Position numbers and translations under genes: made by a program | Assembly: GCA_029339195.1 (NCBI GenBank) | Contig: JAPTJF010000079.1 | Span: 62,001-126,000, forward strand | Direction of reading: 5' to 3' | DNA length: 64,000 bases | Source of the DNA: Micractinium sp. NFX-FRZ | Lineage: Eukaryota; Chlorophyta; Trebouxiophyceae; Chlorellales; Chlorellaceae | Notes under the pieces: generated by a model | The model's input: only the letters and a program-made list of their open reading frames with translations | The model's database searches: none | What the model was told of the DNA's origin: nothing | Shown here: piece by piece, positions 1 through 64,000 of the stretch | Numbering within the stretch: position 1 is the first letter of the stretch | Layout of the letters: each line of letters begins with the position of its first letter

Positions 1-374
1 GTGAGCAGCAGCAGCAACAGCAGGTGGGCAAGAGGGGGCAGGAGGCCGGCAGAATGCTCCTCAGCCGTGCGCTGCAAACGGAGGGAACATCGGGCGGCAT
101 AGCGCCTTAGGCAGGGGGTGAAAGGATGCAACACCAAACTGGGGGCCGGCCAAAGAATGAGGGCGCAGAAGCTGGCACTGTCGGGGCGCAACGGGCTGGG
201 CAGCGCAAGGCACAGATGCCGGCAGCAGCAACACAGGGCTGGCCGAGGGCACCCCCAGAACCCCTGCCACCCCACCTGCTGCTGCGGCCGCATGAACCAC
301 GGCTCACCCTCCACAAACCACTTGAGCAGGCGAGTGTCATGGCTGCGGGCAGCACGGGGGGCATGAGTGCACGA
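1..374 (-). pseudogene. Duplicated SPB1 exon 19 with flanking intron sequence
   Basis: This stretch aligns along its whole length with 8971-9356, which holds SPB1 exon 19 and parts of introns 18 and 19. The exon-like part, 276-342, is exactly as long as exon 19 (67 nt). It keeps an AG acceptor and a GTGGGG donor and reads open in the same frame, giving HDTRLLKWF...FMRPQQQ against HDTHLPKWF...FMRPQEQ in SPB1. I did not find SPB1 exon 18 upstream of it in 375-2800, and exons 20-22 would lie off the left edge. It is therefore either an isolated duplicated exon cassette or the visible end of a partial SPB1 paralogue. Divergence is well above that of a recent copy. Confidence 0.75.
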
Positions 375-797
375 TAGTTGCATACGAGAAGTGGTGTGGT
401 GCGAAGGGTGGGTCGTGCGCGGGGTGCGACGGCGCGCCCGAGGAGGCGAATGCTTGCCGAGCTGGCCTGTCGCACAGCAGCACGAGCGTCATGGCAGTGC
501 AGCCCTGCTCCCTCGGTCACACAGCTTCCGCAGGGCTGCCAGGCTGGCTGCCAGGCTGCACAGCGGCTGTTTGGTGAGTGGGGACCAGGGCGCCAGGCCT
601 CGGGACTGCTGCCTTGCCAGCCTGGCCGCAGGGGTTGGGAAGGTGAGTGGGGCAAGGGTCGGCCGGAGCTAGCCATCAGCATTGTTCCGCAGCATAGCAA
701 GCCCCAAGCAAGGGCAGCGTTGTACCGCCAAGTGCCGCCAATCCACGCGGGCCCTCTCAACCAGAAGGGAAGCCTGTGCCGCGCAGCATCCGCTTAC

Positions 798-1822
798 CCT
801 GGATGGCGGCCCGCTCGTGCATGAGCACCTGGCTGATGGGGCAGGACAGCAGCTCCACCAAAGCGCCCAGGCAGCCAGGGGCTGCTGTGCTGCTGCTGCG
901 TGAGGCTTCACCACGGGAATCTGGGGAGCAATCTACAGCCTCTCTGCGCTGATGCGGCAGGATGCCGTGGCGGCGGCCAGCTGTTGGCGGCCGCGCTGCT
1001 GGATGGGCTGCCAGGGGGTGGCTGAGCATCAGCAGCTAGGGAGCCTGCCGCACCTGAAACCAGGGGGCACCTCCTCAGCTGAGCTGTCCACCCCAAGCTG
1101 CTGCAACCAGCTGTACCAGCTAGCGTGCGCGGCATGCGCGGCACCCTGCACAGCAACGCCACCTCCCGCTACTGCCCACCTGCGCACAGGTAGACTGAGG
1201 TGTCCGCAGGAGCGAGGGCGCTGTGTGGCCCGGTGCAGCATCAAACAGCAGCCGCTTCATGCAACCTGCCCCTTCTGCAAGCTTCAGGCACAAGGGATGT
1301 GAGGTACAGAAGGTGCGGGTGGGCAGGGGCAGGGCGGAGGCGCCTCACGGTCACTGGGGGCAGGCGCATGCGTGTGCACACTCGCCAAGCAGAGCCCACG
1401 GAGGCTGGCACAAGCAGCTGCGCTCCCCGTGGCCCATGCCCTGCGGCAGAACCCCTGATCCGCCTCCGCCCACCTGCACCGGCATTGGCGGGGGCGGCCA
1501 CGCCAGCCACCAGGCAGTGGTCTGCGGGCACGAGGTGCACAAGCTGCAGAGGGCGGGGAAGGTACGTGTGATGATTGGGCGGAGGGCAAGCACTGCTGCA
1601 GCCTGGCGGGAGGCACCGTCGCCGTCACGGCAGCAGGCAGGAGGAGGGGTACACTAGAGCTCAGCGCGCACTCTGCCATGCTCCGCCCCGCTTGCTGCCC
1701 CGCAGATGCCTGCTCTTTGACCTGCCTCCTGCCAGCCCCGTGCACCTGGAGCAACGCATCACAGCGGGTGGCGGTTTGCCGCCGTTCCCATGGACTCTCA
1801 AGGGCATCGGCCAGCTCTGCTG
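798..1822 (-). CDS. Partial unidentified gene, five in-phase exons, weakly armadillo-like
   Basis: I do not recognise this gene. Five minus-strand exons can be chained with canonical splice sites and consistent phase: 1746-1822, 1474-1543, 1180-1274, 1054-1100 and 798-889. The readable peptides include AELADALESPWERRQ, LVHLVPADHCLVAG, MKRLLFDAAPGHTAPSLL and GALVELLSCPISQVLMHERA. The last resembles one helix pair of an armadillo repeat, but one such match is weak. Neither the start (above 1822) nor the stop (below 798) could be fixed. A candidate upstream piece LESLEDLLLQLTAAL lies near 2030-2085. The codon choice and exon/intron texture match the confident genes. It could also be a decayed gene, since it sits beside the stranded SPB1 exon. 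Confidence 0.4.
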
Positions 1823-2820
1823 CTGCAGGTTGCAGCTGGCAATTCATCATGTTGCGCCAGCATCGCGGCGCGCCTGCAGGGCATTGTGAGCAACACTTGC
1901 CGGCCTCATTTGCGGCGCCAGGTGGGAGGCCTGCGCCCGCCCGACCGCCACCGCTGCCGCACCAAAGTTCCTTTGAACTCCCACGCTCTCCCCTGCCGGT
2001 GCGCTGCTGCTTCTGCACCCACGGTTGGCCCTCTGAGCCAAGAGCAGCAGTCAGCTGCAGCAGCAAGTCTTCCAGGCTCTCCAGAACAAGCACCTCTAAA
2101 ATTTACATGCCGCTGCGCGCGCCAGCACCGCTGCCCTGCTGCTCCCTTCGCGTCCGGCACTGTGGCCAGCCGGCCTCACCCACTCCCTTGCCTTGGGCCA
2201 TTAGAACTTGGGGGAGCTGGGCAGGCACCCCCAATGAAGGGCTGCTGCGCTCTTTCGCTCACCTGGCAGCTCTTGGCCCTGCAGGCCACAGGCAGGCCCG
2301 CTGTGGCACTGGGTCCTTGGACTGCTGCTTGACAGCGCTGCTGCTGCGCTGAATGGGGATGGAATCGGATGCCTCAGTCGGACTGTCTGTCGGAGTCCTC
2401 AGTCTGACCCGGTAATGGGAGCAAGCATCGACGTCGACTCCGTCAGCATGCATGTCAGCGCAATCTTGTAGAGCTGGCCTTCAACTTCTCCCCTGTCTTC
2501 TGGAGAATTCGTTCGAGCACTCGAAGCCGCCTCCAAACGCCCAGGCACAGGCTCCCTTTCGCTCTGCCACCGCCTGCCTGAGGCCTCATGCATGGACAAC
2601 CTGCATGTCGAGGCAGGGAATGATCCCGTGCCCGAGCAGGAGGAGCAGGCGCAGGCAGCCCCGCAAAGTGAGACACCTGGCCGCCGCACCCGCCGCTGTC
2701 CCGCCACCGCCGCTGCCTGCCCCATTTGCCGCCTGTGCTGCGCCTCTCCTCCTCAGCCGCCTGTGCTGCGCCTCACCTCCTCAACTCAAAGCATCACTGC
2801 CACCCCGCTGCGCAGACTGG
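1823..2820. other. No confident gene
   Basis: Open frames run across this kilobase in several frames, as expected at this GC content, but none has convincing exon borders. It should hold the 5' part of the minus-strand gene at 798-1822 and the promoter or leader of the plus-strand membrane protein starting at 2821. The frame of that protein stays open upstream to 2452, so an earlier start is possible. Confidence 0.4.
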
Positions 2821-4561
2821 ATGCCCCTGGTCTGGAGCTTCCTGTCGCTGTGCATGACGGCAACCGTGGAGGCGTTCATCCACACGCACTTCATCTTCCC
2901 TGCCCCGCCCATCCAAGACATCGGCATCGCCTGTGGCGTGACCCTGGGCGTCACGCTTGCCGCCTGCTGCTGGGCGGCCATGTGCTACCGTCAGCGGCGC
3001 ATGGCATACTTTGCGCTGATACTGCTGGCGTTGCTGCAAATTGCCGCCATTGGCAGCGGCCTGGTGCGGCAGGTGGCGCTGCACGGGGGTGCAGCGCCTG
3101 CCCGCTTCGGGCTCATCATCGCCCTGTACGTCATTCCCCCCTTCGTGACAGGCAGGTGGCTCAGCCAAGGTTCACGTTGCTTGCTGACCCTGCAGGCTCG
3201 CCTGCCCGCCGGCCTCCACGCTAGCGCCTGCTCGTCTCCCACGCTGCGAGCGTCATGCGTATACACAGCGCGCGCACCCACTTATTGTGAATCCCCTTCC
3301 CCTGCAGTCTGCACCTACTCTTATGCGCTCACCCTCGTGGACAACCACCCCAGCCTGGGCGTGCTGTACACCGCGCAGGCTTCCACCGGTGTCTCGGTGC
3401 TACTGTACATGTACTCATTCTTCCCTGTTCTCTGGGGGTTCGTGCTTTGCGCCTACTTTTGTGGGATCCTCCTTGGCCCCATCATCTGGGAGGCGCTGGG
3501 ATTGGCAGTCCGCCGCTTCATGCAGACCGTCGCCCCCGCCACCCTGCGCCCCTACCTGGACCGCCTGTGGAACGACGGCTACCGCGCAGGTGGGCAAGCT
3601 CCAACCCCGGTTGCCGCTGCCGCTCTGGGGCAGGCGGTGCCTGCTGTTGCTGGGCTGGGCTGTCTGTGCTGCTGCCGCTGCCACTGCCATCTCTGGGCTT
3701 GGTGTTACCTCTGCCGCGCCTGCAGCCAAAGGCAACAGCTTGCCAGACAGCGAGGCCACCAGCCGCCTCCTGCTTCTGCCGGCGTGCCCCCAGCGGCGCC
3801 AATGGCAGGCTCTGCACTGCTGGCAGCTCTTTCCTGCTGCCCACGCGCCTTCCGCAACCCTCTGCTCCTTCTTGCCGCCCCGCTGCAGACTTCTACACCG
3901 GCCCAGGAGCGCAGCCCGTCGACAACGGCCCAGGAGCGCAGCCCGTCGACAACGGCCCAGGAGCGCAGCCCGTCGACAACGGCCCAGGAGCGCAGCCCGT
4001 CGNNNNNNNNNNNNNNNNNNNNNNNNNNNNNNNNNNNNNNNNNNNNNNNNNNCGGCCCAGGAGCGCAGCCCGTCGACAACGGCCCAGGAGCGCAGCCCGT
4101 CGACAACGGCCCGGCCGAGCAGCCGCCCCGCACCCGCCTGGACGAGCAGCCGCCTATGGACCTGGCCGTCTTCATCCTCTCAGCAATCTTGGGTGAGTGA
4201 GGGCGGCTGGGTGTGGGCCAGTGCTGGAAAGTGTGGGGCCGCCCGCCGGGGCCGTGGTGTTCCGCCACTGTGGAAAGGAAACCATCGTGCAATTTAGGGG
4301 GCATTTGATGGGCGCTTCTTCTATCAAAACGGCGTTGTGGAGCATGCTTGCATCCTTGGGGTAGATGCAACTGCAGTGTGTGGGGGACAGGACGCGTGAT
4401 GCGCCCCCTTGTCTTCCACCCCTGTGCCTGCATGGCCTCTCAAGCCAACCCACCCGTCTCCTGCTCCCTTCCCTACCTGCACAGCCGTCTGTTCGGTGGA
4501 CATCGCTTTCTGGCGGCTGTCCCGCAGCGCTCCCAGCCTGCCAGCGCCCCCACCCACCTGA
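2821..4561 (+). CDS. Polytopic membrane protein with GPGAQPVDN repeat domain, family unknown
   Basis: Exons 2821-3151, 3308-3589, 3889-4192 (contains an assembly gap) and 4485-4561. The first intron needs a GC donor (ACAG|GCAGGT); the phases then agree. About 204 residues precede the repeat and hold some six hydrophobic helices: one starting PLVWSFLSLCM, then IGIACGVTLGVTLAACCW, a third starting MAYFALILLALLQIA, one across the first splice junction, and a long pair in VSVLLYMYSFFPVLWG through ILLGPIIWEALG. Exon 3 encodes a hydrophilic tandem repeat, unit GPGAQPVDN, followed by a last hydrophobic segment (MDLAVFILSAILAV) and a short Pro-rich tail. Start chosen at the first ATG before helix 1. 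No family was recognised; an EXPERA/TMEM97-like fold was considered but no signature residues support it. A TGTAA signal at 4761 separates it from the next gene. Confidence 0.6.
3900..4117 (+). repeat. 27-bp tandem repeat interrupted by an N gap
   Basis: The unit begins ggcccaggagcgcagcc and encodes GPGAQPVDN. Three full units and one truncated unit precede a run of 50 Ns (4003-4052), and two full units plus a divergent one follow. Copies are essentially identical at the base level, which explains the failed assembly. The sequence stops after gtcg and resumes at cggccc, so the true missing length should be 4 + 27n bases. A length of 50 does not fit this series and puts the two sides in different frames, so the N count is nominal. 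Confidence 0.9.
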
Positions 4562-4760
4562 GCTATGGAGCGCTGCAGGCGCTGGTGACTGCTGGAAGGG
4601 CAGCAGCCAGTGACTTCCGGCACTTGTGCGGCACGCAGGTGTGGTGACGGGCATGTGCTGCGACTGCCAGCACACCTGGCACACGGTGGCCGGCGGCGCG
4701 CCCAGCATGCCTGCACCGTGCACAACACTTTGGAGTGGTTCTCACCATACATGCCTTGCC

Positions 4761-4765
4761 TGTAA
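4761..4765 (+). terminator. TGTAA poly(A) signal of the 2821-4561 gene
   Basis: TGTAA lies 200 bases past the stop codon. It is the standard chlorophyte polyadenylation signal and supports treating the following gene as separate. Confidence 0.5.
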
Positions 4766-5160
4766 GTAGTAAGTCCCTGTGTGTCGAAGGCTCAGAATAC
4801 AGGCAGCAGCGCAGCGGGCGAAAGGCGGGCGGGAAGATGGGTGCCCGCCGGGCTCATGTTGAGGCGCCGCCTGCTTGCTTATTGGTGCACGAATCGTTTG
4901 ATAGGACATGTGCATGTGACCACAGGGAGAGGCTCAGAAGTGAGGGGGAGATGGGAAAACCCTCAGCTTGGGCGCTCCTTTGTTGCCGTGCGTGCTGCGC
5001 CGCTGCCGCTGACGAGGCAACCTGCATTTCCACGCAAGCATGCAACGTGGGGCTGAGGTGGTTCCCCTTGCTGCACGTCACTGCTAGGTTTGTGCCGCAA
5101 CCACCGCTCTGCAGGGGGGGGCCGCACGCCTCGCTCGCGCCGCTGCACGACCACAGCTCA

Positions 5161-6610
5161 ATGGCGGGCTCCCCGACCTGGGTTGGCTGGCTTTCTGGGT
5201 TTCTCTCAAGAGTGTGGGCAATTCCCGCTGCACCCGGCACGCACGACGCTATCCTGGAGGAAAAGCGCGTTGGCGCTCTGCTCGACAAAGAGCTGCGCAA
5301 GCCGGCCGGCCAGCGAGATGAGGAGCTGGTGCACGTGCTGCGTGTGGATTATCGCAGGCGCCAGCTGAAGAACCTACGGGTGGGTCTCCGCCGTCAGCGC
5401 CGGCGGCTGCGGCTTGGGTAGACACAGCCAACAACTGTGCCCTTTGGAGGAGGTCGCCCCTGCCACCAAAACATCAGCAGATGTTGCATACATTGGTGAC
5501 TTGCATTGACCTGCGTGCGGCGCTCTACTTTCTAAAAACAGCATTATCTTGTGCACCGTTGAGCTGCATGCACCAGGATGTAGCGTAACGCCCTGCACGC
5601 TTTCCTGCCTTGCAGGCCAGGGCGGGCACGATGGCCCACAACGCCGTCATCTTTGAGCAGCCCGTTGCCCCAGAGTGCTGCGCAGCTGCTGGTTGGGTGC
5701 AGCGCCGCGTGGCTGTGTCGTATCGAGCTGTGGCACACTACTATCGCCAGTATATCCAGCAGGTGGGGCGTGGGAGGTGGGGAAGCGCCGGCAAAGGTCG
5801 CCTGCCTGCCTGCCTGCTCCTGCCCCCCAGCTCGGCGACCTGCACATGATCGCTGCCCAATCACCAGTCCGTCCTTCATTCTCAGGGATTCCCTCGTCAG
5901 CAGGACCAGTCCCTGACCTGACCCCGCCGCAGGTAATGGAGGAGCTGGCCGCAGCAGAGGCGCGGCGCCCGCCTGCCATTGCAGCTCGACCCGTCTTGCG
6001 CCTCGACCTGCCCGAGGCGCTGCAGCAGCAGCCACCGCGCGTGGACATGTGCAGCGTGTGTGCACGGCGATTTGAGCAGGTGGGCTGATAAGAGGCGTGG
6101 TGTGTTGGAGATGGCGAGCTGGGCTGTGTGATGTGGGTTTGCTGTCAAGACCATGCAGCGCAGCTTGCGGCCTGCTGAGCACGTGGTGTCGACCCTTCCA
6201 GAGCCTCTTGCCCTTTCCTCCTGCAGGCAGAGCTGAGGGAGATTTCCTGCAGGGAGCATGCAAAGGTCCAGCAGGAGCAGTACCGGGCGAGGGGCATGGA
6301 GGCCGTGCCTGCCGCCGGCGCTGCCAGCCGGGGGGCGGCAGGGGCAGCAGTGGCAGCAGCAGAGCTCCCTGCGGCGGAGGCCCAGCTGCAGGGCCAGCAG
6401 GAGCACCAGCAGCAGGGCCAGCAGCAATGCGGTGGCGCCAGCATCAATGTCGGCGATGCAGAGGGCGCACCGGCCACTCCCAAGCAGCCGCCACTGCCAC
6501 TGCAGCAGCAGCAGCAGCGCCACACCTCTTCAGACCAGGAGCAGGAGCAGCAGCAGGAGTGGGATGCAGCGGACGAGCGGCGTCTGCCGCTGCCAGAGGC
6601 GCAGCGGTAG
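5161..6610 (+). CDS. Unidentified protein with Cys/His cluster and Gln/Ala-rich tail
   Basis: Four exons fit in phase 0 throughout: 5161-5379, 5616-5762, 5933-6079 and 6227-6610, giving 298 residues. The start at 5161 is the first ATG of an open first exon, but the frame is open further upstream, so an additional 5' exon cannot be excluded. The N-terminal half is charged (AILEEKRVGALLDKELRK, VDYRRRQLKN) and looks helical. Exons 3-4 place CSVC and SCREH about 15 residues apart, a possible single zinc site. The last about 100 residues are low-complexity Gln/Ala/Pro with QQQQQ runs. No family was recognised. It follows the membrane-protein gene on the same strand with its own TGTAA signal at 7174. 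Confidence 0.6.
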
Positions 6611-7840
6611 CAGCATCAGGCGCTGCCTTTACACTGCTTTCTTGTCTTATTTGTTTTGATTTTCTTCAGCCTGTATTGTTCATTCACCGGCCACCCTTGA
6701 CCCTCGGCCCTGCTTGGGTGCCCCCTCCCCCGCTCCAGGCTCTCTATCCGCTCCGCCCTGCACCCCGCACACAACGCTCTCTTATCCTCACCACCCCTCC
6801 CATCACGCTCTCGTGGCGAGGATAGGACAGCCCCCTCCCCACATCACGCTCTCCTATCCTCACCGCCCCGCACCCAATGCTCGCATTACCTCACCTCCGC
6901 TCTCATCACGCTTCCTGTGCTCACGAACCTTGCACACAACGCTCGCCACCGCTTTCCATCCGCTCCTGTGCTTGCACCTCCTGAAATCGATCATCTTGTC
7001 CATCCATCAATCCATCCTCATCCGTGGTGAACTGCACAGCAGCTTCCATGCCTGCTCCTGCACCTGCCCCAGGCTTGCGGTGAGCACCGACGCCACTGCC
7101 TTACCGGCGCCAGCGCTCAGCTGCATGTTCAAAGCGGATGCCATACGTGTGCAGTGGCCCTGTTTTGTACCCCTGTAAAGACACTTGTGCCTGCGCTGAG
7201 ATGCCTTCTTGGGACGCATGAAGCAGCGGCGGTCTGTGCAGGTGGTGCGCGTGTTCCTCTGTGGGGCCTGTTCGTCTCCCTTCAGCGAGCGAAGCCTCCT
7301 CCTTTCTTTTGTTCTAACGCATATGTCTGAGTAGAGACGCGCATGCCCTGTCTACCTGTCGCAAGCGCCTCCCCGCCATAAACAGCAATGGCCTCTGCCG
7401 TGTGCCTGCAAACGTCTCTGAGCATGCAATCACACGCCAACAAATTTGTCGTCAGCCGCCACTGCCCCACGGCTCTGGATGGGTGGAGTGGGCGGCCGTG
7501 AAGGCAGCACTGCAACATCCGTGCTGCGTTTCGTAGCCCTCCGCTATCACTGCTACTGCTGCCGCAGCGAGCTCGTGCCCTCCGGTTGTGGGCGCATGTG
7601 CCATGCTGTGACGTGTGCCTCTTCTGTGCTTGGTTGGTGATTAAACATGAAGATATGTCCGCCTTGCCAGGTGCTTGCAAGTGGCAACATACTGTATGTG
7701 TATAAGCAAACATGGGTGGTACACGTGTGCGCAAAGTACATGGGCAGTGGTTGTGGAGTGGGCCGCACTTGCCCCCAGAGCTACCAAGGTCACCATGGCG
7801 ACCGCACGGTCACGCGACCGCCGCCGCCGCCTGGCGCCGC
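6611..7840. other. 3' UTR with degenerate ATCACGCTCTC repeats, then convergent intergenic region
   Basis: Between 6770 and 6930 a degenerate unit related to atcacgctctcctatcctca recurs three to four times in the 3' UTR of the upstream gene. TGTAA follows at 7174. From about 7180 to the SPB1 stop at 7841 no gene is visible, and I found no TTACA (minus-strand TGTAA) for SPB1 there. Confidence 0.5.
7174..7178 (+). terminator. TGTAA poly(A) signal of the 5161-6610 gene
   Basis: TGTAA lies in a T-rich context (ttttgtacccctgtaaag), 564 bases after the stop codon. Confidence 0.5.
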
Positions 7841-10800
7841 TCACCGCCGCCTGTTCTTTCCAGCCGGTGGAGGCTTCTTCACGCCGCCCGCCGGCCCGCC
7901 CTTGCCGCCCTTCTTTCCCTTGTTGCGCTTGGCAGCGGCATCCCGCCCCCGCGTGTCCTTGCGCATGCGGGCATCCAGCTTAGGCCCCTTCTTTTGTGCC
8001 TTGTACTGCGCGCTACGTGACCCCTCGCCGCCCTTCTTCTTGGCTCCCTTGCCCGATTTTGCCTGCGGGACGGGACCGGACAGGGGCGGCGGCAGGAGCG
8101 GCACCAGTGTGTGTTACTTGGAGAGAGCCCGGGAGGGGATGTTGGGAGGGGAGGCGTGGGCTGAGGCACGCACACCCCAGCGGGCCTGCCTTTACGCCCC
8201 ACCTCTCCCCGCTTGCCAGCTCACCTGCGCCACCGGGCTACTGGCAGCCCCACAGCCCCCCAAGCATGTGAGCAGGTCCACCTGTCGCCCCCTTGCGCAC
8301 AAATCTGTCCGACCGTGGATACAAAACCTCACGCCACCACGCCCCCAGGACGGATGGGGCGGGAAACAGGCCCACAGCAGGTGACAGCACGGGGGCTCAC
8401 CCGTGCATAGATCTTCTCAATCTCCCTCATCTTCTGCTTGAGGGGCACGTCCTCCTGGTTGGACACAGCCTCAGCCTTCTGCCGCGCCTGTTTGAGCAGG
8501 GGGCGAGGAGGCAGGGACGGGGGGCAAAGCGACCGAGGGTGAGGAGCTGTTTGGGCTTGGCAAGCAACGCAGTTTGGGGGGGACAGAGGGACGTCCTCCT
8601 CAACCCAAATGCTGCCTCCACCCTTCTGGGCATGGGGTTGGATTAGCGATGCCAAGGGGCCATGCAGGCGTGTGTAGCACTGCCGCTGCGCAGCTCTTGG
8701 CGTGCAGATGGAATGCACGCCCGCCCCTGGCCCCAGCCTCAAACCCCGCCCTGACTCAGCCTCTTGCCCTGCCCAGCCTCCCAGCCCGCCCCCCTCTCAC
8801 CTGCGTCAGCCGCATGCGCAGCCGGTTCTGCTTGCGCGCCTTGGCCTCCACCACCTTCTTGATGGGGCGGGCGTCGATGGAGCGCAGCTCCTCGCGCGCA
8901 GCAGCATACTCCTCAGAAGTGTACTGTTGTTCAAAAGGTGGGGTGGGGTGGGGTGGGGTGGGGAGGAAGGAGTGAGCAGTGGCAGCGGCAGCAGCAGCAA
9001 GAGGGGGGCAGGAGGAATGCAGATGCCGGCTCAGAACGTGTGCTGCAAACGGAGGGAACATGGGGAGGCATAGCGCTGTGAGGGCGGGTGGGGATGCAAG
9101 CACACACTGGGAGTGGTGGCAGCCAGGCAGGGGGGCTGCAGATGTTGGCACCACTCATGCCCAGCGGGCTGGGAAGCGCAGGGCATGGACGGTGGCTGCG
9201 CTAGGCCGCAGCGCTGGCCGGGAGTGCCCCAACACCCACGCCACCTGGCCCACCTGCTCCTGCGGCCGCATGAACCGCCTCTCATCCTCGGCAAACCACT
9301 TGGGGAGGTGTGTGTCGTGGCTGCGGGCAGCAGGAGGGGGCACGAGTGCACAAGTGAGTTAGGCAAGCGCCAGTTTCAGGTGCACAACTTCTGCATGGAA
9401 ACGGCAGCTGGGCTGCAAGGGGTGGCGGATGCGGAGGCGGGGGACAGGGGAGGGTTGCTGGATGGTCGGAGGAGCAGGGGGAGTAGGGGAGCAGGTGCAG
9501 CAGGGGCGGCGGAGGGCGGTGACGGGGTGAGAAGACAGTGCAGCAGCAGGGGTGTGGGCGCCTCAGATACCGTCCTAGTGGGTTTTCATGCCTGGCCCGT
9601 GGGCCCGGCTCAATTTCAACCATAGTTTGATGTCATCACCAGCGCAGGGACACACCCACCGATGCAGGGTGCAGGGCAACAGCGACACAAAGCAAGGGCC
9701 TGCATAGCGCAGCTCTTGAGGCCTCAGATACCGTCCTAGTGGGGTTTCATGCCTGGCCCGTGGGCCGGCTCAATTTCAACCATAGTTTGTTGTCATCACC
9801 AGCCAGAGCAGGCGCTTGCATGCAGCGGTGCAGAGTGGCAGTGGCGAGGATTGGAAGCAACGTGCAGCAGCAGAGTGTGGGGCCTCAGATACCGTCCTAA
9901 GTGGGTTTTCATGCCTGGCCCAAGGGCCGGGCTCAACCATATGCTTGTTATCTAGTCATCACCAGCCGGCCATAATGTGCAGCAGCAGCAGGCAGTGACA
10001 GGCAGCAGCAGCGGCAGCGGCAGCAGGCAGAGGGGCCAGTTGATGTGGCAAGCGGGCGCCTCAGATACCGTCCTAAGTGGATTTTCATGCCTGGCCAAGG
10101 GCCCGGCTCAACCATATGCTTGTTATCTAGTCATCACCAGCGCAGGTTCTCGTGTGCAGCACGGCAGCAGCATGCAGCACAGACAGCGCGGACGGCCAGT
10201 GGCATCAATCTCAGCTCAAAGTGCGTGCACGCAAGCAGGGCAGATTGCGAAGCACGGGCATGCCGGCATGGCGGGATGCGGGGGAGGGGGCCTCAGCTAC
10301 CTGTTCTGTTTTCAAGGCCTTGCTCAACCGGGGTGTGCTGGGAGCCAGGCGCGGGGCCTGGCTCAACCAGCGCCGGGAGCGCGGCTCAACCATATGCTTG
10401 TATGATAGACATCAGCGGCCAGCCCGGTACCCATGTGCAGGCAAAAGCAGGCATGCAGCAGGCGTGCAGCGCGAGCAGGGCAGCACGCGGGCAGTGCAAC
10501 AGCGCAGCACAGCAGGCAGTATAGTGCGCAGTGTATGCACAGAGGGGCAGCGACAAGCACACGAGCAGGCCCCTCACTGCTGTTGCTGCCAGCTCACAGT
10601 GCGCCAGTGTTTGCACGCCGCCTCCACGATGCCGGCCTGCGCACCACCCCAGGGCACAAGCAGCTGCACTCCGACCCACCGCAACTTGCAAGCACCCACT
10701 GTTGCTGCCAGCTCACAATGCGTAGCGGTTGTACGCCGCCTCGATAATGTCATCCTTGATCTTGCGCCGCAGCATCTTCCGGGCCAGCGCACGCACCTCC

Positions 10801-13800
10801 ACCTGCAGCCACGCAGGACAGGAACAAAGAGCAGCATAGCAGCATGATTGAAGGCAAGAAGCGGGCGGGTGGGGTGAGGTTCCACGCTCGGCAGCCTCAC
10901 GGCCATGCACCTCCACCCAAAGTACGAGCCGTGAGAGAAGCAAACATCGTAGGCGTGCATGGGCGGTGCAGTGGGAGGGGCAGAGCGGCGGGGGAGTGTT
11001 GCATGGAGGCGGGGCGGGGGGCTTGCTCACTGCGCAGCGCTGGCAGGCCACCACCAGCCGGCACCTTGTTTCTTTCTTCACAGGGCACCCACCTTGGCCG
11101 CGTCATCCAGCCCCTCAAACTCGTCCTCGCTGTCGCTCCCCTCCGACCCGCTCTCGTGGGCCGGCACCACCTCGAAGCCATCCTCCGGCCCCGCCAGCGC
11201 ATCTGCCGACAGCCCGAGCGCGGCCGCAGCGGCGGCGCCGCGCCCACCGCCGCCCGCCGTGCGTTGCCGCTTGGCCGCCGCCGCAGTCCCCGGCTCCCCC
11301 TCGGCGTCGCTGCCAGAGTCGTCCTCGTCCGACTGCTGCACTGCCGTGGCTGGCAGCTGCTCGTCGCCGCGGCCGCCGCGCTCCGGAGCTTCATCCGACT
11401 GCCGTGCCAGCTGCGCAGGCGGGGGTGCCGCTGCCGCGCCTGCTGCACCGCGCGCACGCTTGCCGCCCGCCGCCGCCTTCTGCTGCGGCGCTGCCTCTGC
11501 CTCCTCGTCGTCGTCTTCCAGGTTTGCATCATTGAAGATGTCCTGGCTGAACCACTGGGAGACGGCCGCCTCTGCTGACTTGGCGACACCCGCGCGCCGC
11601 TCGTCAAACTTGACAATGAGGCCGCCGCCCTGCTGGGTGGGGGCCAGGCAGAAATGTTGGACGGTGAGGCGAGGTGGCACGAGAAAAGAAAACGCAAGGG
11701 AAGAGAGGCCGCGGCAGACAGGCAGGCTGGGGTGGGCGGGGGGCAGGGCTGGCGGCCGGCAGGCAGGCAGGCAGGCACTCAAGATAGGCAGGCGTAGAGC
11801 TGCAGGTCAAAGAGCCCCATGAGGTGTCAGCCCAGGTTTACCCCCTCGCTGCCTGCATGCCCACAGGGAGCAGCTGCCTAATGCATCGGGTGACACTTCT
11901 AAAACCCTCCCCCCTGCCCCCGCCTGAAGATACCAACACACACAACTCGGCACAGCGCAGCACACCAGCTGCCTGCACGCTGACACCCCATGCTCCCCCC
12001 TCACCTCCTCCTCATCCTCCGTCAGGGGTGCCTCCTCCTCTTCCGACTCGCTCTCGCTCGAGGGCACGTCGGGCTTGTTGGCTGCATCCTCCTCCTCCTC
12101 ATCGCTGCAGGCAGCAGGAGGCAGCGGAGGGCAGCGGGCCAGGGAGGGGGGTCATGAGCGGGCAGGCCGGCGGGGGGAGGAGCTCCCCTAGTCTCCCTCC
12201 TCTGCAGCTGGTGTGAGCAGTGGGGCAGCAGTGGGGCAGCAGCGGGGCAGCAGCGCAGGGCAGCGGGCTGGGCAGGGCACCTAGCCCCTGGGCCACTCAG
12301 CCCTGCATCCCAGGCCTCACACAAGACCCTCCTCACAGCTCGACCCTAACCCCGGCGTGCAACCCCCGCCCCCGCCCCCCACCCCACACACCTGAGCTCT
12401 CCCTCGTCCCCCATCCGCCGCCGCCGCTTCTTCACCACGTCACCCTTCACCCGCTGCCGGTGCTTCCACGACTGGTAGCTCTCCTCCAGGTACTCATCCA
12501 TCAGGGCGTCGTACCTGCGCCATAAGGAAGACACAAAAGGAACGGCACTTTGGATTGAATTCACACGCATGCGTCGATCGTGGAAACAAGCAGGGTGCAA
12601 GCCCCCCCCTGCCCCTTGCCCCTGCAACTGCCTCCGCACGCGTCCCAGCCCTTGCGCGGTCTTGAGCGCAACCGCCACACGCATGTGCACACATCGTAGC
12701 GGGCACACGCGTGGCCACACGGGCAGCCTGCCGCTGCCCTCCCCCGCACCTGCGCTGCTCGTCCTCGCTGTCCACCTCGCTGCCGCTGCCGCCCTCCTGC
12801 CCCTCCCCATCCTCATCGCTGCTGGTGCCCGGCACCTCGTCGAAATCTGCGCAGGCGGCAGGCAGGGTGGGGCTGAACAAGCTCAGTGGAAGGCAACAGA
12901 GGTGGCGCACGCCCCAAGCCGCACGTGGCGGGGTGGGCAGGTCAAGCACAGTAGAAGGGGCCAGCGGTGGCGCATGCCCCAAACCGCACACACAACACTG
13001 CACCAGTTGAGCTCCCCCGGGCACGCCTGCCATGGCAGGGTGGCCCACCAACCAACCTCCGTCCCACCCACACACCTGGTGCCGCGGCGTCGTCTCCCAG
13101 ATCCCTCCCGCCCTTGCCCTTGATGGCGGCCAGGCTGAAGAGCAGCTCCGGCCCATTCTCCTCCCCGATGCCCTCCGCCTGCAGGCGGGATGGGGGTCCA
13201 CACAAGGCAGGTCAGGAGGCCAAGGACAGCGGCGAGTGAGGGAGGTGAGAGGAGCGGGCGCTCTGGGCAGCCCCTCTCACCTGACCCCAGCTGGGGTGGC
13301 TGGCCTGCCTTCACTCATGCACCGGCCGGCAGGGGGGCTTCACAACCACACCCACCCCGACAGCCTTGCACACTAACCCTGCCTCCAACCCTGCCTCCCC
13401 ACACCCTGGTCACCTGCGCCAGCTGGGCCGCCCGCACGCGCGACTTGACCCGCTGGTCCCGCCGCTTCCGCCGGTCCTTCTTGCGCCGCTTCTCCATCCT
13501 GTGGTGGCAGGAGGGAGCACACACACATGTGGTGGGAAGTGATGCCTTGCTTCATTGATCAGGTGGGGCCAGGGCAGGTGTCCCAGCGCAGGGCAAGGGG
13601 TCGGTGCGCGGTGCGGCAGAAGGGTGCACAAAATCGATGCCCCCCCCGCCTCGCACAGCAGTTGCTCAGTTAAACCTGCCCCGCTCCGTCCCCCTTGCCC
13701 ACACCCGTGTCTTCCTCCTTTTGATTCGCCTGCCCCCTGCCCCAAGCTCATGCCGCCCTCCCTGCCGTGCGCTGACCTTCACCCCGGCTCACCTGTCCTT

Positions 13801-16800
13801 GATGTCCCCCATCTCCCGCAGCAGCCGCTCCTCTGGATCCTCCTCCTCCTTCTCCTCCCCGCTGCCCGCCTCCTCCTCCTCGCCCGCCTCGGCGGCTGCC
13901 GCCTTGGCCGCCGCCGCCGCCGCGCGCTGCAGGTCCTTCTTAATCTCCAGCCGCCAGCGCAGCAGGTGCTTGAACTCGCTGCGGCCCAGCACCTGAGGAG
14001 CGGGGAAGGCGGGGAGGCACACAGAGCGTTTATCCACACAAAAGTTGATGAGCAACGCTGCGTCCTGCTGCTGCTCGCCACACAGCTGCTAGCAGTGCGT
14101 CGAGTCACAGCCGCATGCAGCCTCTACATCCCCCCTGTCCAGCCTTGCTGCCAACACGTGTGCCCGGCAGCCCTCTCAGCATCACCAAACCCCAGCTCAG
14201 ACAGCGCCCCCCCCGCCTGCCCTCCCAGACTGCCAAAACATACCCCCCTCCGAGCCGCCCTCCCGGCCCTCCCGACCGCCCTCCTGGCCTCCCTCCCGGC
14301 CTTCCCGACCGCCCTCCCGGCCTCCCTCCCGGCCCTCCCGACCGCCCTCCTGGCCTCCCTCCCTCCCAAGCTCACCCCCAAGTCCTTGCAGAGCGTCTTG
14401 ACCTCGGCAGTGGTGGCCACGTGGCTGCGCACATAGGCCGCCATCTCTGCGGGGTCCTCCACCCCCTCCACCGGGCCTGCAGGAGCGGCGGTGGCAGCAG
14501 CCAGGAAGGGGCAACGTGGGTGTGGGTGGCGTGGGGGTGCAGAGAGTTTTAGCCAAGGGAGGCCAGCAGGCAGTGGGTGGCTGCCGAGGCAAGGGCACGG
14601 CAGCAGCGATGCAACAAGAGGCCCAGGGGCAGGTGAGCGTGGCTGTGCAAGTGCAGGAGTGCAGAGGCGCGAGGTGGTGGCAGTCAGGGTTGAAGAAGAA
14701 GTCTCTACATCCGCGGCGGCGCAGTGGCCGCCAGTCAAGCCTGTTGAGTTTGATTTGTTGTTGGCATCAACCTGCCAAGGCATGCACAGAGAACGCAGAA
14801 CGGCAGCAGACAGGCGGAGAGCAGTGCAGCATGCGCAGCGGCAGGGCAGGGTGCCAGGTGCAGGAGGCATGGGCGGTCAGGGTTGAAGAAGAAGTCTCTA
14901 CATCCGCGGCAGCGCAGTGGCCGCCAGTCAAGCCTGTTGAGTTTGATTTGTTGTTGGCATCGTCCCGCCAGCAGTGAGAGCAGACCAGCAGGCAGCACGC
15001 AGCAGGCACAACAGCGGCAGAGCTACGCGTGCGGAAACAAGGCAGGTGGTCTGGCGGGCAGCAGCGGCGCCGGGGCAGGCGGTCAGGGTTGAAGAAGAAG
15101 TCTCTACATCCGCGGCAGCGCAGTGGCCGCCCGTCAAGCCTGTTGAGTTTGATTTGTTGTTGGCATCCTCCCGCTGCCCTCGGCGCCGGAGCCGCTGCCT
15201 TACCACAATCACAGCAGTGCCGCGCAGGCAGCGCGCAGCAGCAACAGGCAGCAGCAGCCGGCGGAAGCAGCGCAGCAGCATAGGTGAGGCAGCCAGAGAA
15301 GCCAGCAACGCCTGGCATTGGGCAGCGTGCTGTGCCCTGCTTTGCCCCATGCACCGTCAGCCCCTACAGATGCAAGACCTGCCAGGGGTGAGGCTGGGCC
15401 TTGCCCCCAGAGCCCGACCTGACCCCCTCAACCCACACTCCCCCCCTGCCCACCCACCCACCCACCCTCAGAGTTGGGCCCCTCCAGCGCAATCGTGGTG
15501 TACTGCCCCAGCATCTCAATGGGGCTGTCCCCCGCCACAAACGCCGCCGCCGTGAGCACCTTGTGCGTCGTGGACAGGCCCTCCTCGTAGCCCTCCCTGC
15601 AGGGGCGGGCAGCAGGAGGGGCAGATGGGGGTGCAGTAGCGCGTCACGCCAGCACAGCACAGCACAGCACAGCGCAAGCGCCGTGCAGGCAAGGCACAGG
15701 GGCCGGCGCACATACATGAAGCTCTTGCACGAGGCGCAGCCCCAACTTTCTTCCGCAGCCTCACCGCCAGGAACATGCTCAGGAGCCGCCCCCCTGAAGC
15801 ACGTCTGCTTGGTCTTGTCAACAAGACACGTGTACTCAGTGCTAAACTTCCAACCTTAAAAGGTACCAACCCTAAACTTCTAAGAGGTCCCACCTGAAGC
15901 GCGTCTGCTTGATCTTCTGCTTGATGAGGGCGTCAGGCCCCGCCGGCTTGGGCACCTCCTGGACCTCCTGCAGCCATTAATGCAGCCAGACAGGGAGGGA
16001 GGGCGGGAGGGACGTTGCGGCGGGGGAGGTGAGCACAGCAAGGAAGGGGACGTGAGGGCACGGGGCCCTACCGGCTCGAAGGGAATCCAAAGCTCCCTGC
16101 AGTGCGTGAGTGGCCCGCAGGGGGAGAGGGCATGTTGGGGCGAGGCGGGGACGCAGAGAGGCGGGCACAACAGAGGCATGGGCAACCCGAGTGCCCGCAC
16201 AAAGAGCTGTCCATGCATGCGTGCAGGGGCACTAGTTGGTGCTGGCGAAGAAATGACGCAAGGTGTGTGTCTGGGGTGGATGGAAATGTGCCGACCGGGC
16301 GCACCGGACGGCGCAGCCTGGAGGGGCGCTGCGCCGCCGCGGCAAAGGGTGCCCCCAGCCGCCTGGACTCTGCTCTCTGCGCCTCCTTGCCCCGCTGAGC
16401 ACTGACGGGCAGCAGCGTGGTGGTTGGGGCGCATTGCGTGCTGCTGCTTCCATGCACGACGGGATGGTGCATGCATGGCAGTCAAATGGGTGCAGGTGCC
16501 TGAGGCCCTTTGCGATCGACTCTCAACCTCACCTGACACATGTGCTTGCGGCCAAGCAGCTCCCTTGCCTCCCAGAGTGTTTTTGTTTGCACTCTTTGCC
16601 AATCCAATCTGGCACCTCTTCACGCCATGCCTGCCACCCCGCCCCACCCCGCCGCACACCACACCACGCCACACCTGGAAGAGGTGCTTGGGGTCCAGCA
16701 GGCGGGGGTCAATCTTGGCTGGCGCCTTATACCCGGAGCACACCACAAAGATCTCGGCGGACGTGCCACGTGAGGCGGCCGGCTTGGTGGCCTCCACCTG

Positions 16801-18688
16801 CAGGCAGACAGGGGGGACACGTGAGTAGTGTGAACACAAAGGAGGAGGGAGAGGAGACCTAGGCGGAGGTGTCACGAGGGCTGGCCGGCTTGGTGGCCTC
16901 CCACGGCGGGGAGGCGGGGGGACATGGTGCATGTGGCTGTGAGTTCATGCCGGGGGGAGGAGGCAGCGGAGGCGGGAGCAGAGGTGTCATGCATGGCAGC
17001 ACGCCTGGCGGGAGCTGCCTGGCGGGAGCTGCCTGGCAGGAGCTGCCTGCAGGACCCACAGCAATAATGCAGCCAAAGGCAGAGGCCGCCAGCCCGCGCT
17101 CCCGACCCCAACCCCGGCCCCGCTGCTCCCAAGCCCCGCCCTGCCACCCGCCCGCCCCCCCACCTTGTTGAAGAGCTGCTGGAAGGCGTAGATGAGGGCA
17201 GAGTAGTCCTTGGACCTGCGGGTACCGGGAGGAGGCACAGGGCGCACGCCAAAGGTTGGTGCAAGTGCCAGGATGGGGACGGGGGAGGGCAGGAGCACGC
17301 ATGCAATAGACGAAGGGCTGGGCGGGGCACAAGACCCCTGGGCTTTGGTTCCTCTCCTGCTTCTCAGCTGCCAGCAGCCTCGCCGCACCCCTGGGTGTGG
17401 TCATGCAAGGCGCCAGCACGTCGCGGCCCTTGCATACCATTTCAACACACATGGGTTTGGCCACCGAAGGCGCACCACTTCATTTGAGTGCAAGGTTTGG
17501 GCTCACCTGAACACCTTGGTCACAAACGTGCCCTTGGGCGCCAGCATGTCTGTTGCCATGCGCAGCGACTCCAGCACCAGCCATGCCTGGGAATAGGCCT
17601 CGCTAGCCCAGGCACCACCCACGTTGGGGGCACCTGCGGGCGGGTGAAAGGCGGAGGGGCGGGCAGAGGGGGATGGTCACGGGTGACAGCTTGGTGGGCC
17701 GCCCTCGCCCGCGCGACATGTCCAGCACACACAAATCAGACGCCTCCCGCCCCCATGCCTGCCACCCCTCCCAGCCCATCACCCCAAAACGCCCTCCACT
17801 TCCTCTCTCCGTCACGTCTGTGCAGCACCATGCCATGAAGCTTCGCATTGCATCGGCTTGACCAGGCAGCAACACCCGCAGCTCGCCATCATGCAGCACC
17901 GCATCCATCCATCAGGCTTCTCAGTGTTTGCCTGCTCCTTCCACACGGCAATGCAGCACAAACAGCCGTACAGCATCACCGGCAGCAAGCAGGGGCGAAG
18001 CACACAAACCCAGGACACACATGCACACGCTCTCACCGTCGTGCAGCACCACATCCATCAGGCTTCCATTGGCCTCCTTTCGGATCGCCAGCCGGCACTT
18101 TTGCGTCGTGATGTCACCGAGGATCGTCTTCACACCCCGGATCGGCTTCATGGAAGCCAGATCTACCCCGATGATCAGGCTGCCCACCGGCATGTTCTTG
18201 ACTGCCACCTGGCACCATCCTCCTGCGGGTTTGGGGAGGCAAGAGCACGGCGGGCGGGCAGCGGGCAGACGTTGAGCAAGGAGTGGATGGGCTGGCAGCG
18301 GGCAAAGCACGCAGGAGCGGCAACCGGTCTGCATGCTCATGAGATAATCCTCGTGATGAGTGGGCCGGCTGCAACGGTGCTGCTACAGCAGAGCAGCGGC
18401 TGGGTGGCGGCGGCGGCAGCGGCGGCGGCGGCGCACCTGGCGCCGCGCACAGGTCCAGAAGCGAGCGCGCTCCCTCCAGGAAGTGGTGTGAGCGGTTGAG
18501 CTGGATGAGCTTGAAGGCGGCACGGGAGCGGTAGCCTGCAGCGAGGGGAAGCAGCCGAGTGAGCACGGCGGCGGCATGCATGTCGCTGCCGACCTCAGCC
18601 GCAACCGTGCTCCGAGGTCACCTTGTGCTTTGGCCAAGTGATAGTACTTATCCAGCCGCCCCTTCCCCTTCTTGGTCTTCTGCCCCAT
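7841..18688 (-). CDS. SPB1: SPB1, AdoMet-dependent rRNA 2'-O-methyltransferase (FtsJ family)
   Basis: The nucleolar Spb1 enzyme methylates a ribose in the 25S rRNA A-loop and acts in 60S assembly. There are 22 exons: 18622-18688, 18437-18535, 18037-18222, 17507-17633, 17164-17215, 16675-16797, 16076?-16096 (uncertain 21-nt exon), 15894-15967, 15466-15596, 14376-14476, 13793-13992, 13414-13498, 13076-13178, 12750-12846, 12392-12514, 12005-12104, 11093-11629, 10717-10802, 9254-9320, 8801-8923, 8401-8487 and 7841-8062. They total 937 codons with consistent phases. The N-terminus [16 protein letters not shown], the SAM motif [10 protein letters not shown] and the K-D-K-E residues (RAAFKL, LHDG, FVTKVF, SAEIF) identify Fts[13 protein letters not shown], the acidic Ser/Asp/Glu linker, [17 protein letters not shown] and the Lys/Arg-rich tail are Spb1-specific. 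At 936 aa it is somewhat longer than yeast Spb1. Introns 9 and 18 carry snoRNA-like elements. The small exon 7 is optional for frame. Confidence 0.95.
8938..8966 (+). repeat. (GGTGG)n tract, G-rich
   Basis: Five GGGG runs are separated by single T residues. On the SPB1 sense strand this is the pyrimidine-rich CCCCA tract just upstream of the exon 20 acceptor at 8923. The plus strand could form a G-quadruplex. Confidence 0.6.
9558..9645 (-). ncRNA. Box C/D snoRNA copy 1a in SPB1 intron 18
   Basis: On the SPB1 sense strand, box C GTGATGA (9633-9639) and box D CTGA (9563-9566) are bracketed by a GCGCU/GGCGC terminal stem. The guide upstream of box D, ACTAGGACGGTAT, is complementary to the universal 18S rRNA segment AUACCGUCCUAGU. 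The fifth pair from box D falls on the second C of AUACC, equivalent to yeast Cm1007. The D' side differs from copies 1c and 1d (CATCAAACTATGG before TTGA) and I could not assign its target. Confidence 0.8.
9720..9804 (-). ncRNA. Box C/D snoRNA copy 1b in SPB1 intron 18
   Basis: It has the same design as copy 1a: box C GTGATGA (9793-9799), box D CTGA (9724-9727) and the same 18S guide ACTAGGACGGTAT. Its terminal stem is GGCU/GGCC, so the helix is kept with different bases. The D' guide is CAACAAACTATGG before TTGA, one base different from copy 1a. Confidence 0.8.
9881..9967 (-). ncRNA. Box C/D snoRNA copy 1c, double guide for 18S rRNA
   Basis: Box C GTGATGA is at 9956-9962, box D CTGA at 9885-9888, and the terminal stem is GGCU/GGCC. 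The D guide TAGGACGGTAT pairs with 18S AUACCGUCCUA (site equivalent to yeast Cm1007). The D' guide ACAAGCATATGG before TTGA pairs with 18S UCAUAUGCUUGU near the 5' end. The fifth pair from D' is the A at yeast position 28 (Am28, guided by snR74 in yeast and U27 in animals and plants). Confidence 0.85.
10056..10143 (-). ncRNA. Box C/D snoRNA copy 1d, double guide for 18S rRNA
   Basis: Box C GTGATGA is at 10131-10137 and box D CTGA at 10061-10064, with terminal stem GCGCU/GGCGC. Both guides match those of copy 1c (18S sites equivalent to yeast Cm1007 by box D and Am28 by box D'). Spacing from copy 1c is about 175 nt. Confidence 0.85.
10289..10420 (-). ncRNA. Divergent expanded box C/D snoRNA copy 1e
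   Basis: This copy is longer (132 nt), with an inserted GC-rich internal repeat. Box C is degenerate (CTGATGT, 10409-10415), box D CTGA is at 10293-10296, and the terminal stem is GGCC/GGCC. The D' guide ACAAGCATATGG before TTGA is retained, so 18S A28-equivalent targeting could persist. The D guide has changed to ACAGAACAGGTAG, for which I know no target. It may be a decaying or re-purposed copy. Confidence 0.5.
14250..14366 (-). repeat. Imperfect GGGAGG-type minisatellite at the 5' end of SPB1 intron 10
   Basis: A unit of roughly 20-24 bp related to ccgaccgccctcccggcctc is repeated five to six times, starting a few bases inside the donor of intron 10 (14375). It is purine-rich on the sense strand. 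Confidence 0.7.
14678..14777 (-). ncRNA. C/D-like snoRNA candidate copy 2a in SPB1 intron 9
   Basis: This is the first of three nearly identical 87-nt cores in intron 9. Sense strand: degenerate box C TTGATGC, box D CTGA, internal C'-like GGATGTA, and a six-bp terminal stem TGGCAG/CTGCCA. A segment before an internal TTGA, TCAAACTCAACAGG, pairs with 25S rRNA CCUGUUGAGCUUGA at 13 of 14 positions. The family assignment rests on covarying stems and the guide match rather than on a clean box C. Confidence 0.55.
14872..14969 (-). ncRNA. C/D-like snoRNA candidate copy 2b in SPB1 intron 9
   Basis: The core is identical to copy 2a apart from single substitutions. The terminal stem is GGCGG/CCGCC instead of GGCAG/CTGCC, a compensatory change. 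Box C position reads ACGATGC and box D reads CTGA. The 25S guide segment is unchanged. Confidence 0.55.
15079..15174 (-). ncRNA. C/D-like snoRNA candidate copy 2c in SPB1 intron 9
   Basis: This is the third copy, about 207 nt from copy 2b. The terminal helix is GCGG/CCGC and can extend as GGGCAG/CTGCCC across a bulge. Box C position reads AGGATGC and box D reads CTGA. The core again differs by only one or two bases, while the surrounding intron sequence is unrelated between copies. Confidence 0.5.
16861..16911 (-). repeat. Degenerate copy of SPB1 exon 6 acceptor edge
   Basis: It corresponds to 16757-16800, the start of exon 6 with its acceptor. Translated it gives [13 protein letters not shown] against [13 protein letters not shown]. 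It sits in intron 5, immediately upstream of the true exon on the same strand, and lacks a good AG acceptor. Confidence 0.75.
17881..17921 (-). repeat. Degenerate copy of SPB1 exon 3 donor edge
   Basis: It corresponds to 18031-18070, the 3' end of exon 3. The copy keeps most of the [10 protein letters not shown] coding bases, carries a 4-bp insertion, and has the donor changed to GCGAGC. It lies in intron 3, downstream of the true exon on the same strand. Confidence 0.75.
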
Positions 18689-19748
18689 GGTGCTCGCGCC
18701 ACAAGGGCTGCGGGGCGTGCAGAAGCGCTGCCTGCCTGCCTAGCGACAGCGGTGAACCGGACAACACGTCAAATTGAAGAACGGCGAGGGGGGCGAGGGA
18801 GCGGCTTGGTGGGGGCAGCGGCGCCTGGCAGCGTAGCGTGGCAGGCGCCGCCAGTCTGGCTGAGCCTCCCCCATGCATGCCGCCTATGCATGCACCCTCC
18901 TGATGCGGCCCAACCCTCCCTGGCTCCTGTCTGCACTTGCTTATACAAAGGCAAGGAAGATTGGGGCCGAGGAGTTGGCCTCTCCATGTGTGGGCAGAGC
19001 TAAGCACCGCCATCACCAGGCTGCTGCCGTGCGCGGCACCTCCGCAGCATTTCTGAAGTTTGACATTTTTTTGGGTAAGACGCGTCTTGCCCTGCCTGAC
19101 AGTTTGGCACGCAGGTCACCCTGTGGCTTCTGCTTCACTCATGCACCAGCAGAGGGGGGGGGTCGTAGCACCGCTGAGCCAGGCTGAGCACGGCCAGCAG
19201 TGCCTGCCCTGCCTCCGTGTGCAGCGCCAGGGTGGAGTGACAACGATTTGATAAGCATCCCCATTCTGACCATTGAAAATGCGGCTTGCATGCCATGCAA
19301 GTCTGCGCTCCCGCCGGGTCTGCCCTCCCGCCGGCCACGCGGGCGGCATGCAGGGGCATGGCACAGGGGGAACCAGTATCATTGCTTTCTGCACAAAGGC
19401 CATGTTGAGCAGGCAGAGAAGCACAATGGGCTTGGTGGATCTCCGTCTTCTTGAATGGACCCTTGTTAGGATCCACTTTCCCCCCAGCGCTCTACCGGCA
19501 GCCGCATGCTGTGTGCGCTGCTGTGGCAAGCCCACACCAACGCTTTGCCCGACGTGCCGGATTTCTGCACCTTTAATCATAGGAGCAACTGGGCATCGCT
19601 ACAAAAGGGAGCGTGCATCTTAGGAGCAGCACCGGAAACTGGTGGCGCATGGCCCCAGACAGCAGCCAGCCCAAGCGGCCGAGCTGCGCCGTCGTGGGAC
19701 GCGATCTACGACTTTCTTCGGCACGTCTAGAGGCGTGCTTTGTCGAGG
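18689..19748. other. Divergent intergenic region between SPB1 and the 19749 gene
   Basis: No exon chain was found. This region should contain both promoters and 5' UTRs. No TATA-like element in a convincing position was recognised. Confidence 0.4.
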
Positions 19749-21343
19749 ATGACGGAAAGCGCAAACTCGAGCAGGACTGGCGAGTGGCTTTGCTTCGAGG
19801 TGCGTGGCGTGCAGGTAGCCGACCCCTACGCTGTGCCAGGCCCCAGAGCGGGGGCCATCCGCCTGGGGGACGTGCTGCCCCGCCACCTGCCGTGGAGCCA
19901 CGCTGAACCTGTGAACCCGGCGGGACCGCCGGGCGGGGGAGGAGCTCGTCAACACACTGGCAAGTGCCTCTCCCTCACGCCCCCCTCCGCCATCCCATGT
20001 GTGCAGCTTGCCTACTTCCCATGCTCTGTGGCAGCCAACGTTCAGTCAGCAGCGTGGCAGGGGCGGCGGCGCTGATGGCGTTGGCCCTGGGCATGTGCGT
20101 CGCGGTTCCGTTGGCTCTCAAATTCGACAGGGAGCGTTACATCAGGCAAGCCGGGCCCTGCTGTGTGCGTCATGAATGTGGTGAATGGTTTGCACAGCAG
20201 CATGCGCGCTCTGCGGCGGTGTGTGGCAGCCGCTGGCCACCCCGCAGCCCTGCCTGCGGTGCCCTAGCAAGAGAGGGCTGCTCACGGCCCACATCCCTGC
20301 CGCCTGGTGGGCCTGCACATGCTTCCCCCGGCCAGCGGCGGCATGACCCGCAAGCCACCTTAACTTCCGCCCTGTTGCCTGTCCTCATGCGCGCCCTGCT
20401 TGGCACCACCGCACCCCGACTGTGCAGGCGCTACCGCTCCCCTCTGCTCATGGCGCTTGCTGTGGCGCAAGTTGTGGCGGCGCACTTGCAGGCGCCGCCG
20501 CCTGTGCCGACTGAAGGGAACGCCGTGCGCATGCAGACGGCGATCCACCTGCTGCTAGGAAACGGGTAAGTCAATGGGTGGGGGCAGCGGCCATTCACCT
20601 GGCACGTCTTGCTGGCACTGGCGCTCTTTGGCTGGCACTGACGCTCACGCACGCCTGTGCCCGCTGCATGGGCCAAAGGCTTGTGCCAACGGGCCTGGCA
20701 GCTGGACCTTTCCGTGCAGTTGTGCCACCTGTAGCGGGCCCCCGCGGCCTGCCATGCCGCGACAATCCACGTCACTCGGCTCAGCTCACCCGTACCGCAC
20801 CCCTGCCCCGCACCCCCGCCCCGCTGCAGCGTGCTGTCCCAGCACCTGGCCCACCACCTGAGCCCGCACCTGTGGCCCTGGATGCTGGCGCAGCACTTTC
20901 TTGTGCAGGTGTGCCTGGCGGGCATGAACGGCCACATGTGCGGCTCCAGCCAGACGCTGCGCGCTGGGTACGCCACGCTGCGCGCGCTGCTGCCACGCCG
21001 CCTGGAGCGCGTGCTGTGCCTGGCGCTGTCGCCCGCGGCGAGCGGGAGCGGCGCATGCGACGCCGGGCGGGTTGCTGACGTGGCGGCGGCGGCGCACGGC
21101 ATGGCCAGCGTGCAGCTGTGCTGCCACGGCCAGATGGTGGCGCAACTCTTTCTGGGCTGCCTGCTGCCCCTGTGGCTGGCTTACAGCAGGGAGGCGCGGG
21201 AGCGCCAGCGCTGGCTGCAGGCGCGCGGTGTGAGGGCAGTCATGGCGGGGGGTGGCTTCCTCGACTTTGCATCCTTCACCCTGCCCTTCATGTGCGCCGC
21301 ACTCAGCCTGCATGCCCACCGCCTCCTCCCCGTCCTCAGTTAA
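19749..21343 (+). CDS. Unidentified multi-pass membrane protein
   Basis: Exons 19749-19959, 20007-20145, 20428-20565 and 20830-21343 give 333 residues with consistent phase. The first two introns use GC donors (CTG|GCAAGT and CAG|GCAAGC). The start is the ATG before TESANSSRTGEW. Hydrophobic stretches include one around ALMALALGMCVAVPLAL (exon 2), LLMALAVAQVVAA (exon 3), and several in exon 4 (WMLAQHFLVQVCLAG, QLFLGCLLPLWLA, FASFTLPFMCAALSL). The family is not recognised; it resembles the many poorly characterised membrane proteins of Chlorella-type genomes only in general character. A TGTAA signal follows at 22034. Confidence 0.7.
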
Positions 21344-22547
21344 GCCGACCAGGCAGCGGCACACACGGTGTCCTCGGCCTGCACGGCGTCGCAGCCTTGG
21401 CTGAACCCACGTGCCTTTGCGAAATGCCGTTGCCGCTGTGGCTGTGCGGTCTGCGCAGCTTCGACAGCAGTTTGAATCAACTCCCACACTCCCATGCCCC
21501 ACCGACCCCCAATTGCCACGCTGGGTAAAAGTGGGGCACATGTTTTCTTGGACCAGCCTTGCCTTGCTCTGCACATCTTCCCACCGGGCGTCCAGTGCCT
21601 TCTCTACCCCTGCATGCCCTCCTGCGCCCTTCTTTCCCCGCATTCAGCCTAATAATCAGCCTTTCGTGATCAGCCTCGCGATCAACGCCGCATTCCAAAT
21701 CCAGCCTCGCTTCCCAAATCAGCCCTCGCTGTGCACCCCCTTTTTGGGTGCCTTCATCCTTAACTTCTTTGCTTGCAGTGCCACCGACTGCAATGTGCCT
21801 AAAGGTGTTTTGATTCATGACCACCTCTATTTTGGTGCCAACCGAGTTCGCGCCCTCGCAATCACATGGAAGTGACGGGCCACTGGCTGCCCTTCTGCAA
21901 CCCCGCCCCCCACACCCGCCATGGCGTCAACACCACAGCGCCGTCCCCAGCAGCAAACAGGTGTACGTCAAATGCCATCAATACTGCAGCCTGGCCGTGC
22001 ACCCCCCTTTATGATTAGCGCTTTAGTGTCGAATGTAAGCCCTTGCAGCTTCCGCTGACGCTGGCATGTACTGCGGCCAGCTGCCGGCAGGCCGAGTCGC
22101 CGCTTGCCGCCGAGGGCGGTGCCTACTATCCCCAGCACACTGCACCTCCTTATACGTCGGCTGTACCTGCACTATGATGTTTGTCTTGCACTGGGAGACA
22201 ATCCCAAGGGTTGTCAGCTACCAGGAGTTGAGAAGCCTGTCGGGTGCCACGTAGGAGAGCGAGTGGCTCTCATGCGGTTTCTGCGCTCAGCCGCTCGTGT
22301 TTCATGCTGAGCTAGAGAAGAAAGGGAGGCACTAACGCGCACTCCGGCAGGTATCGTATTACCGGCTATCGCCCGCGTGGTTTGCGCGCTGCTTGGGTGC
22401 CTGGCAACTGCAACTGCAGCGCTTATGCAGCGCGTTCTGAGCCACCTGAGAAGCGTACCCGCTGCTGCAGGAGCGCACAGTCTGGGAAGTCGGCCGCTGC
22501 CGCCACTGGCGGCGGCGCCAGCCACCTGCCAACGGCGCACTCTAGCC
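21344..22547. other. 3' UTR and intergenic region
   Basis: The upstream gene appears to end near the TGTAA at 22034. The rest, up to the deacetylase start, contains open frames but no supported exon. A leader exon for the deacetylase between 22040 and 22547 is possible. Confidence 0.4.
22034..22038 (+). terminator. TGTAA poly(A) signal of the 19749-21343 gene
   Basis: TGTAA is in context cgaatgtaagccc, 690 bases after the stop codon. Confidence 0.45.
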
Positions 22548-25500
22548 ATGCAGGGCGCCGCGCTGCTCCTCGCCTCCTTTGCACTGCTCACAGGTGAGTG
22601 AAGCGTTGCGGGCGGCGATGTGAGGGGCTATCATTGCTTGTTGAGGAGAAGGCGTGCCAACCGCCACCAGCGTGTGTGACGCTGCCTGCCGCCTGCCTTC
22701 CTGCCCCCGGCGCTGCAGTGCTGGCCCGCGGCAGCACGGCTGTACCCGCCGCCCTCCTTGCGTCCCCAGGCAACCTCTCGGCGGATCAAATCCCCCAGTT
22801 TGTGCTGTTGACGGTGAGCAGGCGGGGCAAGGCTACACTCGTCAGAACCGCCCCGCCTGGCGCCGCCTCGACCCTGCCCTGCCCTGCCCTGCCCTGCCTT
22901 CAATCCTGCCTGGCACAGTGCTCAGCGCACTGCCTTCATTTATGCCCAACATATGGCCTAGCATAGCACGCCACCTCAGTGGCCCGGACATGGGCAGCGC
23001 TGTCATGTGCATCCATGCCGCACACGGGCATCCCACCCCCGCTCCCTTCCCCGCCACTCGCTCACCACAGCACGACGATGGCGTCAACCGGGCCGCCAAG
23101 GACATGCTGCGGTCGGTGACGGACGGCCGGCAGACGCCCAACGGGTGCCCGCTCACCGCCACGCTGTTTGCAAAGGTTGGCAACACGGGTGAGTGAGCCG
23201 CCCGGGGGGGGGGGCAGGGCCAGGTAGAGGCGGGTGGTGGGGATTCAGGTGCTGTGGACGTGGGCGCTTGGAGCGTGCGGGTGTGCGCCTGGAGAGGAAC
23301 AGAGAAAGGCCTGGCCACATGCAGAAACCCTTTGTCTCACCCGCTGCCATATCTCCTGCTTCTCCACGCCAACCTACCTGCCTCTCCCTCGTTCAGACTG
23401 CAAGTCTTTACTGGAACTGTACGAGGCAGGGTACGAGGTGAGCCGCGCATGATGCTGGTGCTTGTGAGGGCGCACGCTTCCGCTGGCCGCAGTGCTAGCA
23501 CGCATGGGCACCGCTGCTTGCCCACCTGCCCATCCACCCTTGCCTCACGCATTGCTCACCTGCCGCCCCTTGTTTTCCGCCCCCTTTTGATGCGTAACCA
23601 GGTTGCCGACCACACAGTGAACCACAAGCGCGTGAGTGAGGCAGAGGGGAGCCCCGGCAAAGCAGCAGCAGACGACCACACCCACAGACGGCTGCTTGGC
23701 ACCCCGCGGCCCTGTTGCACACCCACAGCCCCAGCGCGCCCCTGCCTTCCACCCCCACCTTGACTTGTTCAGCTCCTCACCGGGCCCCGTGCCCCCCCCT
23801 TGCCCTCTCACCCGCCCCTGCTGCCTCTTTCCTCCCTGCTGCTGTTCCCCTGCTCCAGCTTCTGGGGGAGGAGCGCTCCTTCATAGAGAGCGAGCTGTTG
23901 GAGGCGCGTGCCCAGCTGGCAGAGTGCGGCGTGCCGTTGAGCGACATTGTGGGGGCCCGCATGCCCTTCCTGGACGAAGACGCCACGGTCCGGCAGGTGC
24001 TGGCTGACACCGGCTTCCTGTACGATAGGTGGGCCTGGGGGGGTGGGCAGGCAGGCAGGCAGGTGTTGGGTGTCGGCTGACACAGTGATGTGATACAGTA
24101 AGGTTGGTGTCATGAGTAAACAGGGGGAGCGCATGAGAGAAGACGTGTTGTGTGGAATGGCCAGGTGCTGGCCCCGGCAACGGCTTTCCCTATGCCGGGT
24201 GCTGCGGGGGCGTCCTGTTTATTTATTTACGGGTGGGGTGGCGATGCGAGGTGTGGGGCATTCGCCTGCCCTGGAGTGTATGTGTCTGACGCATAGTATG
24301 TGCGCCATATGCCCCGTCCCTGCACTTTCGGAGCGTACGGCCAGGCAGGTGCTGCATGGTGTGACTGCATGCCCGCCATGAGTGCATGGCCGCTGCCTCC
24401 GCACGCCAACCGCCGCTCGCATGCTACCATGTACCAGTCACTGACACATCGCGCCTGCCGCCCTGCCCGCCCTGCCCGCCCTGCAGTTCACTGGTTGAGG
24501 ACACCCTTGGCTCCTCCGCCTCCCAGGGGTGGGCCAACCGGCTGTGGCCTTTCGACATGGCCGCCGGCATCCCCATCAACTGCTCCTTGTGAGTGTGTCA
24601 CATATGGTCAGACTCAGGCGGTGGCATGCTCTGCTCTGCTCTGCCCTGCTCTGCTCTGTCTGCCCTGATCTTCTCTGCTCTGCTGTTGTGCTGGGCATCT
24701 GCTCTGTTTGCTCTCTGCTCTGCTGTGCTCTGCTGTCAAGCAGCTTAGCTGTGCTCTGCTGTGCATTTTTTGCGCCGCCGCCCCCCCTCGCCAGCCACCG
24801 CCTACCAAGTGCCCGCTGACCGCCTGCTGCGCCTGCTTCGCCTGCCTCGCCTGCCTCCTGTGCCTGCCTGCAGCTGGGAGGGCAAGTATGGGACCCACCG
24901 GCAGGAGTGCCAGCCTGGCGAGGCCTACCCAGGGCTGTGGCAGGTGCCCGGTAAGCGGGCGCAGGGTGGGCTGGGCAGGCGGCAGGAAACCGAGTGCTGT
25001 GGTTGCTGGGCAGGGGCGAGATCTCACCCGCCAGGGCATTGCACTGCGCAACCGCCCATACTGCCCTGGCATCCCTACCCGCCCAGCCCCCACTGCCCCC
25101 TCCCGCATGTTACGGGTGTCGTGGCATTCCTGCCTGTTCAACCCCTGCTGTCCCGCTGCCCCTTCACCCCACATGTACGGCTGCAGTGTGGCGCATGGGT
25201 GAGGTGGCGGGCACGGGCCCTTTCCACATGGACCCCGGCTTTGATTACGACACCATGAGCCAGTGAGTGAGGGGCGAGCGAGCGGGTCCTCTGCGCTGCA
25301 ACTGACCGCAGGCCAGCGCCCGCAGTCTGCGCTGGAGGCTCCTCCTTCCTCCCCGCTTGCAAGGCCTCATGCCCGCCCTGCACTGCCCGCCCACTTGACC
25401 TCGTGCGCAGGTCCAGCCCCCAGTCAGCGCTGGAGATTCTGGCCACCCACTTCAACGCCTCGTACGCCGGCAACCGCGCCCCCTTCCCCGTGTACGTGCA

Positions 25501-26034
25501 CCCATTTTGGCTGAGGGAGGGCGACAACCTGGCGCAGCTGCAGCAGTTTGCGGGTAAGCCAGCCAGCCAGCAGCCAGCCGGCCGGCGCCTCTGCCTTGCG
25601 TGTGCATTCATCGGTCGATGTGCTTGCTTGTGGGCAGACACTCCCTTGGTGCCTCCCCATGAGTGCCAGGCCGGGCCTGCGTTGGGCGTGCAGGCACAGC
25701 ATGAGCGGGAGGCGGCTGGCGCACCGCCCTCCCTCTTGCGGGCCTTCTGCGCGTGCCTCCCTGCAGTGTATGCGGCAGCAGGCCCTCACTCCGTGCCGCT
25801 CATCTCCACACCTCCTCCCCTGCAGACTTTGCCCTCTCCCAGCCGGACGTTTATTTCGTGACCATGCGCCAGCTCATCGCATGGATGAGGAACCCAATCC
25901 CGGCAGACCAGCTGACCCCGGAGGCGCTGGGCTGCGGCACCCCAGGGGGCGCGGGCGGCCCCGAGCCGCCGGCGCCTGCACCCAGCCCGCAGCGCCGGCG
26001 CAGGCTGCGGGAGAGCGCAGGGATGGGGCACTGA
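22548..26034 (+). CDS. Secreted polysaccharide (chitin) deacetylase-like enzyme
   Basis: Exons 22548-22593, 22719-22813, 23071-23188, 23397-23437, 23602-23631, 23859-24028, 24487-24588, 24874-24950, 25187-25262, 25411-25553 and 25826-26034 total 368 residues. The start gives a signal peptide, MQGAALLLASFALLT. The NodB-type signatures are present in order: motif 1 QFVLLTHDDGVN (normally TFDD), motif 2 zinc ligands H-x3-H in ADHTVNHK, motif 3 GARMPF (RxP[FY]) and a late GPFHMDPG. These point to a carbohydrate esterase 4 enzyme of the chitin deacetylase group, removing N-acetyl groups from chitin in the wall. That fits Chlorella-type algae, which have glucosamine-containing walls. The F-to-H change in motif 1 is worth noting. 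The C-terminus is a basic, Pro-rich tail. It converges with the epimerase gene. Confidence 0.88.
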
Positions 26035-26310
26035 ATTGACGCAGCCCCATCCCGATACTGATACTACCCACTGTGCACCAATCCACACAACGTATGCCTT
26101 GAAAACCACGTGATGAGAGCCAACCTCCAGGCTTGCCTCAATTGATCACGAGAGTACCAGCCATCCATCCTGTCCTGCACATGACTCCTGTGCCCTTCAC
26201 CACATCTGCGCCCCATCTCTTCCCACTTCCTCCTCCTAATGGCCACCCCTCTGGCTGCCCTGTGCACATAGTGCCCTCTTCACGCTAGCAACGCGGCTGG
26301 CTGGCACCCC

Positions 26311-26315
26311 TGTAA
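26311..26315 (+). terminator. TGTAA poly(A) signal of the deacetylase gene
   Basis: TGTAA lies 277 bases past the deacetylase stop and only 10 bases from the opposite-strand signal of the epimerase gene. Confidence 0.6.
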
Positions 26316-26325
26316 TCCAGTGCGC

Positions 26326-26330
26326 TTACA
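26326..26330 (-). terminator. TGTAA poly(A) signal of the epimerase gene
   Basis: TTACA on the plus strand, 291 bases past the epimerase stop, and nearly abutting the plus-strand signal at 26311. Confidence 0.6.
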
Positions 26331-26620
26331 AAATGAGGTGGTGGACAACAACACGTGTGCAGTTCGGAGGGTCAAACACGGTACACGCAGCGGCAGCAAG
26401 CAGCAGCAGAGGATGGCGACACGTAGCATCAGGGCCAGAAGAGGCAGGCGTGCATCGTGGGAGGCAGGGCCAAAGAACTGGCCACCATCATTCAACATGT
26501 CCTTGCCTACTCTTTCTCTCTTAGCTGCCAATGTGTGCACAAGGGGGCCAGCACCAGTCTTTGGCAACTTGTCAATGGTTTTAGGGACCGTAACCCCAGT
26601 TCCTACCGCTTGGCAAGGCC

Positions 26621-29600
26621 TCACAGCAGCCCCTTCTCCTTTGCCTCCTTCAGCTCCTCCTCGCTGGCGCCCGTCAGGTAGCCCGCCGGGTTCTGGCTTG
26701 CCCACGCCCACTGGTCCCGGCACATCGCCCGCACATCCAGCTTGGCCTTCCACCTGCACGCTCACAGCGGGGGGCGACATGTTACAGCGGCATTCCGCTT
26801 CCGGGTGCAGGACACGGACGCCGGCTGCCGAACCCGCCCGCACATCCAGTTGCGCCTCCCGCCCCAATCAACGGTGGGTCCCGTGGTTGGGACAACCCTC
26901 ACTACTCTTCCAATGAAGCAAGCTCCAATACCCCAGATAACTCTAATTGTTCTACCTCGCCCCAGCTCCTCCTCTGCCCCCTCCATGGCCGCTTCTGCCC
27001 CCCCTGCTTGGTACATGGAAACACAAAACCCAACAACTTCCTTCCGCCTTACCCCAGCTCCTTCTCCGCCGTCTCCGTGGCCGCCCTGCCCTCCTTCCTA
27101 ACTCTTGATTGTAGCCCTATACAGGCGGTCTCCCTCTTCCCCCACTCACCCCAGCTCCTTCTCCGCCGTCTCCGTGGCCGCCCACACCGCCTTGGCGTCC
27201 CCCGGCCGCCGGTCGGTGAGGTTGAGGGGCACCTTGAGGCCGGAAGCCTCCTCAAACGCGTGCACCATCTCAAGCACGGTGGTGCCTGTAAGGGGGGAGA
27301 GAGACATGCACATCACAGTGGCATCGTGAGATTGAGGTCAGGGTGGGAGATGTCAGGTTGAGGGGTGCCAGGTAAGAAGCACGTTTAATGCCAGCAGGCC
27401 TCCCCGCAAGCAACCACCATCTCCCAGCACGGTGGGCGGTGCTGTAAGGAGGACAGGCGCACGCAGGTTGCGCTGAGAGTCGGTGGAGCGGCCCCACCGA
27501 CGTCCTGCCTGACAGCCTGGCAGCGGCCTGCTGGCGCCACGTGTCAGGCAAGGTGAACAGGCAAGGCCATCCACGTCATGCCTAACGGACATGTAGCATG
27601 CACAACAACACATCCTCACAGATGCACACACACAGAGAAAACAAGAACAAGCACGGCGCGCTCACCGGTGCCGGTGCCCAGGTTGTAGGGTGTGCAGCGC
27701 AGGGTGTCGTCGGCCAGCACCTTCTTCACAGCTGCCACGTGGCCCTCGCCTGCAACGGGCAGATCGGGTTGTACTTAGCAGTCGCCAAGAGAATTGGGGC
27801 GATGCAAAAGGGAAACTACACGCACAGCTGTTGACCAGGGGAGCACAGGACGGCTGAAGGCATCCACCCAGGCGTCGCGCCTTGCGCCAGAGAAGTGAAC
27901 AAATTGCACACCCCAGTACACAGGCATACTCAGCAGCCGAACACATACAGCCTTACCAGCAAGGCGACACTGCAGTGGAGGGACAATGAGCAGACGGAAA
28001 GAAGCAGGGGAACATGGCAGCCACCCCGCCCACCCCCACCCACCCAGGTCCATGACGTGAATGTAGTCGCGCACGCAGGTGCCGTCCCGGGTCTCATAAT
28101 CGGTGCCGTACACGTTGAGCACGGGGCGGTGGCCCAGCGCCACGTTCTGCACCCACGGCATCAGGTTGTTCAGCATCACCTGGTGCTCGCCAATCTTGCC
28201 TGCAGGGCAGGGGGAACGGGTTGGATAGGGCACAGCGCAGGCGATATGCAGTGGGTGCATGACATGTGGGGAGGGGAGGCGAGGGGGCACCAGGCTGTTT
28301 GTTCAGCGGTCATGGCAGGGGAGGGGTGGGGATGGGCGGACGGAGCAGAGCTGCAACATTTCACGCTCATCCCCTTGCCCCACCCATTGATCTGTAACCA
28401 CCCATAGTGCTCCTGCCCCTCACCGCTGGGGTGTGCCCCCACGGGGTTGAAGTAGCGCAGCAGGATGACGCGCCAGGCGGGGTCGGAGGCAGACAGGTCA
28501 CGCAGGATGTCCTGCGGCCACATGGTGGGCCAGGCGCACACAACAACTATCAGAGCAGGGACAAAGGATGCGCATGCCACCACCTGGCCACAGGCTCCTC
28601 ATGCACCTGTGCCAGCCCTGGCACATCAACCGGCAAGCACACACACACACACACACACACATTCCCCAACCTCGGCAGCCATCCAGGTTAAGGTTGGGCC
28701 AACATCCAAGGTGAGGCTCACCTCGATGATCAGCTTGGTGTTGCCGTAGGGGGAGACCGCCTTGAGGGGGTGGGCCTCGTCAATGGGCACGTACTGCAGG
28801 GAAGCGGTACAACAGGCAGGTGGGGGCTGGGAGGGAGCAAGCCAGCCCAAGAGTCGACAGTCGCGGGGCGGGCCTCACCAAGCATTCTTCTGGGATGTTG
28901 CAGAAGAATGAAGGGCCAGGAACAGGTTGTGCATCCAATGCCCGCACTGCGTGCCCGGCTTGCCCAGGTGCTGCTGCAATGCTCCTCCTCACTCCTCGCA
29001 GCATCTGCTTGCCACCACCAACCTACCATCCCACGCGCGTACTCTCTCTCTCACACACACACACACATACACCATGCACCAGCACAGGCCGCCCACCTGT
29101 GGGTTGCCGTAGACGGTGCATGAGGAGGAGAAGACCATGTTCTTGCAGTTGTACCTGCATGGCAGTGCAGGCAGGTCGGCAGTGCATGGTCAGCTTCGCT
29201 GTACACACCCCGTGCACGTGCACGATGGCTTGAGCATGCCAACGGGAAGCCAGTGCTTGCAGCTGTACCTGCAGGGGTAGGGCGGGCTGTGCAGGGAAGT
29301 ACATGGCGTTGCAGCCAGGCGGCAGTCAGGCATGTGAGCAGAAGACTGGGGCAGACATCCCGCATGCTCTTCGTCCCCACAAACCTTGTGCATTGCTGCC
29401 ACCAGTGCTGCCACAGGGCCCAGCACAGAGCGCAGTACCGCGACCCTCCCCTGCCACTCCCCGTAGACATCCCACCCTCTGCCATCCCCCATCCTGTAAC
29501 TCACTTGTTCATCGTCTTCACCAGCTGGATGGTGCCCAGCACGTTGTGGTCGTAGTAGCGCACCGGGTTGTCCACGCTCTCGTTCACGTACTTGCGCCCA

Positions 29601-30349
29601 GCAAAGTGGATGACGCACTCAAACCTGAGCACAGGTTGGAAGACCAGAGCAACATGGGGTGGGAGAGTGCGCCCCGGCGTGCAGGTGGGCGTGCACGTAG
29701 GCAGGACGATGTGGTGCGCACGCGTAAGTTGCAAGTTGCTGAACCTGTCTAGGCTTATACTGCCGCAGCTGCCTGGGCAACCCCAATGTGCCCCAAGCCG
29801 CCGCCCTCCCAGCAGGCACTCTGCACCCCACGCTGCCCAGCTCACTTCTCCGCCTCGAAGATCTTCTCCAAGTCCTCCAGGCTGCGCAGGTCACCCTGCA
29901 GGAGCACAGCAGGCCGTGAGCGAGGATGCGCAACGGGTACAGACAGAGGTGCGAGGCTGCCTTGCCCCACGGCTGCAGTGGTGCCCGCCGCCAACTGCCG
30001 CTGCCGCCGCCGCCAGCGTGTGTTCGCCCAGCGGCTCTCCGCGGGCCCCACGCGCCTGCACAAACTTCATGTTGGCCGCCTTGTCGCCCGCCAGCTCCAC
30101 CATGCGGTCATAGGCCTTCTCAAAGCTGTTGTCCAGGTTGTCCATAATCACCACCTTGAAGCCATGCTCCAACAGCACCAGCACGGTGTGGCTGCCTGCA
30201 GGGGGTTGCGCGGGACGCGATCGTGGGACAGGGTGACTGCCAGCGGGCGCGCGTCTCGCGCCCTCCCTGCAGGCTGCGCACCGCGACCTCGTCTGCTACC
30301 CACCAATGAAGCCCACGCCTCCCGTGACGAAGATGGTGGCGCCTGACAT
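26621..30349 (-). CDS. GALE: UDP-glucose/UDP-galactose 4-epimerase
   Basis: Eleven exons: 30304-30349, 30056-30195, 29846-29895, 29505-29624, 29097-29154, 28722-28793, 28424-28511, 28044-28199, 27666-27749, 27150-27285 and 26621-26753. They total 360 residues, typical for the family. The extended SDR features are all present: NAD loop [10 protein letters not shown] at the N-terminus, [25 protein letters not shown] with catalytic Ser, YGNTK (YxxxK), [28 protein letters not shown] segment and RPGDAK. It interconverts UDP-sugars feeding wall polysaccharide synthesis; a UDP-xylose epimerase activity cannot be excluded from sequence. Intron 2 has a GC donor (CAG|GCGCGT). Introns 4, 9 and 10 contain degenerate copies of adjoining exon edges. 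Confidence 0.95.
26836..26866 (-). repeat. Degenerate copy of epimerase exon 11 start
   Basis: It corresponds to 26728-26757: the cgcccgcacatccag block and what follows are shared with the beginning of exon 11. It lies in intron 10 on the same strand. Confidence 0.6.
27050..27096 (-). repeat. Copy of epimerase exon 10 donor edge
   Basis: About 37 consecutive bases (accccagctccttctccgcc and beyond) are identical to 27147-27184, the 3' end of exon 10. A more divergent third copy lies near 26962-26995. All are in intron 10, on the same strand. Confidence 0.85.
27408..27450 (-). repeat. Degenerate copy of epimerase exon 10 acceptor edge
   Basis: It shares caccatctc...gcacggtgg...ctgtaagg with 27261-27295, the start of exon 10 plus its acceptor. 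It is in intron 9 on the same strand. Confidence 0.65.
29245..29277 (-). repeat. Degenerate copy of epimerase exon 5 acceptor edge
   Basis: It reads as acceptor plus YSCKHW on the sense strand, against YNCKNM at the start of true exon 5 (ends at 29154). It is in intron 4. Confidence 0.7.
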
Positions 30350-30539
30350 CCTTGCTGCCGTTTACGGGTGGGCGGCAGGGAAGTTGGGCCCGCTGGCTCG
30401 GGAGGATTTGGACAGTCACAGATGGGCGATCAGAAGCGAATACAAGGTCCCGAGGCCCTGCACCATCGCTGTGCCCGCCAAGCAATGCAGTACTGCCACC
30501 CGTCCCGCCGCCGCCGCTGCCCCAGCTGGGTGTCTGGTG

Positions 30540-30544
30540 TTACA
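30540..30544 (-). terminator. TGTAA poly(A) signal of the PhyH-family gene
   Basis: TTACA on the plus strand, 102 bases past the stop, between this gene and the epimerase start at 30349. Confidence 0.55.
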
Positions 30545-30645
30545 GGTGCATGGGGGTCACACACGGGGCATGGATATGCCTATCAGTATGGTACACATTC
30601 GATTGGTTCACGCTGCACGATGGGCACGCTGCCTGCATTGCATTC

Positions 30646-33072
<2,427 letters not shown>

Positions 33073-33417
33073 GCCGGCAGCTGGTTAGCAGGGTGCAGGG
33101 CGGCAGCGCGCGCCCCACAACGGTGTGGAGGCCTGGGGAGCACTACGCGCCAGCTGGGGTGCTTGAGACAAAGCTCGGAGTCGCAGGTTGTCAGGAAATG
33201 CGCCCTTTGGGCTGCGCGGTGCGGCTACGTTTCTCATTTCACCGCCAAGCTGGCGCTGGCAGGACTTGCTCAGGGGACTTGCTGGAAATGCGCTCTTGCC
33301 TGATCACGTTTCACATCGCGGGTGTCAAGTTTGACTGAAGGCACATCCGTCTGTCCAAAGCCCAACCAAGAGGGCGCCATCGCTCGACACACCACCTGAG
33401 CACAGGCCGCTCCCCCA
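33073..33417. promoter_or_regulatory. Shared divergent promoter region (PhyH-family / SART3)
   Basis: The 345 bp between opposing start codons must hold both 5' UTRs and promoters. No specific element was recognised. Confidence 0.5.
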
Positions 33418-36400
33418 ATGGCGGACGATCGGCCAGCCGCTCAAGATGAGCGCGATGAGGAAATGGCGGAGGCCAGCGACAGCAGCAGCAGCGACGACTC
33501 CGACTTTGAGGAGCTCAACGTTAGCCCAGAGGACACCAAGCTGCTGATGAAGCTGGAGCAGGCGCTGCAGGACAACCCCAACGTATATGACAACCATGTG
33601 CAGGTGGGGACAGGCTGCCGCCGCCATTGCCGCCGCCGCCGCCGTATCATGTATGCCGCGTGCGACGTGCCCTTTTGCCTGCACTGCCTGCTGCCCGCCA
33701 GCCACTGAGCCCCTTGTGTTTTGTGTTGCAGTACATCGAGGTGCTGCGGCGCTGCAAGATGGCTGAGCGCCTGCGCGAGGCGCGGCAGGCAATGCACGCC
33801 GCCTTCCCCCTCACCGAGCCGCTGTGGTGAGGCACACCAGCAGCACTTCGCAGCAGCACCCACTGAATCAGTAGCGCTGGTTTGGCCTGGCCGGCACACT
33901 TTCATAGGAAGCTTCATAGGCAGCCAACCAATAGAAGGGCAGCCTGCCAGTGCAGACGTTTCCGCTGTATGCACTGGCACCAACCGCCGCTGAGCTGTCT
34001 CTGCTGTTCTCTCGCCCATCCTGCTTCTGTTTCTGCGTGTGAGCATGCACATGTTCTGAAGGCTGCTTGATGCGAACTTAATGCCACGTGGTTCTTTTTG
34101 CCCGCAGGTTTGACTGGCTGTCAGATGAAATTGATGGGGTGACCGAGGCGGAGGATGTGGAGCGCATTGCGGGGCTGCTGGACGCGGCTGTGAAGGACTA
34201 CCTCTCCATCCCTCTTTGGGTGCAGTACCTAGAGTGAGCGCCGGGTGTGCCCCCGCGCCCGCTGGCAGTGCAAGGGGTGGGGGAAGGAATTTTGTGAGCG
34301 CCGAAGCGGGTGTGGACGGGCGGCCCGCCTTACCTGGCTGCTTCGCACACTCCCGTGCAGTTAACAAAACCTGGCCGTCTTGCGCGGGCTGTTGGCCTGC
34401 CGGCACATGCCTGCATGCACTGTTTCCCCGCCATGACCACTCGGCCTGGGACCTCCCCCACTCCTCCTGCAGGTTTGTGCGTGATTTCGACCCCGAGGTG
34501 CAGGCGGGCAGCAAGGAGGGTCAGACCAAGATGCGGGATCTGTGCGAACGCGCGCTCACCGCGGGCGGCCTGCACATCGCAGGTAGGTGCTGGTGGGGGC
34601 AGCAAATCAAGGGTTGATAGTAACAAGGTGTGGGGCAGGTAGGGGGGACGTGGTAGGTTGGAGTGGAGCAGGAGCGAGACACGTGGCAGGGGCGGCGGCG
34701 GCTTGACTGGCCGAGGGGCCTGCACGCTGGGTACTGTGCTGGGTTCTGCTGCGGCATGACCCTCACGCCACATCATCATGCCTCCCGCACACCTCCTGCT
34801 TATTTTTTCGTGCTGCTGCTGCATGCTGACCATTGTGCCCCGTGCAGATGGCAGCCGGCTGTGGGGGATCTACCGGGGATACGAGCAGGCACTGGCAGAG
34901 GCTGCACCCAGTGAGGAGCAGACGGAGCGCGTGCGGGCGCTGTGGGCGCGCCAGCTGCAGGTGCCGCTTGCGGATGCATCCGAGACGCTGGCAGCTTATG
35001 AAGCGTGGGAGCGAGGGCAGCCAGGTGAGGGGGCCAGGAGGTTGGGGGATACAGGGAGGGGCAGAGGGGGGTAGAGTGCACGGAAACACGGTGCATCTGC
35101 CGCGCCTGACAGCGCAGGTTGCACGGAAGAACGCAGCTGCAATGTTTAGTCGACAGCCAAAGGACAGTGTCTCACCCCAATGCCGCTGCTGCCCCTGCCC
35201 TGCAGGCGGAGACAGCTGGCAGCTGCCTGCGTCGCTGCGCTCTGGTTATGACAAGGCGCGCCATGCGGTTGAGCTGCGGCAGCCTTATGAGCAGTCGGTG
35301 GCTGCTGGGCGGCCTGCAGATGCCGACCTGCTGGCTGGCTACATGGCGTATGTAAAGGTGGAGGAGCGGCTGGGGGACCCCGGCCGCGTGCAGGCAAGTT
35401 GAAATCCGGCGGAGGCAGGCAGTACATGCATGGGGTACTTGTAAGGCCTGCCACTTGTGTCAATTCGCCGCACGTCCTGCTGTCATGCAGTGGGCACACA
35501 TATGCCCCAGGAACCTGCTGTCTTGGCCAGCCGCGTTGCTGCATTGCACTGCAGCTTCCGCGCTCCCAGGCGTGCATCAAACCACATCAAACAACGCACA
35601 CCCGCGCTGCCTGCAGGTGGTGTATGAGCGTGCCGTGGCCGCCTTCCCGGTGACCCACTACCTGTGGGCGCAGTACGCACGCTACCTGGAGTCGCACCTT
35701 AAGATCAACTCGGGTGTGGAAGTGGGGCCATCAGTGGGCTGCGTGGTGTTGTGCTTGTGATGTCGGCGGTGTGTGATGTGGCGTTGTGAACTGGGCATGG
35801 GCCTGCCCTGGCGGCACCAGCAGCAGGCTCGTGCAGCATCCTCACTCCCCTGTGTGTTGGAGGTCGGCTGCAATCTCTGCCGCCCTGCCAATATCTTATG
35901 CCCCTATCCCCCCCGCTCCTCCCTGCCCGCGCAGTGGTGAACGCGCTTTATGTCCGCGCCGTGCGCAACTGCCCCTGGGTGGGCCAGCTGTGGGGCCGGG
36001 CGCTGCGCGCCCTGGAGCGGTCGGGCGCGCCGGAGGAGCAGCACACGGCGATGTACGAAAAGGCGCTGAGGGCGGGACTGCAGGTGGGCTGAGCTTGGGG
36101 GAGGGTGCTTGGGGGAGGGTTGATTGGGTGGGGCGCAGGGTTGTAGGCAGGTGGTGCACGGGATGGGTGTTAGGAAGAAAGCAAGAAGAATGCAGCCTGA
36201 AACACTTGGGGTTGCGGAAAATGAACAGGCACTCAAGCCAAGGGCAGCAGTCTGCTGCCACGCTCTATGCATGCACGGATCGCTGGTGAGGCGGGGCCTG
36301 CACGTGGGCTGGTGGCTGGGTGTGCCGTGCGGCAGGGCTCCTGAGTACTCTGACTCCCCTCCTCTCTGCCCTTCCTCTCGAGACTTATGAAAGCAAGCAA

Positions 36401-39400
36401 GAATACTCCCGTCCTCTCTGCCCTTCCTCTCGAGACTTATGAGAGCAAGCTACCCACGGCCGCTCCTGCCCCTCCTGGGCCGCCCTCACCTGCTCATCCC
36501 CTCCCCCTGCCCCTTCATGTGTGTGTTGTCTTCCAATCCACCTCCCCTCAGAGCTATGAAGATTGCCTCACCCGTTTTCTTGTGCCCAACCCACGTCCCC
36601 CTCCAGACCTACGAAGACTGCCTGGAGCCCCTGCTGGCCCGCCTGGACTGCCTGCGCCGGCGCTGCCAGGCGGCCGCGGAGCGCGACGCCACGCTGCCCC
36701 TGCTGCGTGCCACCTTCCAACGCGCCTCCGACCTGCTCAGCACCTACTTCCCAGGGCAGCTTGACCGCACGTTCAGGTGGGCAGGGGTGGCGGGGGCGGG
36801 GCGCGTGTGTGCCTTGTTCCAACAGTGCCGAGGGAGGGGTGTGGGGGTGGGCGTGTGCAACTGGATGTGTGCACCTCAACACTTGTTGCACCTGCGCTTT
36901 CCGGGCCAGCTGGACCGCACGCGTATGTAAGCGTCGGGGAGGGGATGGCAGCTCCTGGGAGGCATTGGCCTGCTGTTGGTAAGGCGGTAGGCAGGCGTGC
37001 TGCACTGCCTCAGCAGGGGCCCTGCAGCCAGCTCACCTTGGCCCCTCCATCTGCCCTCTACCCACCGCCCTGCCCGTCACCCCCGCCTGCCTGCCCACCC
37101 CTTGCTCACACCCTTACTCTTGCCTTGCTCACCTCCCTGCCGTCCCGCAGGCTGACCAGCTACTGGGCCGAGTGCGAGGCGGGGGTGGGCGGCGACCTGA
37201 AGGCGGCGCGGGGCGTGTGGGAGGCCGCCCTCAAGGGCGCCTCTGGGCGGCATGCCGACACCTGGGCCGCCTTCATCGACTTTGAGCGGCGGAGGGGCAA
37301 CACGCGGGAGGCGCGCACGCTGTACAAGCGCAGCTACAGGTGGGCTGGGGTTGAGATGGGCGGGCGGTGGTAGGGCTCATGCGGGGTGAGTGGCAGGGAG
37401 TGCAGGCGGGCGGCGTGGCAGGGAGTGCAGGGACCAGGCTGGTTGGGCAGGGTGTGCACATGGGTGTGCACATCTGAGGGCTGTGCTGGGCAGGGCGGGG
37501 CAGTCGGTCGGTGTTGGAGGTTGGGCAGAGGCTGCGGTGTGGATCCCTTGTGCTACCCAGCGGAAGCAGCACGCCTGCCCCTGCCCACCCCTGACCCTCT
37601 GCCCACCTGCGCTCCTCTCACTCACTTTCGATGCAGCCGGCGGCTGGAGGAGGGCGGGCAGGCGGTGCTGTGCGACGCCTGGGTGCGCTTCGAGAGGGAG
37701 GAGGGCAGGTGAGGCGCTTGCACAGCTCCCTGCACGGCAGCTTGCCTGGCCAAGGGCCGGGCATTGCTGCTGCCAGCCCGCCTGTCTGTCTGCCAAGGCA
37801 CGCTTCCAACCCACCGCCTAACTCCGGCCCTACCCTGTCCTGCCCTGCCCTGCTCTCCCATCCTCTGGCCCCCCTGCTTGTCAACCCGCTGGGCCTGCCC
37901 TCCTCTGCCCCGCTGTGCAGTGCTGAGGATCACCTGCTGGCCTGCCTTAAGGTTGAGCCCATCCTGCAAGAGCTGCAGGCAGCAGCCGCCGCAGCCGCCG
38001 ACCCGCAGCAGCACGCTGTCGCCAGGTCAGCTGCTGACAAGGCGCCCAAGCTGCTGAGCAAGGAAGAGATGCGGGCGATGCGGCAGCAGGCGGACCCCAA
38101 CTTTGCAAAGCGCAAGGCGCAGCAGGAGGCGCGGGACGCCATGCCGCCGCCGCCGGGAAAACGCAAGCAGCAGCAGGCGCAGCAGGCGCAGCAGGATGCC
38201 ATGCCGCCACCGCCAGCCAAGAAGCCTAGGACAGCTGCTGGCGCTGAGGGCAGGCCGGCGGCCAAGGGAGCTGGGGCAGCTGGCGCCAGCGCTGAGCCTG
38301 CTGTGGTGGACCAGGAGAAACAGCCAGAGCAGGCTGCGGCCGTGCGCACTGCCAAAGCTCAGCCACAGCAGCAGGCGGAGCAGCCAGAGGCTGCAAAGGG
38401 GGATGCCGCGGAGGCCGAGCCACCCCAGCAGCAGCAGCATCGCCAGCAGCAGCAGCGCCAGCAGCAGCAGCAGCAGCAGCGCCCGCCCCAGCAGCGCCGC
38501 GGCCCCCCAACTGGCGCAGACCATGCGTGGCGGCAGCAGCGGCGCACCGACAGCAACACCGCGTTTGTGAAGCACCTGGCAGATGGGGTGGATGAGGCCG
38601 CTCTGCAAGAGCTCTTTGGCGGGTGTGGCAAGATGAGCGGCATTGAGCTGGGGCGGGACAAGCAGACGGGTCGGATCAAGGTACGCGGGGCAGGGGGGCC
38701 CAGGGGCAGGGCAAGGAGGGCCGCACCGGCGCTGGCGAGGCGGGGGCTGGCGAGCGGCGGCAAGAGCCTGCCTAACAGCGTCACTGCCCGCACCCGGTGG
38801 CATTGATCAATCCACCCACCCAACCCGCCTTGCACCGTCAGCTCGGGGACTGCAGCGCTGTGCGCACGTCTGCTTTCCCAGCCCCATTTACCAATGAATG
38901 ACTCAGCCAACATCCCCTGACCTGACTTGCTGCCGATGGCTGCAGGGCTTTGCCTACATCCACTTTGCCAGCCCCGAAGGCTTGCAGGCGGCGTGCCAGC
39001 TGGACAGAGCCGAGTTCCGTGGGAAGCACATCTTTGTGGCACCCTCCAAGCCACCAGCTGCCGGGGGCGCTGCGCAGCCGGGTGGGCAGCAGCAGGGCGG
39101 GCAGCAGCAGCAGCAGCAGCAGGGGGGCCAACAGCAGCAGCAGCAGCAGGGTGGCGGCCGCGGGCGCGGTGGGCGCGACGGCGGCCTTGGTGGGCGCGAC
39201 GGTGGACGGGGCGGCGACGGCGGGCGTGGTGGGCGCGATGGCGCGCGTGGCCGCGCCGGCGGCAGAGGCGGCCGCGGCGGCGGCCCCCCCGGGCCCAAGC
39301 ACCGCAGCATGATTGATCTGGGCAACGAGCAGCAGGGAGGTGGCCCCCGTGGGTTTGTGCCGCGAGCGGCGGCGCTGGGAGGGCAGCAGCAGCAGCAGGG

Positions 39401-39491
39401 CGGCCCCACCGGGGCCACGGCGGCAGGGGCGGCCAGCGGCGAGGCACCCAAGAGCAACGCCGACTTCCGAGCCATGTTCCTCAAGAAGTGA
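33418..39491 (+). CDS. SART3: SART3/Prp24-type U4/U6 snRNP recycling factor
   Basis: Thirteen exons: 33418-33603, 33732-33826, 34108-34233, 34473-34582, 34848-35024, 35206-35393, 35617-35713, 35935-36083, 36607-36776, 37151-37339, 37637-37708, 37921-38680 and 38946-39491 (954 residues). An acidic N-terminus precedes a long HAT-repeat array (for example VVYERAVAAFPVTHYLWAQYARYLE, LWGRALRALERSG, TWAAFIDFERRRGNTREARTLYKRSY). After a Lys-rich segment and poly-Gln there is one RRM (TAFVKHLADGVDEAALQELF, GFAYIHFAS), then Gln and RGG repeats. The C-terminal peptide SNADFRAMFLKK matches the conserved Lsm-binding tail of SART3/Prp24. It reanneals U6 with U4 snRNA in spliceosome recycling. Metazoan SART3 has two RRMs; only one is evident here. 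Intron 6 has a GC donor (CAG|GCAAGT). Confidence 0.92.
36361..36450 (+). repeat. Direct repeat pair in SART3 intron 8
   Basis: Two copies of a 38-bp unit (36361-36398 and 36413-36450) differ at one base. Each contains gagacttatga, resembling the exon 9 start agacctacga, so they may be further worn copies of that acceptor edge. Confidence 0.75.
36547..36580 (+). repeat. Degenerate copy of SART3 exon 9 acceptor edge
   Basis: It reads cag|agctatgaagattgcctc, coding SYEDCL, against cag|acctacgaagactgcctg (TYEDCL) at the true exon 9 start, 36607. The acceptor AG is intact, but use of it would shift the frame (56 bases upstream). Confidence 0.8.
36884..36930 (+). repeat. Degenerate copy of SART3 exon 9 donor edge
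   Basis: It encodes FPGQLDRT followed by gtatgtaag, matching YFPGQLDRTF and donor at 36745-36778. It lies in intron 9, about 150 bases downstream of the real donor. Confidence 0.8.
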
Positions 39492-40643
39492 AGGGTGCTT
39501 GCAGGCGGGCAAAGCTGCCGCTGTGGCCGGTGTTGAGCGCTGCCGATCCCTGTCTCCCTTGCATCCGCTGCCTCTTGCAACCAAGCTGTAAGGCACTTGC
39601 GAGTTGTGGAGCTCGTAAGCGGGGCATAGCGGCACCAGGAGGAAGCAAAGCATGTGCCAGTGGGGCAACCCAGGTTGTGTTGACATCAACAGGCGGAGGC
39701 GGTCCTGGAAAGAGGGAGAGCGGGAGCCACGGACCAGGCTGAGGCCGATGGCAATGCTAAATATCCTGTGATGAGGTACATGTGAAGGAGTAGCTATGCC
39801 ATGTACTGCACAGAAACGCTTCGGAACAGGCCTGCAAGCTGCAGAATAGAAAAAAGCCTCAGCCTCGCTCAGCTGCCGCCAGACCGCGCGTGCCGCGGCC
39901 GGCGACCACCTGCACCTCCACCGCAGCGTCCCAATGCCATTTTAATGCAAGTTACAAGAGCCCAATTGAGTGTTTGGTCTGCTTCATCGTTAAACAGACA
40001 GCCAGAGGAGCAGGGGGAGCGAGAGGAGGGCGACAGTTGCAAAGAAAGGTCGGACCAAACCAAACTCGAGTGCAGCCCCTTCCCGGTTGCCCAATCGCTA
40101 GTAGCGAAGCTCCGATCGCCCCACCGCGTGTTCTTCAGCCTCCCAGCCTCGTGCTTCCAGCGGGCCGAGTTCAAGTCGGGCGGTCTCTCAGTTTCGCTGG
40201 CCAGCCCGCCTCCCGCGCTCCCAGCAGCTAGCAGACAGTCAGCGCATCTCATCGGGACTCGGACTAGCCAGCCAGCGCGCCCCTGGCCTGTCCAGCAGCA
40301 GTTTGGTTGCTCGGCGCGGCACCCCTCTCTCGCTGGCCGGCAGCGGCTTCCTAGGGACCATGGCGGGCTTCCAGAGCGCCTGGCGCCTCTGAGGACAGCA
40401 GCCAGGCAGGCGGACGCGACAGGTGCCAGGAGGCAACAGCTGCCAGCTGCTGCTGCTCTCTCGGAGGGGCAGCCCGCTGTGCAGCCTTCCCATCGCCGGC
40501 AGGAAGCGCCCCGGCGATCGCTGAGCAACGGCCTGTAGCCGGTGCATGGCCAGCGGCAGCTCGCGGCAGGCAGGAGCGGCGGCGGCGAGCGTCACAGCAG
40601 GCGGCGGCGGTAGCGGCGGCGGTAGCGGCGGTGGCCCTGCAGC
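39492..40643. other. Intergenic region and CDC45 5' UTR
   Basis: After the SART3 TGTAA signal at 39587 there is no supported exon before the CDC45 ATG. A 245-codon open frame at 39801-40538 has no exon-like composition. The last 35 bases before the ATG are a ggcggcggtagc microsatellite-like tract in the presumed leader. Confidence 0.45.
39587..39591 (+). terminator. TGTAA poly(A) signal of SART3 gene
   Basis: TGTAA lies 96 bases after the stop codon. Confidence 0.6.
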
Positions 40644-43600
40644 ATGATTATCACCACCTCAGAGGAGTGGACCAACCTGTACCGGTCCATTCGGGAGGAG
40701 AGCACCCGCAGCGATGAGAAGCACGTCTTCATCTATGCCTGCGCCTCGGATGCAGACTCGGTCTGTGCGCTGCGCATCCTCGAGGTGGGTGCTGCTGGGT
40801 GGCGCTGCTTGCGCATTCACGGGTGGCACCTGCTTTACCTGCATCGTTATCTGTTGCGACCTGCTGCTCCCCAGCACATTACTGATCAGGCACGTGAACC
40901 TTGGTCGGCAGCAGCGCCGCCAGGCAGGGCTTGTCGCCGGGGGCTGCCGACCAGTGCACGCCGGGCTCTGCCAGCCTGGCGCTTTGCGCATGCTGGTGGT
41001 GGCAGGGTTCTGCTGCTCTGTGCGTGCATGCCACCGCTGACCTGTTGCTGCCTGCTGACGGCCCGTCTTATCCGGTACATGCAACCACGCTCACCTCCTG
41101 CACCACCCACCCCACCGCCTCTCCCGCCACCGCCACTGCAGCGCCTTCTCAAGAACGACCGCGTGCCGCACGGCTGGATGGCGGTCAGCCGGTACGAGGA
41201 GATTGAGCGGGACTTCAAGCAGTACTATCAGGAAGGGGAGCAGGCACTGCGTACCGCCATCCTGGTGAACTGCGGGGCGGCGGAGGATGTGCGGGAGCTG
41301 CTACACCTGGGGCAGCGCATGAACGTGCGGGTGGTCATCATCGACTCACACAGGTGGGCTGAGGGGGTGTGATGCTCTGGGTGTACTGCTCTGGTGTGGT
41401 GCCAAGGCGCAAATGGGTTGGGCTGCGTGTGGGGCAGCGCAGCGCAGCAGTGTGCGCAGCTTGGTGGGGCGGTGCGTGGGCCAGGCTGGCCTCCGCTGGC
41501 CTCATCGCGTGCAGCCAGCCGCCACTCCCTGCCTCAATCTTTGGCCCCGCACGCGCCACCTGGCACGCCCGCAGGCCCATCTGCCACCTGAACAACCTGG
41601 ACAGCGAGGAGGACAGCATCATTGTGTTCCTGGACGAGAGCGAGGGCACCCTAAAGGCGGACATCCCGTCGTGGGAAGACGTGGAGGCGGGCAGCAGCGA
41701 CGACGAGGAGGGGGAGAACAACCCGCCAGCCAAGCAGTGCGTAGGGGCTCGGATCCTAGTGGCTGTGGAGAGGGGGCGGGCTGGGGTTGCTGGGTCGATG
41801 GACAGGCACGTGGACCGGAGGCGTTCCAGTCCAGTGAGGCTGCATGGGGCGGGAGGGTGGCCGGCACCAGGGCTTGGCGACTGAACTGTGGGGCTTGCCA
41901 GCAGTTCCAGCCGTGGGCGTGCGGGAGCTCTGGCTAGGAGGGCCACTGCCCGACCTGCCACACACTAGCTCATCCGCCCGCCTGCCTGCCTGTGCAATAC
42001 TGCAGGCGGCGACTAGGCTCCCCTAGCAGCAGCGGCAGCCCGGGAGGGGGCGCCGACGGCGCGCCAGGCCCCAGCCCGCGGCAGGAGCGGCGCAAGGAGC
42101 GGGCGCAGCGGGAGGCGGATCGGGAGGCATACTATGCGCACGTGAGGCATCTGTTGGTAGTGGGAGGTGTTGGAAGCATGTGGTATGGCACCGGTGGGGT
42201 GTGTGGAGCACACGGCGAGAGTGAGGACACGACGAGGGCCCAGAATCTGCAGGGCTTGGGCTACGGCAACCCCGCCAGCCTCTGGATGTATGCATTCTTG
42301 CATCATGTACCCAGGGCAATGCCTCTTGTGCTGACCGTATATTTCAAGCCCCTTTGCAAACTGCAGGGCGTGAGCTACGGCAAGCCTGCTGCCTGCCTGA
42401 TGTACGACCTGGCGTACCATCTGGGGCAGGACAACGCCAACATGCTGTGGCTGGCGCTGGTGGGGCTCACAGACCATCTGGTGCACAACCGGATATCCAG
42501 TGAGCCGGGGGGCAGGGGGAATGGCTGTTCTTTGGCGGGACAACTGAGGGTGGGGCTGATTTCTTGTGGCGCACTCGTGGTGAGGGAGGGCCTCATGGGG
42601 GGCGTCAGTGGGGCCGAGCTTCAGGGCGGCAGGACTCCCATACAGTACCGCCCTCTTTTGGCCAAGGTCTGTACTGCCTCTTGCTCATGTTCTCTCTATC
42701 TGTTTCCTTTCTTCGTTCCTTTGCTGCAGGTGACAAGTATCTAGAGTACTACCTGCATTATGAGACGTATGTCAGCAGCGCGGGGCACCTCGACTTGCAG
42801 GTGGGTGCCTGCCCACCTCCCTGCCTGCCCGCCTGCCGCCCGTCAGCCTGGCAGTGGCGGCATGAGGCATGGCCTGCCATGCGATGCGGAGCGGAGGGGT
42901 GCAGACAGCTGAGGGGGCAACGGTAGGGGAGGCAGCAGGAGTTTGCAGGTCTCGACTGTCTGCAGGCTAGCAGTAGTACGGGGCAGCGCAAGTGCTGGCA
43001 TGACAGATGGCTCACCGCTGCTGCCACTTGCACTAATGCCTGATTGTGCTGCCTGCCCGGCTGGCTGGCCTGTGCAGGCGGAGCGGGAGGTGGTGGATGG
43101 GGATGGCGCCGTGGTGCTCAACAACCAGATCACCTGCCGCATCCTGTAAGCCTCACGCTTTTTGCCTGTGTGTGCGGGCGGAGTTTTGGATTGCATGCGG
43201 GGCTGGCAAGCGCAGAGTGCTGCGGGCTGCTGGGAAGCGCTCTGGCAGTAGGAGGCAAGATTAAGCCTGTGTTCCCATGCCCAGCTGCGGGTAGCGCTTT
43301 GGGCGGCTGTGGGATGGAACGTGTTCGAGGCGGTGGCGCGCAGGAGCCCCCTTTGCATGCGCCTGATGTTCACACACCCATGGCTGCCCCTTGCAGGCCA
43401 CAAGACGACTACCGCTTTGGGCTGCTTTGGGAGTGGAACCTGTATGAGGCCATGGTGTACAGCCCTTATGTGGCCAGCAGGCTGCAGACATACACAGGTG
43501 CGCGGCGGGGGGAGCGCCAAGGGGGGGCCGGAGGGGGGCAGGCACAGCGGGCTGGCAGCATGGCAGCAGGACTGCGTGTGCCAGACATGTCTCGCTGTGC

Positions 43601-46600
43601 GGCAGAGTGGTGCTGCGGGCTGCCCGTGGGGTTTCAGGAAGCGGGGCAAGGGGTTTGTTGCCCAGCGGGAAGGGCCAGTTGGAAGGGCAGATATTTACCT
43701 GCGTTTTCCATATGTCCAGCACGCATGCCCTCCCCATCTCTGCCTCCCTCCTTGCCGACTCTGCCTTGCCTGCCCACTCGCCTGCCTCGTCCCCCGCAGA
43801 GAAAGGGCGCAACATGCTCGAGCTGCTGCTGGCCAAGCTGGGCATACCGCTGGAGGAGGCGCAGCGCAGCTTTGCGGGAGAAGGATGTGAGCGCCCAGTG
43901 CCGCTGGTCGGGGGGTGCCGTCATCCGGCTGGCTCCCCTGCTCGTGCTGCTGCTCGCGCGGCTGCATGCAAGTTGCCCCCAGCTGCCCTGCTGCCTGGCT
44001 ACCCTCTATGCCCACGCGTTCATGACACCTGTGCCCTGGCATTGGTAATGTACTGCAGATGACATGGCGCCGCGGTACCGCCACAGCCTGGCGGAGAAGC
44101 TGGAGGTGCACGCCCCCGCCTTCCGCATGTCCGACGTCGCCTTCAAGTCCTTCCAGCTGCAGGCAAGCCTCCCCCCCAGCCGCATCTGCCACTGACGCCT
44201 GCTTATGGCAGGAACTCTTGTAGTGCACAACCAGCGCAGCGCAGCATCTGTGCTCTCGCTGCTTTGAAGCACGCACACAGGGCAGCACAGTTTGAGGAGG
44301 GCAGTGTACATGGGCGCAGGTTTTGGGGGCCGGCCTGCACCCCACAGGCCCGCCCCTCACTGTGCATTCCCTGTGCCGCCTGCCCCGCCTTACGCCCACG
44401 CCCCTGCACGCCGGCCTGAAGCGCTGCTTGAACGGTCACCCTGCACCCCCTTACAACCTCCCATCCTCCTCCGCCCCTCCTCCCTGTCGTCCATTGCCTC
44501 GTCCTCCCTGCAGGACGGCCTGAAGCGGTGTGTGAACGCCGTGGACCTGGTGCATGCGGTGACGGCACTGCTGGAGTGCGGGTCCCGCAAGGGGCCGGCC
44601 ACCAACTTTGGCGACCACGTGGACAAGTTCTGGTGAGTGTGGCAGGCCGACCGAGTGACATGAGCGAGCGTGTCTGGTTGATGGAACGAATGTCTGCGTG
44701 CGTGATGTGCGCATGATGTGAATGAGCCGGGCACACGTCTGTGTGCGTGATGCGAGCATGACGTGAACGAATTAGGGCCGCGACAGTGCGGTGGGACTAA
44801 GTGGACTGCATGAGAGGGAGGCCAGGTGGCGCAGGCGCATCCCCGCATGGTGTGCGTGCCTTTGCACCGCGTGCCCTGAGCCCACGCAAAGCTGGCACTG
44901 ATCCCAGCCATGCCCCCAGTGTCTCCACTCCACCCCCTGGTTGCAGGCGCGCCTACCATGCGCTGAGCTGGGGTGAGGACTGTGGTGAGCTGCGGCGGGG
45001 GCTTGAGCTGGCCAAGAAGGTGCAGTCAGCGCTGATCAACGGTGAGGGGCGCAGAGGGGCGACCCGGGAGAGCAGGGGGTGTGCTGCACCTGCGTGGGAT
45101 GGGTGGGGTGGCAGGCAGGCAGGCCCCCATGGGCGGGGGCTGCACCTGGCTACAAAGGTGCAATCGGCGCGGATTCAAGGAGTGGGGCCGCCATGGGTCA
45201 GTGCAGCAGTGCGTCCCCCATTGGGTTTGGGGATGGTTGCACTGGCGTCGTTGGTGAGAAGGAGGCAGCCAGGTGTGCAGTCGGCGTAGGGGGTGTGCTG
45301 CTCCAAGCCCCTGAACAGCCTGTGCCAACCGCGTTCCATGTGCAGATGGCGGGGCGGTGCTGCAGCAGCGGCACTACCACAACTTCAAGCAGTTCCGCAT
45401 TTTTGACCTGTCGGACCACAAGATGAACAGCCAGCATCTCATCGTGAGTGGAGTGGAGTGGAGGGGTTTGGGAACAGCGGGTGTGCCAGGTTGACAGCTG
45501 TTGACAGCTGTTGCAGGGGGGGTGGCAGCTGCCGTGAGAGCAGCTGCCCGGCCGAGGCAGGCGGCAGCGAATGCAGATGTTGTTACGCCGCAGGCCGGGC
45601 AGCCAGCAAGCCGATGTGGGCATGGGGGTCACTGCCAGGCGGTGCATGCCGCAGCGCTGGGGGCACCAGCGGCACCTGTGGCAGCAGCAAAGCAACCCCC
45701 CGGGCGCCCATGCCACTCCCCGAAGCTGTCTGCGTGTTTGTGCTCTCTCCACCCCCTCCTTGCCAACCTGCGTTGCCCCGCCGCACGCCGCCTCCTGCTA
45801 ATCTGCCCCGCCCACCGCCCCTTGGTCCCACCTGCAGGGCCACCCCATGGCGCTGCAGCGGCTGGCCTCCTTCTTTCAAGAGCAGCACTTCCAGGTGGGG
45901 CGGCGGGGCTGTGGGGTGACTTCCCTCTCTGGGGCAAACAAGGACTCATGGTTGTTTCATGTCAGCGTGACGAATCACCCTGCGCTCAACCCTACAGTGC
46001 TAGCACTGGTAGTAACCGGCTGAGAGCATTGCTCCTGCCCCTCAACCAACACCACACATGCAGGCGCGCGGCGCACGCAAGCCTGTGATCCTCATTGGCC
46101 CGCGCTCGGGGGACGGGCGCTGCCTGGTGATTGGGTACGAGGCGACGCAGCGAATGCGGGTGAGAGCTGGGGTGCGAGGGACCGCGAGGGGTTCCAGGGC
46201 CGGTTGGGTCCCTCCTCAGCACACTGGGTGCGGCACTCACCGAGGCCAGTCCATTCCCTGCCTACATCCCACCCTTCTGCACTCTCGCTGTGCCCACACA
46301 CCAACCCCGCGTAGCAAGACAGGGCAGCAAGCTGCGCACCTGTCCAGAACATTCCCTCTCCCCCTGCGCCTCATCCTGCTGCCTCACAACACTGCCCCCT
46401 GTCTTCCCACAGGGCAACAAGCTGGGCACGGCTTTCATTGAGGCTACAGACCGCGTGGGGGCCCAGGCCTGGCACGACCTCTTTGACACATGCATCTTTG
46501 AGATCAAGCAAGAAGGTGGGTGCCCGGTGTGCTTGCGTCGAATGAGTTAGTGCTGACTTGCTGTGGGGTGTGGGGGCCTGCAGCAGTGCTGCGGTTGGGC

Positions 46601-46848
46601 GGCAAGGCAGGCGCATGCCAGAACGGTGAAGGGGGGCTGGCTTTGCAGGTCGGCAGGCCAGCGTCAGTAGTGGTGGAGGCAGAAGTGCAGCAGGCACCCT
46701 TGGTGCAGGCGCCTCTGTCGGCGCTGGGCCCCTGCCGAGGGTGGCACACCCACCACTGCCCGGCTCCCTCTGCCCTGCCTGCCTGCCTGCAGATGTGTCT
46801 CGCTTCAAGCAGGAGCTGCTGCGCCTGGCAAACATGCTGCTGGCGTGA
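40644..46848 (+). CDS. CDC45: CDC45, CMG helicase subunit for replication initiation
   Basis: Seventeen exons: 40644-40784, 41142-41353, 41575-41736, 42006-42141, 42367-42499, 42730-42800, 43078-43145, 43397-43497, 43801-43886 (start within 1 base), 44059-44162, 44514-44632, 44947-45041, 45346-45443, 45838-45894, 46064-46159, 46413-46515 and 46793-46848, giving about 612 residues. Family landmarks: YACASDADSVCALRIL (DHH-like N-terminal motif), ILVNCGAAEDV, VVIIDSHRPICHLNN, an acidic insertion (SSDDEEGEN), LAYHLGQDNANMLWLALVGLTDHLV, YRFGLLWEWNLYEAM, GIPLEEAQRSF, LAEKLEVHAPAF, LELAKKVQSALIN and the C-terminal FKQELLRLANMLLA. It joins MCM2-7 and GINS to form the replicative helicase. Intron 10 uses a GC donor (CAG|GCAAGC). 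An upstream copy of the exon 5 acceptor could add 38 residues in frame. Confidence 0.95.
42247..42290 (+). repeat. Degenerate copy of CDC45 exon 5 acceptor edge
   Basis: It reads ctgcag|ggcttgggctacggc (GLGYGNPASLWMY), against ctgcag|ggcgtgagctacggc (GVSYGKPAACLMY) at the true exon 5 start, 42367. The acceptor is intact. The 114 bases between the two acceptors are open in frame, so alternative use would insert 38 residues. Confidence 0.8.
44682..44772 (+). repeat. Imperfect GTGATG/GCATGA tandem duplication in CDC45 intron 11
   Basis: Two imperfect copies of about 45 bp share tctgygtgcgtgatg, gcatgaygtgaa elements. They contain TGATG motifs but no box D at a suitable distance, so I do not call a snoRNA. 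Confidence 0.6.
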
Positions 46849-49800
46849 GCTGGCAGCAGCAGCAGCCGGCGCCTGTCCAGCCGCCGCCGGCATGAACTGG
46901 CAGCCAGGCAGCCAGCACACACCGGCAGGCAGCCCCCTGAAAAGCTCCCAGCCAGCAGCTAGCGGCAGGCAGCTCCAGTGGCGCTGCCCAGCGCAGACAC
47001 CCTGCCTGAGGCGGCGACTCGCTGCAGCCTGAGCATGCCGCCTCTCTGCCCCCAGCACCCGCCAGCAGTTTTGTCAGTAGGGCGGGTGCGCGGGGCAGCT
47101 TCAGGGCAAGTGCTGATGTGGCAAGCCCGATGTGGCGCCTGCACACGCAGTGCTGACGCGCGGGCTTGCCTCCCTGTCTGGCTAGTTGGCTGGCATGCAC
47201 AGTGCGCCACGTGCGCAGCATCCGCAGCATGCATGCCGCCCTGCCCCCAGGCAGAAGCCGGCGCCATGTCCCTAGCCAGGCCTCTAGCTTAGGCCCTCCT
47301 TTCGCCCCACTCATGATGTATGTTCTTCCCCGCTCTCCGCTCCTTTGCACCGCTCGCTCGGCCAGCCCAGCCTGCCAGGAGACACCTGCACTGACTGACA
47401 CACATGCACCGTCACTTGCTCAGCCTTCTCCCCTCCCACCTGCACATACCCCCACACCACACCTTGACCGCTTGGGCAAGGCGCAGCCCTCCCCCTCATC
47501 TGCGCGCCCCCCTGTGCGCTCCCCGCTCATTCTTTCCACTGCCCGGCTTGGCTCCCGCGCCCCCTCACTGCGGCGGTTTTCATCGCGCCGCTCGCTCCCT
47601 GCAGCCCGGTCTGAGCGGCAGCCCATCGCGCACATGCCCGCCTGTGGGCCCTTCACATCTGCCTAACACATCCCTTGGCTGTAACAAGCCAGCATTGCCT
47701 AGCCACTGCAGGCGCCAAGCTCAGCAGCGGCAGCGCCCGTGCATAACAATGCACCATCCTGACAGGGGTCCTCTCTGCACGCGTACGTGGGCGCCCTGCG
47801 TTCATTGCAACAGTGAAGGTGGGCCGCACGCTGTTCTGCTGCCACCCCTCATCACATGCACCCAATGTATCCAGAGTAATGGCAGGGGTAATGCTCACCA
47901 GTGGGTGGCCAGCGTCACCCCCCCACCGCCAGTGGATGCTATGGCCACCCCCAGCCCGTCAGGCATGAACACAGCCTCAACCTGCAGAACAAGAACACAT
48001 CTGCAGCCGGCTCGCTGGTGATGGGTATTGCACCCCGTTTGAAAGACACTTTCAAGGGTCACTTTCAAGGGTCACTGTTGCCAAATGTACTTCAGCTGCC
48101 AGGCTGGACAGGTACGCTGCCATCTCGTATTCGTGCCCGGGGAAGTTCAGAGTTCATCCGTGCATGCTTCACTGAGACAGTCGTCCCCTTGAAGGTGTAG
48201 GGTGTCTGACACGCCATGGCTCGCCTGCCTGGCTCGCCTGCCAACTGGCCAGGTCCCACACTCAGTCGCGTACCCTATCTATCCTTCCCCCCGTCACCTT
48301 CTTCACATTCATCCCGACACCAAACAGCGGCTGATACAGGTGAGGGCCCCACCAGGCAGGAAACTCAATGCTGCAGCTGCCACCCTGGCCCGCCGGCGTC
48401 GGGGGCAGGCGGCGCACCCGTGAGGTTACTTGACGCTCAAACCCCACTTTCACAGCCTGGCACAAGGCAGCACCCAGAAGACCTGAATCACAATATAGGG
48501 GGAGGACGGCTGTGCCTCAGAGGAGCCTTCCTGCCCTGATGCCTGCTCCACAGCAGCGGCGGGGCCTGCACCAGCCAGCGGCAGCAGCGCTCCCCCAGCT
48601 CAAATGCCCAGCCCAGCACCCCAGCCTGCGAGCCTCAAGAGGCGCCTTTCCTCAGTTTCCTGCACTCCCAGCTCCGCCCGCCGTTCGCCCGCATTGTATG
48701 CAAACCAGAAGCCTTCCCTGCCTGACCTCCCCACAGCTGTCACCCGCAGAGCGACACGACGCAACGCACCCGCCGCCACGCTCAGGCCCTCCACACGATC
48801 TATCAGGCAAGGAGGAACAGCAGGCGGGGTGCAGCGGCGAGCCCCGACCCAGCTGGACGCTGACAGCCGCTGCCACGCTGGAAGGGGCGACGGACCGTCC
48901 GTAAACTCCCCAGCTGCACCGATCAGCCCCCTAGCGTGCTAAAACAATCGACTTTGGCCCTTGGATCCGTTTGGTGCAGGCGGGGCGCAGCGACCGAAAC
49001 AGCCCTCGGACTCTCGCTAGATTGCGCGCGCGAAGCAGTGCCAGGAGGCTTTCCCCAAAGCTCTTGAAAGCAGTGCTTGTTACCCTCCTTGTGACGGTTT
49101 CTGGCATGATCGGAGGTGATTGTGAGGCCAGCGCAAATCCCGGCCGCAGTGCGAGCGTACCGAGCGGTCTCACCAAGCGGTCTCACTGTCGGCACTCGCT
49201 TTTATGGACCCGTGGCAGTGACCGGACCACATCTTGCTGCCATGTCGGATGACAGCGCGCACTGGCGCGAGGACGGCAGCGCGGCTCGGCCCACCAATCG
49301 GGTGTGTCCCCCTGTCCCCCACTGCAGGCGCCGCCGCCGCGCGCACGGGAGAGGAGGAGGGGCCAGTGCGGTGAGCGACGCCCTGATAGACCAGCTGGCC
49401 TGCCTGCTTGCTTGCTGAAATGATGCCATACATCAGAGGAAGGTTTAAGGGGCGGATGGCTTGAGCAGGCATGGTGTGGATGGGCTGCTCATCAGTGGGT
49501 GTCCGCGGCATCCAAACGTGGATCATGTTGTATGTGCGTGGGGTGGTGTACGGGCACCGTCCACTCTAAGCGGGGGCGGCGGCTCCCTTTGCCTGAACTA
49601 AACTCCGCCCGGCTTCTGCACGCGCCCACTGCCTCCCATCATTTTATGGCATCAGAGCCCTTTGAACTTGTCTGCTTGCTTCATTAGCTGCTGGCAGAAT
49701 CACCCGCCCCTCCCCCCTCTGCGCCTGACACTGGTGCCTGTGGTACCGCCTGGCATCTGCGCCCATGCACCCGAATGTCTACACTCGCACCGCATAACCC

Positions 49801-50109
49801 CGCTTTATCATGCGTGTGCAGGGTCCGGGAGCACGGCCGCCGTGCTCTGCTCCAGGCCCGGCCCAAACCGTGAGTCAAACACTCGATCACACAAATGAAG
49901 CCCCCGTGCGTGTTGTCTTGAGTGCAAGCGCAGGCCTCAGTGCAGTTCAAAGCAGTAGGCATTGCACGATTCAGTGGGAGTGGGCACTGCGCTGTGCCAG
50001 CCAGGTGTGCTGCAATCCATGCCATTCTCTAGCTGACAATATGGAAACCCAGCACAGAGCAAACAGGCAGCACAAATGCCTCCACGCCTGCCTGCCTGCC
50101 TGCCTGCAG
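46849..50109. other. Long stretch without a supported gene
   Basis: The CDC45 3' UTR probably ends near TGTAA at 47680. The remaining about 2.4 kb must hold the promoter and missing 5' exon(s) of the wall protein beginning at or before 50110. A 14-bp direct repeat (cactttcaagggtc) occurs around 48047-48074. A hydrophobic open stretch near 49060-49100 (LLKAVLVTLLVTVSG) lacks an upstream ATG in frame. No RNA gene was recognised. Confidence 0.4.
47680..47684 (+). terminator. Possible TGTAA poly(A) signal of CDC45
   Basis: This is the first TGTAA found after the CDC45 stop, 832 bases downstream, which is long for a 3' UTR. Confidence 0.35.
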
Positions 50110-53100
50110 GCCCTTCCCGCCCCGGCCCCCGCCCTCTCCTCGCCCATCCCCGCCGCCTCCCTCGCCGCCACCGCGGCCGCCGTCCCCCTCCCCACCCCCG
50201 CCCCCCCCAAGCCTGAGCAGGCCCCCGCCGCCGCTGCCGCCCACGTGAGCTCAGTGCATTCCAGTGACAGCTTCGATTGTACGTGCTTGACTACGCAGTG
50301 GTTTGCCCTGTTGTGCACATTTGTGATGCATCCGGCCAGTGTGCTCCCACCGGTGGTAACATCGTACGCTCGGGGCCACAGGAAGATCACCACAGGGCAA
50401 GCGCCAGGCAGGCACGATGGGCCACCAATTCGTGACCAGCGCTGGTCTAAGCCCAACCTCCAACTCCTGCCTCCCTGCCCACGCTGCATGCAGGCCACGC
50501 CCACCACCGTCCCCCCGGCCCCCTCCCCCCTCGCCCTATCCTCCACCATCCCCGCTCCCGCCAAGCCCCTCCCCACCCCCACCCTCACCCTCTCCCTCGC
50601 CGCCCTCGCCGCCACCTAGCCCGGCTCCTTCCCCCCGTCCCCCGCCTCCCTCACCCTCTCCCCCGCCCCCCCGCCCCTCCCCTCCCCCACCCTCTCCCTC
50701 ACCGCCGCCACCCTCGCCGCCCCCACCCCCACCCTCCCCTCCCCCTCCCTCTCCCGCAAGCCCCCCACCTCCGCGTGCCACTCAGGCGTAAGTGGGGCCT
50801 GCTGGGCCTGCTGGGTTGAGCTGTTGATTGCCAGCAGTGCATGCATGTGGTGCCCCTCGCATCAATGGTCCAACCCCATCTCCCCGTGCACCAACTTGGC
50901 CATGCGGGCACATCAGGAAGCCAGCCAACAAGGCATGCCGTGCTCAGAGATTGACCCATAAACCCAGTGTTGCCGCCGGCTTGCAGGCTGCGCCCCCCCC
51001 CCTCGCCCCAGCCATCCCCGCCTGGGCCCAGACCCCCTCGCCCGCCCCCTCCCCCCAGCCCCTCGCCGCCACCTCCCCCCAGCCCCCGTCCACCCCCGCC
51101 CAACCCCTCGCCCACGCCCCCTCCTAGCCCCAGCCCCTCCCCTCCCCCTCCTAGCCCCTCCCCGCCCGGCCCCTCTCCCCCGCCCCCACCAAAACCGTCG
51201 CCCCCGCCCCCACCCAACCCCTCTCCCCCACCCCCGCCCAGCCCATCGCCCCCACCCCCGCCCAACCCCTCCCCTCCACCTCCGCCCAGCCCCTCCCCAC
51301 CACCCCCGCCAAGCCCCTCCCCACCACCCCCGCCAAGCCCATCGCCCCCGCCCCCACCCAGCCCCCCGCCCCCGTCCCCGCCCAACCCGTCCCCGCCACC
51401 GCCCCCGTGAGTGTGCCGCACCTGCAGCCGCAGCCAGAACTCTGGTTTTGTGCCAAGCAGAAAAGAGGCAGCCCTTCGCCCCCTGCATGCCCCCTGCTTT
51501 ACACAGTGCCGTCCCTCCTGTTCCACACGGTGTGCCCCCCTCCTTGCCCCCACCTCCCATGCAGGCCCCCACCCAGCCCTCCCAATCCGCCTTCTCCGCC
51601 ACTGCAATGCGCTGCCACCGACTCCCTCACTGGCCTCGAGGCTTTCACGGTCAGCCCGCTGGCATGCATGCGTGTATGCACCCTCCGGCAGGAGCGGGGG
51701 CATCTCCCCATTCCCGACAGCGCCTGGAATATCCTGCACTCGTTGCACTCTTGCTAGCGCATGCAACCCTCACAGCGTGCTTTCTCCCAACCCCACCACC
51801 ACCCGCCCGCTCATTTGCCGCACCCCCCACCCAACCCCACCCCACACCCCTCCCATGCTCAGGTCACTGACAACCAGGCGCCTGGCGGCGGGAGCTGCAC
51901 AGGCGGCATTGCCTCCACGACCGCCAACTGCTGGGTGCCCACCTGCCCCGGGGGTGTGTGTGCCAACCTGCCCAAAACCAGCGTCGGCACCGCCACCTTC
52001 AACTGGCAAGCGGTTGGCAAGGATTTCGATGTTGAGGTGGGAGCGGTGCACACGCATACAGAGCGCTATGCGGCAAAGCGCTGCGCCCAGCCGCCAATCT
52101 GCACCACGTCCCAGTGCAGCGCTGCACCCACCCCCCTCTCAGCCCCCCCACCTGCCCCCCTCTGCTGGCCGCGCCTCTCCTCCGACCCACCGCAACATGT
52201 GCCTGCTAATCATCACAGCACTGCCCGTGGCTTGCCTTGCCTTGCTTATTTGGATCCTCCGTGTGCACTGCCTGGCATGATCCCAGGGGGGCCTGTTGCC
52301 GCCTGGCTCGAGCTGCTGGTGCTCACAGGATGACTGCTGCCCACCCGCTTGCTGCCCGCTGCCTGCGTGCACATGCTCACCAGCCCAGCATGGCCAGTAG
52401 CTCCCCGGATGGACTGGCCCTGGCCTGAAGTGCACTCCTGACATCACCTGCCCCACTTCTCCTCAATGCAGCGCAGTGGGCCCTGCCATGTGATGCATCA
52501 CACTCTGCCACTGACGCGCAAACAACCTCCTCCCCCTCACACCCGTCACGGTCTCCGCCCTCTCACAAACATCTTACGATCCGCCTGCCCCGCCGCCGAG
52601 CTGCAGGTGGACTGGGTCGACCTGTGGGATCAGCCCGCCATCCAGGAGCACCCCCTGGGGACGAGGGCAAAGGTGGCCCAGGTGAGGCGGGCGCAGGGGG
52701 CATGGGACGCGCGCAGACAGCAAGGAAACGGGGTGGGTTTTGTGCAGCAAGGAGCGGCAGCAGTGCTGCACTGGGGCATCAGCTGCTCAGTGGGCGCCTG
52801 GGGAGGCTGGCCACGAGGGGTGCAGCGAGCAGGCAGGCCTGGGTGTAAGACAGGAAGCAGCCAGCGCGCGTGGCAGTGTGTGGCGCCCCAGCCACGGCGT
52901 GCACAGCATGCATGTGAGCGGCAGCGCAGCGCCCAACGCTGCGGCACGCATGCAAGCGACTGGTGGCACTGCAGCCACAGCACAAGGGTGCGTGTGGTGC
53001 CCCTGCCACTTCTGCAGATCGGCTTTTACTCGGATGCGGGAACCGCCAACTTTGTCACTGCCCACGCCACTGACGGCACCACCGTTGGCTCAGGCACTGC

Positions 53101-54687
53101 CCAGAACAATGCACAGTGGTGAGGAAAGCACAGAACGCCTGTGTGCTGGTGACCCCCGCCACCCGTGGCCCCCAGCGCACCGCACCAGGTTCTCCTGACT
53201 CGTGATTCGGAGTTTGCCCACAGCATGTCAACTAATGTTATGCCGCCATGCCTGCGCAGGGCATACCAGCACAAGTACCGCTTCAAGTTTGTGGACCGGG
53301 CCACCCGTGCCCCCAAGGCGCTGCCCTACATCACCCTCACACTCAAGGTGCGCTGATACTCAAGCATGCCTATGTGGACGGCTTCATCCTCGGGAGCGAG
53401 CCGCATAGTTGGCCAGTCAGAAGCACAGGCGATGCTGTGGCGCGCTGTGGTCTGCCCATGTGGGCTAAAGCCCATGCCTGCCTTCCGGCCTGCGGTTTGG
53501 CGAGCTGGCCAAAACTGGCATGCACACGCAAGTGGGGCGTCACAAAGGGAAAGAAGTCCCCCCTGCACAGCTGGAGGCGCAGCCGCAGCGGCACAGGGCA
53601 CGGGGTCACATTGCAGGCCGCGCAGTTCCATATTGCGGCATGTGAGGCGCCTCAGCAGGCACAGCATGACACGGTGACTGATGGGCAGCAAACCCTGCTC
53701 TCGACCCCTCTCCTCCCGTGGCATGCAGGGCTTCAACGGCAACGGCTCGGGCGGCAGAGTAAGCTTGCACACCCTGCCTGCTGGGACAGCATGTGCTCCG
53801 CCCCGACCTGTGCATGTGGCTGACATGGCCTGCTCGCTACAAGCATGCTGCCGGTTGGGACAGCAGGCAGAGCATGCAGCGAACGCAGGGGCCAGCCATG
53901 CTCCATGCTCCCTGCGCCCCGCCTGAGCTCCCGCCTGCCACCTGCCCCGCCCGCAGCTGCACGAGCGGTTCTACGCGCAGCGCGCCAGCATGGTGGGCGC
54001 CGCTCTAGAGCCCACCACGTCCCTTCAAGTTGTCTCCGTCACCTACGGCGGGGAGCGATGGGTGGGAGCTTACAACACGGGTGGGTGGGCCAGGGTGGCG
54101 GTTCCCGCCTCTGCTCATGCATGCCAACTGCGTGAGGTGCCTGCTGTGCACAGCCCTGTGCAGCCCGCCAGCTGCCCTTGCATGATGCAGCCTGCATGCA
54201 TGAGTCCGCACCTGCGGGCACACGGGACCTCACCCCTGCTGTCTGCGTGCCCCCACCACACACTGTTTTGGCGGCAGTTGACGACGGAAACAGGGCACTC
54301 CAGATGACGTACAGAAACGTCACGTTTGTGGACACCCTCACCATGCGCGATGGCTGGGGCGGGGTGTCCCAGGTGGAGTTCAATGCACCAAACTACGGGG
54401 TGAGTGCACAGCAGCAGCAGGAGGGAGGGAAGGAGGCAGCATGCCAGGCGGCAGCAGCATGGGGGGCAGCAAGCCACAGGGGAGAGGGCGGCAGCAGGCA
54501 GCAGCAGGAGGGCGGCAGCATTTGTTACATGTCGGGTGGGCGGGCAGGGACGTGGCCATGCCAGGAGGAAGACAAGCAGGCCGGGAGGGAGAGACGGTCG
54601 CAGGGGTAGGCAGCAGCAACCCTGCGCACACTTACCCTCACCCACTCGCGTGCACTGCAGACGGGCAACTGCTTCCTGCCACCGTAG
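50110..54687 (+). CDS. SP(n)-rich hydroxyproline-type wall glycoprotein, 5' end missing
   Basis: Twelve exons chain in phase: 50110-50244, 50494-50787, 50987-51406, 51565-51649, 51863-52036, 52607-52681, 53018-53118, 53260-53347, 53729-53758, 53957-54080, 54278-54399 and 54661-54687. The first exon needs two bases from an unidentified upstream exon that should carry the signal peptide. The first about 300 residues are almost pure Pro/Ser (SPPPPPSPSPPPPP), the pattern of extensin/pherophorin-type wall proteins whose prolines are hydroxylated and glycosylated. The C-terminal about 250 residues form a Cys-containing globular domain (SCTGGIASTTANCWVPTCPG, KVAQIGFYSDAGTANF, YRFKFVDRATRAP, RNVTFVDTLTMRDGWGG, GNCFLPP-stop) that I do not recognise and that lacks pherophorin signatures. 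Frame in the repeats was fixed by splice phase. Confidence 0.78.
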
Positions 54688-55097
54688 TGCAAGTCGAGGA
54701 GGAGCGGCATCGCATGGCTCGGCCCACTGAGGCAGGCAACCGTTGCGAAGCTGCTGACGACTGTGGCGCCGTACGCTCAACTGGCATGCAAGGCCTGCCG
54801 GAATACGCTCAGTACCTATCACTATAAGTTGTGTAGTAATGGCAAATCTATTTGAAAGCTCGGTCTAACAAGCCGCACACTGCAATATTTTTTATTATTT
54901 TTTAGGAGGAAAGCATGCACCAATGTGCTCTGGTAACACTATCCTTTTTAAGTTCAAGCATGACTGAAGTAGGTGCAGGCGCCATGCGGGGGAGGGCGTG
55001 AGGCACCTGCCGCCCGCGACTCGCCAGCCGGGGCTGCGCCCTCCACAAGTGTGTTGGGGACCCATGTCCCAGGTTATGCTGCCTGCCGCAGCTCTTC

Positions 55098-55102
55098 TTA
55101 CA
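55098..55102 (-). terminator. TGTAA poly(A) signal of the sucrase-ferredoxin-like gene
   Basis: TTACA on the plus strand, 105 bases past the stop at 55207. Confidence 0.55.
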
Positions 55103-55150
55103 TTCGGTTCAGACATTGCCCACCCAAAACGCCTAGTCAAACGAATAATG

Positions 55151-55155
55151 TGTAA
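55151..55155 (+). terminator. TGTAA poly(A) signal of the wall protein gene
   Basis: TGTAA in aataatgtgtaatg, 464 bases past the stop codon. Confidence 0.5.
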
Positions 55156-55206
55156 TGAAGAAGAGGCAGCAGGCAGTGCGGACACACGGTTGAGCGCTGA
55201 ACAGCA

Positions 55207-57418
55207 CTATGCAAGCGGCCCCCGCCGCTGCTGCCACTCTGCTTCAACCCGCTCTAGCCGCTCGTCTCCCTCGCTGTCCTCCTCCTCGCTAGCCCCTTCA
55301 AGTTCCTCAATCGAGCCCTCCTGCATTCACGAGTGTTGTGCAGTACAGGCATGGAGAGCATGGGCGCTTGTGCGCAAGACATGGTTGCCTCCCCGCCAGG
55401 AGTCACCACAGCACAGCACAGCACGGCACAATGCAGCAGCCCCACACATGCAAACATTGCTTTTAGTGTCTGAAAACAAGCGAGCCCGCACCTCTTCCCA
55501 AAGACCTTGCTGCTCCAGCTTGCTCAGCCCCATGCGCCCCCGCCAGAAGGGGCGCAGCGCAGGGTCGCCGGCGCCGCCATCCACGCCCAACTGCAGTGCG
55601 GGCCACTAGAGGTTTGACTACGGAATTGAGCACATCTAGCGTGATGACATGTGATGCCATATGATGATATTTGATGATGCTGGTCGGGGCAGGCAGCACA
55701 GGCCGTTGCCACCCCTAACTGCGGTGGGCAGCAAAGCAGAGGGAGGGCAGGCACAGCTGCCAGGGGCAAGCACCTCTCAGAAGCAGGTGGACTGCGGGGC
55801 GCTGCCCCAGCCCCTATGTTGTGATGCCAGTAGTGGCTCATGCAGGCTACACTGCACAGCAGGCAGCCGCTGGTCACGATTTGATGCTATTGCACTATTG
55901 CATCATTGTCAGGGGGTTACTTGATGTCAGCAGCCCACCTGGACCCCCAGGAGTGCGTCCAGGAAGGGCTCAGCGTTGCCGGCATGCAGGCCCCCAAACC
56001 AGTCGCCGTCGCATGGGTGCATCGCGCCGTAGGCCACCACGTTGCCCGCATACTTGTGGCCTGGAGGGGGGCCAGGTGGGGGATGCATGAATGGGGTTGG
56101 GCCAGGGCCAGGCAGGGAGGGAGCGCAGCGGGGCGAACCGCGCCCTAGGCCACCACATTGCCTGCAGCCACGTACTTGTGGCCTGGAGGAGGTAATGGAG
56201 AAGTGCATGGTGAGAGGGTTTAGGGTACGGGGTCGGGGAATGCGCGGGCGGGCGGGCGCAGTGGGGAGGGGGTTGAGCATTGCAGAGGGCCGCACCAAAT
56301 AACATCCAATCTAGCAATGATGCTTCATTACATCTCACTGCTGTAGCCAGCCCGCCCACTCACCGCCAATGTGGGAGGTCTGGTACACACGGATGTGGTC
56401 CTGCAGCTTGCGCTGCCGTATTAGCTTCTGCAGCGCCGCCGCCAGCGGTGGGCCCGCCATGCCGCACCGCGCGTCGCGAGCAGCGTGCGTGCAGACGAAC
56501 AACGAGAGGTCGGGTGGGCGCGCCTGCACATGAGGCAGGTGGGGGGAGACAGGAGGTGACAGCAGTGGCATATGGCATATGCTGTGCTGCTGCTTTCAAA
56601 ACCTCGATCTGTAGCGCCAGTGCTCAGCAGCAGGAGATGACGTTTTGCCCAGCTCCGGTGCTGCTGTGGTCACATACCATGCGGGCTGTCAGTGACTTGC
56701 GGTCTGCTGCAGTGAGGGGAGCTTGGCTGGGGTTGATGGCGGTTGCCAGCACCACTGCCAGCCCCAGCTGCTCCACGCTGAGACCATCAAACCGCAGGCC
56801 TGCAGGCATGCACGCAAGCAGGAGGGAGAGAGGGGATGCAGCAGGGTGGGTGGCTGCCGACGGGTGCTGCCAAGATGGAACCGTTTTGACACCCCAGTCC
56901 CCTGCAAGGGGCACGTTTGAGGACACACACACCTGCAACGTTGCACGAATGTGTCTCCTCAGAAGTGCCCCTTACGTGAATCTCGAGTCTGAATTCGTGT
57001 GCAGCGGCTGTGTATGCACGGCAGCACAGCCGCCTCTTTCTCACCAACCTGCCGGGTAGGCCAGGAGGTTGCAGCTGCCGGGCGGCGGCCCCGGGCTGGC
57101 TGGCCGCCCTCCGTACGTGACGTCATCATAAGCTGTGATCTTCACTTTGCCAGCAATCAGCTCCTCGTGTTTTGCCACCGCTGCAAAAGCAGCCACCACG
57201 GCTGCCTCTTTCTCAATCACGTCGGGCCACCATGCCTCGCCGCCGGTGGCGGCAGCGTCGGCGGGGCGCGGCAGCTGCAGCAGCAGGTGTTGGTTGTATT
57301 CCGAGACGCTGCCGGGCTGCGGTGGCACCACGCCATCCGTCGCAGCAGCCTCGGCGGCGCAGCAGGAGAGCGCCCGCAGCACCGCTGGCCGGAGCAGGCG
57401 GCGCGCAGGGGCGAGCAT
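55207..57418 (-). CDS. Apd1/sucrase-ferredoxin-like [2Fe-2S] thioredoxin-fold protein
   Basis: Six exons: 57049-57418, 56678-56799, 56364-56523, 55939-56060, 55492-55590 and 55207-55320 (328 residues). The N-terminus MLAPARRLLRPAVLRALSCC looks like an organelle transit peptide. The first exon covers a degenerate thioredoxin-like half (WPDVIEKEAAVVAAFA). The iron-sulfur ligands of the Apd1/Aim32 group are clear: C-x8-C in CTHAARDARCG and H-x3-H in SHIGGHKYAGN. FWRGRMGLSKLEQQ matches the C-terminal helix of plant members. The last exon is an acidic tail (SIEELEGASEEEDSEGDE) ending RRGPLA. Yeast Apd1 is linked to redox-drug tolerance; the role here is unknown. Intron 1 holds a strong hairpin and intron 3 holds a copy of the exon 4 edge. 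Confidence 0.9.
56138..56200 (-). repeat. Copy of exon 4 acceptor region in intron 3 of the Apd1-like gene
   Basis: It shares taggccaccac.ttgcc, tacttgtggcctggagg and downstream intron bases with 56029-56095, the start of exon 4 plus acceptor. A 7-base insertion disrupts the reading frame. Same strand, about 110 bases upstream of the true exon. Confidence 0.8.
56906..56973. other. Long imperfect hairpin in intron 1 of the Apd1-like gene
   Basis: The arm aaggggcacgtttgaggaca (from 56906) pairs with tgtctcctcagaagtgcccc (from 56952) with two to three mismatches over about 24 bp. The loop contains the perfect 12-bp palindrome tgcaacgttgca (56934-56945), so the whole element can fold as one extended stem. 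It could be a small-RNA precursor or a worn inverted-repeat element. Confidence 0.6.
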
Positions 57419-58096
57419 TTCACAGTCTAATTCCGAACAAAAACGGTCGGTCTTGATGTCGCGGCGGTTAAGCAATTGTGCGGGGGTGCGCTCCGCCCTC
57501 CCTGGGGACTGCTGGCGCCAGGTGGGAGTGTGCCGCCGCCACCGCTCTTCAAATGGTAACCAAATGGTTACAAAGTGACAGGCACTTCCCCAGGAAGATG
57601 CCTCAGGACATATGCACACATTGTGCACGTAAGAATGGGAGAAGTACTCTGAAGAGGCGGTAGGCACAGAGACCCGTGGGCATGCCGCATGAGAAGGGAG
57701 AGTGAAGAGATGGGTGGCTGACTTAGGCTTCTTGAAGAGGCAGCTTCCCACGGTGGAGCTGGGACGCTTCTGCCTGCCAGACAAATGTGCAAGAATGCAG
57801 GCGAATGGAAAGCATGCATGCATGTGTACGAATGACAAGTGTGGACCTGCAGTGCGTCTTCAACTGACAGGCGGTTGATGAATCGCCGAGCTTGGCAAAG
57901 GGGTTGAAAGATTGGCTGAGCGAGCAGTCGCAGAAAAGGTAGACTAGAAAAGGCAGAATAGAGCAGTTTTATGTTGTGGGAGTGGTGGGAAGGCAGGACC
58001 CAGCTGTTCCTGGCACCGACGCTGTTGCTGGCCCACCCGTCTCTGCTCGTCGCCAACATGCGGATAGCTCCGCAGCTGCAGCTCCAGTGCCGTGCT
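57419..58096. other. Region between the Apd1-like gene and the kinase gene
   Basis: No exon was found. It holds the kinase 3' UTR (TGTAA on the minus strand at 57568-57572) and the Apd1-like promoter, which must be short (under 150 bp) if that signal is used. Confidence 0.5.
57568..57572 (-). terminator. TGTAA poly(A) signal of the kinase gene
   Basis: TTACA on the plus strand, in caaatggttacaaag, 525 bases past the kinase stop. Confidence 0.45.
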
Positions 58097-61000
58097 TCAC
58101 GACCGGGCCCTGCCAATGCCGGCAATATCCATGGGGCTTGGGCTGGCAGGTGCTGCGGCTGCGCTGCCCGCCCCGCCCTGGTTGCCTGCTGCACCCGTCT
58201 GGACAGGTGCTGGTGGCACCGGGGCTGCCTCCCGCCCGCCGCCGCTGCCAGAGCTGCTGTCGCTGCCCCGCTTCTGCAGGGCCGCCCGCCGCCGGTGCAG
58301 CTCTGCTATAGCCGCCTTGTAGGCCGGCCCCTCGGATGGCAGGCGCAGGCTCATCTGGGGCCCCTTGCTGCTTGCCTCCTCGGAGACGACAGGCGGCTGC
58401 CGCGCCTGGGTCTCCTTGTCCACCAAAGCCCTGCACAGGCAAACACCACATGATTGATTGTCCTGGGTTGATTGAGCACGTGCAGCACCAGGGGTGCTCC
58501 GGTCTGGATATACGCAGCGCGGGCGCCTGCTGCTCGGCAACACCACGGGACGCTCTGTGGGCGGGCAAGCCCATGGGCAGCACGCACGGCACGGCACGGC
58601 ACGGCACAACGTCGCGCGCTGCAGTGGCAGAGCCTCGGTTGCTGAGCAGCGGCGCCCAGCAGCACCCTGCCCTGCCCTGCAGCACAGGCTGGGTGGGACT
58701 CACTTGAGGCGGGGGACGATGCTCGTGAATGCCGGCCGGGCATCTGGCTCCGCATTCCTGCACTCCCGCAGCAGTGCCACGTACTCATCATACACAAGGA
58801 GCGGCCCTGCTGGAAGCTGGTCGTTGGGCGGCGGCGGCAGGCTGTCCGCGCCCTGCTGCTGCACGACGCTGATGATCTGCAGCAGCATGGGGGGCAGCCC
58901 GGGCAAGAGGGAGAGCAGGAATGGCGCGAGTATGTAGGTGGGGCAAGAGACATGCGCAGGCGAGCTCAGGCCCAGACAGCAGCGTGCCAAGGTCCCGTTG
59001 TCCCGCTGCTCTGCCACCTGGCACAAACACCACCTGACACACCCCCTGGTGCAACACTGCATACAACTATCTGCTATAAGCACTGAGAGTACCCATGTGA
59101 TACGGCCAGCTGGACCACACCCAATTGTTACAACCAGCACATCCACCCTGTGCGTGTCAGCGTCCCACCTGGAAGGCGTTGAGCTCCTCAAAGGGAAGAC
59201 ACCAGGTCATCACCTCCCACATGACCGTCCCAAATGCCCAGATGTCTGCCGCCAGCTGCCCCGGCAGGCCCGAGAGCACGCAGGGCGCGAGCCACCTGCG
59301 GCCATGGCGTGGGGGCGGGGCGGGGGCGGGGTGGAGGGAGCGCGTGGGTGCACGCGCAGCGCACGCAGGTGGAGGGAGCGCGTGGGTGCACGCGCAGCGC
59401 ACACAGGTGGGTGGGTTGCTGCGCAACCGACAGGCACCTGCCAGCACGTCTGATGCTGTTTCACTGGCGCCTTTGCCCACGTCTTTTGCCCGCAGACACC
59501 TCCCAGCACTGCCAGCAGATGGCACCGTGGAGGCGCGCTCCCTCCAAGCCTGACATCTTGAGAAGTGAGTGGAGAGGCTCGCCCTGGGCCGGCGTCAAAA
59601 TGCCCCCCTCGCGTCCCCCCGGGCACGGCCCTTGCCTGGGGTTTGTCATCAGAACGGTGCTGGCACGCGTCTCCACCGGCCGGCTGAGGTTGAAGTCGGC
59701 CACCTGTGCACCAACAGGCGGCAAGGGCAGAGAGTGCGGGCTGGATGGCAGCGGGCAAGCGCATGCTAAGCATGCATGTGGACGGGTCTGGACACCCGCA
59801 CGCCACAGCCGCATCACCACAGGGCTAATCCCACAACTGCTAAGCACCTGCCCGTGAGCACGGCTGCAGGGGATACTCTCGAGTGTTCCTCGGAACGCGG
59901 TACATGGTGCATCTATGACTTGAAATGTATTTGATCCAACACGTTTCTCGCATACAAGTACCCACAACACTGTGCCCACTCTGGCCCCCTAGTCACCTTG
60001 ACGTGCCAGTCGGCGTCAACCAGCTGCAGCATGGGGCAGCGTTGGGCGAGGAAGGCCATGTGGTTGCGCACTTGCTAGGGCTGGCTTGTGCTAAAATCGA
60101 CGTGGCAACCACGCAGCTCTTGAGGCCACCTCAAGACCCCAGCCCGGGAAGCGAGCAGGCATCCACGTGGCCACCCTGCAAAGCACCCAGCCCCACCAGA
60201 CAACAGTGGGCCCAGCAGCGCACCAGGTTGGCGCTTTTCAGGTCACGGTGCGCCACGGGGGGCGTGCGGGTGTGCAGGTAGCGCATGCCCGATGCTGCGT
60301 CCAGCATCATGCGCAGCAGCCGGGTCCACGGCAGCTGCTCCCGCATCTGCAGCCCAGGCAGGCAGGGGTAGGGGGGTCGAGGGTGTCTGGTTGAGGGTGT
60401 GTAGGGTTCCAACATGAATTCAGCCCGGCAGGCAGCAGAGCCAGAAGAGCCGTCAGCGGGGGACTGTGCCGTGCCCGCAGGCTTGGCAGGCACAAAGGGC
60501 TCCTGCCGCCGGCCCCCCCCACCCTGCCGGCCCCAGCCCCGACAGCCACGACCCCTGCGGGGAGCCGCACAGTGACATGTCATCATAACATGCACAGCAG
60601 CGCCAGCACCCCACTTGGCTGCCCCTCCTGAGGCGGCCGGGGTGTCGAGGTACAACCGGGCACAGACAGCACTTCATGGGCGTGTGCTGCTTGCCCACGT
60701 TAATGTGCTGCACCATCCCTGCTGGCGCCACCATGAAGCACCCCAACTGAGAGCGGTGTGCCCGCAGAGCTCGCCATACCCACACACAGTGGGCCCCCGC
60801 TGGGCACCTGCTGGGCCCACCTTTGGGCTGCACAGCGCTTCGGACAGCAGGGTGTCGAGGGAGCGGCGGGAGCAGTACTGCAGGGGCGCATGAGGTGCAC
60901 ACGCGGAGCACATGCGGAGCTCGAGGCAATTGGCAAGGAGATCCTGGCAATGAGGCGGCCTGCTGAGGTGGCAACCAGTCCTCGCCCACCTTTTTGCACA

Positions 61001-64000
61001 GGTAGACCTTCACTGCCTATGCACAGTCCCTCCCTTTCTGGCGTAGCCCCCCACACACCCTGGCTGCTTGCTGCTGCCTGCCTCACCTCCATGATGAGGG
61101 AGGGGGAGTCGGAGGTGCAGGCGCCCAGGTAGCGGCAGACTGCCACATCAGGCGGAGATGTGGGTGGGAGGGGGCAGAGGGGGCCGGAGAGCGCAGGAAG
61201 GCGTGAGTTGAGGAGGTGCCCAGGTGATGCCAGTGGGCGGGGCAGGCTTCATGCCTGGGATTGGCAGGGGCAAGGGCTGGGCAGGGAGATCAGGAGGCTA
61301 CACACCACGCCACGCTGCTCCCCACACCACGCCCAGCGGGCACGCTCTGCGCCCCCCCCTCCCTCAACCCACACCCCCACCGTTGGGGTGCACCAGGTTG
61401 GACATGAGGGTCGCCTCTGCCTTCAGGCTCTTGATGGCCGCCTGGTGCTGCAGGCTGGCCGTCATGTTTGCACCCTTGACCTGCGGGGCGGGGCAGGGCA
61501 GGGCAGGCGCGCGGGTGGGCAGGGTGGGCAGGGCAGGGCAGGCGCGCGGATGGGCAGGGTGAGAGGCGGGGTGAGAGGCGGGGTGGGGGGCGTCTGGCGT
61601 CGAGGGCGTGCATGTTTGCGGAAGGGGCGGACGAGACACAGGCAGCGCAATCAGCGTGGGGCGGCCCAGTTTCCAGAGCCCAGCAAGCCATGTTACCCCT
61701 GCCCCCTCCCTTCCCCCCTTCCTCCCTTCCACCCATAGCTTGCTGCTCGATGGAAAGGCTTCAAGCAAGGCTTGGCAGCGCACCCGAATCATGACCTTGA
61801 CGGCCTGCAAGCCAAGTGCAGGAACGGACACAAGATGCTCGTCAGGCCGTGGAAGCGAAGCAGGCAGCACAGGCACGCAAGTGCATGAGAGCAGAGAGCC
61901 GCTGTGAAGGCCGGTTGGCTCGAGCACAGCACGCAAGATCTGGCCAGGCAGCGGGCGACGGAACCGGGTGAGGAGGCATAGGCACGCGGCATGGGCAGCA
62001 CAGGTCCGCCGCACAGTGAACATGCACGCTCTCGACCTGCCCTCCCGAAGAAGAAGAAGATGACAGCCCAAAGACGTGGGGCTGAGGAAGCCAACAGGAA
62101 ATCAAGTGCTCTCGAGCGAGGGTGCGCTCGATCTCTTTCTGCTTCAACATGAGATTAATCAATGCCAGCAGTCAGCCACCACCCATGCCGGCCCTCCAGC
62201 CAGCTCACCACCAGAGTGTCGCAGTAGGTGGCCAGCCACACCTCTCCAAAGGACCCCTCCCCCAGCACCTTGATCAGGCAGATCTCGGCAGGGGAGACTG
62301 CGCAGCAGGGGGAGGACGGAGCCAGGGGGAAGCGTTGAGAGGCAGGTTGCCAGGAGGGGTGAGAGCCAGCGGCACGGTTGGGCAGGAGGCAGGGCCGCGC
62401 AGCCATCACTGGGCGTCACAACGCTAGCGGGGGCGGGGCGGGAACACGGCGGGGCCAGGAGCACGTGCGCAGCTGCTGTGCGGTGCACCCCCACGCTGTG
62501 CGCTCTCCCGCTGTGCCTGCTGCCCACACGCGGCAGCCTGCTGGCTCGCAGTGCGGAGATATCTGGCAGGACATGTCCGCCTGGTGCCACCCAGAGGTGG
62601 CGGTGGTGCCTGCTCCCGGCCTCCTTTTGCACCATTGCCCCCCCCACCAGACATACAGCCGGGCGGTCTCCTCACCCTCTGCAAACCCGGGCGGCAGTTT
62701 GGTGATGTCTGTGGCAGCAGCCGCGAGGTCGGAGGCCGCCACGGCGCCAGCCGGCGCGATGGGCAGGCCCGCGGCGGGGCGGGGCAGGCTGCCCTGGCTG
62801 GTTGAGTCGCTGCTTGCAGAGCTCTTCTTGCTCCTGCTTGAGCTGCTGCCGTGGCGGAACATCTGCAAAGCGAGCAATGGGGCGGGAGGCAGCGAGGGGG
62901 CGTGCCTGGGAGCAGGCTTGCTGGGTGTGCATGGCGGGCTGGCGGGCGAGAGCAACGCCACAGGAAGGTGGAGGGGCACACGCAGGTGCAGGATGATGCT
63001 CAAATGAAAGGAAGAGTGCCGCCACACTCACCGCTCTGATGAAATCCTCCACCAGTTGCAGCTCGCTGTGCCGCCGCGGCGTGGCGCTGCCGCTTGTGGC
63101 GAGCGTGCCCGTCAGGGGTGAGCCGCCATGGCTCAGCAGGCTGCCCACCCCCGAGCCGCTGCTGGTCTGGGCAGCGGCGGCTGCAGCGGCGGCGCCTGCC
63201 GCAAAGGGAGACGGCACGTCGGAGGCTGCCTCCGCCGCCGCCGCCGCCGCCGTGCTGCCTGCGCCTGTTCCCGAGTCCTTGAGCGGCGAGGGGACCCCCG
63301 TGGCGGCAGGGCTCAGGTGGCCCTCGCTGCTTGCCGGTGAGCCCCCCGCTGATCCGTAGCCCGCGGTGTGCAGCCTGCCTTGGGTGTATGCCAGCAGCGA
63401 GCAGCGCAGCTGGTGCCGTGCCGCCGCCGCCGCTGCCTCGTCTTCGGCACGCACCTGGCGCAGCCGCTGGCCGCGCCAGTGAGCATACGAAAGCAGGAGC
63501 GCCCCCAGTGCAGCCGCCGCCACAGCGGTCAGCAGGGGGGCCAGCGCCCTGCCGTAGCGGCTGTAGGCACTGCTGCTGCTGCCGGCGCCGGCAGGCGAGG
63601 GAGGCAGCAGCAAGTGGACGTGCAGCTCGCAAAGCTCAATTGCGTCTGAAGACGCGGGAGCAGCTACCCTCACAGCCACAAACCTGCACGGTGGGCGAGC
63701 GAGGTGGGGCAGTGCTGTTGCGCAGCGCCGTGACAAAAGAGCCCAGAGGCTTGCAGTGGAAGGGACCGGGGTGCACGCTGCTGTCAGCCCCTCGGCAAAA
63801 GTACCTGGGCGCCGGCTGCAGGGATGGCAGCATGGCAAAGAGCAGGGGTGGATTTACCTGCCCGTCTGGTTGCAAGGCTGCGCAGTCCAGCCCCTGGCTG
63901 CAAGCGCCACGCCTGCGTCGCCCACCCCGCAAGGCCGGCCCGTGCCTGCCATCCCAGGCACAGCAGGCGCAGCTGCCCCATGCGCTCCCTCCCATGCCGG
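58097..64000 (-). CDS. Membrane-anchored TKL-type Ser/Thr protein kinase (5' end outside window)
   Basis: Supported exons: 63032-63683, 62676-62862, 62209-62297, 61784-61804, 61381-61480, 61087-61139, 60821-60877, 60224-60346, 59997-60023, 59636-59703, 59169-59295, 58704-58876 and 58097-58430. Phases agree throughout. Upstream exons must exist beyond 63683 and probably off the right edge. The extracellular or lumenal start is followed by a transmembrane helix (ALAPLLTAVAAAALGALLLSY) and a Ser/Ala-rich juxtamembrane region. Kinase motifs: GEGSFGEV, AVKVM (Lys), KAEATLMSNLVHPNV (alpha-C Glu), LIMEYCSRRSLDTLL hinge, HRDLKSANLL, then DFN instead of DFG, NPRWLAPC instead of APE, and DIWAFGTVMWE. 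The C-terminal tail is Ala/Ser/Gly-rich. The intron after DFNLSR...NPR has a GC donor (CAG|GCAAGG). Substrate unknown. Confidence 0.88.
59319..59402 (-). repeat. Tandem duplication in a kinase intron
   Basis: A unit of about 42 bp (ggagggagcgcgtgggtgca, then cgcgcagcgcacgcagg) is present twice in a row, differing by one or two bases. It lies just upstream, on the sense strand, of the exon starting at 59295. Confidence 0.8.
61484..61585 (-). repeat. Tandem GC-rich repeats in a kinase intron
   Basis: Two copies of a gggcagggcaggcgcgcg block about 45 bp apart are followed by two copies of gtgagaggcggg. The array begins within a few bases of the exon acceptor at 61480. Confidence 0.75.

Follow-up and report, generated by a model that had tools for sequence, protein, structure and literature searches.

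Intronic snoRNA clusters are already known in green algae: for Chlamydomonas reinhardtii, such clusters and multigene families were reported by Chen et al. (2008, Genetics), as cited in the O. tauri paper. Two 18S rRNA methylation sites are relevant here. In yeast, Am28 is guided by snR74 and Cm1007 by snR79, according to the entries for these sites in PMC5199042, which agrees with the first-pass annotation of this DNA in placing the two guides on separate snoRNAs. The comparison in PMC2780460 gives Cm1007-type guides for S. pombe, S. cerevisiae and Neurospora (CD18), the entries of Arabidopsis and human being dashes. Besides yeast, Am28 is methylated in Arabidopsis (A28 in Table 1 of PMC8053127), in Dictyostelium and, as Am27, in human (table of the Dictyostelium paper); therefore, some Am28 guide was expected in the alga as well.

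In the present study, we analysed five tandem box C/D elements (1a to 1e) in an intron of the SPB1 gene, within a stretch of 64,000 nt of algal DNA (the window). Like the Chlamydomonas clusters, as these are summarised in the citing paper, the locus appears to hold several snoRNA genes in an intron of a protein gene; it is ordinary in kind and, as far as sequence tells, genuine. The D guide of the alga would put at D+5 what we take to be the same 18S cytosine as yeast snR79 (Cm1007) and Neurospora CD18 (Cm1004). Whereas yeast (snR74) and Neurospora (CD21) have the Am28 guide in a separate RNA, 1c and 1d have both guides in one RNA. As in SNORD27, snR74, Arabidopsis U27 and CD21, an Am28 guide of the form ACAAGCAUAUG abuts box D', and SNORD27 was also the top Rfam score of 1c. 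The alga differs from Rfam SNORD27 in that its D' box reads UUGA after a G instead of uCUGA, in the presence of a second guide, and in a score far below gathering. No report of Cm1007 and Am28 guides in one RNA was found in the portions of the snoRNA and rRNA-modification literature that were compared, the Chlamydomonas survey lying outside this comparison. The less usual features of the locus are the combination of targets, the apparent specialisation of the copies with graded guide loss, and a host gene for an rRNA methyltransferase.

Host intron and anatomy of the elements

The minus strand of the window was found to carry SPB1. Its translated exons matched FtsJ (173.8 bits), and the two exons flanking the cluster, joined with the next exons, matched Spb1_C (128.8 bits). 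The joined SPB1 exons also matched solved SPB1/FTSJ3 chains (five distinct sequences, best E 8.7e-19). It was observed that the exons on either side of the cluster join in frame at the donor and acceptor given in Table 1. These results bore out the earlier placement of the cluster inside an SPB1 intron, and the putative snoRNA genes lie on the SPB1 sense strand of what is predicted to be a spliceosomal intron. Elsewhere in the window, an ORF on the plus strand (43044-44045) matched a CDC45 domain (39.8 bits versus a cut-off of 34), and an array of repeats with 12- and 24-nt periods, perhaps coding low complexity, was seen at 50511-51430.

Table 1. Positions in the window of the host intron, the C/D elements, their proposed extra-pairing arms and the second family.
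Feature	Position	Strand	Details
SPB1 intron, cluster host	9321..10716	minus	1396 nt, GT-AG; donor ATT^GTGAGC, acceptor CCCGCAG^CC
C/D element 1a	9555..9645	minus	box C 9633-9639; D guide 9567-9579 (13 bp); box D 9563-9566
1a arm UAUGGUUGA	9616..9624	minus	antisense to 18S beside D target; proposed extra pairing
C/D element 1b	9716..9805	minus	D guide 9728-9740 (13 bp); box D 9724-9727
1b arm UAUGGUUGA	9776..9784	minus	proposed extra pairing
C/D element 1c	9877..9968	minus	D guide 9889-9900; Am28 D' guide 9937-9948; D' box TTGA 9933-9936
1c arm UAUGGUUGAG	9932..9941	minus	proposed extra pairing; overlaps Am28 guide and D' box
C/D element 1d	10053..10143	minus	D guide 10065-10076; Am28 D' guide 10112-10123
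1d arm UAUGGUUGAG	10107..10116	minus	proposed extra pairing
Degenerate copy 1e	10285..10421	minus	box C CTGATGT; Am28 D' guide 10390-10401; box D 10293-10296; D guide lost
1e arm UAUGGUUGAG	10385..10394	minus	same complementarity, yet no matching D guide in 1e
Second C/D-like family, three copies	15078-15172, 14867-14966, 14679-14768	minus	98% identical (genome search)

All five spaced copies described by the first-pass annotation on the SPB1 sense strand were located, and re-reading of the sequence confirmed both the perfect box C (GTGATGA) in four of them and the box D (CTGA) in all five. Their equal status did not stand, since 1e is degenerate, with an altered box C, and 1a and 1b are without the Am28 guide. 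The span from box C to box D was 76-78 nt in 1a-1d versus 123 nt in 1e, and units 1a-1d measured 90-92 nt including flanks. Terminal stems of 4-5 bp were present in all four units scanned (1a-1d) and were re-paired between copies as had been described, with GCGCU/GGCGC in 1a and 1d and GGCU/GGCC in 1b and 1c; a GGCC/GGCC stem was read by eye in 1e. A D' box UUGA was seen in every copy. In 1a-1d, an invariant 7-bp hairpin lay between D' and C', and C' was, reading by eye, a degenerate GGCAUGA at most. Degenerate C' and D' boxes are described as usual in C/D snoRNAs in the pertinent text of PMC2780460.

The covariation of the terminal stems consisted of one pair (C-G versus G-C) and was not significant, with four sequences and a value as high in 87 of 500 shuffles. 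The bodies of the units grouped as 1a with 1b and 1c with 1d (91% each), and the stems grouped as 1a with 1d and 1b with 1c. This crossed grouping indicated either that the stem had been re-paired more than once or that copies had recombined.

A generic C/D scan was run on both strands, asking for a box C with at most one mismatch, CTGA 50-130 nt away and a stem of at least 4 bp. It returned 13 candidates, among which a perfect box C and an 18S guide of at least 10 nt were found only in 1a-1d; such a scan misses 1e and the second family. A covariance model built only from 1a-1d scored its own four units at 107-114 bits, as expected for a training set, and detected 1e at 34.3 bits (E 2.5e-07), the next match in the window having an E of 0.1. 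An Rfam search of the window gave no match at gathering score. The covariance-model search of the intron, which had been proposed as a check, lent no support when it was run permissively with Rfam: nine weak matches were obtained, none above its own cut-off, the best snoRNA score being that of SNORD27 on 1c (18.7 bits versus a cut-off of 52, E = 6). By the gathering cut-off, 1c falls outside the SNORD27 family, and the likeness that we claim is one of predicted target only.

Predicted targets and the 18S reference

The guides were paired with what we infer to be a Chlorella-type 18S, printed in Appendix A of PMC7699214. The pairing rests on another alga's 18S because searches of the 66-Mb assembly (838 contigs) for the nuclear 18S of the alga itself were empty, the queries being the first 980 nt of an algal 18S of 1777 nt and a shorter piece of 226 nt. 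A 22-nt 18S pattern (one mismatch) and a 31-nt LSU pattern (two mismatches) also had no match in the assembly, an empty answer that shows little.

It was observed that the D guides of 1a and 1b form 13 bp with the Chlorella-type 18S and those of 1c and 1d form 11 Watson-Crick pairs and one GU pair, in each case directly beside box D. All four pair with AUACCGUCCUA(GU), over 11-13 bp. The first-pass annotation had assigned this guide to 1c and 1d; it does fit 18S beside box D there, but it is not confined to those copies and is longer in 1a and 1b. For the D guide of 1e, no match of at least 9 bp was found in the Chlorella-type 18S. The D+5 rule applied to the D guide leads to the second C of AUACC, which we take, by yeast numbering, to be the Cm1007 equivalent. 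The D' guides of 1c, 1d and 1e form 11 Watson-Crick pairs and one GU pair with 18S directly beside UUGA, and the same rule leads to the second A of UCAUA, presumably yeast Am28, again by yeast numbering. The Am28 D' guide that had been noted in 1c and 1d was thus borne out, but not in those two alone, as 1e carries one too. The nucleotides indicated by the two guides matched the earlier prediction of Cm1007 and Am28, with the equivalence to these yeast positions taken by numbering.

The intron contained four exact 18S duplexes of 11 bp or longer that abut CTGA or TTGA; over 1000 dinucleotide shuffles the mean was 0.005, and none reached four. Over the whole window, Watson-Crick matches of at least 11 nt to the Chlorella-type 18S numbered 41 on the minus strand and 18 on the plus strand. 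Among the minus-strand matches listed (40 of 41), those of 1a and 1b were the longest, at 15 nt each, and extended into box D. Two 13-nt matches on the plus strand had no box after them. Measured against the Chlorella-type 18S, the elements appear to have the pairing of methylation guides, that is, at least about 9 bp abutting box D or D' with the target at position 5.

The D target had been called universally conserved, and this description proved wrong, as several eukaryotic 18S have GUCGUAGU (the GUCG form) instead of AUACCGUCCUA. The GUCGUAGU/GUCGUA reading was found in the Rfam eukaryotic consensus and in the rDNA contig JAFDZJ010000109.1. Land-plant 18S generally reads GUCCUAGU. Among the algal sequences printed in the cited papers, the Chlorella-type 18S of PMC7699214 also reads GUCCUAGU, and GUCGUA stands at the D target in the Chlamydomonas 18S (PMC6245355) and in the third, Dunaliella-type 18S of PMC7699214. 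With the Chlamydomonas-type GUCG, the D guide would form 8 bp, one mismatch and a few more pairs, and the D-guide energies were -16.8 and -13.5 kcal/mol versus -20.8 and -17.5 kcal/mol with the Chlorella type.

A 74-kb mitochondrial contig of the assembly (C837, 40 kb read) showed an SSU rRNA that matched along the full length of the bacterial model, together with an open cox1 and an ORF read as rpl16. We take the features of this contig to fit Trebouxiophyceae and not Chlamydomonadales or Sphaeropleales. Because the contig reads trebouxiophyte-like, the alga's 18S is likely of the GUCC type. A group I intron was also seen inside the LSU rRNA match of this contig. JAFDZJ010000109.1, a contig of a Bacteroidetes MAG, carries eukaryotic rDNA with 18S, 5.8S and LSU and was the sole such contig found in prokaryote genomes; because this is eukaryotic rDNA within a bacterial MAG, it is probably contamination. 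In viral contigs, 91 stretches with a 15-mer 18S word were found, none of them with any of six further words, and two longer 18S words had no match.

In 1a and 1b, the D' region forms 13 bp including three GU pairs with 18S 89-101 (TCAGTTATAGTTT) if the second TTGA is taken as D' with an offset of 2, and a 9-bp duplex including two GU pairs if the first TTGA is taken with an offset of 0. The former pairing (window 9605-9624 and 9765-9784, minus strand) is a possible third target, but a weak one, at -8.7 kcal/mol. The score of 11.5 of this D' duplex was reached at 9 of the 20 CTGA/TTGA boxes in the intron, and in 60 mononucleotide shuffles it was reached at a mean of 0.017 boxes and at most one. 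In the Arabidopsis table of PMC8053127, no methyl site was found at what we take to be the equivalent of 18S 89-101.

Proposed extra pairing and a second C/D-like family

Extra pairing of C/D snoRNAs has been described for 45 of 104 Arabidopsis sites, with 7-15 bp (Wu et al. 2021, PMC8053127). As reported there, more than half of the extra pairs are immediately adjacent to the primary pair on the rRNA, and the median distance between the two in the snoRNA is 30 nt. PMC8522698 further cites van Nues and Watkins 2017 on extra pairing. In the alga, UAUGGUUGA is kept in every copy, within the longer UAUGGUUGAG in 1c, 1d and 1e. This arm is complementary to 18S 999/1000-1008, beside the D target at 986-998 (partial Chlorella-type numbering). 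The proposed pairing of 9-10 bp at 1-2 nt from the primary pair fits the published cases; the arm of 1c and 1d differs from them in overlapping the Am28 guide and the D' box. In 3000 mononucleotide shuffles of each of 1a-1d, a 9-nt match near the D target, as reached by 1a and 1b, arose in 0.2-0.4% and a 10-nt match, as reached by 1c and 1d, in 0.03-0.2%, frequencies that overstate the case because the flank was chosen post hoc and the D' box is constrained anyway.

Relative to box C, the arm of 1a and 1b is shifted by 6 nt (element positions 22-30 versus 28-37). Because the arm is kept in these two copies at a shifted position, though the surrounding Am28 guide is absent, the comparison favours a clamp rather than a D' guide there. 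A point against the clamp is that 1e has the arm although the D guide to be aided by it is lost. In 1c and 1d, the arm overlaps the Am28 guide and the D' box, and the two uses would therefore be mutually exclusive. Two features, the G at position 1 of the guide and UUGA in place of CUGA, make it less than an ideal Am28 guide, and it is exactly these that complete the clamp. We tentatively consider, at somewhat less than even odds, a two-way switch in which UAUGGUUGAG would be either part of the Am28 D' guide or a clamp beside the Cm1007 target, the copies having specialised after tandem duplication. With the arm in double use, one RNA would act on a single site at a time. Under such a switch, 1a and 1b, being without the Am28 guide, would keep the clamp, and the 6-nt shift would be tolerable for a clamp and not for a D' guide.

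A second C/D-like family sits in the SPB1 gene, between SPB1-matched exons at about 16.7 kb and 10.8 kb. Its members have a CTGA box D, a degenerate box C and an invariant hairpin, and a fourth copy (94%) was found on contig C524 near an exon read as adenylosuccinate lyase. The terminal stems were GGCGG/CCGCC in 2b, GGCAG/CTGCC in 2c and four of these five pairs in 2a, and their covariation, equalled or exceeded in 165 of 500 shuffles, was not significant. A peptide joined from two presumed flanking exons, chosen by eye, found no PDB chain at E 0.001, so the reading of these exons is unconfirmed. The D' guide UCAAACUCAACAGG pairs with 28S CCUGUUGAGUUUGA over 14 bp, one base from D', if an ambiguous primer base is U, and over 9 bp if it is C. 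The target as read is 28S CCUGUUGAG(Y)UUGA, its sequence being that of a metazoan primer with this ambiguous base printed in PMC3458000. A 7-bp stretch of the family matched the adjacent 28S AAGAAGA, and no target was found for the box D guide. Since the D' guide matches 28S, SPB1 may host guides for both ribosomal subunits.

Copy conservation, competing explanations and significance

Units 1a-1d were 73-91% identical in pairs, all far above 200 shuffles. The four internal spacers (six pairs, 200 shuffles each) scored like shuffled sequence or nearly so, with fractions of 0.165 (twice), 0.095, 0.01 and 0.005 (twice) of the shuffles doing as well. The spacers may retain a little relatedness, and because three of the six pairs are slightly more alike than shuffles (at most 1% as good), the duplication may be young enough that part of the conservation is age. 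In the 66-Mb assembly, the exact guide-plus-box TASGACGGTATCTGA occurred four times and ACAAGCATATGNYTGA three times, all in the SPB1 intron; an exact-pattern search of this kind would miss divergent or shorter guides at other loci. The 91-nt unit 1a had at least four matches in the genome, all in the SPB1 intron among the best candidates scored. An origin from a transposon or minisatellite was rejected because the spacers have decayed and the units occur at a single locus among the candidates scored. Since the exact guides occur nowhere else in the assembly and Am28 is widely methylated, the alga probably draws its Am28 guide from this intron.

The D-guide pattern had one match in public viral contigs (IMGVR_UViG_3300037166_000180, near 2342-2358), where 21 nt are shared with 1a across its D guide, box D and stem. 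It was rejected as a snoRNA copy, as no RTGATGA occurs up to 1.9 kb away and the match falls within an ORF of 84 aa, and because of this position without a nearby box C the likeness was taken as chance.

We consider that the locus is, with a probability of about 0.88, a tandem array of box C/D snoRNA genes in the SPB1 intron, whose copies would guide methylation at the Cm1007 site with or without Am28. This reading is carried by the anatomy, the complementarity to another alga's 18S, the conservation of the copies, the host intron and the uniqueness of the two exact guides. The original proposal of an expressed snoRNA cluster guiding 18S held in part: it is well supported for the tandem C/D genes with their predicted guides, on anatomy, the fit of the guides to another alga's 18S, spacer decay and uniqueness, and gave way on the "universal" target. 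From the sequence, we infer the following course of expression, processing and methylation. The SPB1 pre-mRNA would be transcribed and the intron excised, exonucleases would trim it up to the terminal stems held by C/D proteins, and each trimmed RNA would enter a snoRNP. The D guide would then pair with 18S AUACCGUCC..., and fibrillarin would methylate the second C of AUACC (Cm1007 equivalent). The D' guide of 1c, 1d and possibly 1e would pair with UCAUAUGCUUGU, leading to Am28, and UAUGGUUGA(G) of all copies could pair with 18S just 3' of the D target, which may make the D guide bind more strongly. The copies look partially specialised, 1a and 1b for Cm1007, 1c and 1d for both sites, and 1e decaying or for Am28 only.

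The five tandem copies, with 1e plainly degenerate and the Am28 guide missing from 1a and 1b, could also suggest snoRNA pseudogenes or a snoRNA-derived repeat that was formerly functional and is now untranscribed or unprocessed. We regard this as unlikely, as the guides, boxes and stems of 1a-1d are intact while the spacers have decayed, no dispersed copies were seen with the 91-nt query among the best candidates scored, and neither exact guide occurs at another locus of the assembly. With no other such locus, no evident guide for Am28 would be left if every copy were silent.

Slightly less likely still is that these are real C/D snoRNAs whose D guide is an antisense chaperone of 18S folding and not a guide for methylation of C1007. 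The D guide adjoins a perfect box D and gives the snR79 position (equivalence by numbering), which argues against a chaperone; the D guide and the UAUGGUUGA(G) arm nevertheless span 18S 986-1008 nearly gap-free, as a chaperone might. By its numbering, we take Arabidopsis U1013 to lie two bases from the Cm1007-equivalent C. Methylation of U1013 is assigned to SnoR20.1 in PMC8053127, and the RiboMeth-seq table of that paper lists no methyl at the equivalent C itself, a point in favour of the chaperone. Extra pairing is, on the other hand, common in ordinary methylation guides, as in the 45 of 104 Arabidopsis sites of the same paper. An unrelated intronic minisatellite with a chance likeness to 18S would account for tandem copies in a GC-rich window with other tandem repeats, but it is extremely improbable, as units of about 90 nt repeat at 73-91% identity while the spacers hardly repeat, and the box-side guide matches exceed all 1000 shuffles.

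If the tandem snoRNA array is true as read, Cm1007-type methylation, which is listed for two yeasts and Neurospora and is unmapped in Arabidopsis, would extend to a green alga. A single guide RNA would serve both this mark and Am28, which is widely conserved, and the guides would be hosted by SPB1, which encodes a protein-only methyltransferase of rRNA. With their graded guide loss, the four copies would make it easy to read how guide RNAs divide labour after duplication.
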